From contig CAJWPJ010000007.1 of assembly GCA_913045115.1 (NCBI GenBank), forward strand, positions 1 through 49,174: a stretch of DNA of 49,174 nucleotides, given 5' to 3'. Below the pieces are notes generated by a model that saw nothing but the letters and a program-made list of their open reading frames with translations, was not told the DNA's origin and did no database searches. Below, in pieces: positions 1 through 49,174 of this stretch (its first letter is position 1; the number at the start of each line of letters is the position of its first letter). Both the position numbers and the translations under genes were made by a program. This DNA comes from an uncultured Gammaproteobacteria bacterium (lineage in GTDB: Bacteria > Pseudomonadota > Gammaproteobacteria > GCA-002705445 > GCA-002716945).

Positions 1-506
1 CTAGCTTGTAACCCCATATGCGAATCTCCCATATCACCATCAATTTCGGCTTTTGGCGTGAGTGCTGCGACGGAATCAATAACTAATGCAGAAATTGCGC
101 CTGATCTGACAAGCGTGTCAGCTATCTCTAGTGCTTGTTCACCGGAATCGGGCTGTGATAGAAGAAGCTCATCAATATTCACACCCAGATTTTCTGCATA
201 TTTGGGATCCAATGCATGCTCAGCGTCTATAAAAGCTGCTGTGCCTCCTTGTTTTTGTGCCTGCGCTATCACTTGTAAGGCCATCGTCGTCTTACCGGAT
301 GATTCTGGTCCATATATCTCTATCACTCTCCCTTTTGGAAGTCCTCCTATTCCCAATGCACCATCTAAAGTAAGAGAACCGGTAGAAATAGACTCAATAT
401 CTGGATACGCTGATCCTGATCCTAGTTTCATTAAGGCGCCCTTGCCGTGATCCTTTTCTATCTGACTTATTGCTGAGTCTAATGCTTTTTGTGTGTTCTC
501 TTCCAT
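1..506 (-). CDS. recA: RecA recombinase, N-terminal part (runs off the left edge of the window)
   Basis: Reverse-strand translation begins [31 protein letters not shown]..., with Walker [10 protein letters not shown] and [20 protein letters not shown] Shine-Dalgarno just upstream. Confidence 0.97.
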
Positions 507-533
507 AATTCTCCTCGGTGTAGGTTGTAGAGT

Positions 534-1028
534 CTATGATACCAAGTAATTTTTATGAATGAAATCGTATAAACAGTCAAATGTATGATTTACAGTACTT
601 TGGCGATTTTCCTGACGATTACCATGTAAATGAAAATGTGATACCAAGTATGTATCCTCGGACTTAATAGTGATGAAAACTTGTGGCTCTTTTGACTTAT
701 TTGACTCATCTATTTCCATTATTCCTGTTGTAGCAATAGCAATATTACAATTCACAGAATTAAAAAGACCCTCTGCCATAAGCTTGGAAACCTCTCTCGA
801 GACAGCTCCATATTTTTGTACAACATCAACTGGAACATTTAGTAGATCATATTTTACATTATTAGAGTATGCGATTATTGAGCCGACATAAAATTTAGAT
901 GAGCCAGATATGTCAGTGATGAGCTTAGAAATATAACCACCTGTGCATGATTCGGCAGTTGATATCTTTAATTCATGAAACATGCATAATTCTTGTATCT
1001 TTTTTAGTTTTTCTAGTGATTTATTCAT
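534..1028 (-). CDS. pncC: CinA C-terminal-type nicotinamide-nucleotide amidase
   Basis: STAESCTGGYISKLITDISGSSKFYVGSIIAYSN...ATTGIM motifs; adjacent to recA as in many gammaproteobacteria. Confidence 0.9.
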   Translation of the reverse strand: MNKSLEKLKKIQELCMFHELKISTAESCTGGYISKLITDISGSSKFYVGSIIAYSNNVKYDLLNVPVDVVQKYGAVSREVSKLMAEGLFNSVNCNIAIATTGIMEIDESNKSKEPQVFITIKSEDTYLVSHFHLHGNRQENRQSTVNHTFDCLYDFIHKNYLVS

Positions 1029-1073
1029 ATATAATCATAATACTCTAGCATAATTTATATCAAGGGGATTGAT

Positions 1074-1913
1074 TTGAAAAAAATTAGAAAGGTATTAATA
1101 TACAGCACTTCATTATTTCTAAAAAAAAATGAGACAAACTCAATAATTAAATATTTATCAAAGAAATGTGCATTAGTTGATACTTATTCATTAGATGAAA
1201 ATTTTGATAAAGTTTCTACTGCCAAATATGATTTAGTATTATCAATTGGTGGTGATGGTATATTCTTATCTGCTTCTAAATATGCATACCTTAATTCAAC
1301 TCCTATACTTGGTCTTAATTTTGGTCGCATTGGTTTTCTAGCAGATCTTGATAAGAAAGACTTACAATCTAAAATTAAGGAAGTCTTAGAGGGGAATTAT
1401 GTTGTAGACAAGAGAACACTTCTATCTGGTGACGTGGTTGTTGATGATAAAAAATACAAGTCGATATCTTTAAACGATATAGTGATAAATAATAGGGGTA
1501 TTTTAAAAATGATAGAGATGAATATCTATGTGAACGAAAACCTGATTACCAAACAAAGATCTGATGGTGTTATCATTGCTACTCCCACGGGCTCGACCGC
1601 TTATGCAATGTCAAATGGTTGCCCAATTGTTAGCCCTAATTCAAACGTAATATGTATTGTGCCAATTGCGCCACACTCTTATGGTCAAAGATCTGTCATT
1701 ATAAATAATAATGATAATGTACTAATAGAGATTAATAAAAAATCTATCAAGAATGCTCAAGTTACCTTTGATGGCTCTAACAATCTTACTCTAGAGAGCC
1801 CGAGTAAAATTGTGATTAAAAAATCTAAAAAACAATTGATGATAGTCCATCCATGTAATTATGACTACTTTAGTGCACTATCTAAAAAATTAAAATACGA
1901 AATTAAATCTTAG
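1074..1913 (+). CDS. nadK: NAD(+) kinase
   Basis: GGDGIFLSASKY, LGLNFGRIGFLADL, ATPTGSTAYAMSNGCPIV motifs; TTG start. Confidence 0.95.
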   Translation: MKKIRKVLIYSTSLFLKKNETNSIIKYLSKKCALVDTYSLDENFDKVSTAKYDLVLSIGGDGIFLSASKYAYLNSTPILGLNFGRIGFLADLDKKDLQSKIKEVLEGNYVVDKRTLLSGDVVVDDKKYKSISLNDIVINNRGILKMIEMNIYVNENLITKQRSDGVIIATPTGSTAYAMSNGCPIVSPNSNVICIVPIAPHSYGQRSVIINNNDNVLIEINKKSIKNAQVTFDGSNNLTLESPSKIVIKKSKKQLMIVHPCNYDYFSALSKKLKYEIKS

Positions 1914-2362
1914 TCGTTCTTTTTTGTTCTGCCTTTACATGTAGGTTTATTACAATCGCCGAATAAAGTCATCACGTGAGACTCAAGAGTAAAATTATAT
2001 TTACTCGAGATGTGTTCCTGAAGTTTTTCTAAATCTTCATTAACAAACTCTATAATATCTCCGCATCTTGTACAGATGAGATGATCGTGATGTGATTTTT
2101 TAATTTCATATGCTGATTGGCCATCATTAAAGTTATTTTTCTGAATCAAGTCAGCCATTTCCAATTGAGTTAATACACGATAAATAGTAGCTAATCCGAT
2201 ATTTTCGCCCTGGTCATCTAATTGGTCTTTTAATTTATCCGCAGTGTAATGCTCATCTGGAAATGATTGAAATATTTCAAGTATTTTGCAACGTGAATGT
2301 GTAACTTTCAGGCCAGCTTGTTTCAGCTTATCGATGTTTTTTTCGTTGTTAGCATTTTTCAT
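1910..2362 (-). CDS. fur: Ferric uptake regulator Fur
   Basis: GLKVTHSRCKILEIF, GLATIYRVL, HHDHLICTRCGDIIEF; Fur-family winged helix and metal-site residues. Confidence 0.95.
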   Translation of the reverse strand: MKNANNEKNIDKLKQAGLKVTHSRCKILEIFQSFPDEHYTADKLKDQLDDQGENIGLATIYRVLTQLEMADLIQKNNFNDGQSAYEIKKSHHDHLICTRCGDIIEFVNEDLEKLQEHISSKYNFTLESHVMTLFGDCNKPTCKGRTKKND

Positions 2363-2606
2363 TAGATGCCCTCTTTTTTCTTTTAATCTTAGGATCTGCT
2401 AAAATTTTCTCATATATCTCAATTCTATCATTTTCTTTTATAATATATGAAACATCTTTAAGTTTACCATACACCCCAACAGCTGTCTCCTTATCGAGTC
2501 CCAGAATATCATGTATAAAATCACCAATATTTGTATCTGTCTCAATATTTATTGAGTTTATTTTATAATTATCATCTGGAAAGCAATAATATACCTTAAT
2601 TGTCAT
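2349..2606 (-). CDS. rnfH: RnfH family ubiquitin-like protein (RatB)
   Basis: Short beta-grasp-like protein directly downstream of ratA; ...KENDRIEIYEKILADPKIKRKKRA; start probably MTIKVYYCF at 2606 rather than the ORF start at 2633. Confidence 0.8.
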   Translation of the reverse strand: MTIKVYYCFPDDNYKINSINIETDTNIGDFIHDILGLDKETAVGVYGKLKDVSYIIKENDRIEIYEKILADPKIKRKKRASNEKC

Positions 2607-3033
2607 ATTTAGACTTAAACGCTTGTTGTACAAATGACTTCAATATTGAATTCATTATTGATGTAAATATAGGTTCTATAGAGAGCTCTATTATTGAACT
2701 CTTAAATTTATAATTGATCTCAAGTGAAACTTTTGTATTATTTTTATCTAGAGAAGTAAACAACCACTTACCATCTAAATTCTCAAATGGGCCATCAACA
2801 AATTCAAGTGAAATCGACTTATTTTTTACTATGGTATTCTTTGTTGAAAAGTCCCATTTTATAAAACTTTTTGAAATATATATCTTCCCAACTATGACAT
2901 TATCGGACTCTTTTACAACTTTAGTACTAGTACACCATGGGAGGTAATTAGGATAGCTTTCTATGTCATTTATTAAATTGAAAATTGTTTGAATATCAAT
3001 ATTAATATCTTCTTCTTTATAGATTTTTTTCAT
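2596..3033 (-). CDS. ratA: RatA / Coq10-like START-domain protein
   Basis: NDIESYPNYLPWCTSTKV ... PFENLDGKWLFTSL; ratA-rnfH-smpB neighbourhood; start MKKIYKEED inside the longer ORF. Confidence 0.88.
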   Translation of the reverse strand: MKKIYKEEDINIDIQTIFNLINDIESYPNYLPWCTSTKVVKESDNVIVGKIYISKSFIKWDFSTKNTIVKNKSISLEFVDGPFENLDGKWLFTSLDKNNTKVSLEINYKFKSSIIELSIEPIFTSIMNSILKSFVQQAFKSKYDN

Positions 3034-3035
3034 AA

Positions 3036-4466
3036 TTAGATAATTCCTTTTACAAATATTATTATTAGTAATATTGGGGAAAAAATCTTTAAAAGAATGA
3101 ACCAAAGGTTCGCTAATAGTTTGTTTGAATTCAATTCAGTGATTACTGTTGTCCTATTCATAATAAAACCTGCAAATAAAGCCATGAGCAGCCCTCCCAG
3201 TGGAAGCATAATCTTAGAGGTTAAGTAGTCTATATTATCAAATATTGTCATACCAAATATTTTAAAATTAGATAATTCGTTAAACGAAAGAACTGTGAAA
3301 ATACCAAGTATCCATGTACCTAAACCAAGCAAATTAGTTGCATATATTCTCGATAATGAAAATTTTTCTATTACAAACGTGATTGCTGGCTCAATTAATG
3401 ATATGGATGATGTAATTGCTGCGAAAAATAATAATACAAAGAATGCAGTAGCAATAATACTACCAAAATCCATGGCGCCAAAAGCGATGGGTAAGGTTTG
3501 AAAAATTAGGCCAGGGCCAGCTGAGCTTGGATCTAAATCATAAGTGAAAACAATCGGAAATATGATTACTCCTGCTAGTATCGCTACAAATGTATCAAAA
3601 AAAGCAACGGCACCACTGACTTGGAAAATTGATGTATCATCAGGCAAATATGATCCGTATACCATTAATGAGCCCATTCCAATACTTAAAGAAAAAAATG
3701 CCATGCTCATAGCTGAGAGAATCACAGAATTATTAATCTTCTCAAAATCCGCAACAAATAAGTAACTCATTGCCTCAGAGAAACCCGCTAATGTTGATGC
3801 GTGAATTGCTAACCCGATTAATAAAATAAAAAGTCCTGGTATTAAAAATTTTATTGCTCTCTCAATGCCGCTTTTAATTCCCTTTGAGACTATATAGCAC
3901 GTTAATATCATAAATAATGTATGCCATAAAATTAATTTCTCAGGATCAGAAATAAATGACTCAAACTTAGAAGTTGAGCCTGCTGCTGTAATTAAAGTAA
4001 ACGACCCTGTGATTGATTTGATGACGTAAGATAATGTCCAACCGGCAATTACACTATAAAATGATAAAATTAGTATACCGGCAAGGATTCCCATCCAGCC
4101 CACTAGCTCCCAATTCGAAAATAAATCATTATTATCAAATTGTCTTTTAACTTTTATGGTTCTATTAAGAGATATATCTGATTCGTCTTTTGTATAGAAA
4201 CTTGCTTCACTAGATAATGTTCTTAGGGTATTGACAGGATTCTGTTTACCACGTTTGCCTATTAAAATCTCGGCACACATGATTGGTAGGGCTAAGAATA
4301 GTACACTAAGAACATAAATTAAGACAAATGCACCTCCTCCACTCTCAGCAGTCATCCATGGAAATTTCCAAATATTTCCTAAACCGACAGCAGATCCAGT
4401 AGCTGCAAATATAAACAGTAATTTTGAAGACCATTGGCCGTGAATTGATTTTCTATTATTTGAAAT
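3036..4466 (-). CDS. Neurotransmitter:sodium symporter (SNF family) transporter; start inferred at ATT 4466
   Basis: In-frame extension upstream of the listed ATG (4355) reads ISNNRKSIHGQWSSKLLFIFAATGSAVGLGNIWKFPW, the conserved SNF N-terminus/TM1; AGGAG at 4478-4474, 7 nt from ATT; in-frame TAG two codons upstream of the ATT. Confidence 0.88.
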   Translation of the reverse strand: MSNNRKSIHGQWSSKLLFIFAATGSAVGLGNIWKFPWMTAESGGGAFVLIYVLSVLFLALPIMCAEILIGKRGKQNPVNTLRTLSSEASFYTKDESDISLNRTIKVKRQFDNNDLFSNWELVGWMGILAGILILSFYSVIAGWTLSYVIKSITGSFTLITAAGSTSKFESFISDPEKLILWHTLFMILTCYIVSKGIKSGIERAIKFLIPGLFILLIGLAIHASTLAGFSEAMSYLFVADFEKINNSVILSAMSMAFFSLSIGMGSLMVYGSYLPDDTSIFQVSGAVAFFDTFVAILAGVIIFPIVFTYDLDPSSAGPGLIFQTLPIAFGAMDFGSIIATAFFVLLFFAAITSSISLIEPAITFVIEKFSLSRIYATNLLGLGTWILGIFTVLSFNELSNFKIFGMTIFDNIDYLTSKIMLPLGGLLMALFAGFIMNRTTVITELNSNKLLANLWFILLKIFSPILLIIIFVKGII

Positions 4467-4493
4467 GACCTAGCTCCTGTCTGTTATGGTACC

Positions 4494-4521
4494 ATTATAC
4501 CGGATGTAAAAATATTATGAA
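4494..4521 (-). promoter_or_regulatory. Putative sigma70-type promoter for the SNF transporter
   Basis: Minus strand TTCATA-16 nt-TATAAT (-10 at 4499..4494), about 20 nt upstream of the AGGAG Shine-Dalgarno. Confidence 0.45.
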
Positions 4522-4963
4522 TGTCTTATGCCAAAACAAAAAATCAGGATTTAAGTATAGCTTTATTAAAAAGATTGAGGCTGGGCTTGTCCTATCAGGT
4601 TGGGAAGTCAAGAGTTTGAAGGACGGTAATGGGCAGTTATCTGAAAGTTACATTTCTATAAAGAAAGATGAAGTATTTCTATGCAATGCGCATATAAAAT
4701 CATTAAACATGAAGAACGCTGTTGATGCACAAGATCCAACTTGTAAAAGGAAGTTGCTTCTAAACAGGAAAGAAATAAATATGTTACAAGGTCAAGTAAG
4801 CCAACAAGGACTAACGATTGTACCACTTAAGCTTTATTTAAAAAAAGGTATCATAAAAATAGAAATTGCGTTAGCTAAGGGTAAGAAAATCTATGATAAA
4901 AGGCAGGATCAGAAGAACAAAGATTGGAAGAGACAAAAAGAAAGACTTAGTAAATTAAATTAG
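4517..4963 (+). CDS. smpB: SsrA-binding protein SmpB
   Basis: KIEAGLVLSGWEVKSLKDGNGQLSESYI ... KGKKIYDKRQDQKNKDWKRQKER. Confidence 0.97.
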   Translation: MNVLCQNKKSGFKYSFIKKIEAGLVLSGWEVKSLKDGNGQLSESYISIKKDEVFLCNAHIKSLNMKNAVDAQDPTCKRKLLLNRKEINMLQGQVSQQGLTIVPLKLYLKKGIIKIEIALAKGKKIYDKRQDQKNKDWKRQKERLSKLN

Positions 4964-5607
4964 TTGTTATCAAAATAATTCAGATTAAGTTTTCTCTCTT
5001 CATTTGTGGGCTCTATTATTTTATAATTATCGATTTCCACCGTATGATTAAAATTTTTCGAGACACTCTCTGTGGTCAAATTTGAAAATTTATTTTGGCC
5101 AATTGTCATCTTTAGATACACATAAGCAAGTAATTTCGCATCTAATAATGCGCCGTGCAGTGTTCTGTCAGAATTATCAATTGCATACCTTTCACATAGA
5201 GCATCTAGAGTATTTTTTTTGCCTGGGCTAATTTTCCTAGCCATCTTTAGACTATCAATAATTTCATTATCAAAAAAGTTAACAGTTTTCGATAAATCTG
5301 AATATTCTTTTTTTAAAAAACCAATATCAAATGGAGCATTATGGATAATTATTGGTGAATCACAAATGTAATCAGAAAACTCTTCATATATCTCCTCAAA
5401 CAGAGGTTTATCCTTTAGGTTATTATATGTTAATCCATGAATTTTAGACGCCTCAATATCTATTTCCCTATTTGGATTGATATACTTATGAAAAGTGTTG
5501 CTAGTAACACTCCTATTTAATATCTCAATGCAACCAATCTCTATTATCTTATGGCCATCATCTGGATCTAAACCTGTTGTCTCTGTATCTAATACAATAT
5601 ATCTCAT
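4960..5607 (-). CDS. dnaQ: DNA polymerase III epsilon subunit
   Basis: VLDTETTGLDPDDGHKIIEIGCIEILNR, HNAPFDIGFLKKE, LHGALLDAKLLAYVYLKMTIGQ. Confidence 0.96.
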   Translation of the reverse strand: MRYIVLDTETTGLDPDDGHKIIEIGCIEILNRSVTSNTFHKYINPNREIDIEASKIHGLTYNNLKDKPLFEEIYEEFSDYICDSPIIIHNAPFDIGFLKKEYSDLSKTVNFFDNEIIDSLKMARKISPGKKNTLDALCERYAIDNSDRTLHGALLDAKLLAYVYLKMTIGQNKFSNLTTESVSKNFNHTVEIDNYKIIEPTNEERKLNLNYFDNN

Positions 5608-6041
5608 TTTTTTATCGCTCCTGTTGCTAATTCATCTGCCATATTATTATAAAAAGTATCTTCTGAATTATCTGACTGATGTGCTTTTATCCAAATCCAT
5701 TCAATTTCTAGATCAGTATTCAATTTATCAATTTTTATCCATAAATCCTTGTTCAAAACTGGTTTTTTAGAACTAGTTATCCAATTATTATTTTTCCAAT
5801 TAAAAATCCAATCAGATATACCTTTTTGTAGATAAGCGGAGTCAGTATATAAATACACGCGTGATTCTATTTTAACTTGTTCAAGAGCACTTATTGCAGC
5901 CAGCAGTTCCATTCTGTTATTTGTGGTCATTTTTTCGCTCCCACTGGATGTAAATAATTTACCATCATTTATTAGGACATAGCCCCATCCTCCTGGACCA
6001 GGATTTCCACTACATGCTCCATCTGTATAAATTTTTATCAT
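5604..6041 (-). CDS. rnhA: Ribonuclease HI
   Basis: IYTDGACSGNPGPGGWGYVL, TTNNRMELLAAISALE, YTDSAYLQKGISDWI, WIKAHQSDN. Confidence 0.97.
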   Translation of the reverse strand: MIKIYTDGACSGNPGPGGWGYVLINDGKLFTSSGSEKMTTNNRMELLAAISALEQVKIESRVYLYTDSAYLQKGISDWIFNWKNNNWITSSKKPVLNKDLWIKIDKLNTDLEIEWIWIKAHQSDNSEDTFYNNMADELATGAIKK

Positions 6042-6772
6042 AAGTTATTTTTTGCAAGATGAGTTACTTTATAGTCTTTATTGAATAATACTTTTTGAGG
6101 AGTAAGAGGAATAACATTTTTTTTATATGTGAAAATAAACATTCCCCCAAACTGATTTCTTATTATTTTATGTAGAAAAGATATATTAAATAAAAATGAG
6201 GAGATGCTCTTTCCTAAATATGGAAATAATCCAAATGTTTTATGATAGTTCATCTTATATTCCAGTATCTTGAACCATTCTTTTATTATATATGGTGACA
6301 TAAAATTGATATTCCATGGTGATTTAGAGGAAAAGATTTTGACAAATGTCCAAAGACTAAACTTATTGAAACCAATTAATACTATCGTAGCATCGTCGGT
6401 AGCAATTCTATCAACCTCTCTCATTAGCAGGTAAGGGTTATGTGTATATTCCAAACCGTGGGAAAGTATAATTACGTCATGAGAATTATCTTCAAAAGGT
6501 AGTTTTTTCGATAAATTTGAACTAGATATGAGCACATCTTCATCTATACTAAAAAAGGTCCCGCTTTTATTTTTTTGAAAGATCTTTTTAAACTCCGATG
6601 ATCCACAAAACAAGGTATGCCTGCCTTGATAAATATCTTTGATAGCATCTAATTCTTTAGAAATAATCCGTTTAAAATGTTGTCCAGAGGGCTGTTTATA
6701 CCAATCTTTAAGTTGTAGTTTAGTGTTATTATTTTCTTGAAATATCATCTTTGTAGAATTAAATAATACCAT
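6038..6772 (-). CDS. Class I SAM-dependent methyltransferase (YafS-like by position and sequence)
   Basis: LPFEDNSHDVIILSHGLEYTHNPYLLMREVDRIATDDATIVLIGFN; located between rnhA and mltD as in gammaproteobacterial yafS; start may be ATG at 6748. Confidence 0.75.
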   Translation of the reverse strand: MVLFNSTKMIFQENNNTKLQLKDWYKQPSGQHFKRIISKELDAIKDIYQGRHTLFCGSSEFKKIFQKNKSGTFFSIDEDVLISSSNLSKKLPFEDNSHDVIILSHGLEYTHNPYLLMREVDRIATDDATIVLIGFNKFSLWTFVKIFSSKSPWNINFMSPYIIKEWFKILEYKMNYHKTFGLFPYLGKSISSFLFNISFLHKIIRNQFGGMFIFTYKKNVIPLTPQKVLFNKDYKVTHLAKNNL

Positions 6773-6789
6773 ATGATAAGTTTAGATTT

Positions 6790-8301
6790 GTGTACAAAAA
6801 ATATTTTTTAATAATTGCCGTATTATTGATTTCTGGCTGTCAACACACAGCATCACGATCGCTTTCAGAGCTTACATCCAGCAATGGTCTCCTGGGAGTA
6901 AATAGTACTTGCGAAACAGCAAAACTACAAAATAAAAACTTTAATTCCGTTTGGACCCGAATGAGGTCCGGTTTTTGTTTTAGAAATATAAACTCTTCAA
7001 GAATTTCAGAAGAACTAAAATGGATGAAAAAAAATAAAAGCTTCGTCTACAGGTCAATAGACAGATCAAAGCCTTATTTGTTCCATATATTATCATACTT
7101 AGAGAAAAGGAACTTGCCACATGAGCTTGCTCTATTGCCAATGGTAGAGAGCGGGTTTCAACCATTTGCATATTCAACCTCTAGAGCAGCAGGAATTTGG
7201 CAATTTATCCCTCCAACTGCACGTGAATATGGTTTAAAGATGAACTGGTTATATGATGGTAGACGAGATGTTCTTGAATCGACTAAAGCGGCAACATACT
7301 TTTTACGTGATATGCATCGACATTTCAAAGGTAATTGGTTACTCGCAATTGCATCATACAATACTGGGGCGGGAAATGTAGGAAAAGCAATTGATAGGGC
7401 TAATAACTTATTCACTAAACCATCATATTGGGACTTAAATCTTCCTAGAGAGACAGAGTTGTATGTACCGAGACTTCTAGCTTTATCTAAGATAATTGCA
7501 AATCCACAAAGATATGGTTTTGATCTTCCAGCAATACCAAATAAGAAATTTACATCGACAGTTAATTTTAGAGACCCATTAGACTTTAAAACGCTGTCTA
7601 TTATTACAGGTGTCAGTCAAGAAGAGTTAACAAACTTAAATCCAGGCTATAGTACTTGGATACTAGATCCCTCACAACAAAATAAACTCTTGCTACCCGT
7701 GGATGCGGCTAAAGTTTTTAATAAAAGATACAATAAAGTATCTAGATCAATATATGAGAACAAAATACATAATGTAGTCAAAGGTGATAGTCTCTATAGG
7801 ATTTCACGAATTTATAATGTAAAAATAAGCGCATTAAAGAAAACAAATGGTCTTACTAAAGATGTAATATATATTAATCAGAAGCTGAGAATTCCATCTG
7901 AACTAAATACAGGCAGTAAGGAATTTATTACAATCAACAATCAAAAATATTTCATTAACAAAAAAGAAATAGTATTTAATCATATAGTCAAAAGATATGA
8001 TAACTGGTACAGGATAGCAAAAAAATATGATGTCTCATTGAATAAACTTCTAAGCTGGAATAATGCTGATAAAAAAACAAAACTAAAAATAAATAGTCTC
8101 GTAAAAATTAAATTACAAGGGCCTATACTAACTAAAAGTAAAGACATAAACATATTACGATACGTTGTCGGGTCAGGAGATAGATATGATCAAGTGGTCA
8201 GAGGTTTTAATATTGACAAAGAGGATCTCATAAAAGATAACAAACTCAAAAATAGAAAATATTTAACAGCTGGTGATAATCTTATAATCACTTTGAACTA
8301 A
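6790..8301 (+). CDS. mltD: Membrane-bound lytic murein transglycosylase D with LysM repeats
   Basis: Lipobox LLISGC; SLT motif LPMVESGFQPFAYSTSRAAGIWQFIPPTAREYGL; SYNTGAGNV; LysM-like HNVVKGDSLYRISRIYNV and HIVKRYDNWYRIAKKYDV; GTG start. Confidence 0.95.
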   Translation: MYKKYFLIIAVLLISGCQHTASRSLSELTSSNGLLGVNSTCETAKLQNKNFNSVWTRMRSGFCFRNINSSRISEELKWMKKNKSFVYRSIDRSKPYLFHILSYLEKRNLPHELALLPMVESGFQPFAYSTSRAAGIWQFIPPTAREYGLKMNWLYDGRRDVLESTKAATYFLRDMHRHFKGNWLLAIASYNTGAGNVGKAIDRANNLFTKPSYWDLNLPRETELYVPRLLALSKIIANPQRYGFDLPAIPNKKFTSTVNFRDPLDFKTLSIITGVSQEELTNLNPGYSTWILDPSQQNKLLLPVDAAKVFNKRYNKVSRSIYENKIHNVVKGDSLYRISRIYNVKISALKKTNGLTKDVIYINQKLRIPSELNTGSKEFITINNQKYFINKKEIVFNHIVKRYDNWYRIAKKYDVSLNKLLSWNNADKKTKLKINSLVKIKLQGPILTKSKDINILRYVVGSGDRYDQVVRGFNIDKEDLIKDNKLKNRKYLTAGDNLIITLN

Positions 8302-9161
8302 ATCTTTGATAAATATCTATCACCCCTATCGCATAGTATTGTAACAATAATTGAATCTTGGGCATTGTTAGCGATTTTTTTTGCAATATGCACATTAGCA
8401 CCTGCTGAGACTCCTACAAAGAGACCATTTTTTCGAGATAGATATTCCATTGATTTCTCGGCATCATCTTGACTAATATCAATTATGTCATCTACTAAGG
8501 CGTCTTTAAATATCTCTGGGATATATTCAGGCTTCCATCTTCTGATCCCAGGTATCCTAGAACCTTCGGTAGGTTGAACTCCAATTATTTGAATACTTGT
8601 GTCTTGTTCCTTCAAAAAACGAGATACTCCTGTGATAGTCCCAGTCGTGCCCATAGCAGACACAAAATGTGTAATTTTTTTTTCAGTTTGATTCCAAATC
8701 TCAGGTCCTGTTGTATCATAATGGGCTAAATAGTTAGATTTATTTGCAAACTGATTAAGTATAAAACCTTCTCCATTATTAGTCATTTCTATTGCAAGGT
8801 CTCTTGCGCCTTCCATATCCTGTTCTTTTGTAACTAGAACCACTTCAGCTCCGTAGGCCTTCATGGTTTTTATTCTTTCAATAGATGCAGTTTCGGGCAT
8901 TATAAGTTTGATTTTGAATCCACGTATAGATGCTGCCATTGCTAGCGCGATACCTGTGTTACCACTTGTTGCTTCAATTAATGTGTCGCCCTTTTTAATT
9001 AATCCTCTGTTTTCTGCATCCTTGATCATTCTTATAGCAGGACGATCTTTTATAGATCCAGCAGGATTATTTCCCTCGAGCTTTGCATAAATACTATTGG
9101 TGCCTATCCTATCGATGAGAACTAAGGGTGTATTGCCGATATAGTTTTCGATATCACTCAT
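8298..9161 (-). CDS. cysM: Cysteine synthase B (PLP-dependent)
   Basis: IGNTPLVLI, LEGNNPAGSIKDRPA, TSGNTGIALAMAA, SAMGTTGTITGVSR. Confidence 0.92.
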   Translation of the reverse strand: MSDIENYIGNTPLVLIDRIGTNSIYAKLEGNNPAGSIKDRPAIRMIKDAENRGLIKKGDTLIEATSGNTGIALAMAASIRGFKIKLIMPETASIERIKTMKAYGAEVVLVTKEQDMEGARDLAIEMTNNGEGFILNQFANKSNYLAHYDTTGPEIWNQTEKKITHFVSAMGTTGTITGVSRFLKEQDTSIQIIGVQPTEGSRIPGIRRWKPEYIPEIFKDALVDDIIDISQDDAEKSMEYLSRKNGLFVGVSAGANVHIAKKIANNAQDSIIVTILCDRGDRYLSKI

Positions 9162-9535
9162 GACTCAACTACAACGAATGCTATCGAGGAAGTATCAGAG
9201 TCTGTGATTGAGAGTTGTAAGCTTGTATAACGACTATTGATAATCTCTTCGAGTTTAGAAGATAAAGAAAAAAAAGGTTTACCATTAATATCATGTTTGA
9301 TAGTGATATATTTTGGATATAGTCCTTCTCTATATAACCCTGTACCAAGAGCTTTAGATAGGGCCTCTTTTGCAGCAAACCTTTTGGATAAAAAAGAGGC
9401 TTTATTAGGAATGTTTAAATAGTCTGAATGTTCTTCAACGGATAAAATTTTGCTAGCAACTCTATTGCCAAATTTTTTAACAAGTTTTATAAATCTATCT
9501 TTATCAACTAAATCAACACCTATACCTCTAATCAT
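9158..9535 (-). CDS. acpS: Holo-[acyl-carrier-protein] synthase
   Basis: GIGVDLVDKDRF, KRFAAKEALSKALGTG; next to pdxJ. Confidence 0.95.
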   Translation of the reverse strand: MIRGIGVDLVDKDRFIKLVKKFGNRVASKILSVEEHSDYLNIPNKASFLSKRFAAKEALSKALGTGLYREGLYPKYITIKHDINGKPFFSLSSKLEEIINSRYTSLQLSITDSDTSSIAFVVVES

Positions 9536-10268
9536 TGTCTAATAAACTCCTATAGTCTTGAACGGCACATTTGAGACCCTTAAATATCGAGTCTGCAATA
9601 ACAGAATGTCCAATATTAAGCTCCTCTATTTGAGATATTTTACAGATATTTGATAAATTTGATAGATTTAAACCATGCCCTGCATGAACCTGAATTTTAT
9701 TTTTACTCGCATACTCAGCAGCAATTGTTAATTTTTCTAACTCCTGCAATTGTTGGTTGGGATTAGTTGAATCTGCGTATGTCCCAGTATGTAATTCAAT
9801 ACAGCTAACACCAGATTTGATTGCATAATCAATTTGATTAATATCAGGGTCAATAAATAAAGATGGTATGATGTTATTTTTAGTCATTTTTAAAATTGCT
9901 TCTTGAAGGAAATTGAATTTTTCTTTAGACATACCGCTAATGTCTAGTCCTCCCTCAGTTGTTAACTCCTCTCTTTTTTCAGGAACAAGGCAACAATAAT
10001 CTGGTTGAGTTTTTAGACATATTGTCAGCATCTCCTCAGTTAATGCCATTTCTAGATTCAGTTTTCTAGCAACGGATTTTACATCAATCAAATCTTGATC
10101 CTGGATATGCCTTCTATCTTCTCGTAAGTGAACTGTGATTAAGTCAGCTCCTGAGTCTTCAGCTATTTTTACCGCATCTATTAGAGATGGATATGGAGTT
10201 CCTCGGTTTGTTTTGATTGTAGCGATATGATCAATGTTTATACCAAGTCTTATTTTATTTTTTGACAT
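9528..10268 (-). CDS. pdxJ: Pyridoxine 5'-phosphate synthase
   Basis: RLGINIDHIATIKTNRGTPYPSLIDAVKIAEDSGADLITVHLREDRRHIQ; HAGHGLNLSN. Confidence 0.97.
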   Translation of the reverse strand: MSKNKIRLGINIDHIATIKTNRGTPYPSLIDAVKIAEDSGADLITVHLREDRRHIQDQDLIDVKSVARKLNLEMALTEEMLTICLKTQPDYCCLVPEKREELTTEGGLDISGMSKEKFNFLQEAILKMTKNNIIPSLFIDPDINQIDYAIKSGVSCIELHTGTYADSTNPNQQLQELEKLTIAAEYASKNKIQVHAGHGLNLSNLSNICKISQIEELNIGHSVIADSIFKGLKCAVQDYRSLLDND

Positions 10269-10521
10269 TTTTTAAAATAGACAACTTTGATAGTTGTGCA
10301 ATAATATTCTCATACTTTTTATTGTAACTAGATTTTCCACTAATAGCATTCAACAAATCATAAGTTTCAATTTCGAGAATTTCCTCAAATAAGATTTTAT
10401 CCTCAGTGTTGAGATTCTCATAATAAGTCTCAAGGTAGTTTTGTAGTAGTATATCCAACTCTCTTATACCTTTTCTTGCTTTCCAGCGGAGTTTGTTAAG
10501 CGACATATTAAGCTTTGACAA
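10255..10521 (-). CDS. sdhE: Succinate dehydrogenase flavinylation factor SdhE (YgfY/CptB family)
   Basis: [30 protein letters not shown]; immediately downstream of sdhB. Confidence 0.9.
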
Positions 10522-11275
10522 GCATTTTCTTAATTTCTGAGATTGCTCTTGCGGGATTTAAATTCTTAGGACAAGTTTTTGTGCAATTCATAATTGTGTG
10601 ACATCTAAATAATTTGAATTTATCGGCTAGACCTGAAAGTCTTTCCTCTTTTGCTGTATCTCTACTGTCAATTATCCACTTGTATGCATGCATCAATGTT
10701 GCAGGACCTAGATATTTATCTGAGTTCCACCAGTAACTTGGGCAACTAGTTGAGCAACACGCACACAACACGCATTCTACTAAGCCATCAAGTTTAGATC
10801 TATCCTCTTGAGACTGAATATGTTCTCTTTCAGGTTTATTATCATTAATTAACCATGGTTTAATAGATTTGTACTGTGCATAGAAGTTATTTAAATCCGG
10901 AACTAAATCTTTGATTACGGGCATATGTGGTAAAGGATTAATTTTTAATTTTTTCTCATCTGAGATATCGGTTATGCATGCAAGATTGTTAGTACCATTT
11001 ATGTTCATTGAACAAGAGCCACAAATGCCTTCTCTACACGAGCGTCTGAAGGTGAGTGTTGGATCTATTTTGCTCTTTATGTAAATTAGTACATCTAGTG
11101 CCATAGGACCAAAGTTTTCTTTATTTAAAAGATAAGTATCTGTATATGGATTACTTTTAGTGTCTGGGTTATACCTGTATACCTCTACAGTTAGCATATT
11201 CTCAGATTTATTTAAATCAGTATATGTTTTGCCTTTTTTAACAATAGAATTAACTGGTAATGTAAACTTAGCCAT
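10508..11275 (-). CDS. sdhB: Succinate dehydrogenase iron-sulfur subunit
   Basis: [60 protein letters not shown]. Confidence 0.97.
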
Positions 11276-13041
11276 TAGTATGTCCTCGCCTTTAATGCTA
11301 CAGTTTCCATTTCATCAGTCAAGGTATCAAGCTGAACATTTCTATAAGCATATTTAGCTTCGCCATTTTCATCTATAGAGACAAGAGAGTGTTTTAACCA
11401 GTTATTGTCATCTCTCTCCGGATAATCATCACGAGCGTGACTACCTCTACTCTCAGTTCTTGCAGAAGCTGAATACAAAGTAGCTAGAGATTGATATAAG
11501 AGGTTATTTAGCTCTAGTGTTTCCGCTAAGTCAGTATTCCAAATAAGCGAAGAATCAGATAGCTTGATATTACTAAAGTCATTGTAGAGACCTTTCATGA
11601 TTTCTATACCTTTGTCCATAGTTTCTTGATCTCTGTATACAGGAGCATATCTTTGCATTGTTCTTTGCATACTGTCCCTAATTTCAGATGGATTAATATC
11701 ACCACTAGCATTTTTAATGGAATTAAACCTTGATAGAATCTTGTCAATTGTAGATGCAGAAATATCAATGTGGTTTTCTGGTTTATCTTTCAATACTTCT
11801 ATGGCTCTATTGGCTGCAGACCTTCCAAAAACTACTAAATCTAGTAAAGAATTTGATCCGAGTCTATTAGCGCCATGAACAGATACGCAAGCTCCCTCAC
11901 CTACAGCCATGAGACCTTGAACTACATTATTTTCTGAGTCTAATACTTCAGTGTTGTAATTTGTGGGAGTGCCGCCCATATTGTAATGAACTGTTGGTAT
12001 GACAGGGATTGGATCTTTAGTTACGTCGACACCTGCAAATATATGCGCAGTTTCAGCAATTCCTGGGAGTTTTTCATTGATAACTTCCGGATCTAAGTGC
12101 TCTAGATGAAGATGGGCATGATCTTTGTCAGAACCAACGCCTCTGCCTGCATTAACCTCCATTTGGATTGCTCGACTTACAACATCACGAGAAGCTAAAT
12201 CTTTAGCATTTGGTGCATATTTTGGCATGAATCTCTCTCCTTCGGAATTCGTCAAATATCCTCCTTCGCCTCTAGCACCCTCAGTAATTAGACAGCCTGC
12301 TCCGTATATTCCTGTTGGATGAAATTGTATAAATTCCATATCCTGTAATGGGAGATTTGCTCTTAAGATCATGCCATTTCCATCTCCTGTACATGTATGA
12401 GCAGAGGTTGAAGATAGATATGCTCTACCATATCCACCTGTTGCAAGTATCACCATGTGCGATTGAAATAAATGGACTTTTCCATCTTCCAAACACCAAG
12501 CTAAAACTCCAACACATTTACCTTCTTCAAATAATAAATCTATAACGAAATACTCTATATAAAAATCGACATCATTTTTTAATGATTGAGTATAAAGGGT
12601 ATGTAAAATGGCGTGACCTGTTCTATCAGCCGCAGCACAGGTTCTTTGCGCAATTCCTTTACCATATTCTGTAGTCATTCCACCAAAAGGTCTTTGATAT
12701 ATTTTGCCTTCTTCTGTTCTAGAGAATGGTACTCCAAAATGTTCTAGCTCAATGATTGACTCAACAGCATTTTTACACATGTACTCAATTGAGTCTTGAT
12801 CTCCTAACCAATCTGAACCTTTGACGGTATCATACATATGCCATCTCCAATCATCTTCACCCATGTTTCCAAGCGCTCCACTTATTCCACCTTGAGCAGC
12901 TACAGTGTGACTTCTTGTTGGAAAAACTTTAGAGATGCAAGCTACAGAGAGATCAGATTGTGACAGTCCCATTGATGCGCGCAATCCTGATCCACCTGCA
13001 CCAACTACTAGAACATCATGTTCGTGTTTAATTAAATCCAT
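11275..13041 (-). CDS. sdhA: Succinate dehydrogenase flavoprotein subunit
   Basis: [74 protein letters not shown]. Confidence 0.98.
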
Positions 13042-13042
13042 A

Positions 13043-13360
13043 TCAAATGCTCGCTAAAATTGTAATTGTTAAGAAAAAAGAGACTATATGAAATAGCTTC
13101 GATATAGAAACAATATTTTTTTGTAAGTTTTCGGAATGAACATAATCTTCTATGATTACCTCCATACCCATCGAACTATGAAATAATATAAAGCCCATAA
13201 ACAGTGTTGTAATTATAAATCCATTTATTGATCCAAGATCGTTTATAAGTTGATCATAAGGTAGTGTACCTAAATTAACAATATAATAAAGAGAAAAAAG
13301 AATAATAGGTACCAGCGCAATGGCGCTAATTCTCTGAAATTTCCAATGCTGGACTGACAT
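13043..13360 (-). CDS. sdhD: Succinate dehydrogenase membrane anchor subunit
   Basis: Three-TM protein, [35 protein letters not shown]; between sdhC and sdhA. Confidence 0.92.
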
Positions 13361-13743
13361 TAGATGGCTCCCGATATAAAAATAATTAAAAGTGTGATTC
13401 CGAGAGATGTTCCGACTACTGCGTACCCTGATTTATAACTACTGTCCAGATCTAAACCATAACCAGCATCCCACGCTAGATGTCTTATCCCATTGCATAA
13501 GTGATAAGACAATCCAAAAATAGCAAAGAAAAGAACCAACTTAACAAAGCTATTTTGAAATATAGTCATCACAAACGAATGGCTATCTTGTGATAATGTC
13601 AAAAAATATAAAATCAATGGGGAGGCAATAATTACAAGGCTAAGAGCAAACCCAGTAAGTCTGTGAGTTATAGACAATATAGAGGTTAACTGTGGTTTAT
13701 ATATTTGCAGATGCGGTGATAATGGTCTTTTTGTAGCGTTCAT
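13360..13743 (-). CDS. sdhC: Succinate dehydrogenase cytochrome b556 subunit
   Basis: RPLSPHLQIYKPQLTSILSITHRLTG; HLCNGIRHLAWDAG. Confidence 0.95.
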   Translation of the reverse strand: MNATKRPLSPHLQIYKPQLTSILSITHRLTGFALSLVIIASPLILYFLTLSQDSHSFVMTIFQNSFVKLVLFFAIFGLSYHLCNGIRHLAWDAGYGLDLDSSYKSGYAVVGTSLGITLLIIFISGAI

Positions 13744-13745
13744 AT

Positions 13746-13886
13746 CTAGAAGTCTATACAGCGTCCATTCTTTTCCCAGTCACCATATCTTGTTGGTTCG
13801 GGTCCCTTTCTACCGCCGATTTCTTTGGGCGACTTATCCTTATTTTTTGGAACTATAAGCTTACTTTTTTTGCCCTTATTTCCCAT
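13746..13886 (-). CDS. SDHAF4/DUF1674-like succinate dehydrogenase assembly factor, 46 aa (not in the supplied ORF list)
   Basis: Own translation: MGNKGKKSKLIVPKNKDKSPKEIGGRKGPEPTRYGDWEKNGRCIDF*, with the GPEPTRYGDWEkxGRCIDF C-terminal signature; ends 2 nt before the sdhC start codon. Confidence 0.88.
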   Translation of the reverse strand: MGNKGKKSKLIVPKNKDKSPKEIGGRKGPEPTRYGDWEKNGRCIDF

Positions 13887-13913
13887 GATTATCCCTAAAA
13901 TACTTTGATGGAT

Positions 13914-13919
13914 ATTATA
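13914..13919 (-). promoter_or_regulatory. Possible -10 element (TATAAT) for the sdh operon
   Basis: Minus strand TATAAT at 13919..13914, about 28 nt upstream of the SDHAF4-like ATG; no convincing -35. Confidence 0.3.
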
Positions 13920-14020
13920 TGAAAATATTTTTAAAATAAATAGTAATTTATTAGGATATACTTAAATACTATAAAATGGCTTGCAACCGATGATATTTAT
14001 TATAAATTACAATATTTTAT

Positions 14021-14932
14021 ATGGATAATATAACTGAAAAGATACGTTTAAAACACGATAAACTTTATCGAGATAACACTCTTACTGCAATAAAGGTAAC
14101 AGGTACAGATAACAAAAAATTTCTTCAAGGGCAGCTAACTAATGATATAGAGAATTTATCTGATAAATATGTACATGCATCATATTGTACACATCAAGGA
14201 AAGGTAATTGTAAATGTGCAAGCTTTTCTCTGTGACGACGAGATAATATTATTATTAACAAAATCATTAAGTAAATATTTTTTAGAAAAAATCTCAAAAT
14301 ATATACTCATGTCTGATGTCAAGTTTACGGAATATGACGACATTACAGTATTGTGGGGGTTAGGCGATAAAGCTCTAAAATTAATAGAAGAGCATAAAAT
14401 TGATTCCGATAAGTCATTTAATAAAATTAGCCAGTCTGAGTATGTAATCAATATGACTAATGATAAAAAACATCAAATTAGGTACATAGACCTTGATTCT
14501 ATTGCGTGTAAAAAAATAGAACATGAAACATTAGCAGAATCTCAAACTTGTTTAATAGATTTATTTAGCATGCATACTAGATTAAAGAAGCAAAATATTG
14601 AAAAGTTTATTCCACAAGTATTGAACTCTGACCAGCTCAATACGGTAAACTATAAAAAAGGCTGTTACACCGGACAGGAAGTAATTGCAAGGACACATTA
14701 TCTTGGTAATGTGAAAAAGCATACATATTTAGTCAGTGTAGATTCCTCGATAAACGACGAGAGTAATATTGTTAATTCAGACGGAGAGAGCGTTGGTGAG
14801 TTGATTGGAGAAACTTTTGAATTTGATAATATACTATTGTCTCACTGTATACTCAGAGATAGTTGTGACTTTAATGATTTACTAATCAACGACAAAGATG
14901 TTCAAGTACTAATTAAGGAAGATATTTCTTAA
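14021..14932 (+). CDS. ygfZ: Folate-binding Fe-S/tRNA-modification protein YgfZ (GcvT-like)
   Basis: KFLQGQLTNDIENL; YKKGCYTGQEVIARTHYLGNVKKHTYL signature. Confidence 0.94.
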   Translation: MDNITEKIRLKHDKLYRDNTLTAIKVTGTDNKKFLQGQLTNDIENLSDKYVHASYCTHQGKVIVNVQAFLCDDEIILLLTKSLSKYFLEKISKYILMSDVKFTEYDDITVLWGLGDKALKLIEEHKIDSDKSFNKISQSEYVINMTNDKKHQIRYIDLDSIACKKIEHETLAESQTCLIDLFSMHTRLKKQNIEKFIPQVLNSDQLNTVNYKKGCYTGQEVIARTHYLGNVKKHTYLVSVDSSINDESNIVNSDGESVGELIGETFEFDNILLSHCILRDSCDFNDLLINDKDVQVLIKEDIS

Positions 14933-15878
14933 CTATCTCTCTCTCTTTAAGAAGTTCTTCTTCTGTTTGTTTGATTAAAGCAGTTAAACTATCATTGATA
15001 TCAAGGTTATCGATAACAGTAAAAGTTCCATCGTTTATTGTTAAAGGAAATGAAAACATAAGATCAGGCGAAATATTATATTCTCCAGTTGATAAAACAC
15101 CTAAAGCCTCACAATCATCTGATCCGAACTCTAATACATATATGTGATCATATATTGCAGATGCAGCTGAAGCCGCACTTGATAAGCCTCTAAACTCAAT
15201 TATCTCTCCCCCTCTTTTTTGTACTCTTGGGATGAAAGTATCATGAATCCAGGAGTGCTCTAGAGATATTTCTTTTGATGGGATAACGCAGTTATATAAG
15301 TCTGGAACTTGGGTAGTTGAATGATTGCCCCAAATTACCATATTTTTAATATTTTCAACTCTCTCATCAAGCTTCGTTGCTAATATGCTTTTCGCTCTAT
15401 TCTGATCGAGCTTCATTAAAGATGTAATATTTTCATTAGGTATTTTTGGTGTATTGTAATTCATTATTAATGCATTAGTATTAGCAGGATTACCAACAAT
15501 CACTATCTTTGTTTTTTTTGAACATACTTCATTAACTATCTGTGCCTGAGATCTAAAAATTTCAGCATTGTCTAGAATTAAATCTGATCTTTCCATACCC
15601 TTAGATCTAGGTTTTGCACCTACCATCAAAATGTAGTCAGCATCTGTAAAGGCTAATTCCGGATCATCTGTTATTAATAAGTTCTCTAAGGATTCAAATG
15701 CGCAATCCTCAATCTCATATTTCAAGCCCATGAGTGATTTTTGTGATTGTGAAATATCAAGTAATCTAATATTTATTTTGTCTGTATCTTTAAATGGTGG
15801 ATTCGATAAAATTCTAAAAATTAGTGAGTATGCAATATTACCTGCAGCGCCTGTAATTGTAATATTTTTAGTTACCAT
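14913..15878 (-). CDS. mdh: Malate dehydrogenase
   Basis: ITGAAGNIAYSLIFRI; VIVGNPANTNALIM; LDQNRAKSILA; VIWGNHSTTQVPD. Confidence 0.95.
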   Translation of the reverse strand: MVTKNITITGAAGNIAYSLIFRILSNPPFKDTDKINIRLLDISQSQKSLMGLKYEIEDCAFESLENLLITDDPELAFTDADYILMVGAKPRSKGMERSDLILDNAEIFRSQAQIVNEVCSKKTKIVIVGNPANTNALIMNYNTPKIPNENITSLMKLDQNRAKSILATKLDERVENIKNMVIWGNHSTTQVPDLYNCVIPSKEISLEHSWIHDTFIPRVQKRGGEIIEFRGLSSAASAASAIYDHIYVLEFGSDDCEALGVLSTGEYNISPDLMFSFPLTINDGTFTVIDNLDINDSLTALIKQTEEELLKEREIVKKYLP

Positions 15879-16587
15879 ATAGTTCTCTTGCTTTTTTCAA
15901 ATCACTAGCAGAATTAATGCCTATTGATTTGTTATTTTTTGCCTGAACACAACATATCGGTACATTATTCCAAATCAACCTCAATTGTTCAAGGCTCTCT
16001 TCTTTTTCATAATGGCATGGAGATAGGTCATTATACATTGATAGTGCTTTAAATTTAAATGCGTAAACACCGAGATGAATCAAGTACGAGGATCGAATTG
16101 AAGTTATCTTTTTCCGAGTAAATGTAACAGCTCTAGAATCTTTATCTACAATAACTTTTACATTATTTACATTAGAATACTCTTTATCATCGTTTGATTT
16201 GTATATTAATGTAGCAATAGATTCTGTATTTGATTTCTTTAATTTTTCTATAAGACTGTTGATATTTGCAACACTTATATTGAATTCATCAGCTTGAAGA
16301 TTGATAACTATGTCAGAGGGTCGAGCATTGTAGTGTTCTGCTGTGTAATAGCATCTTTCGGTACCATTTTTGAATGGCTTTTTAGATATAAAGGCATCAA
16401 CACCTTGTTTCACTGCATAATCATAAATAACGTTTGAATCTGTAGAGACAATAACTAGAGAATCTTTTATTTTTTTAGCTGTAATAATCATGTGCTCAAT
16501 AAGTGTTTTGTTGCCAATTTTTTTTATTAGCTTATTAGGTAATCTAGTTGAACTCATCCGAGCTGGCAATATAATAAAAGTTTTCAT
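15868..16587 (-). CDS. kdsB: 3-deoxy-manno-octulosonate cytidylyltransferase
   Basis: IILPARMSSTRLPNKLIKKIGNKTLIEHMI; NLQADEFNI; HLGVYAFK. Confidence 0.95.
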   Translation of the reverse strand: MKTFIILPARMSSTRLPNKLIKKIGNKTLIEHMIITAKKIKDSLVIVSTDSNVIYDYAVKQGVDAFISKKPFKNGTERCYYTAEHYNARPSDIVINLQADEFNISVANINSLIEKLKKSNTESIATLIYKSNDDKEYSNVNNVKVIVDKDSRAVTFTRKKITSIRSSYLIHLGVYAFKFKALSMYNDLSPCHYEKEESLEQLRLIWNNVPICCVQAKNNKSIGINSASDLKKARELYGN

Positions 16588-17534
16588 AATAATTTTTCTA
16601 CTATCTTTAAAAGTTTATCATTTGGAATTGTTTTTTGTTCTAAAATATAAATATTTTTATTAGCAAAAGATCTAATTTTAACAAAATCCTTTTCTGTTAC
16701 TAAGATAGGGAGATCCGTAGAAGGAATATCCAATTTATTGAATTGATAATGATCTGGATAGCTGAGTGTATTTAGATCTATGCCATAACTTTGTAATTCT
16801 TCTATTATTGAGAGATTATCTGCAATTGCAGTTAGTAAGATAGATTGCGAAAATCTGTTATCGTCTAGATTATATGTTTTATTATCAATATGTGACCTTA
16901 CTCCTGCAATTTCAGAATAGAAACCGGGGTATTGTAAACCTTTATAGTTACTAAATATAAAATCTGATTTTTTGTGGAAAAATTTTGGTTCTCTATTCGG
17001 ACCACATGGAAGTAAAAATTTATTATCCCGCATGTTTTTATTTGTAATGATAAATTCATAATCTCTATTTAAGCTGTAATGCTGAAGACCATCATCATGG
17101 ATAATAAAATCGGTCTTGTTTTCATCACAGTATTTTGTTGACTCTACTCTATTTGAACTGGCTACTATCATCGATCTAGTTTTTGAGCTCAATAAAACAG
17201 ATTCATCCCCCACTTGTCTCGGATCAGATATTTCAGTTATAACTTTTGGTGAAGTGATTGATGATCCATACCCAGATGAAACAATTATAGTTTCTTTACC
17301 TTTTTCTTTTAAGTAATTACTTAACCAAATCGTGAATGGAGTTTTCCCTGAACCTCCAACTACAAGATTTCCAACAATAATTATTTTATGCTTTGATGTA
17401 TATCTGTTAAAAATATTTATTAAAAGAAATTTCCTGATGTATATAGATATCAGAAATAATATGGATAGAGGAAGAAAAGGAATGAGAATTAATTTTGGGA
17501 ACTTGTACCATATTAAAAAAATCAACCTTTGCAT
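16584..17534 (-). CDS. lpxK: Tetraacyldisaccharide 4'-kinase
   Basis: VVGGSGKTPFTIWLSNYLKEKGKETIIVSSGYG; HDDGLQHYSLNRDYE; downstream of msbA. Confidence 0.95.
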   Translation of the reverse strand: MQRLIFLIWYKFPKLILIPFLPLSILFLISIYIRKFLLINIFNRYTSKHKIIIVGNLVVGGSGKTPFTIWLSNYLKEKGKETIIVSSGYGSSITSPKVITEISDPRQVGDESVLLSSKTRSMIVASSNRVESTKYCDENKTDFIIHDDGLQHYSLNRDYEFIITNKNMRDNKFLLPCGPNREPKFFHKKSDFIFSNYKGLQYPGFYSEIAGVRSHIDNKTYNLDDNRFSQSILLTAIADNLSIIEELQSYGIDLNTLSYPDHYQFNKLDIPSTDLPILVTEKDFVKIRSFANKNIYILEQKTIPNDKLLKIVEKLL

Positions 17535-19282
17535 TAGCTTTTGAATTGAGAATTATATAAAGCATAATAGGCAGATTTTTTATCTAATAATTCATCATGT
17601 TTACCCTTCTCAATGATACGTCCATCCTCTATTACTATTATTGTATCAGCATTCATCACTGTAGATAATCTGTGTGCAATTATTATCGTGGTTTTGTTTT
17701 GTGAGAGTTTTACTAGAGACTGTTGAATAGATGTCTCTGATTCTGTATCTAGCGCACTCGTTGCCTCATCTAGTAAAAGTATAGGGGCATTTTTGAGTAA
17801 CGCTCGTGCTATTGCTATCCTTTGTCTCTGTCCACCCGATAAAAGTATCCCATTTTGGCCAACCATAGTGTCATATTTATCAGGTAACTCATTTATAAAG
17901 TCTGAAGCATAAGAAAATTTAGCAGCATCATGAACTAGTTTAGTATCAAGACAGCTTAATTCACCATAAGCTATGTTGTTGTATATTGTATCATTAAACA
18001 GGGTAAAATCTTGGCCTACATAAGATACGTACTTTCTGATCTCATTCAAATTTATTTCTCTTATATTGAATGTATTAAAATATATATCTCCTTGATCAGG
18101 ATCATATAGACGAGGGATAAGATCTAATAAGGTTGTTTTTCCACTTCCAGATTTTCCGACTACAGCAACCGTCTCTCCATCTTTGATATCAATATCAATA
18201 TTTTTAAGAACATTGGATTGAGAGGATGGGTATTTGAAGGTAACACCCTTAAAAAAGATAGAAATCTTTTTATCGATATCTATTCCTTCCGTTACTCCAA
18301 TAACCTCGCTTTCAGAATCAAGCAAATCAAAAATTGATTCACTAGCAGCTATGCCTCTTTGAAGAGTGACGTTTACCTCTGATAATCTCTTTATTGGAGC
18401 GAACATCATGATCATAGCTGTAAGATATGACATAAAAGTCCCGATGGATATTTCCTCAAGATAGTCATTAGATGTTACAAAGAAAATTATAGCAGCAAGA
18501 AATACTGCAACTAACAATTGCATTAGGGGGATGCTAATACTCTGGACAAAAATTAATTTTAAATTTCTTTCTCTATTGTATGCATTGGCAGAGTTAAATG
18601 TGTTTTCTTCGTAACTTTTACCACCAAATATTTTAATTATCCTATGACCTATTATTGATTCCTCAACTATATTTGTAATGCTACCCATAGAGCTTTGAAT
18701 ATCACGACTTAATGATCTAAACTTGACGCTCATTACCTTCAGGAAAAAACCAACAAGAGGCGCTAGAAGTAATAGTCCAATAGAAAGTTCGAAGCTATAA
18801 TAGAACATTAATGATAGAAGGCCAACTATTGTGAGCCCGTCTTTAATAAGTGTCGTTACAGCCTTAGTGGCAGCTTCTGCTACTTGTTCGGCATCAAATG
18901 TTATTTTAGAGACTAATTTTCCTGTAACTGATTCATCATAAAGTGATGATGATCTGAGTAGAATTTTATTGAACATATCTCTTCTAATGTCTCTGATTAT
19001 ACTCCTTCCAACATAGGCCATTCCATACGTGGACATAAAAGATCCAATTCCTCTAAAAACAAATATTAAAATTATTAGAATAGGCATTATCTGTATGAAG
19101 CTAGGGTCTTTATTTATAAAACTACCATCCAATAATGGCTTTATGATTGCTGCGAAAGATGTATCTGTAATGGCATGAATTACCATTCCTATAATAGCTA
19201 GAAAAAATGTTTTTTTATAAATCCCTGTGCTTTTTAACAGTCTCTTGTACAGATCGAGTGCGTTATTATTTTTTTGTATCAT
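17534..19282 (-). CDS. msbA: Lipid A export ABC transporter ATP-binding/permease MsbA
   Basis: Six-TM exporter fused to NBD: VGKSGSGKTTLLDLIPRLYDPDQG, LLSGGQRQRIAIARALLKNAPILLLDEATSALD; msbA-lpxK-kdsB order. Confidence 0.95.
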   Translation of the reverse strand: MIQKNNNALDLYKRLLKSTGIYKKTFFLAIIGMVIHAITDTSFAAIIKPLLDGSFINKDPSFIQIMPILIILIFVFRGIGSFMSTYGMAYVGRSIIRDIRRDMFNKILLRSSSLYDESVTGKLVSKITFDAEQVAEAATKAVTTLIKDGLTIVGLLSLMFYYSFELSIGLLLLAPLVGFFLKVMSVKFRSLSRDIQSSMGSITNIVEESIIGHRIIKIFGGKSYEENTFNSANAYNRERNLKLIFVQSISIPLMQLLVAVFLAAIIFFVTSNDYLEEISIGTFMSYLTAMIMMFAPIKRLSEVNVTLQRGIAASESIFDLLDSESEVIGVTEGIDIDKKISIFFKGVTFKYPSSQSNVLKNIDIDIKDGETVAVVGKSGSGKTTLLDLIPRLYDPDQGDIYFNTFNIREINLNEIRKYVSYVGQDFTLFNDTIYNNIAYGELSCLDTKLVHDAAKFSYASDFINELPDKYDTMVGQNGILLSGGQRQRIAIARALLKNAPILLLDEATSALDTESETSIQQSLVKLSQNKTTIIIAHRLSTVMNADTIIVIEDGRIIEKGKHDELLDKKSAYYALYNSQFKS

Positions 19283-19381
19283 AATAAATTAGTTGGATTA
19301 CAAGGATATTTGACTATCATACATGATATTATTTATGCATTGAAATATACATACAATAATTTTCAATTATAGTTCTAAAAT

Positions 19382-19894
19382 ATGAAAAAATTCTTTAAAG
19401 ATAATTTACCTAAACCTGAAGACATCAGGAAATATAAGGCTTTAGGCGTGCTTGGCGAATCCATATTTGAGAGAGAACTATGGAGTATCAATAAGCACAC
19501 CTTATCTCGTGCTATAGCAATTGGCTTATTCTGGGGTTGGATGCCTATGTTTTTTCAGATGATACCAGCAGCGTTCTGCGCTGTTTATTTTAGGGCTAAT
19601 TTACCTCTCTCACTTGCAGGTGTATGGGTTAGTAATCCCATTACCATGCCGCCGATGATGTATATTGGATATGAATTCGGGAATATTATACTGGGAATAG
19701 ATCCTCTTTTTGATAAATTCGAAGCAAGTATTGAATGGATAGGGAGTGTGTTTTCTTTGATATGGCAACCATTACTTATGGGTACTTTGATAATTGGGGT
19801 AGTTTCTGCCATTTTGGGGTTCATCAGTATTCATATCATCTGGAAAGTAATAGCCTATCGAAAATTAAAAAAACTAAAGCAAAACTCTAAATAA
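19382..19894 (+). CDS. DUF2062 domain-containing membrane protein
   Basis: AIAIGLFWGWMPMFFQMIPAAFCAVYFRANLPLSLAGVWVSNPITMPPMMYIGYEFG. Confidence 0.88.
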   Translation: MKKFFKDNLPKPEDIRKYKALGVLGESIFERELWSINKHTLSRAIAIGLFWGWMPMFFQMIPAAFCAVYFRANLPLSLAGVWVSNPITMPPMMYIGYEFGNIILGIDPLFDKFEASIEWIGSVFSLIWQPLLMGTLIIGVVSAILGFISIHIIWKVIAYRKLKKLKQNSK

Positions 19895-20549
19895 CCTTCC
19901 CCTCAAGCATTTTCTTTTTAGTCTTCATTTTATGTATCACATCATCGTCATGGGAAACTACAATCAACGTAATCATGTGTGTCTCACAAATCTCAGTTAA
20001 CTTGTTTATAACTGATTGAGAGTTTACCGAATCAAGATTTCCAGTCGGTTCATCAGCAAATATAATCTTTGATTTCATTGCAATCGCACGAGCAATACCG
20101 ACTCTTTGTGCTTCACCGCCTGATAATATTGAAACTGGAGAATCTTGATGTTCAAGCAGGTTGGCTTCATCTAGACATTCGATAGCAATATTCCTTGATT
20201 TTTGACTATTGGTACCTCTATATCGAAGGGGTAACATAATATTTTCTATGACATTGAAATCTTGAAGTAAGTTAGGCGCCTGAAAAATATGAGAAATATT
20301 ATTAAGTCTAAATAATGTTTTTTTCGTATTAGACAAATTTGTGAAACAAATATCATTGAAAAAGATTTCTCCCCTATCTGGTTTATCAAGCCCTGCTAAT
20401 ATATTTAATAAGGTTGATTTTCCAACCCCTGATGGTCCCGATATAGATAGCGAGTTACCTGAATCTAGCTCAAACGATACTCCATTCAAGACACCCCTCT
20501 CATTACAATTCTTAAATTTCTTGAAAATTTCTTTACACTTAATATTCAT
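19887..20549 (-). CDS. lolD: Lipoprotein-releasing ABC transporter ATP-binding protein
   Basis: ISGPSGVGKSTLLNILAGLDKPDRGEIFF; VSILSGGEAQRVGIARAIAMKSKIIFADEPTGNLD; downstream of the lolC/E permease. Confidence 0.93.
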   Translation of the reverse strand: MNIKCKEIFKKFKNCNERGVLNGVSFELDSGNSLSISGPSGVGKSTLLNILAGLDKPDRGEIFFNDICFTNLSNTKKTLFRLNNISHIFQAPNLLQDFNVIENIMLPLRYRGTNSQKSRNIAIECLDEANLLEHQDSPVSILSGGEAQRVGIARAIAMKSKIIFADEPTGNLDSVNSQSVINKLTEICETHMITLIVVSHDDDVIHKMKTKKKMLEGKVI

Positions 20550-21730
20550 AAGTTTAATGATTGAGATGGGTTCACATTAATAGCTTTTATTGCTGGATAA
20601 ATAGAAGATAACAAAACCATCAAAAAAGAAATAAATGTAATTTTATAAATATCAGACATTAATACTATAGATGGTATGAGATCCAAGTGATATATATCTG
20701 GAGCAATGAGTGAGATGTTAAAAAGGTTTTCTAATGAAACAACTATTTCGTTGATATTTGAAGATAATAAAATACCTAACAATATACCAAGAGAAATACC
20801 AAAGATTCCAATCATTACGCCCTGTATCAAGAAGATGGATTGGATTGTGATTTTAGAGAATCCTAGAGACATCAAAATTGCTATATCTTTTTGTTTATTT
20901 AAAACAAGTAATGACAAAGATGAAATAATATTAAATGACGTAATAGCAATGATTAGCATAAGTATGATAAACATTACCCTTTTTTCGTTCCCAATAGCTT
21001 GGAACAATGCATTATGGGTCTCCGTCCAGTTACTACTTATAATTCCATGTTCAGTGAAAAGATCTTTTGATGTATTAACTGCGTCAAGAGGGTCTGATAA
21101 TTTTAACTTTATATAGGTATATGAGTCTGTGCTTGTTAACGCTAGATCACTGCCATAGACAAACCTTTGATTGTACTCATAAATACCAGAATCAAAAATG
21201 CCAGAAATTTTAAAAAACTCTTGTTTATATATATTATTATAGTTCGATAGTTCTATTGTATCCCCAACATTAACACTAAGATTATTAGCCAGAACATTGC
21301 CAATGATTATATCTTCAGGGTTCAGGAGCCTGAATTCACCATCAATAATTATGTTTGAAATCTCACTAGTCTTATTTTCTAAGTGATGATTTACGTTGTG
21401 AACTATTACGGGTATGTTCTTTGCGTCACCAGATGATGATAAAACTTCATTCCTATGGACTATTGAATAACTCTGTATACTTTTATTGACATTAATAATC
21501 TTCCCAAGCTTCTCAACACTCACTTGACTACTGGGATATATATTAATGTGAGATGTGAAAGATAGAATCTTCTCCCTAAGTTCTTTTTCAAATCCATTCA
21601 TAACCGAAAGTACAGTAATGAGTATCCCTACGCCAAGCATAAGACCAAATATAGATACTTTTGAAATAACTGATATGAATGATAAATTATATCTAGAGAA
21701 TAATAATCTATATGCTATTAGAAAATTCAT
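20546..21730 (-). CDS. lolC: Lipoprotein-releasing system transmembrane protein LolC/LolE
   Basis: MNFLIAYRLLFSRYNLSFISVISKVSIFGLMLGVGILITVLSVMNGFEKELREKIL; start MNFLIAY at 21730 rather than 21802. Confidence 0.92.
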   Translation of the reverse strand: MNFLIAYRLLFSRYNLSFISVISKVSIFGLMLGVGILITVLSVMNGFEKELREKILSFTSHINIYPSSQVSVEKLGKIINVNKSIQSYSIVHRNEVLSSSGDAKNIPVIVHNVNHHLENKTSEISNIIIDGEFRLLNPEDIIIGNVLANNLSVNVGDTIELSNYNNIYKQEFFKISGIFDSGIYEYNQRFVYGSDLALTSTDSYTYIKLKLSDPLDAVNTSKDLFTEHGIISSNWTETHNALFQAIGNEKRVMFIILMLIIAITSFNIISSLSLLVLNKQKDIAILMSLGFSKITIQSIFLIQGVMIGIFGISLGILLGILLSSNINEIVVSLENLFNISLIAPDIYHLDLIPSIVLMSDIYKITFISFLMVLLSSIYPAIKAINVNPSQSLNL

Positions 21731-21759
21731 ATAGTCACTATAGCAAAAATAAAGAAAAG

Positions 21760-22752
21760 ATGAGCCTTCATAAAAAAAAATTATTCGCAGATTTCGAATC
21801 AAATCATATCATGATGATTTTTCCATACATGCACAGAAATAAAAGCTACTATAAGGAATTATGTAATATTTACCTGAGTTTAAACAAAATATTTTTAGAG
21901 AGTAATATAAAACAAACAATCGTTTTAAGTAAAAACCACAAGAGCGCTGTTCCTACAATATTTGATCACAGTTCGGTGACTAAATTATATTATGACTGCA
22001 ATGACATTTGGGTAAGAGACTATATGCCGAAAATATATCTCTGTGGTGATAAAAAAAATATGATTAGATATAGTTTCAATGCATACGGTGAGAAATACTC
22101 TTATATTGCAGACAATAATTTTAAAAATATTGTAAATTATCCCTCTAGTGAAATTAATTTGGATGGCTTTGTCTTAGAGGGAGGAAACTTAGAGTTTTCT
22201 GAAAGTGGAATTATTATTACGAATATTGCATGTATTAAGAAAAATAATAAAAAAAATACTATAGATATAGAGACAGAGCTTAACAAAATAAGTACACAGC
22301 TACAGGTTTCTGAGCTATTCACAATAGACCTACCTGAAATTATAGGTGATGACACGAATGGCCATATTGATAACTATATACGATTTATTCAAAATGACAC
22401 GATTGTCTACTTTGCATCAAAAGATAAGAGTTATTGTAACTATGATGTTGCCCGCAAACTAGAAAAACAAGTTGAAGTTATTATAAATAGCAGCACACTC
22501 ATTAAGAAGGCAATACCTATATATCATAGTAAAATTGATGAGTTAGTAATTAATAAAAAGATTCATCCTTATTCAAAACTTAATTTTATTACTGCGAAGG
22601 ATTTATTTATTTTTCCTTGTATATATAAGAATAAAGATTCTGTAGAATTAGATATAGAAAGTTTAGATCTTAAATCTAAAGTGTACGTCATAAATAGCGA
22701 AGCATCGTTAATTGAGTATGGAGGATTACATTGTCTATCAGCCAACATTTGA
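21760..22752 (+). CDS. aguA: Agmatine deiminase (peptidyl-arginine deiminase family)
   Basis: NDIWVRDYMPKIYL, LEGGNLEFSESG, NGHIDNYIRF, GGLHCLS active-site motifs; ORF could start upstream at 21712. Confidence 0.88.
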   Translation: MSLHKKKLFADFESNHIMMIFPYMHRNKSYYKELCNIYLSLNKIFLESNIKQTIVLSKNHKSAVPTIFDHSSVTKLYYDCNDIWVRDYMPKIYLCGDKKNMIRYSFNAYGEKYSYIADNNFKNIVNYPSSEINLDGFVLEGGNLEFSESGIIITNIACIKKNNKKNTIDIETELNKISTQLQVSELFTIDLPEIIGDDTNGHIDNYIRFIQNDTIVYFASKDKSYCNYDVARKLEKQVEVIINSSTLIKKAIPIYHSKIDELVINKKIHPYSKLNFITAKDLFIFPCIYKNKDSVELDIESLDLKSKVYVINSEASLIEYGGLHCLSANI

Positions 22753-23564
22753 ATGTTTTACTTTTACAATACAAACCTTACGATAATATAAATAAAAACA
22801 TCGAAAAGATTAAAATTTTACTAAATAATGCAAGTGTAATAAAAAATACTCTTGTTGTGTGTCCTGAATTATCCATTCAAAAATATATTTGTATCGTTAA
22901 AGATAAAAATTTATTTAGTCAAGCACTCGATATAGACTCTCAAATATTTGATGATTTAAAAAGTATTTCCAAAAATTACAAAATATTTTTATGCATCACT
23001 GTTTTTATGAAAGTAAAAAATAGCTATTTTAATACCGCTATGATTTTCGATCCAAGTGGTAAAATTATTAAAAAATATAATAAAAAGCATATACCATCTG
23101 AGTATTGCTATCAGGAAAAATATTATTTTGATCAACCTAAAAATAATTTTAAATATTTTAAAATAAAGAATTTCAAGATTGGTATATTAATTTGCTGGGA
23201 TCAATGGCACCAAAGATCTTATGAGTACATGAAAAAAAATAACGTAAACTTGATAATATGTCCAACAGCAATAGGATATGGCAAGGTAAAAAACAAAAGC
23301 ATAAGTCTTCTCAACGAGCGAAAAAAATGGGTAAACGTTATATCAGCTAATGGCCTTATGATCAATACACCTATCGTAATATCAAATAGGACTGGCAAAG
23401 AAACTATGAAAGACTCATCTATATCTTTTTGGGGGTCAAGTTTTATCTCGGACAGCAACGGAGATGTTGTAAAAAGACTCCCTCAAGGAGAGGGTTTCAT
23501 CCACCATAAATTTTTGATTAAAGACCAAATTACTGCAAAAAGAATGTGGAATTTTGATGAATAG
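22731..23564 (+). CDS. aguB: N-carbamoylputrescine amidase (nitrilase superfamily)
   Basis: Glu-Lys-Cys triad context: VVCPELSIQ, YNKKHIPSEYCYQEKYYF, GILICWDQWHQRSYEYM; overlaps aguA by 22 nt; TTG start. Confidence 0.87.
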   Translation: MSISQHLNVLLLQYKPYDNINKNIEKIKILLNNASVIKNTLVVCPELSIQKYICIVKDKNLFSQALDIDSQIFDDLKSISKNYKIFLCITVFMKVKNSYFNTAMIFDPSGKIIKKYNKKHIPSEYCYQEKYYFDQPKNNFKYFKIKNFKIGILICWDQWHQRSYEYMKKNNVNLIICPTAIGYGKVKNKSISLLNERKKWVNVISANGLMINTPIVISNRTGKETMKDSSISFWGSSFISDSNGDVVKRLPQGEGFIHHKFLIKDQITAKRMWNFDE

Positions 23565-23620
23565 TCAATAATACATCGATTATATGTAAAATAATCATGT
23601 CAAATTATATGAGTAACGAC

Positions 23621-23626
23621 TATAAT
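23621..23626 (+). promoter_or_regulatory. Possible -10 element upstream of the small exported peptide/rhodanese pair
   Basis: TATAAT in a 104-nt intergenic gap, about 43 nt upstream of ATG 23669; -35 not recognisable. Confidence 0.35.
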
Positions 23627-23668
23627 ATGGTTGTTTAATCAGTTCTTTGATTGTGGAGATCTTAACAA

Positions 23669-23821
23669 ATGAGGATATATATATTAATGCTAACGCTCTT
23701 AGTAATGAGCTTTTCAGTATCTCAGCCATCTTTTGCTAAAAATACAACTCAATATGAAGTTATATCAGCTGAAGATGAAAAAAAGCCTTCTTCAGATGAT
23801 GAAGAGCCTGATTGCGAATAA
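23669..23821 (+). CDS. Small exported acidic protein, 50 aa (not in the supplied ORF list)
   Basis: Own translation: MRIYILMLTLLVMSFSVSQPSFAKNTTQYEVISAEDEKKPSSDDEEPDCE*; signal-peptide-like N-terminus with predicted cleavage after SFA; GGAG at 23655-23658. Confidence 0.65.
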   Translation: MRIYILMLTLLVMSFSVSQPSFAKNTTQYEVISAEDEKKPSSDDEEPDCE

Positions 23822-23836
23822 TTAATGGGAGGAGAT

Positions 23837-24517
23837 ATGTTAAAAATCAAACATAACATTTTATCAGCTGCATTGCTTTCTCTAGTCCTAGTATCATTTT
23901 CTGCTGTTGCGGGTAAACCAGTTGCTATTTCTAAAGGTGATGGTCCCAATTCATTAGAAATCGGACTATCTGTATCAGTTGGTGAACATAAGATTATGAG
24001 AAACCAAGATAACGGGGCTACGGTTAATCCAGCATTTGCAAAGACTTCAAGACCGTGTCCGCCATTTTGCATACAACCTATGCAACTTAGACCTGGTATA
24101 GAAACTCTTGGTGAACAAGAAATAATTCATTACGCAGTAATGATGAGCAAAGGTGAAAAAATGCCAGATGGTTCTGAAATCATGATTATAGATTCAAGAA
24201 CACCTGATTGGGTAGCGAAAGGTACAATTCCTGGTGCAGTCAATTTGCCATGGACATTATTAAGTGAGAGAAAAGGAGCAGATCCGCTATCTATCGCTGA
24301 ACTAATGACAACTAAATTCGGAGCAAAAGAGCAAAATGGCTTGTTCTATTTTGATAATGCAAAGACATTAGTAATGTTCTGTAATGGAATGTGGTGTGGA
24401 CAATCACCAAACAATATTAAAAGTTTATTAAAATACGGATATCCAGCTAATAAGATTAAATGGTACCGTGGAGGAATGCAAAACTGGGAAAACCTAGGTT
24501 TTAATACCGTTAAATAA
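23837..24517 (+). CDS. Periplasmic rhodanese-like domain protein
   Basis: Signal peptide MLKIKHNILSAALLSLVLVSFSAVAG; SRPCPPFCIQPM motif; rhodanese motifs IIDSRTPDWVAKGTIPGAVNLPWT, MFCNGMWCGQSPNNIKSLLKYGYPANKIKWYRGGMQNWENLG; GGGAGGAG just upstream. Confidence 0.88.
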   Translation: MLKIKHNILSAALLSLVLVSFSAVAGKPVAISKGDGPNSLEIGLSVSVGEHKIMRNQDNGATVNPAFAKTSRPCPPFCIQPMQLRPGIETLGEQEIIHYAVMMSKGEKMPDGSEIMIIDSRTPDWVAKGTIPGAVNLPWTLLSERKGADPLSIAELMTTKFGAKEQNGLFYFDNAKTLVMFCNGMWCGQSPNNIKSLLKYGYPANKIKWYRGGMQNWENLGFNTVK

Positions 24518-24539
24518 ACATAAATTGTAATCAAATATA

Positions 24540-24572
24540 AGCAGCACATTTATTTATGTGCTGCTTTTTTTA
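24540..24572 (+). terminator. Rho-independent terminator downstream of the rhodanese gene
   Basis: AGCAGCACAT-TTATTT-ATGTGCTGCT perfect 10-bp stem followed by a T run. Confidence 0.9.
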
Positions 24573-24588
24573 TAATCACTAGCTGTAT

Positions 24589-27500
24589 ATGACACTTTTA
24601 AAAAAAGGAAAAAATATTTTACAAAGATTAACTGGGTCCTCCTATCTGCTAGAAATAAATAAATTAAGTGAACAGTTCAAAGATGTAATAATAATCCTAG
24701 ATAACAACCATCAAATAGACGCATTGTATACTGAATTAAAAAGCGTCTATAAAAATAAAAATGTCATTAAGTTTCCTGATTACGGATTAGGTTCGTATGA
24801 TAATACTCAGATCGATAAAACTATTATTAAAGATAGGTTTACATGTCTAATTGATCTATATAATGAAACATCCAGAAGAATAGTAATCACTACGTATAAA
24901 GCGATATTTTATAAAATACCTGCTCTAAATGAAATATCAAATTCATGGAAAAATATTTCAAAACAATCAAGTTATGATGAGATTTTAGCTACTTTGAAAT
25001 CATACGGTTACCAAAAAACATCTAAGATAGAAGAGCCAGGACAATATAGAGTATCAGGATCTATAATTGATTGTTTCTCACTCATTTCAAATGAACCTAT
25101 AAGGATTAATTTTTTTGGAGATCAAATAGAGACGATTAAGAGCTTTGATCCATTGACGCAAATATCATTCAATGAAATTGATGACACGATGGTTTGTGTA
25201 AACGGATTATACAAATTAGACCAGTCGAATATTGATAATTATGTAAATATGATAAAAGATTATTTTGATGATGAATACTTAGAAGACATAGAGTATGAAA
25301 GGATAGTGCTGGATAAAAATAATTTATACATACATAATCTTATACCAAAATTATTTAATCCTACACAATCAATATTAACATTATTTAATCGTGAAGTAGG
25401 TTTTTTTATTCAGAAGGATCCTTTCTCAGAGCTCAATGATCATTATGAGTATTTATGTAATATATATGAAAATGAAAAAATAAATAGATATCTAATCCGT
25501 CCTGATGAATTATTAATTGAGAAGGATGATTTGGAAAAGATAGTAAAAAATAACTATCTATATATATCGTCAGATTCTATAGATGACGAGGTTAAAAGGC
25601 ATTCAGGGTATAGCACTATTCCAAATATCTCTATTAATTATAATTATAAAAACCCGTATACAAATTTTGAGAATTTTTTTTCTAATTCACAGTATAAGTA
25701 TATTTTTTTTATCAAAAGAAATGATAATTATAAAACATTTACAAATTATCTAAAATCAAGAAATATTTCTTATGATGACATAGACAGTATAAATAGTGTA
25801 AAAGGCATCGTGCACATTTTTAGACAAAACATTAATGAGGGTTTTGTTGATAATAATTCTAAGACCGTATATGTGAGCTCTAATGACTTATTCGGCCTTA
25901 TAAAAACAAGAATAACATCCAAAGAAACTATAAAATCGTCTGTAATAGACAGCTTAACTGATTTAAAGATAAACGATTATGTTGTTCATCAAGATCATGG
26001 GATTGGTAAATATAAAGGTCTTATGATCATGGATATCGAAAATAAGAAGACTGAACTTATTAAGATTGAGTATGCTGAAAATAATAATCTTTATATGCCT
26101 GTAACATCAATGACACTAATTCAGAAGTACATTGGTAATACTGGCCTAAACACAAAACTTTCTCAACTGGGATCTGATAAATGGCAGAAGATAAAACAAA
26201 GAGCGAAAAAAAAGATTGAGGATATTGCAGTTGAATTACTTAGTGTTCAGGCTAAGAGAGAATTAAGCCAAGGCTATAAGTTTGATTTAAATAACTTAGA
26301 TTATGAAAAATTTTGTAGCCTATTTCCATATGTCGAAACCGACGATCAGTTAGACAGTATTAATGATGTTATATCTGATATGTGCTCGGCAAGACCTATG
26401 GATAGAGTTATATGTGGTGATGTCGGGTTTGGAAAAACTGAAGTAATATTAAGGGCTGCATTTATTGCATCTAATAATAGCAAGCAAGTAGTTGTAATAG
26501 TGCCCACCACAGTTTTGGCAAAACAGCATTATCAGACCTTCAAAAGAAGGTTTTCACAATATGCATATAACATTGGAATCATAACAAGAGCATTAACTAA
26601 AAAAGAAAAAATCAAAACACTTCAAGAAATTAACTCTGGCAAAACTAACATTATAATTGGAACTCACTCCCTACTAAGTAAAGATTATAAATATGCAGAC
26701 TTAGGATTACTAATAATTGATGAGGAACATAAATTTGGAGTTAAACATAAAGAGTCAATTAAACAAATAAAGGAAAATGTTGACGTACTGACCTTAACTG
26801 CAACTCCTATTCCTAGGACTTTAAACTCGGCACTATCAGAAATTAAAGATATGAGTGTGATAAATACACCACCTATTGGTAGAAAAAATATTGAAACTTC
26901 AATAATAGAAAAATCTATTGAAAAAATAACTATGTTTATTAATCGAGAAATATCAAGAGGAGGTCAGTTGTTATATATTCATAATAATATAGATACAATG
27001 ATTGACGAAATAAATTTTCTTACTAGTTTGAATCAAGATATTACTATCAACAGAGTTCATGGGAGATTATCAAACCAGGAAATTGAGAGTGTTATGAATG
27101 ATTTTATTGATGAAAAAATTAATGTACTAGTATGTACAAGTATAATTGAAAGTGGTCTAGATATGACAAACGTGAATACTATTATAATAAATAATGCAGA
27201 GAATTTTGGACTATCACAACTACATCAACTGAGGGGAAGAGTTGGGAGAAGTAATAAGCAAGCATATGCAGGATTATTATTATCAAATAAAGGTAAATTA
27301 ACTAGAGAGGCTGAACGAAGGATAGATGCATTCATTAAAACTAATAGTCTAGCTGGTGGCATTGAAATAGCAGGTCATGACCTAGATATTCGAGGTGCAG
27401 GTGAAATATTAGGTGAGGAGCAAAGTGGCCAAATCTTTGAAATAGGTTACGGTATGTATACAACGATGTTATCGAGGGCAATATCTCAAATAAAAAATAA

Positions 27501-27957
27501 AAAGGAAACCATCGATAATATTCATACAGAAATTGATTCTTATATATCTACATTAATACCTCAAGATTATGTTGATGATATCTTTCTTCGTTTGGAAATA
27601 TATAACGAAATCGCAAATTCTAAAAATGATTATGATATTGATAAGATAGCATCAAAGCTTGAGGACATTTATGGGCCAATACCAGATTATTTGAGTAATC
27701 TTCTCAATCTGACACGTGTGAGAATATCAGCTGATAATATTAACGCTGAGAGTATTAAAATTAACAAGGAAAGTACTATTATAACTCTCAATGCTAAAAG
27801 TCTAATCAATCACGAAAAGTTAATCAATAATTATGTTATGAAAGATAAAATAAAAATATCTGATGAATTTAATTTAAGATATAAAAATAAGTTCATAGAT
27901 GATTTTCCAAAAATATGTGAAGAAATAATTATATTGTTAACTGAAATATTAAATTAA
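24589..27957 (+). CDS. mfd: Transcription-repair coupling factor
   Basis: 1122 aa; DYVVHQDHGIGKYKGL; ICGDVGFGKTEVILRAAF; IIDEEHKFGV; TATPIPRTLNSAL; QLHQLRGRVGRSNKQAYAGLL. Confidence 0.97.
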   Translation: MTLLKKGKNILQRLTGSSYLLEINKLSEQFKDVIIILDNNHQIDALYTELKSVYKNKNVIKFPDYGLGSYDNTQIDKTIIKDRFTCLIDLYNETSRRIVITTYKAIFYKIPALNEISNSWKNISKQSSYDEILATLKSYGYQKTSKIEEPGQYRVSGSIIDCFSLISNEPIRINFFGDQIETIKSFDPLTQISFNEIDDTMVCVNGLYKLDQSNIDNYVNMIKDYFDDEYLEDIEYERIVLDKNNLYIHNLIPKLFNPTQSILTLFNREVGFFIQKDPFSELNDHYEYLCNIYENEKINRYLIRPDELLIEKDDLEKIVKNNYLYISSDSIDDEVKRHSGYSTIPNISINYNYKNPYTNFENFFSNSQYKYIFFIKRNDNYKTFTNYLKSRNISYDDIDSINSVKGIVHIFRQNINEGFVDNNSKTVYVSSNDLFGLIKTRITSKETIKSSVIDSLTDLKINDYVVHQDHGIGKYKGLMIMDIENKKTELIKIEYAENNNLYMPVTSMTLIQKYIGNTGLNTKLSQLGSDKWQKIKQRAKKKIEDIAVELLSVQAKRELSQGYKFDLNNLDYEKFCSLFPYVETDDQLDSINDVISDMCSARPMDRVICGDVGFGKTEVILRAAFIASNNSKQVVVIVPTTVLAKQHYQTFKRRFSQYAYNIGIITRALTKKEKIKTLQEINSGKTNIIIGTHSLLSKDYKYADLGLLIIDEEHKFGVKHKESIKQIKENVDVLTLTATPIPRTLNSALSEIKDMSVINTPPIGRKNIETSIIEKSIEKITMFINREISRGGQLLYIHNNIDTMIDEINFLTSLNQDITINRVHGRLSNQEIESVMNDFIDEKINVLVCTSIIESGLDMTNVNTIIINNAENFGLSQLHQLRGRVGRSNKQAYAGLLLSNKGKLTREAERRIDAFIKTNSLAGGIEIAGHDLDIRGAGEILGEEQSGQIFEIGYGMYTTMLSRAISQIKNKKETIDNIHTEIDSYISTLIPQDYVDDIFLRLEIYNEIANSKNDYDIDKIASKLEDIYGPIPDYLSNLLNLTRVRISADNINAESIKINKESTIITLNAKSLINHEKLINNYVMKDKIKISDEFNLRYKNKFIDDFPKICEEIIILLTEILN

Positions 27958-29009
27958 TCTTTATTTATAAAAACTGTTGTAGTCGGATATACAATTTCCG
28001 CATCATGTTTTTCAATAATCTCTGCGACTTTAAGAAGAATATCCTGCTTAATAGAGAGGAACTCTTCCCAATCTTTCGTTAGAGTAAATGCATATATAAA
28101 GAAATCACATGATGAGGCTGAGAATGTTTTGAAATAAACTTTAGCCTTTTGTGATTGATCAATTTTGTCATTTTCGGATAGAATTGTATTTACGTCGTTG
28201 ATAATAGATTTCATTTTACTAAGATCATCGTAACGAATTCCAATAGTTTCATTTATTCTTCTATTAGACATTCTGGTAGCATTCTCGACAATAATACTGG
28301 AAAAAGCAGTATTTGGGATATAAAGAACATTTTTAGAAAATGTTCTTACTACTGTAAGCCTCCACCCTATTTTTTCAACAATACCCTCTATATTTCTGTC
28401 TGGAGATTTGATAAACTCTCCTACCCTAAAGGGTCTATCAAAAAATATCATCATTCCACCAAAAAAATTTGATAAAAGATCTTTTGCGGCTAGACCAACA
28501 ATCAAGCCACCTACACCGCCAAATGCCAACAGACCAGAAATGCTAAGTCCAAGCTCCTGCATAATTATTAATAGTGTAATTATTACTACGATAACCTTAA
28601 TGATTCTAATTACAATTTCGTAAGTCTCAGATACTAATGTTGCGTCATCATCTCCACTTAGATTTTTGATATATGGTTTGGAGGTTAAATAAAAGTTCAA
28701 TCCACGTAATATTGACCATGAAATCATTAATACGATTAATAAAAATAATGAAGTTGGTAATGAAAATGCAAAGTTTATTAAACCTTGATTTATAAAATAA
28801 TCTACAACTATAAGTAAATAACCTACTACTATAAGGTACGACGAAGGGCTTCTAATCGAATGAAGTAATAGTTCATCGTATATAGTACTTGTTTTTTCAG
28901 AAACAGCTAGAATTATACCAATAAGCCTATTTTTAGCAAAAAATAAAACTAAGGCAACAATTGATATTGATATAAGGCCTGAGTAAGTTGTGTCGAAAAT
29001 TATATTCAT
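27954..29009 (-). CDS. MscS-family mechanosensitive ion channel
   Basis: LAFGGVGGLIVGLAAKDLLSNFFGGMMIFFDRPFRVGEFIKSPDRNIEGIVEKIGWR. Confidence 0.92.
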   Translation of the reverse strand: MNIIFDTTYSGLISISIVALVLFFAKNRLIGIILAVSEKTSTIYDELLLHSIRSPSSYLIVVGYLLIVVDYFINQGLINFAFSLPTSLFLLIVLMISWSILRGLNFYLTSKPYIKNLSGDDDATLVSETYEIVIRIIKVIVVIITLLIIMQELGLSISGLLAFGGVGGLIVGLAAKDLLSNFFGGMMIFFDRPFRVGEFIKSPDRNIEGIVEKIGWRLTVVRTFSKNVLYIPNTAFSSIIVENATRMSNRRINETIGIRYDDLSKMKSIINDVNTILSENDKIDQSQKAKVYFKTFSASSCDFFIYAFTLTKDWEEFLSIKQDILLKVAEIIEKHDAEIVYPTTTVFINKD

Positions 29010-30067
29010 TTTTTTTCAAACAGGTTAGATAAGCTCTCTAGTGCACACTGATAATTTATATCACTACCTTTATTATAAGTGATTTGTTTAGGCCATAGCA
29101 AATCCATGTTATTCATATTAGTTTTCTCAATTTCCTCTAGCTTATCAAGATACTCTGATTTGTAAAATTGATAACTCATGTTACTTTCGATTATACCTTT
29201 AGTTTGCATAGTAGTTATAATTGCTAGATTACAACCTGCTGAAAATGCTTTATTGAGAATTTCTATCTTTGAATGATTACTGTATTTTTTTGTTATTGCT
29301 GACATTTCCAGATCATCACTGATAAAAAAAGGTTTTTGATCATATATAGTTTTTGAGAGATTTGTTAACCATGTTTGTGATGTCGTGACAGGCTCGTCAG
29401 ATATTCTATTGTAAATGATATGACTAGTCATAATCGGTATCTGATACTTTTTATGTAGTTGTTTGAAAGGATCTATATGAATCTTTAGATCATCAAAACA
29501 GTAGTTGCTTTCTGATATATTAGTGTGTGTATCAGATAAAACTGAGCCATGACCCGGAAAATGTTTCATCGTTGGGATTACTCCATTCTCAATATGCCCT
29601 CTAATATATTCTGATGCGAGTCTTATTACAATATCTGGATTTTCAGATAAGGTTCTACTATTAAGAACCCCACTATCAGATGATAAATCGATAACTGGTG
29701 AAAAATTGATATCCATTCCTACTCTCTTAAGCTCAAACGCAGAGACGTATCCACTATGGTATGCTGCTTCGTCAGCTAATTCTGGTTCACTTAGATATAA
29801 TGCACCAATATCTTCAAAGGAAGGAATAAGGGTGAACTTATTTTGAAATCTCTGTACCCTGCCGCCTTCATGATCTACTGAAATCAATATATCATCTCTT
29901 ATTGATTTAATAGAGGCAATCAAATGATTAGTTTGATCAAGATTCTCATAGTTATGATCAAATAAAATAACACCTCCGATTATATCATTTTCTAAAAGAC
30001 TACACTCGTCCCTACTCAATTTCGTTGAATCTAAATTGATAATTATTTTATTCGAGGTCATTTTCAT
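29006..30067 (-). CDS. nagZ: Beta-N-acetylhexosaminidase (GH3)
   Basis: ISVDHEGGRVQRFQ; MKHFPGHGSVLSDTHTN; FISDDLEMSAI. Confidence 0.93.
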   Translation of the reverse strand: MKMTSNKIIINLDSTKLSRDECSLLENDIIGGVILFDHNYENLDQTNHLIASIKSIRDDILISVDHEGGRVQRFQNKFTLIPSFEDIGALYLSEPELADEAAYHSGYVSAFELKRVGMDINFSPVIDLSSDSGVLNSRTLSENPDIVIRLASEYIRGHIENGVIPTMKHFPGHGSVLSDTHTNISESNYCFDDLKIHIDPFKQLHKKYQIPIMTSHIIYNRISDEPVTTSQTWLTNLSKTIYDQKPFFISDDLEMSAITKKYSNHSKIEILNKAFSAGCNLAIITTMQTKGIIESNMSYQFYKSEYLDKLEEIEKTNMNNMDLLWPKQITYNKGSDINYQCALESLSNLFEKK

Positions 30068-30540
30068 TTCTTAATAAGAATTGAGGAGTAACATCCAATT
30101 GCTTGATTATTACCTATCAGACCAATTCCTTGAGATGTAGATGATTTTATACTTATTCTATCTATATTTAGAGTAGTCAAAGTAGAGATATTCTTGCGCA
30201 TTTGTGGAATAAAGTTTTGAAGACGAGGTTCCTCAAGGATAATCGTAATATCAATGTTTCCTAAAGAATAACCAAATTTATTAAGTGTTTCGCATGCATG
30301 TGATAATATTTTTTTACTAGATATATTGAGATTTTGATCATCGGAAGGAAAATGTGTCCCTATATCACCGTCTGCAATTGCACCATATATTGCATCTGAT
30401 AAAGCATGGAAAACTATATCCCCATCAGAATGAGCAGATACTGAGTAATTAGATTGAATTTCAACTCCTGCTAGACCTATAGATTTACCCTTAATAAGCT
30501 TATGAAAATCATAGCCAAAACCAATTCGTGTATCATTCAT
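30064..30540 (-). CDS. ispF: 2-C-methyl-D-erythritol 2,4-cyclodiphosphate synthase
   Basis: RIGFGYDFHKL; SAHSDGDIVFHALSDAIYGAIADGDIGTHFPSDD. Confidence 0.96.
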   Translation of the reverse strand: MNDTRIGFGYDFHKLIKGKSIGLAGVEIQSNYSVSAHSDGDIVFHALSDAIYGAIADGDIGTHFPSDDQNLNISSKKILSHACETLNKFGYSLGNIDITIILEEPRLQNFIPQMRKNISTLTTLNIDRISIKSSTSQGIGLIGNNQAIGCYSSILIKK

Positions 30541-31202
30541 AATAATTTTTTTATATTTTCAATATCACTCTTATATGTAATTTTTATATTGCATGGATTT
30601 GACAAAACCATTGAGCACCTCAAATTATTTATTATTAATGCCTCAATGTCATCATCTATATCATATCTTTTATCTATACAAAATTTAATAGACTCATAAA
30701 GTTTATTTGTCTTGAAAATCTGAGGTGTAAAAGTGGACCATAGGTTCGAGCGAATGATATTTTCTGTTATTTTTCCATTTTTTAACTCTTTGATTGCATT
30801 TGTTAATGGATATCCTAGACTTGAACCATCTACAGATTTTTTTATTTCTTTTAAGATATTTCTTACATCGGTGATATCAAGAACTGGGCGGGCGATATCA
30901 TGAATAAGCGTATACTTAGTTTGCAGGTTATTTCTTAAAATGTAATCAAGACAATTATTCAATGATTTTAGTCTACTTGTAGAGCCATAAAGACTATGTT
31001 CATTCTTTTTTAGAAGTTTAATATTAATCTTCTTATTGATTACATAGTATTTATTAGTAGCACGAAAGTGGTATCTAAAAAAATCAATAGAGTAATCTAT
31101 TACACGTTTATTATGTATAATATAGTTTTGCTTTAGAGTAGACGATTGAAATCTTTTGCTTTGACCTGCTCCAAGTAATACAACCGATAGATCTTTGTTC
31201 AT
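30537..31202 (-). CDS. ispD: 2-C-methyl-D-erythritol 4-phosphate cytidylyltransferase
   Basis: VVLLGAGQSKRFQSSTLKQNYIIHNKRVIDYSI; IHDIARPVL; STFTPQIFKTNKLYES; upstream of ispF. Confidence 0.92.
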   Translation of the reverse strand: MNKDLSVVLLGAGQSKRFQSSTLKQNYIIHNKRVIDYSIDFFRYHFRATNKYYVINKKINIKLLKKNEHSLYGSTSRLKSLNNCLDYILRNNLQTKYTLIHDIARPVLDITDVRNILKEIKKSVDGSSLGYPLTNAIKELKNGKITENIIRSNLWSTFTPQIFKTNKLYESIKFCIDKRYDIDDDIEALIINNLRCSMVLSNPCNIKITYKSDIENIKKLL

Positions 31203-31474
31203 CTTGTTATGACATGAACGAATGTTTCATCTTTTTTTACTAAACCTAGATTATATCTAGCAAAGTTTTCAAGAGAATGTGTGGAGGAGGATAGCTCTTT
31301 AATTTCTGATGAAAGGTTATTATTTTGTAGTTCAATAGCTGTTATTTTTTTTATTAGTGTGTTGTTTTCATTGTTTAAATAAAAATAGTCAGAAATATTG
31401 TTATTTTGAAAGAAAAGAGAATAGTTTAAGTTTATCAAAATAAAAACACCTGCAATAAAAAGCAACTTCTTCAT
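31199..31474 (-). CDS. ftsB: Cell division protein FtsB
   Basis: 91 aa, single TM then coiled coil, ENFARYNLGLVKKDETFVHV; eno-ftsB-ispD-ispF order. Confidence 0.9.
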   Translation of the reverse strand: MKKLLFIAGVFILINLNYSLFFQNNNISDYFYLNNENNTLIKKITAIELQNNNLSSEIKELSSSTHSLENFARYNLGLVKKDETFVHVITR

Positions 31475-32751
31475 CAGCTAATATATTTATTTAATTTATC
31501 ATTTTGTATTATTGTTGGAAGCTCTTCTTCAATCCGTATTAATTGATTATACTTAGCAACTCTATCGGACCTGGACATTGATCCTGTTTTAATAAGGCCA
31601 GACGAGGTTGCAACTGCTAAATCTGAAATTGTTACATCTTCCGTTTCACCAGATCGATGTGAAATTATATAATTATAATCATTTTCTTTAGCTAATTGAA
31701 TTGCTTCAAGAGTTTCAGTGATTGTTCCGATTTGATTTAATTTGATTAAAATAGAGTTAGCAATTTTCTTTTCAATACCTTTTTTAAAAATATTTGGATT
31801 GGTAACAAATAAGTCATCTCCTACTAATTGAGTGGTTGATCCTAACTTATTAGTTAAACTTAACCATCCGTCCCAATCATCCTCAGCAATCCCATCTTCA
31901 ATCGAAATAATTGGGTATTTAGACCTAAGATCAGAGAGATATTTTATAAACTCCTGTGAATTCAGCTTTAGATTCTCAGATGCAAGCTCATAGTATCCAT
32001 TTTTATAAAATTCGCTACTAGCAACGTCCAAAGCAAGATAGATTTCTTCGCCGGCTTTATATCCAGATTTACTAATAGACTCCAGAATTATATCTAATGC
32101 CTCTGCATTTCCATTTATGTTAGGTGCAAAACCTCCCTCATCGCCAACAGATGTAGACATCTTAAGCTTATCAAGCAAGCTCTTTAGTGTATGAAAAATC
32201 TCTGCACCTGCCTTAATAGACGAGCTGACAAGATCAAAACCCACAGGAAGTATCATAAATTCTTGAAAATCAAGTTTGTTATTAGCATGACAACCTCCAT
32301 TAATAATATTCATCATTGGTATAGGGAGCATGTAGGATGAGTCCTGACTCAAAGATTGATACAGTGGGAGTTTATTACTTAACGCATTAGCTTTGGCAAA
32401 TGCTATGCTGACAGCCAAAATTGCATTTGCCCCCAATCGTTCCTTATTCGGTGTGCCATCTAAGTCAATTAAATACTGATCGAATGATTCTTGATTAAAC
32501 GTTTTATTAGTATCAATGTTAGATGCAATATCAAAGTTTATGTTGTGCACTGCTTTTAGTACAGATTTACCATGATAATCCTCCTCATTATTGTCTCTAA
32601 GCTCTAGCGCCTCTAGTTTTCCTGTAGACGCCCCTGAAGGCACTGCCCCCCTTCCTAAAATTCCACTGTCAAGAAGTACATCAGCTTCACATGTTGGATT
32701 ACCTCTGGAGTCAATTATTTGACGACCTTTTATTTGTTTAATTTTTATCAT
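31474..32751 (-). CDS. eno: Enolase
   Basis: [64 protein letters not shown]. Confidence 0.98.
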
Positions 32752-32766
32752 TTAATTTCCCTATTT

Positions 32767-33576
32767 TTAATTCTTAGTCGCGTTATTAATTTTAATAATA
32801 TCACTGATTAAACTTTCTATCTCATTGAGATTTATACAATTATCTCCGTCACTTATAGCGCTTGATGGGTCTGGGTGAGACTCTATAAATAATGCATCTA
32901 TTCCAACTGCAACAGCAGCTTTAGCTAGCGGTGCTATATATTTACTGTCGCCACTGGAAGCGCCATTATTAGCCCCCGGTCTTTGAACTGAGTGAGATGC
33001 GTCATAAACAACAGGACAATTTGTCTCTTTCAAAGTCACAAGTGATCTCATATCAGAAACAAGGTTATTATAACCAAACATGTAACCCCTTTCACATAAA
33101 TATATATCTTTGTTTCCAGTTGATTGCGCTTTTTTGAGAACAAACTCCATCTCCTCTGGTGACATGAATTGACCCTTCTTAATATTAATTGGTTTATTTG
33201 TACTTGCGACTTTTATAATAAAATCCGTCTGACGACATAAAAAAGCTGGTGTCTGTAATACATCTACTATATCAGCCACCTCATCAAATGGCGTATATTC
33301 ATGCACATCAGTGAGAACTGGAACGTTAAATTCTTCCCTTATTTTATTTAGAATTTCCAAACCCTGATTTAAGCCGACACCTCTCTTTGAGTCAACAGAT
33401 GATCTATTAGCTTTGTCAAAGGATGATTTGTAAATAAAGTTTATCTTAAGCTTTTCCGTAATAGTTTTTAGGTACTCGGCACTCATCATAGCCATTTTTT
33501 CCGACTCAATAGCACATGGGCCAGAAATTAACGTAAGGTAATCTTTAGAAACAAGTTTATGTTTATTTTGTGTCAT
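32767..33576 (-). CDS. kdsA: 2-dehydro-3-deoxyphosphooctonate aldolase
   Basis: LISGPCAIESEKMAM; YKSSFDKANRSSVDSKRGVGLNQGLEIL; VYDASHSVQRPG; start MTQNKHKLV at 33576 overlapping the pyrG 3' end. Confidence 0.96.
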   Translation of the reverse strand: MTQNKHKLVSKDYLTLISGPCAIESEKMAMMSAEYLKTITEKLKINFIYKSSFDKANRSSVDSKRGVGLNQGLEILNKIREEFNVPVLTDVHEYTPFDEVADIVDVLQTPAFLCRQTDFIIKVASTNKPINIKKGQFMSPEEMEFVLKKAQSTGNKDIYLCERGYMFGYNNLVSDMRSLVTLKETNCPVVYDASHSVQRPGANNGASSGDSKYIAPLAKAAVAVGIDALFIESHPDPSSAISDGDNCINLNEIESLISDIIKINNATKN

Positions 33577-35179
33577 AAGCGATTTTGATAAAACTATTAA
33601 ATAGCGGGTGTCCACTCATTGGTGATGAAGTAAATTCAGGATGAAACTGACTTGCCAAGTACCATGGATGATTTTTGAGTTCTAAGATTTCCATCAAATC
33701 TTTGTTACCAGAATAACCTGAAAATAGTAGATCTGTATCATTGAACTTATTAATATAACTATTATTTACCTCATATCTATGACGATGTCTTTCAGTTATA
33801 ATATTTTTTTTATAGAGAGCATATGCTAAAGAAGATTTTATAAGATTACATTTTTGCGCTCCTAATCTCATTGTCCCACCCATTTGTTTAATATTACCTT
33901 TTAATTTACCTTTTTTATAATCTTCCCATTCAGTAACTAGCGATATTACTGGATGAGGAGTATTTATATCAAATTCAGTACTATTTGCTTTTTTAAGCCC
34001 CAGCACATTTCTAGCAAATTCTATAACAGATATCTGCATACCCAAACAAATACCTAGGTAAGGAATATTATTAACCCTAGCATATTGAGCAGTAAGTATT
34101 TTGCCATTTACACCTCTATTACCAAAGCCTCCTGGAACGACAATTCCTTGTAGCTCGCTAAGCTTCTTTGTATTAGTTTTTTTAATATCCTCTGAATCTA
34201 TAAATTTTATTTCAAGAGAAGTATTATTATGAACAGAAGCATGAAGTAATGACTCATTCAGTGATTTATAAGAGTCGGCTAACTCAACATATTTTCCGAC
34301 CATTCCAATTTTCACTTTTCGTTTACATTTTCTGAGCTTATTAGTGAAATTTACCCACGGCTTAATTACTGATTTCTTATGTGGAAGTTTTAATTTTTTT
34401 AAAATATAGTCGTCAATTTTTTGATTTTTATACTCAATAGGAATTTGATATATAGTAGAGGCGTCCTGTGCAGAAAATACAGCATCCTTGTGAACATTTG
34501 TAAATAAGGATATTTTATTTTTGATATGGTCATTAATTTTATCTTTGCCTCTGCACAATAAAATATCTGGCTGTATTCCTATAGATCTTAATTCTTTAAC
34601 AGAATGTTGTGTTGGTTTTGTCTTAATTTCATTTGTGACCTCTACAAGTGGTAAGAGTGTGAGATGGATAAATAAAGTATGACTTTCTTGCATTTCCATG
34701 TTTAATTGTCGAATCGATTCAAGGAATGGAAGAGATTCAATATCACCAACAGTACCACCAACTTCAACAAATGAGATATCAGCACCTTTAGAGCCTTTTT
34801 TGATAAGACTTTTAATTTCATCTGTCACATGTGGAATTACTTGGACTGTGCTACCTAAATATTTTCCTTCTCGTTCTTTTTTTATAACGTGTGAATAGAC
34901 TCTTCCTGCTGTCACATTCGAGTTTTGGCTCATAGTTATACCAACGAATCTCTCGTAATGGCCTAAGTCGAGATCAGTTTCAGCACCATCTTCAGTGACA
35001 AATACTTCTCCGTGCTGGAAAGGGCTCATTGTACCTGGATCAAGATTAATATATGGATCAAGCTTTTGAAGAGAAACCTTGTAACCCCTTAATTTAAACA
35101 AAGATGCGAGGGAGGCGGCTGTAATACCTTTTCCAAGGGATGATACGACACCACCTGTAATAAATATATATCTAGCCAT
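33563..35179 (-). CDS. pyrG: CTP synthase
   Basis: YIFITGGVVSSLGKGITAASLA; LDPYINLDPGTMSPFQHGEVFVTEDGAETDLDLGHYERF; GICLGMQ. Confidence 0.98.
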   Translation of the reverse strand: MARYIFITGGVVSSLGKGITAASLASLFKLRGYKVSLQKLDPYINLDPGTMSPFQHGEVFVTEDGAETDLDLGHYERFVGITMSQNSNVTAGRVYSHVIKKEREGKYLGSTVQVIPHVTDEIKSLIKKGSKGADISFVEVGGTVGDIESLPFLESIRQLNMEMQESHTLFIHLTLLPLVEVTNEIKTKPTQHSVKELRSIGIQPDILLCRGKDKINDHIKNKISLFTNVHKDAVFSAQDASTIYQIPIEYKNQKIDDYILKKLKLPHKKSVIKPWVNFTNKLRKCKRKVKIGMVGKYVELADSYKSLNESLLHASVHNNTSLEIKFIDSEDIKKTNTKKLSELQGIVVPGGFGNRGVNGKILTAQYARVNNIPYLGICLGMQISVIEFARNVLGLKKANSTEFDINTPHPVISLVTEWEDYKKGKLKGNIKQMGGTMRLGAQKCNLIKSSLAYALYKKNIITERHRHRYEVNNSYINKFNDTDLLFSGYSGNKDLMEILELKNHPWYLASQFHPEFTSSPMSGHPLFNSFIKIAYDTK

Positions 35180-35223
35180 TCAGATTGGTAAATTATAATC
35201 TATTAAGGCGAAAAGATATATAT

Positions 35224-36503
35224 TTATCTCAATTCTGTTGATATAAAGGTATGTTCATTTCCGTATGCAACTAACAACTCATTGTTAGAAAACAGCAATA
35301 TAAACCTATCTCTCTCCCACAATGGTACACTTTTGTCTTGAAATATCTTTTTCAAATCCTGATGATTATTTCTATTTAACTTTATCTTTTCATTACCTTT
35401 AAATTGTTTGAGTGTAATAGGTCCTTTTTTATACAATTCATCATAAACTCCTAAGTCTTTTATCTGTTTAACAGAAACTTTATTATTGCCAAAAGATATA
35501 TCTTTTTTTAAATCCCATAATTTTTCAAGAACTTTATGATTCGGTTGTTCATCTACTACATATAAAAAATTATTGTATCTGATTATTGATTTTTTATTTT
35601 TAAGCATACATTTTGGGTAATCATTATTATCATTAAGTAATAAAGACAATAAATTTGATAATTCATTTTTATTTAGTTCATAATTTATGATTTTACTAAT
35701 GAAATATTTAAGAAAGATAGTATACAAATAGGTAGGGTAGGATTTTAGGATATTAATATCAATTTTGTTTTCAATGACGATATGATCATAAATCAAATTA
35801 CAATAATCAATCGAGATATTTTTATACGTATTTTGTAAACTAATATTATGTAACATTACTTTATTAAGACTAGTCCATCTTTCTTTAATTATAGGAATAA
35901 TTTTCTTGCGTATATAGTTTCTATCAAAGGTAGTATCATAATTTGTAATATCATTTACAAATTCTATTTTGTGACTGTTACAACAATCTAGGATTGTTTT
36001 TTTTGATACAGACATAAATGGCCGACAGATAATTTTTTTGCCCCTTGACGAAAGCTCTTTTATACAAGAAAGGCCAATTGGGGATGAACCACGAAAAGAC
36101 GATAAAAGAATGTTTCAATTTGATCATCAACGTGATGCCCTAAAATTAAAGCCTCACATTCTTTCATCGAATTGAAAATTACTTCATATCGGTGATTTCT
36201 TAAATTGTCTTCTATATTTTTTTTTGGTATGTCAGATATATTCTCAATTACAATCTCCATGTTATAGCCGATACAAGCATCTATACAATGTTTTTCCATC
36301 TCATCTGAATTGCTAGATATATTATGGTTAATATGAATCGCTCTTATTTTGTATTCATATTCATTTGATAATTCATTTAATATTCTCAAAAGTAACATTG
36401 AATCTGAACCACCGCTTACAGCAACAAGATAATTTTTACGTCCTGTTTTTTTTAAGGATCGATGTACTTTTTCTTTGATATTATTGAGATTCGAATTGCC
36501 CAT
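35224..36503 (-). pseudogene. tilS: tRNA(Ile)-lysidine synthetase split by an apparent single-nucleotide frameshift (ORFs 36060..36503 and 35224..36015)
   Basis: N-half has VAVSGGSDSMLLL and LGHHVDDQIETFFYRLF; the neighbouring frame continues RGSSPIGLSCIKELSSRGKKIICRPFMSVSKKTIL into the C-half ORF; frame change near 36093-36098. Confidence 0.88.
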
Positions 36504-37446
36504 AAGATGATATCTTTAATGCTCGAGATTCTAATAGCTCAGGTAAAGATACGCTTCTAACTTCATTAATCATTTCTATAATATTAGATTTCAATGAAGA
36601 ATACATGGCGTTGTAGTCTCTGTGAGCAGCTCCTAATGGTTCTGGTACTATCCTATCAATCAATTTATGGTTAAGAAGTTTTTCAGATGTAATTGAAAGT
36701 GCCTCTGCTGCGATATTTGCTTTAGCTGCATCCTTCCATAAAATAGATGCACATCCCTCCGGGCTAATTACTGAGTAAATACTGTACTGTAGCATTGCTA
36801 ATCTATCAGCAACACCTATTGCTAATGCACCACCTGATCCACCCTCACCTATTACCACTGATATGATAGGGCACTTAATTTTTGACATTTGGTATAAGTT
36901 TTCTGCAATAGCTATGCTTTGATTACGAGATTCAGCATCTATTCCAGGATAAGCTCCAGGAGTATCAATAAAAGTTAAAATAGGAAGATTAAACTTTTCT
37001 GCAAGTTTCATAGCACGGAGTGCTTTTCTATATCCCTCAGGCTTTGGCATACCGAAGTTACGATATACTTTATCTTTTGAGTCTCGACCTTTTTGATGTC
37101 CTATTAACATTACAGACTCGTTATCAAGTTTAGCAAGTCCGCAAATAATTGCTTTGTCATCACCAAACATCCTATCTCCATGAATTTCAATGAATTCAGA
37201 GAACATGTGTGACACATAGTCCAATGTATATGGTCTAAGAGGGTGTCTAGCAATTTGAGATATTTGCCAATCGCTTAGGGATGAGAAGATTTTGTTTATA
37301 TTTTTCTGTAAATCTTTATTAAGTGATTCTATGTTATCGAGATCCCTCTGGGATGCGCTAGCACTGGTCTTAATAGCTTTAATCTTATTGTCTATCTCTA
37401 ACAATGGTTTCTCAAAATCAAGATAGTTAGGGTTGTAGTCTGACAT
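36481..37446 (-). CDS. accA: Acetyl-CoA carboxylase carboxyltransferase subunit alpha
   Basis: IARHPLRPYTLDYV; NFGMPKPEGYRKALRAMKLAEKF; FIDTPGAYPGIDAESRNQS; VIGEGGSGGALAIGVAD. Confidence 0.97.
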   Translation of the reverse strand: MSDYNPNYLDFEKPLLEIDNKIKAIKTSASASQRDLDNIESLNKDLQKNINKIFSSLSDWQISQIARHPLRPYTLDYVSHMFSEFIEIHGDRMFGDDKAIICGLAKLDNESVMLIGHQKGRDSKDKVYRNFGMPKPEGYRKALRAMKLAEKFNLPILTFIDTPGAYPGIDAESRNQSIAIAENLYQMSKIKCPIISVVIGEGGSGGALAIGVADRLAMLQYSIYSVISPEGCASILWKDAAKANIAAEALSITSEKLLNHKLIDRIVPEPLGAAHRDYNAMYSSLKSNIIEMINEVRSVSLPELLESRALKISSYGQFESQ

Positions 37447-37477
37447 TGTTGTATTATATTAAATATTAGTAAAAATA

Positions 37478-40400
37478 CTAATGGTATTTGATTTGTACAT
37501 TATCATAACCTGTAATAGATCTAATTTCTGATAAAAATTCATCACTGATGTTTACAAATAAGTCTTCCTTTGAATCCATTGGTACAATCACATCCCGATT
37601 CTTATATGACAGTATGACTCTTGTTTTTCCAGTATTATTTTTTGTGATGATTCTCTTAACATCATGTATTTTATCTTTGGTAATATTATCGGATGATAAT
37701 ATTATTTTGATATATTTAGAAAATTTTTCTCTTGCCTCATCAAGTGTGAAAACATTCTCTGCCCTCATTGATAATTGTGAGTCATAATCGTCAATGAACG
37801 ACTCTCCATGAAAGAATAAGATATTATCCTCTCGTAATATATTTTTATATTTAAGATATTTTTCTTCAAAAAAAGAAATATTTATATATTGGCTACCATC
37901 ATCGACCTTAAATATATTAATATACTTACTTTTTCCTATTTTTTGAGATCTAGAGTCTAATATTACGCCTGAGACAGTCGTAGTTATTTTAGTTGATGCG
38001 TTATTTATAATTGTGTTGTTGAGGTCTGAAATCTTCTTCAGCTTCATATTGAATAACTCGTCTTTGTATTTATTAATTGGATGACTCGACAGATAATATC
38101 CAAGAACTTTTCTTTCTCTGATAAGCTCATCATTCGTAGGATTGATTACAGCTTGCTCTTTTTTGACTTCAGGTTTAAGTGAGTTTTTTTCATTTGAAAA
38201 TAACTCACTTTGTCCAGAGGCAATATCCAATTGTTTTTTTAGACCTTGCGACATCAGACTATTTAAATTTGAGATGATAGATGTTCTTGATTCAATATTT
38301 AATGTATCAAAGCATCCTGCTGAAATTAGAGATTCAATGGTTCCTGAATTAACAGTATTTAAATTTATTCGAGAGAAAAAATCATCAATATTTGCAAATA
38401 GCCCGTCCCGTGATCTGATTTCACTTATATGTTTAGCTGCATTTTCTCCAACACCTTTGATAGCACAAAATCCATAATTTATCGATTGTTCATTACTTGG
38501 TTCAAAATTAAATGAGGAGCAATTTATATTTGGAGGATTTACCTTAATGTCTAATTCTTTACATGCAGATAACAAATTTATTATTTTATTAGTGTTATCC
38601 ATATCTGAAGAAAGTGCAGCTGAAAAGAATTCGTATGGATAATATGTCTTAAGATAAGCTGTTTGATATGACAGAAGTGCATAAGCAACAGAATGAGATT
38701 TATTAAATCCATAACCAGCAAACTTTTCCATTTTATCAAAAATTGATTTAGCAATATTTCCATTGATATTATTTTTATTGCAACCATCTATAAATCTTGA
38801 TCTATGATTTTCCATTTCTTTTTGTTTTTTCTTGCCCATTGCTCTTCTTAGTAAATCAGCATCTCCTAGTGAGTAACCTGCCAATGATCTTGCTATCTCC
38901 ATTACTTGTTCTTGATATAAAATTAGGCCATTTGTTTCTGATAAAATATTTTCAAGTTGTGGATGTTCATATTTTATTTCTGCGCCATGCTTGTTCGCTA
39001 TAAAATCATCTACCATATTAGTACCAAGCGGACCGGGTCTATATAATGCAACTAAAGCAACTATATCCTCAAATCTATCTGGTTGGAGTTGTGCCATATA
39101 TTTTTTCATACCTAGTGATTCAAGTTGAAAAATTCCTGTCGTCATTTTATTTTTTAGTAAATCAAATACTTTAGAGTCATCCAAAGGAATTAAATCGAGA
39201 TTAATTCTTTCACGTCTGTCAGATATCATTCTCAATGCCTCATCCATCACTGTTAGAGTAGTAAGACCTAGAATATCAAATTTAACTAAGCCAAGTGATT
39301 CAATATCATCTTTGTCATACTGTGTTATTAATTCATCTTTATCTTCTAGAGAATAAATTGGCATAAAGTCAGTAATATCTGAGGGAGAAATTACTATTCC
39401 AGCCGCGTGTGTTCCTGCCCCTCTAGGTAATCCCTCGATTTTCTTTGCTAAATCAATAAGTAGTCTCACGTCATCTCTAGTTTTATATTCCTTCATTAGC
39501 TCTTTACTTAGTTTTAAAGCATCATCAATTGTTATTCCTGTTCCTGGAGAGAATGGAATTAATTTTGCAATGTAATCAACAAAACCGTATGAATAATCTA
39601 ATACTCTTCCAACATCCCTTATCACAGCCCTTGCTGATAGCGTGTTATAAGTAATAATTTGAGAAACTTTATCTTGCCCATATGTATCTATAATATGATC
39701 TATAACTTTCTGCCTTTTATTCATACAAAAATCAATATCGAAATCAGGCATGGATATTCGCTCAGGATTTAGGAATCTTTCAAATAAAAGATTGTACTTT
39801 AGTGGATCGATATTAGTAATACCCAAAACAAAAGCTACCAATGAGCCAGCGCCAGAACCTCTTCCTGGACCAACAGGTACGCTATTATCTTTGGCCCATA
39901 AAATAAATTCTTGAACAATTAGAAAATAACTAGCAAACCCCATTTTCTTGATAACCGATATCTCATTTTCAAGTCTCTCAGTATATTTTTGCTCATCTAA
40001 TTCATTAGATTTAAAATATTCAGTTAAACCCTCGATACAAAGATCCTGAAAATATTGATCATTGTCTTTTTCAGTTGGATTTGAAAATTTTGGAAGATGA
40101 TATTTGAATTTTCTAAATTTAAAATTACATCTTTCTATGATATTGGAAATATTTTCTAAAGAAGATGTACAATCACTAAAAAGAGATAGCATTTCTTCTT
40201 GAGATTTAAAATATTGATTTGGCGAATATTCGTCTTGGTTAACTCTATCATCAAGTTTGGTTTTTTGGATTATAGATGCCTTAACCTCATTAGCTTCATA
40301 ATCTGAGTCATTAATAAATAAAACATCATTTGTAGCAACAAGCGGCAATTCATTCTTTTTAGCTATAGATAGCGCAATATTGTTGTACTCGTTTTCATTA

Positions 40401-40912
40401 TTTCTATTGGTTCTATCAATTTCAATATAAAATCTATTTGAGAATATTTTTGAAATACTCTCTATTGTTAACTGTGTTACGCTAGAAGGGTTATGAAGTG
40501 TGCTTAGACCACAAATACCATTTCTCCCACCAGACAAACAAATGAGATTAGAATTATATTCATCAATAAGCTCTAGGGTAGCGCCTATATAAGACGAACG
40601 TGATTTATGAATATTCGATAATATTTTATTAAGGTTAAAATAACCGTCAATGTTTTGGCAGAGTAGCACAATATTATCAACTCTATTATTTTCTTTAATA
40701 ATCAAAGGAATTTCGCACCCTATTATGGGTTTAATGTTTGCATCAATACATTTATTATAAAATTTAACAGCTCCGAAAATATTAAGATGATCGGTCATTG
40801 TTAGAGATGATATTTTTTGTTTTTTTGCTACATTTATAAGATCATTAATTTTAATAGTTCCAGAGTTGAATGAGTACGATGTGTGTAAATGAAGATGTGT
40901 AAAATATTTCAT
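37478..40912 (-). CDS. dnaE: DNA polymerase III alpha subunit
   Basis: PHP start HLHLHTSYSFNSG; VGPGRGSGAGSLVAFVLGITNIDPLKYNLLFERFLNPERISMPDFDIDFC; RGAGTHAAGIVISP; LYQEQVMEIA. Confidence 0.97.
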   Translation of the reverse strand: MKYFTHLHLHTSYSFNSGTIKINDLINVAKKQKISSLTMTDHLNIFGAVKFYNKCIDANIKPIIGCEIPLIIKENNRVDNIVLLCQNIDGYFNLNKILSNIHKSRSSYIGATLELIDEYNSNLICLSGGRNGICGLSTLHNPSSVTQLTIESISKIFSNRFYIEIDRTNRNNENEYNNIALSIAKKNELPLVATNDVLFINDSDYEANEVKASIIQKTKLDDRVNQDEYSPNQYFKSQEEMLSLFSDCTSSLENISNIIERCNFKFRKFKYHLPKFSNPTEKDNDQYFQDLCIEGLTEYFKSNELDEQKYTERLENEISVIKKMGFASYFLIVQEFILWAKDNSVPVGPGRGSGAGSLVAFVLGITNIDPLKYNLLFERFLNPERISMPDFDIDFCMNKRQKVIDHIIDTYGQDKVSQIITYNTLSARAVIRDVGRVLDYSYGFVDYIAKLIPFSPGTGITIDDALKLSKELMKEYKTRDDVRLLIDLAKKIEGLPRGAGTHAAGIVISPSDITDFMPIYSLEDKDELITQYDKDDIESLGLVKFDILGLTTLTVMDEALRMISDRRERINLDLIPLDDSKVFDLLKNKMTTGIFQLESLGMKKYMAQLQPDRFEDIVALVALYRPGPLGTNMVDDFIANKHGAEIKYEHPQLENILSETNGLILYQEQVMEIARSLAGYSLGDADLLRRAMGKKKQKEMENHRSRFIDGCNKNNINGNIAKSIFDKMEKFAGYGFNKSHSVAYALLSYQTAYLKTYYPYEFFSAALSSDMDNTNKIINLLSACKELDIKVNPPNINCSSFNFEPSNEQSINYGFCAIKGVGENAAKHISEIRSRDGLFANIDDFFSRINLNTVNSGTIESLISAGCFDTLNIESRTSIISNLNSLMSQGLKKQLDIASGQSELFSNEKNSLKPEVKKEQAVINPTNDELIRERKVLGYYLSSHPINKYKDELFNMKLKKISDLNNTIINNASTKITTTVSGVILDSRSQKIGKSKYINIFKVDDGSQYINISFFEEKYLKYKNILREDNILFFHGESFIDDYDSQLSMRAENVFTLDEAREKFSKYIKIILSSDNITKDKIHDVKRIITKNNTGKTRVILSYKNRDVIVPMDSKEDLFVNISDEFLSEIRSITGYDNVQIKYH

Positions 40913-40915
40913 AAA

Positions 40916-41470
40916 TTATTTTAAAAATGATTCTCTATGGTAAATTGTTTTTCCATAGCATTCTATAGCCTTAATATGCTGGGGCGTGCCATAGCCATTA
41001 TTTTTTCTAAAATTATAAAGCTCATATTTATTATGCAAATAATTCATTTCGAAATCTCTAGCGACTTTTGCAAGTATTGATGCAGCAGATATTTGTGGGA
41101 TTTTGCTATCACCCCTCACAATACACTCAGAATCAATCTCCGTCTCAGGAGCGTACAATCCATCTATCTGAAGGAAATCAGGCTTAATACTCAAATTATT
41201 TATAGCTCTTTTCATACTTAAAAGTGTGGCATTGTGGATATTGACAGAATCAATCTCATCTTTTGTTGCAACCCCTATAGAAATACATAATGATTGTTTT
41301 ATAATCTTGTTTGCAAGTTTTATCCTAATCTTTTCACTGAGTTTCTTTGAATCTTTGAGTTCTGGGTAAAGTATCTCGTTAGTTAAAATTACCGCTGCAC
41401 TAAAAACGGAACCAATAAGGCTGCCACGCCCCACTTCATCAACACCAGCTATTATTTTACTTGATTTCAT
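40916..41470 (-). CDS. rnhB: Ribonuclease HII
   Basis: AGVDEVGRGSLIGSVFSAAVIL; DSKKLSEKIR; KIPQISAASILAKVARD. Confidence 0.96.
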   Translation of the reverse strand: MKSSKIIAGVDEVGRGSLIGSVFSAAVILTNEILYPELKDSKKLSEKIRIKLANKIIKQSLCISIGVATKDEIDSVNIHNATLLSMKRAINNLSIKPDFLQIDGLYAPETEIDSECIVRGDSKIPQISAASILAKVARDFEMNYLHNKYELYNFRKNNGYGTPQHIKAIECYGKTIYHRESFLK

Positions 41471-41520
41471 CTAAATGGTATATAATGTTCATTCTATCAA
41501 TCAAGTTAAAGAATTAACAT

Positions 41521-42444
41521 ATGGTGAGTAATAAAATTAGAGTAGGTGTAGTTGGATTAGGCTATCTAGGTAAATTTCACTTAGAGAAATATCAAATGAA
41601 CAAGTTGGTTGATGTAACATCTATTGTTGATACAGACTTAAAGAATTTAGATTGTATTAGTTCAAAACATGTATTTAAAACGGATTCTTTCAAGAAAATT
41701 ATAGAAAAAGTAGATGCTGTTTCGATTGTAACTCCCACAGTCACACATTTTCAAATAGCAAAGTTTTTTTTAGAAAATAAAGTTAATGTTTTACTTGAAA
41801 AACCAATGACTAAGACACTATCTGAGGCAAGGACACTAAACAACATAGCAAAAAAAAATAAATGTATATTTCAGATTGGGCATTTGGAACAATTCAATCC
41901 GGCTATTAGAAAACTTAAATCTCAACTTGAAAATCCAGAATTTATTGAAGTTCATAGGCTCTGTAAATTCAATCCAAGAGCGACAGATGTTGATGTTGTT
42001 CTTGATCTTATGATACATGATATTGATATAGTTCTGTCATTAGTAAAAAAAAATATAAAGAAAATATCAGTATCAGGTAAAAAAGTAATCACAAGTTTAA
42101 TTGATATAGCAAATGTAAGGCTAGAATTTGATGATAATGTTGTTGCTAACCTTACTGCTAGCAGAATTAGTACAAAAAACGAACGTAAAATGAGATTATT
42201 TTTAAAGAATGCATATTATTCAGTTGACTTTATTGATAACGAATTAAAAAAACTGAAAAAGAATAAGAATGACACATTTAAAACGACATGCTACAAATAT
42301 GAAAAAACAGATTCCCTTAATGAAGAGATAAAGAATTTCATCAATACATGTTATGGAAAAGAAAAGTCTATGACAACAGGCGAGTGTGGTCTAAAAGCAC
42401 TTGCTGTAGCAAAAAAAATAACAAAAAGTATAACAAAGAAATGA
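41521..42444 (+). CDS. gnnA: Gfo/Idh/MocA oxidoreductase, GnnA-like (UDP-GlcNAc C3 dehydrogenase)
   Basis: VGVVGLGYLGKFHLEKY; EKPMT; QIGHLEQFNPA; VDVVLDLMIHDIDIVLSLV; DIANVRLEFDDNVVANLTASRISTKNERKMRLF; adjacent to gnnB and lpxB. Confidence 0.82.
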   Translation: MVSNKIRVGVVGLGYLGKFHLEKYQMNKLVDVTSIVDTDLKNLDCISSKHVFKTDSFKKIIEKVDAVSIVTPTVTHFQIAKFFLENKVNVLLEKPMTKTLSEARTLNNIAKKNKCIFQIGHLEQFNPAIRKLKSQLENPEFIEVHRLCKFNPRATDVDVVLDLMIHDIDIVLSLVKKNIKKISVSGKKVITSLIDIANVRLEFDDNVVANLTASRISTKNERKMRLFLKNAYYSVDFIDNELKKLKKNKNDTFKTTCYKYEKTDSLNEEIKNFINTCYGKEKSMTTGECGLKALAVAKKITKSITKK

Positions 42445-43526
42445 AAATTTTTGATTTACAAAAACAATTTAAGTTTTTTGAAAAAAAAATTAACAAAAAG
42501 ATTACAAAAGTACTATCATCAGGTTCTTATATTTTAGGTGAAAACGTTAAAAAGTTTGAAAGAAATAGCTGCAAATATCTTGGTACTAAATATGCGGTGA
42601 GTTGTAATTCCGGAACTGATGCATTGGTCATGTCACTACGTGCAGCAGGAATTGGAACAAATGATCATGTTATAACATCGCCATTTACATATTTTGCAAC
42701 CTCTGAGGCTATATCACTTGTTGGTGCTAAACCTATTTTTGTAGATATCAATCCACATACATTCAATATAAATCATAAAAAAATTAAAAAATTAATCGCA
42801 AAGAAAACAAAGGCTATATTATCTGTAAATCTATTTGGACAAGCGTGTGCGCTTGATGAGATATCACAAATAGCAAGACAACATGGTTTATATCACATAG
42901 AAGATTGCGCACAATCTTTTGGATCCTCATATAAAAAAAGACAGACAGGTACATATGGCGACATGGGCTGTTTTAGTTTTTTTCCTACAAAAAATCTTGG
43001 CTGCTTTGGTGACGGCGGTCTTATTACATTAAAAAATAAAAAAATGTATGACCTATTAATGAAATTAAGGACACATGGTGGGATAAAAAGAAATCAACAT
43101 GATTTAATTGGCTACAATAGCCGTTTAGATGAAATACAGGCAGCTATTTTAGATATAAAATTACAACATCTCGATATGCTAATCGATAAAAGAATCAAAG
43201 TAGCAAATTTATATTTTAAGCTGATAAAAAATGATAAAATTAGACTTCCATTTGTAGACAAGAATGGGGTCCATACATTCAACCAGTTCACAATTAGAGT
43301 GAAAAAAAGAAATAAACTAGAAGATCATCTCAGAAAAAATGGAATTCCATATGGTATATATTACTCCATGCCAATTTATAAATATAAAGCTTATGCAACT
43401 GATGAATATAAATCTCTTCCTATGGTTGAAAAAATAACAAATGAATGTTTATCTCTACCAATTTATCCAGAGATAAATACAAAAGATATAAAAAAGATAT
43501 GTAATGTCTTGAATGAGTATGAGTGA
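42441..43526 (+). CDS. gnnB: DegT/DnrJ/EryC1 aminotransferase, GnnB-like
   Basis: CNSGTDALVMSLRAAGIGTNDHVITSPFTYFATSEAISLVGAKPIFVDI; HIEDCAQSFGSSYK; SFFPTKNLGCFGDGG; start ATG at 42441 overlaps gnnA stop (ATGA). Confidence 0.83.
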   Translation: MKIFDLQKQFKFFEKKINKKITKVLSSGSYILGENVKKFERNSCKYLGTKYAVSCNSGTDALVMSLRAAGIGTNDHVITSPFTYFATSEAISLVGAKPIFVDINPHTFNINHKKIKKLIAKKTKAILSVNLFGQACALDEISQIARQHGLYHIEDCAQSFGSSYKKRQTGTYGDMGCFSFFPTKNLGCFGDGGLITLKNKKMYDLLMKLRTHGGIKRNQHDLIGYNSRLDEIQAAILDIKLQHLDMLIDKRIKVANLYFKLIKNDKIRLPFVDKNGVHTFNQFTIRVKKRNKLEDHLRKNGIPYGIYYSMPIYKYKAYATDEYKSLPMVEKITNECLSLPIYPEINTKDIKKICNVLNEYE

Positions 43527-44649
43527 GAAAAAAAGAATATTTATTATTGCTGGTGAATCTTCTGGAGATCAGCATGCTGCAGCTTACATAAGAGAGCATC
43601 AAAAAATAAATCCAGAAATTATCTTCGATGCATTTGGTCAAAAAGAACTCAAGGATTCTTCAGCTAATATAATCTATGATACTGAGAGAATATCAGTAGT
43701 TGGTATATTTGAAGTTTTATCAAAATATGTAGAAATAACTAAGGCGTTAAAAATAGCAAAAGATCATATTAATAAAACTAGGCCCGATGTTATTATTTTA
43801 GTTGATTATGTTGAATTCAATTTAAAGATTGCAAAATTTGCTAAAAGCTTAGGTTTACGAGTAATATTCTATGTGGCTCCTCAGCTATGGGCATGGAGAG
43901 AAAATAGAGCTCGGAATCTCGTTGAAAATATAGATCAGCTCGCTGTAATTTTTCCATTTGAAGAGAAATTTTTTAAAAAATATACAAGTAACGTTGTCTA
44001 TGTTGGGCATCCATTATTCGAGAATCAACATTTAATGGAATCATTAAAAGATTACGATGATCGAGAGATAGACCTTGGTATTTTCCCAGGAAGTCGTGAA
44101 TCTGAAATTAAGAATAATATATATTCCATGCTTGATTGTATTCAAAAAAATAAAAAGGAAAATATTAAGATATTTTATGCTAACCAAATATCACAAGATT
44201 ATCTTATTAAGTTATTGCCCGAAGAGTATCACTCTATGCTTGAGTCAGGGAGAGACCTTGATAAAGTTAGTTCTTGTAAAAAAGCATTATGTGCATCAGG
44301 GACTATGACACTAGAACTAACGATATTAGAAGTGCCGATGGTTGTAATGTATAGATTGTCTTATCTAACATATTTCATAATGAAATCATTGGTTAAGCTT
44401 AAACACATAGGGTTGGTAAATCTAGTCCTAGGCGAGGAAATCGGTTCAAGACCTGTTGTTAAAGAGTACATACAACCATCGTATTCAGATCAAGTAGATA
44501 TAATGGTGGAACTAAATAAAATAGATAATGATCAAATTTATAGAGACAAACTTTCTAAACATTTTAAAGAAATAAAAGATAAGTTATCGACAAAGTCTAA
44601 ATACAAATTAAAAGATATAGCGGAGAGTATACTTAAAACTAACGAGTAA
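43513..44649 (+). CDS. lpxB: Lipid-A-disaccharide synthase
   Basis: IIAGESSGDQHAAAYI; YVAPQLWAWRENRARNL; YVGHPLFEN; ASGTMTLELTILEVPMVVMYRLS; 14-nt overlap with gnnB. Confidence 0.96.
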   Translation: MSMSEKKRIFIIAGESSGDQHAAAYIREHQKINPEIIFDAFGQKELKDSSANIIYDTERISVVGIFEVLSKYVEITKALKIAKDHINKTRPDVIILVDYVEFNLKIAKFAKSLGLRVIFYVAPQLWAWRENRARNLVENIDQLAVIFPFEEKFFKKYTSNVVYVGHPLFENQHLMESLKDYDDREIDLGIFPGSRESEIKNNIYSMLDCIQKNKKENIKIFYANQISQDYLIKLLPEEYHSMLESGRDLDKVSSCKKALCASGTMTLELTILEVPMVVMYRLSYLTYFIMKSLVKLKHIGLVNLVLGEEIGSRPVVKEYIQPSYSDQVDIMVELNKIDNDQIYRDKLSKHFKEIKDKLSTKSKYKLKDIAESILKTNE

Positions 44650-45409
44650 TACCTCGCTCACTCTCCAGGGTGAATTTAACAAATTTTTCGGTATAAACAT
44701 TAGATAAATTAGATTCTCTGTATATTTTCTCTCTTTCGCTTTTTGTTTTTTTAGATTTCACAAATAATTTAAATGTTTTCTCTAAGTCCGATATTATATT
44801 TGCGTCGAAGCCTTTTCTTTTAAGGCCAATTGAATTTATTTTATATGCTTTAGCATGATTACCAGCAACTAATGTATAAGGGGTTACGTCTTGTGAGATT
44901 ACGGTACCAAGGCCAGAAAAAGCATGCTCTCCTATGTGACAAAATTGATGGACTAAGGTAAAACCACCTAAAGAAACATTTGAGTCAAGGTTAACATGTC
45001 CTGCTAAACTAGCTCCGTTTGATAAAATACAATCATCTTCGATAGTACAATCATGAGCGATGTGAGTATATGCCATAAATAAATTACTATTTCCTATTCT
45101 TGTATCAGATATGCCATCTAATGTTCCTCTGTGAATACTACAGTACTCTCTAAATGTATTATTATCACCAATGGTACAATTTGTTTTTTCGTTGTTAAAC
45201 TTTAAATCTTGCGGTGTTTCCCCAATAGTTGCAAATTGAAAAATTATATTATGTTTGCCGATTGAAGTATTTTCCCTGATAAGAGCATGCTCTCTAATAA
45301 TTGTGCCCTCCCCTATACGAACATTTTTATCAATAATCGCAAAAGGTCCAATTTCTACGTTATCAGCAATTTCAGCCGATGGATGAACTATAGCTGTCTC
45401 ATGTATCAT
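44639..45409 (-). CDS. lpxA: UDP-N-acetylglucosamine O-acyltransferase family LpxA (possibly N-acyltransferase on UDP-GlcNAc3N here)
   Basis: [30 protein letters not shown] hexapeptide repeats; YTHIAHDCTIEDDCIL; LVHQFCHIGEHAF; VAGNHAKAYKINSIGLKRKGF. Confidence 0.96.
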   Translation of the reverse strand: MIHETAIVHPSAEIADNVEIGPFAIIDKNVRIGEGTIIREHALIRENTSIGKHNIIFQFATIGETPQDLKFNNEKTNCTIGDNNTFREYCSIHRGTLDGISDTRIGNSNLFMAYTHIAHDCTIEDDCILSNGASLAGHVNLDSNVSLGGFTLVHQFCHIGEHAFSGLGTVISQDVTPYTLVAGNHAKAYKINSIGLKRKGFDANIISDLEKTFKLFVKSKKTKSEREKIYRESNLSNVYTEKFVKFTLESERGITR

Positions 45410-45830
45410 TTTTAGGTCTAATTGCACCAATCAAATCTGCTTTACAAACAATCTCATCGTCAACTTTGCACTCTGCACTAAATTTATGTACTTCACTTTT
45501 ACTTTGAATCAGTTTTGCATTAATTAAAACGATATCCCCCGGCACTACTTGTTTTTTAAATCTCGCATTATCAATACCTACAAAATAATATAAGTGTTTC
45601 GACATATCTCTGTTGTTACTCTCCACATCAAGAATAGCTGTCGCTTGCGCCATTGCCTCAAGAAGAAGTACTCCTGGGAAAACTGGATAACCTGGAAAGT
45701 GTCCTTGAAAAAAAGGTTCGTTGTTACTCACATTTTTTTGAGCGGTGATTTCCTTACCTTTTTTAACATCAATTATTCTATCAATTAGAAGAAAAGGGTA
45801 TCTATGCGGTAGGTAGTTCTGAATAGTCAT
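45399..45830 (-). CDS. fabZ: 3-hydroxyacyl-[ACP] dehydratase FabZ
   Basis: [38 protein letters not shown]. Confidence 0.97.
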
Positions 45831-46720
45831 TTTTGTGTTTCCCTCTTTTTAAAAAGATTTCTGAATGATACTTGATTTCTTCGCCAATTACGAACTGTAT
45901 CAGCTGGCATTCCTGAAGCATACTCTCCATGAATTTTTATTGACTTAGTAATCATGCTCATTCCATGTATATGGACGTCGTCACATATCGTAATATGACC
46001 ATTTATACCTACTCCACCACCAATAGTACAATTATTACCAACTGTGGTACTCCCTGCTATTCCTGTACAAGCTGCAATTGCTGTATTGCGGCCAATAGTT
46101 ACATTGTGAGCAATATGAACTAGATTATCAATCTTACAATTATTTTTTAAACAGGTGGTATCGATCATTCCTCTATCGATAGTAGTACCGCTTCCAATTT
46201 CTACATCATCCTCTATGATAACTTTGCCAATATGAGGTATTTTCCGCCATAAGGCCTGATCTAAGTATAGGCCAAATCCGTCAGAGCCAATTACAGCATT
46301 TGGATGTATAATCACATTATCACCAATCACTGTATTATGATTAATGAATACTCCTGGATAAATTAGACAATTTTTTCCAATTTTCACATTTTCACCGATT
46401 GTTACATGCGGGTGATCTTTCGATAATGTGTAATTATAGTCCTTGGATGCCTCTGCAAGTAATTTTGCAACAGCTCTCATAACGTTAGATGTTTTGAAAA
46501 GTATAGTATTATCAATTTTTGCAGTGAATAATTCATCAACAATCAAAGCGCTGAATTTACTTATATCCAGGGATGACTCTTTAGATATAAAACCTAAAGA
46601 ACCATCAACAGGATTCGATAGAGTAGAAATTGTGTCAAATTTTTGAGTTGTATGCTTAGAACATTGTGCGTCAAGTAAACTCTCTAGTTCACTAGAATTA
46701 TATGCTTTAGCTAGATTCAT
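45827..46720 (-). CDS. lpxD: UDP-3-O-acylglucosamine N-acyltransferase LpxD (short form, 297 aa)
   Basis: [46 protein letters not shown]; hexapeptide repeats; between skp and fabZ. Confidence 0.94.
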
Positions 46721-46721
46721 T

Positions 46722-47225
46722 TTAATTAAGTTTATCTATGATTTCTTGTGTTATATCAACATAAGTCTTAGCGTATAGTGTAGTGCCGTCAGCCCTCAGA
46801 ATTAGATCATAATCATTATCTTTAGCATAATCATTTATCGCATCCTCAACTATTTTTCTTATTCTATTTAGTTCAGAATTCTGTTTAGTTTGAAGTTCTT
46901 TTTGAAGGCTTTGTTGTTTTTCTCTAAATTCTTTTTCAATTTTATTAATTTCATTAATTTTGTTCTTGCGTTCATCTTTTGACATCACGCGCTCATTCTT
47001 TAGATAATCATCATTTAGCTTATTCCATGAAGTCTCTATTTTTTTAAGTTCGTCTGCCTTAGGTTTAAACTCATTTTTCATTTTATTTTGAGATTCTTTA
47101 TAAATAGGTATTTCTTTAAAGAGAATATCCAATTTCACGACACCTATTTTTACCTCTGCAAAAACAGACTGTGATGATAAAAGCATTATCAAAGATAGAA
47201 AGATAAAATATTTTTTGTATATCAA
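46722..47225 (-). CDS. skp: OmpH/Skp family periplasmic chaperone
   Basis: Signal peptide [37 protein letters not shown], Lys/Glu-rich coiled coil; next to bamA and lpxD. Confidence 0.9.
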
Positions 47226-48700
47226 AATGCACCTCCAAGTGAGAATATTACAGGTTTTGTATCATCACCTTCTTTTGATTTAAATGCATCTACAAAGCCA
47301 ATTGATACTGCGCCTACAGGAGTTCTAAAATTTGCTTGAATTCCATAACTACCACGTAATTCACTATAACTAAAATCTCCGATATCTTCAAACACATTAC
47401 CAAAATCTACGAAAAGAGATGCTCTAAAGTTTCTCTGATCTTGACCTAAAAAAGGTGGGGGAGGGAAAATCCAATTTGACTGGATAACAGAAAGGAAGTC
47501 ACCTCCTATTGCATCACATGTTTTAGCTGTACAAGTAGTGTTATTCCTCAATGGACCCAAACTATTTGAATCAAAGCCTCTGACAGTTCTATCGCCTCCA
47601 GCAAAGAACTTATCATGAAATGGCAGTTTTGATATTTCTATGAGTCCAATACCAAGTCCAAGTTGAGGTTTAGTTTGAAGAACAGTATTCCAATCAAACA
47701 TATTAAAGAAATTTAGTTTGAACGGTCTATTATACTCACCAGCAAGTCGAATCGATAGATATGAGTAGTCTAAATCAGGCTGCAAGTAGAGAGTAGAGAC
47801 AATACTCTGTCTTTTACCCGAGGATGCATAAACTATCCTATCCCTAGTATCTTCAGTATAACTTCCAGAAAACCTAAACCCTAAATGAGTGTTGCCGAAT
47901 TCATCTAGGAAGCTAGTCACATTTGATGGTGACCCTGCGGTGGTGGAATAGTCAGTGATAATTAGTTCTGCGCCATAGCCATAAAATTTTGTTTCAGAAA
48001 TGGGTACACTATATGACACTCCATAAGCAAAAGTATCTGATAGATATGATGCTGTAGAAGTCCCTGAGACATCTGTTTCGCTGAAAACAAGACTCGTAGT
48101 TTTAGAAATACCATCTCTAGTAAAATATGGATCTGTATTACTGTACCTTAAAAGTTTTTTGTAGGAGGATTTCTCGAGTTCAAGAGCTACGTTGTTTCCT
48201 CTACCAAGAAAATTATCTTGTTGAACCTTGATGTTAAAAATAGTTCCTGATGAATCAGAATAACCAGCGCCTACTTTAAACTCTCCAGATTGAGTTTCAT
48301 CTATTATAAAATCAACATCAATTAAGCCTAAAGATTCATCGACTATAGTCTTTTTTACTTCAACATTATTCACAAATTTTAAACGTTGAAGTCTTATTTT
48401 AGATCTATCTATTTTATTTTCTGAATATATAGATGATTCAAATTGTCTTAATTCCCTTCTATACACTTCATCATTTGTTTTAGTATTTCCAACAATATTG
48501 ACTCTTCTAACATAAGATTTAGATTTGGGGTTAACACGAAAAGTTATATCTGCAAAAAAGGTATCTTGATCTAAATCAACATTATATACTATATCTGGAA
48601 ATGCATATCCATTTTCGCCAAGAAAGAATTTGATGCTCTGCTCTGTGTTTTCAATACTAGCGAGTGAAAAAGAAGATCCAGGTTTGAGGTTGAAATTCAA
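47222..48700 (-). pseudogene. bamA: BamA outer-membrane assembly protein, C-terminal part only (end of POTRA4, POTRA5, Omp85 barrel), in-frame 3' portion of a chimeric ORF
   Basis: ENGYAFPDIVYNVDLDQDTFFADITFRVNPKSKSYVRRVNIVGNTKTNDEVYRRELRQFESSIYSENKIDRSKIRLQRL (POTRA4/5); QQDNFLGRGN; NPYF-like DPYFTRDGIS; FFAGGDRTVRGFDSNSLGP; C-terminal aromatic AF. POTRA1-3 and signal peptide absent. Confidence 0.85.
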
Positions 48701-49174
48701 GATATTTTTAAAAAGAAACCACCTCCTATTAAATAATTGATAATTAATAATTAAAAGAATAACAAAGAATAAAGTTAAAATTTTATAAGAAATAATTTCA
48801 TAAAAGAAATTTTTTTTAGAAAACAAATATAATAACATTGATATTATCAAAATATAAACTGAAGTTGCTCCGAAATAATACCATCCCTCAGCAAATGAAA
48901 ATGGGGGATAGACCCAAGATCCAATTTGATCATACAAATTTGAACTTCCATGAAGTGAAAAATTAATATCAGATAAATTTCTATCTCTTGTTATTTCCAT
49001 TAATTCTGAAGTTTTGAGATAAATCGGGCTAAATAAAATAGCAGCCAAAATTGCCGGCAAAGATACTTGAATAAAAAAAGTTATATTTGATACGAAATTA
49101 TAATTATATGTACCATAAATATAATTTTTGTTTTTAATAATTAACAAAAATAAAATGTATACAGAAAATAGTAT
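48701..49174 (-). other. Fragment of a polytopic membrane protein (YfhO-like/GT-associated in character), open to the right window edge and in frame with the BamA fragment
   Basis: FFIQVSLPAILAAILFSPIYLKTSELMEITRDRNLSDINF...VYPPFSFAEGWYYFGATSVYILIISMLLYLFSKK...ILTLFFVILLIINYQLFN: several TM helices, no BamA similarity; frame stays open through the last 27 nt (ILFSVYILF). Confidence 0.6.

Follow-up and report, generated by a model that had tools for sequence, protein, structure and literature searches.

A BamA–Membrane Protein Fusion at a Contig End of an Uncultured Gammaproteobacterial Genome Is Very Probably an Assembly Chimera

The window, i.e., the whole stretch of DNA analyzed here (49174 bp), corresponds to the complete contig C7 of a 1.05-Mb genome of an uncultured gammaproteobacterium, which is distributed over 49 contigs. 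At one end of this contig, an ORF (47222–49174, minus strand) extends without interruption over 650 codons between the contig edge and a stop codon at 47222, and joins the 3' part of bamA to a fragment of a membrane protein gene. We conclude with high confidence that this ORF is a chimera produced at the contig end during sequence assembly or, with lower probability, at the stage of library preparation or amplification; it is almost certainly neither a new BamA architecture nor a real feature. This conclusion follows from the presence of the front of a closely related bamA on another contig, and from the fact that other contigs of the same genome break in a similar way. A chimera of assembly or amplification was also the reading preferred in the initial annotation, and the bamA front on contig C46, the organization of related genomes and the recurrence of such faults all speak in its favor.

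Structure of the Fusion ORF

BamA is an essential protein that inserts outer-membrane proteins. The ORF had initially been read as BamA from the middle of POTRA4 to the end of the barrel, and the profile matches bear this out. The BamA profile TIGR03303 matches residues 161–650 of the ORF with its positions 263–741 (of 741), and residues 156–650 were assigned to BamA. The barrel is complete (Omp85, PF01103, matched over its full length, profile positions 1–325, by residues 321–650; E-value, 5.8 × 10−40), as is POTRA5 (PF07244). The match to POTRA4 starts only at profile position 23 of 79 (23–78), so the cut lies inside the domain. Of the five POTRA domains of BamA, the ORF therefore contains POTRA5 and a part of POTRA4 only. 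No signal peptide precedes its BamA part, and the N-terminus of the ORF itself lies beyond the contig. Over 495 aa, the BamA part shares 73–82% amino acid identity with the BamA proteins of the same genus. The features of this contig end are listed in Table 1.

Table 1. Features at the bamA end of contig C7 (positions in the window; the slash marks the join).
Feature	Position	Strand	Basis
lpxD, fabZ, lpxA	44639..46720	-	ORFs; colinear with four same-genus genomes
skp/ompH, next gene downstream of bamA, also in relatives	46722..47225	-	ORF; synteny with G001, G003, G005, G006
bamA 3' two-thirds (end of POTRA4, POTRA5, Omp85 barrel, stop)	47222..48709	-	TIGR03303, PF01103, PF07244 matches
Junction, CTTTTT/AAAAATAT, exact base ambiguous in a short T/A run	48705..48716	-	Alignment with relatives
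Foreign tail (polytopic membrane protein, about 155 residues), open at the contig end	48710..49174	-	Homology searches, composition, hydropathy

The existence of a join, which had been placed near 48700 at NF/NL, was confirmed, and its position was not: in the alignment with relatives it falls at WFLF/KNILNF (about 48710), with an ambiguity of a few T bases. At this point C7 departs from the BamA alignment, in which C46 and the related genomes G001, G003 and G005–G008 go on with POTRA4. Since lpxD-fabZ-lpxA is the canonical downstream order, the 3' part of bamA sits in its normal place. Taken together, the ORF shares with BamA the end of POTRA4, POTRA5, the complete barrel and the normal skp-lpxD-fabZ-lpxA neighborhood, but on C7 the signal peptide, POTRA1–3 and the start of POTRA4 are lost, and unrelated membrane-protein sequence is found instead.

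The chance that two coding regions are joined in frame and on the same strand is about 1 in 6, so the open frame across the join is no evidence of selection. This open frame is all that favors a functional new architecture, in which the ORF would encode an inner-membrane-anchored derivative of BamA. Against such a derivative stand the partial POTRA4, the lack of a signal peptide before the periplasmic part, a tail that is still open at the contig edge and the absence of any conserved relative, and its probability is close to nil.

At the other end of C7, the window begins (3–533, minus strand) inside what by eye is recA, with a cinA-like gene adjoining it; nothing unusual was seen there.

Membrane-Protein Tail

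The front of the ORF was described in the initial annotation as 150 or more residues of a multi-TM protein reaching the window edge, in good agreement with the roughly 155 residues and three hydrophobic segments (Kyte-Doolittle values above 1.6) found here. At 22%, the G–C content of this tail is below that of the bamA part (34%) and of the window (32%). Among 200000 first-order Markov sequences matched to it in composition, only 6 had an open frame as long as this one. Being too long for chance and containing hydrophobic segments, the frame of the tail represents real coding sequence of another gene.

When the two parts of the ORF were searched separately, as had been proposed, BamA families were found on the C-terminal part only, and none of the Pfam and NCBIfam families matched residues 1–155. 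No second copy of the tail was found in its own genome, and no homologue outside that genome was detected among the 25 genomes of the genus and order. In the class and phylum samples, only insignificant matches were obtained (E-values > 0.003; 25–38% identity); the search of viral contigs, genome contigs and phages revealed no homologue, and that of the PDB nothing convincing. The tail may resemble YfhO-type membrane proteins, a likeness for which Pfam gave no match.

Comparison with Related Genomes

The order-level comparison set comprised 25 genomes, that of the window among them. A bamA match is present in 23 of the 25 (again including the window's own genome). Outside the window, complete bamA frames encode 783–809 aa; the shorter ones (460, 547, 590 and 704 aa) lie at contig edges according to their coordinates, which was checked directly for G005 (590 aa) and G008 (460 aa). 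The order dxr-rseP-bamA-skp-lpxD-fabZ-lpxA is unbroken in G001, G003 and G006, and is partly preserved in G005 and G008. C7 is colinear with these relatives up to the join. The occurrence of the same architecture in related genomes had been named as an observation that would mark the fusion as genuine; no fusion of BamA with a membrane protein was found among the relatives in the order.

Missing Front of bamA

A search of the window's own genome for POTRA domains yielded four matches, all in a 328-residue frame that is cut off by the end of contig C46 (3602 bp). This frame is the N-terminus of BamA (TIGR03303 positions 6–295), it has by eye a signal-like beginning, and rseP is located directly upstream. 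C46 thus carries the POTRA1–4 region of a sister allele, and the bin contains complementary parts of bamA, namely positions 263–741 of the profile on C7 and 6–295 on C46. The proposed search for bamA elsewhere in the assembly was therefore successful for the 5' part next to rseP and unsuccessful for a complete second gene: only one Omp85 barrel, that of C7, was found in the genome.

The absence of rseP and dxr from the window, pointed out in the initial annotation, is real and has a single reason, i.e., the contig ends there; rseP is found on C46 and dxr at the far end of C23, followed there by no more than the first 38 bp or so of rseP. In consequence, C23, C46 and C7 together carry dxr, rseP, the front of bamA and its back in the order that is unbroken in the relatives, with the downstream side of the rseP-bamA-skp-lpxD-fabZ-lpxA cluster on C7 and the upstream side, as a sister allele only, on C46.

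C46 and C7 overlap by 117 bp of bamA with 79.5% DNA identity, and within this overlap C7 is the closest to C46 among the genomes compared (the next, G008, shares 71.8%). With such a value, C46 does not belong to the same molecule as C7 and was rejected as its exact other half; by itself it cannot prove what precedes the bamA of C7. C46 and C23 overlap by 99 bp with 88.9% identity, and the match is exact over the final 47 bp of C23. In the bamA overlap, the alleles of C7 and C46 lie far outside within-species identity, and the simplest reading is that the bin mixes sister populations. C46 is itself probably chimeric: its sequence gives way, about 25 codons short of the end of dxr, to a segment that carries a gene for a FadA-type thiolase (C46 2335–3602), so that rseP-bamA is joined to foreign-looking sequence. 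This thiolase had no match at an E-value ≤ 1 × 10−20 in other genomes of the order.

Other Contig Ends

For comparison of the contig ends, 1 kb was taken from each end of all contigs, and the resulting 98 ends were compared with one another. Twelve of them, forming six pairs, share exact 55-mers, which indicates a de Bruijn assembly with k = 55. At the end of C3, the front of a rluB-type gene is cut after EIIKY, and the remaining 633 bp of the contig are unrelated and contain an ORF on the opposite strand. The gene resumes at the end of C16, and the two contigs overlap by 98 bp with 86.7% identity; the end of C3 is therefore probably another chimeric contig end. The facing ends of C10 and C25 are two alleles of ispH (201-bp overlap, 77% identity), a sign of a composite bin. 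The fault of C7 is one of several in which a conserved gene is broken and overlaps divergently with another contig, and an unrelated tail is present in C7, C3 and C46.

In these respects C7 resembles the chimeric contig ends of short-read assemblies of mixed populations, which share a break in a conserved gene, an unrelated tail and a missing part located on other contigs; no departure from this type was seen. The two parts of the ORF have separate origins, their fusion is absent from relatives, the displaced part occurs elsewhere in the assembly (the sister allele with rseP on C46, the end of dxr on C23), and similar faults are found at C3/C16 (rluB) and at the thiolase join of C46, with related divergent-overlap ends at C10/C25. 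A literature search on strain-driven chimeric contig ends returned no paper matching every term.

A chimeric molecule formed before sequencing, by ligation, multiple displacement amplification or PCR, would be equally an artefact, as a sub-case of the same reading, and is considered rather unlikely. Microhomology-driven chimeras would also agree with the short AT-rich run at the junction, and the closest named relative, AG-349-E17 (contig AG-349-E17_NODE_18), bears a name in the style used for single amplified genomes. However, diverged alleles together with 55-bp end overlaps are typical of de Bruijn assembly of mixed populations, and a single molecule explains foreign tails at several contig ends less well than graph errors do.

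A genuine rearrangement, by which the 3' part of bamA came to lie in frame behind a membrane-protein gene while the essential function is left to an intact second bamA (the C46 allele), appears very improbable. The open frame across the join and the diverged bamA front in the same bin would be compatible with it; however, the bamA of C46 stops at the contig end, and there is only one Omp85 barrel in a genome estimated to be 96.65% complete. Moreover, the break falls inside POTRA4, no relative has the arrangement, a foreign-looking join occurs on C46 as well, and the fault is repeated on C3. In E. coli, each of the five POTRA domains of BamA proved essential (PMC3871556). One would not expect a protein without POTRA1–3 and a signal peptide to take over from BamA. 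That a BamA C-terminus is really expressed in frame with a polytopic inner-membrane protein, in a cell that also carries an intact, diverged bamA, is hardly credible.

Proposed Origin of the Chimera

Under the assembly reading, the true gene would be an ordinary bamA in the order dxr-rseP-bamA-skp-lpxD-fabZ-lpxA, expected to work as BamA does elsewhere. In the region of rseP and the front half of bamA, the data very probably contain diverged sister populations; there the assembler would have lost the path of the main genome and extended the contig by about 463 bp, into a membrane-protein gene that is AT-rich and unrelated. The join would thus have been made by the assembler and not in the library, and the tail may originate from another member of the community.

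The fusion is biologically unimportant and matters for data quality: it would be a mistake to read the predicted 650-aa protein as a new Omp85 architecture. Despite an estimated completeness of 96.65% and contamination of 0.26%, the bin appears to combine sister populations and to have several chimeric contig ends, and genes located at such ends of its contigs therefore need care.

The parallel ends of C17/C30 and C24/C25 were disregarded as evidence for a composite bin. By eye, their starts look like paralogues of alkane monooxygenase (AlkB), with shared 55-mers at the points where they meet; for a 1-Mb genome, several alkB copies, if true, would be of interest.
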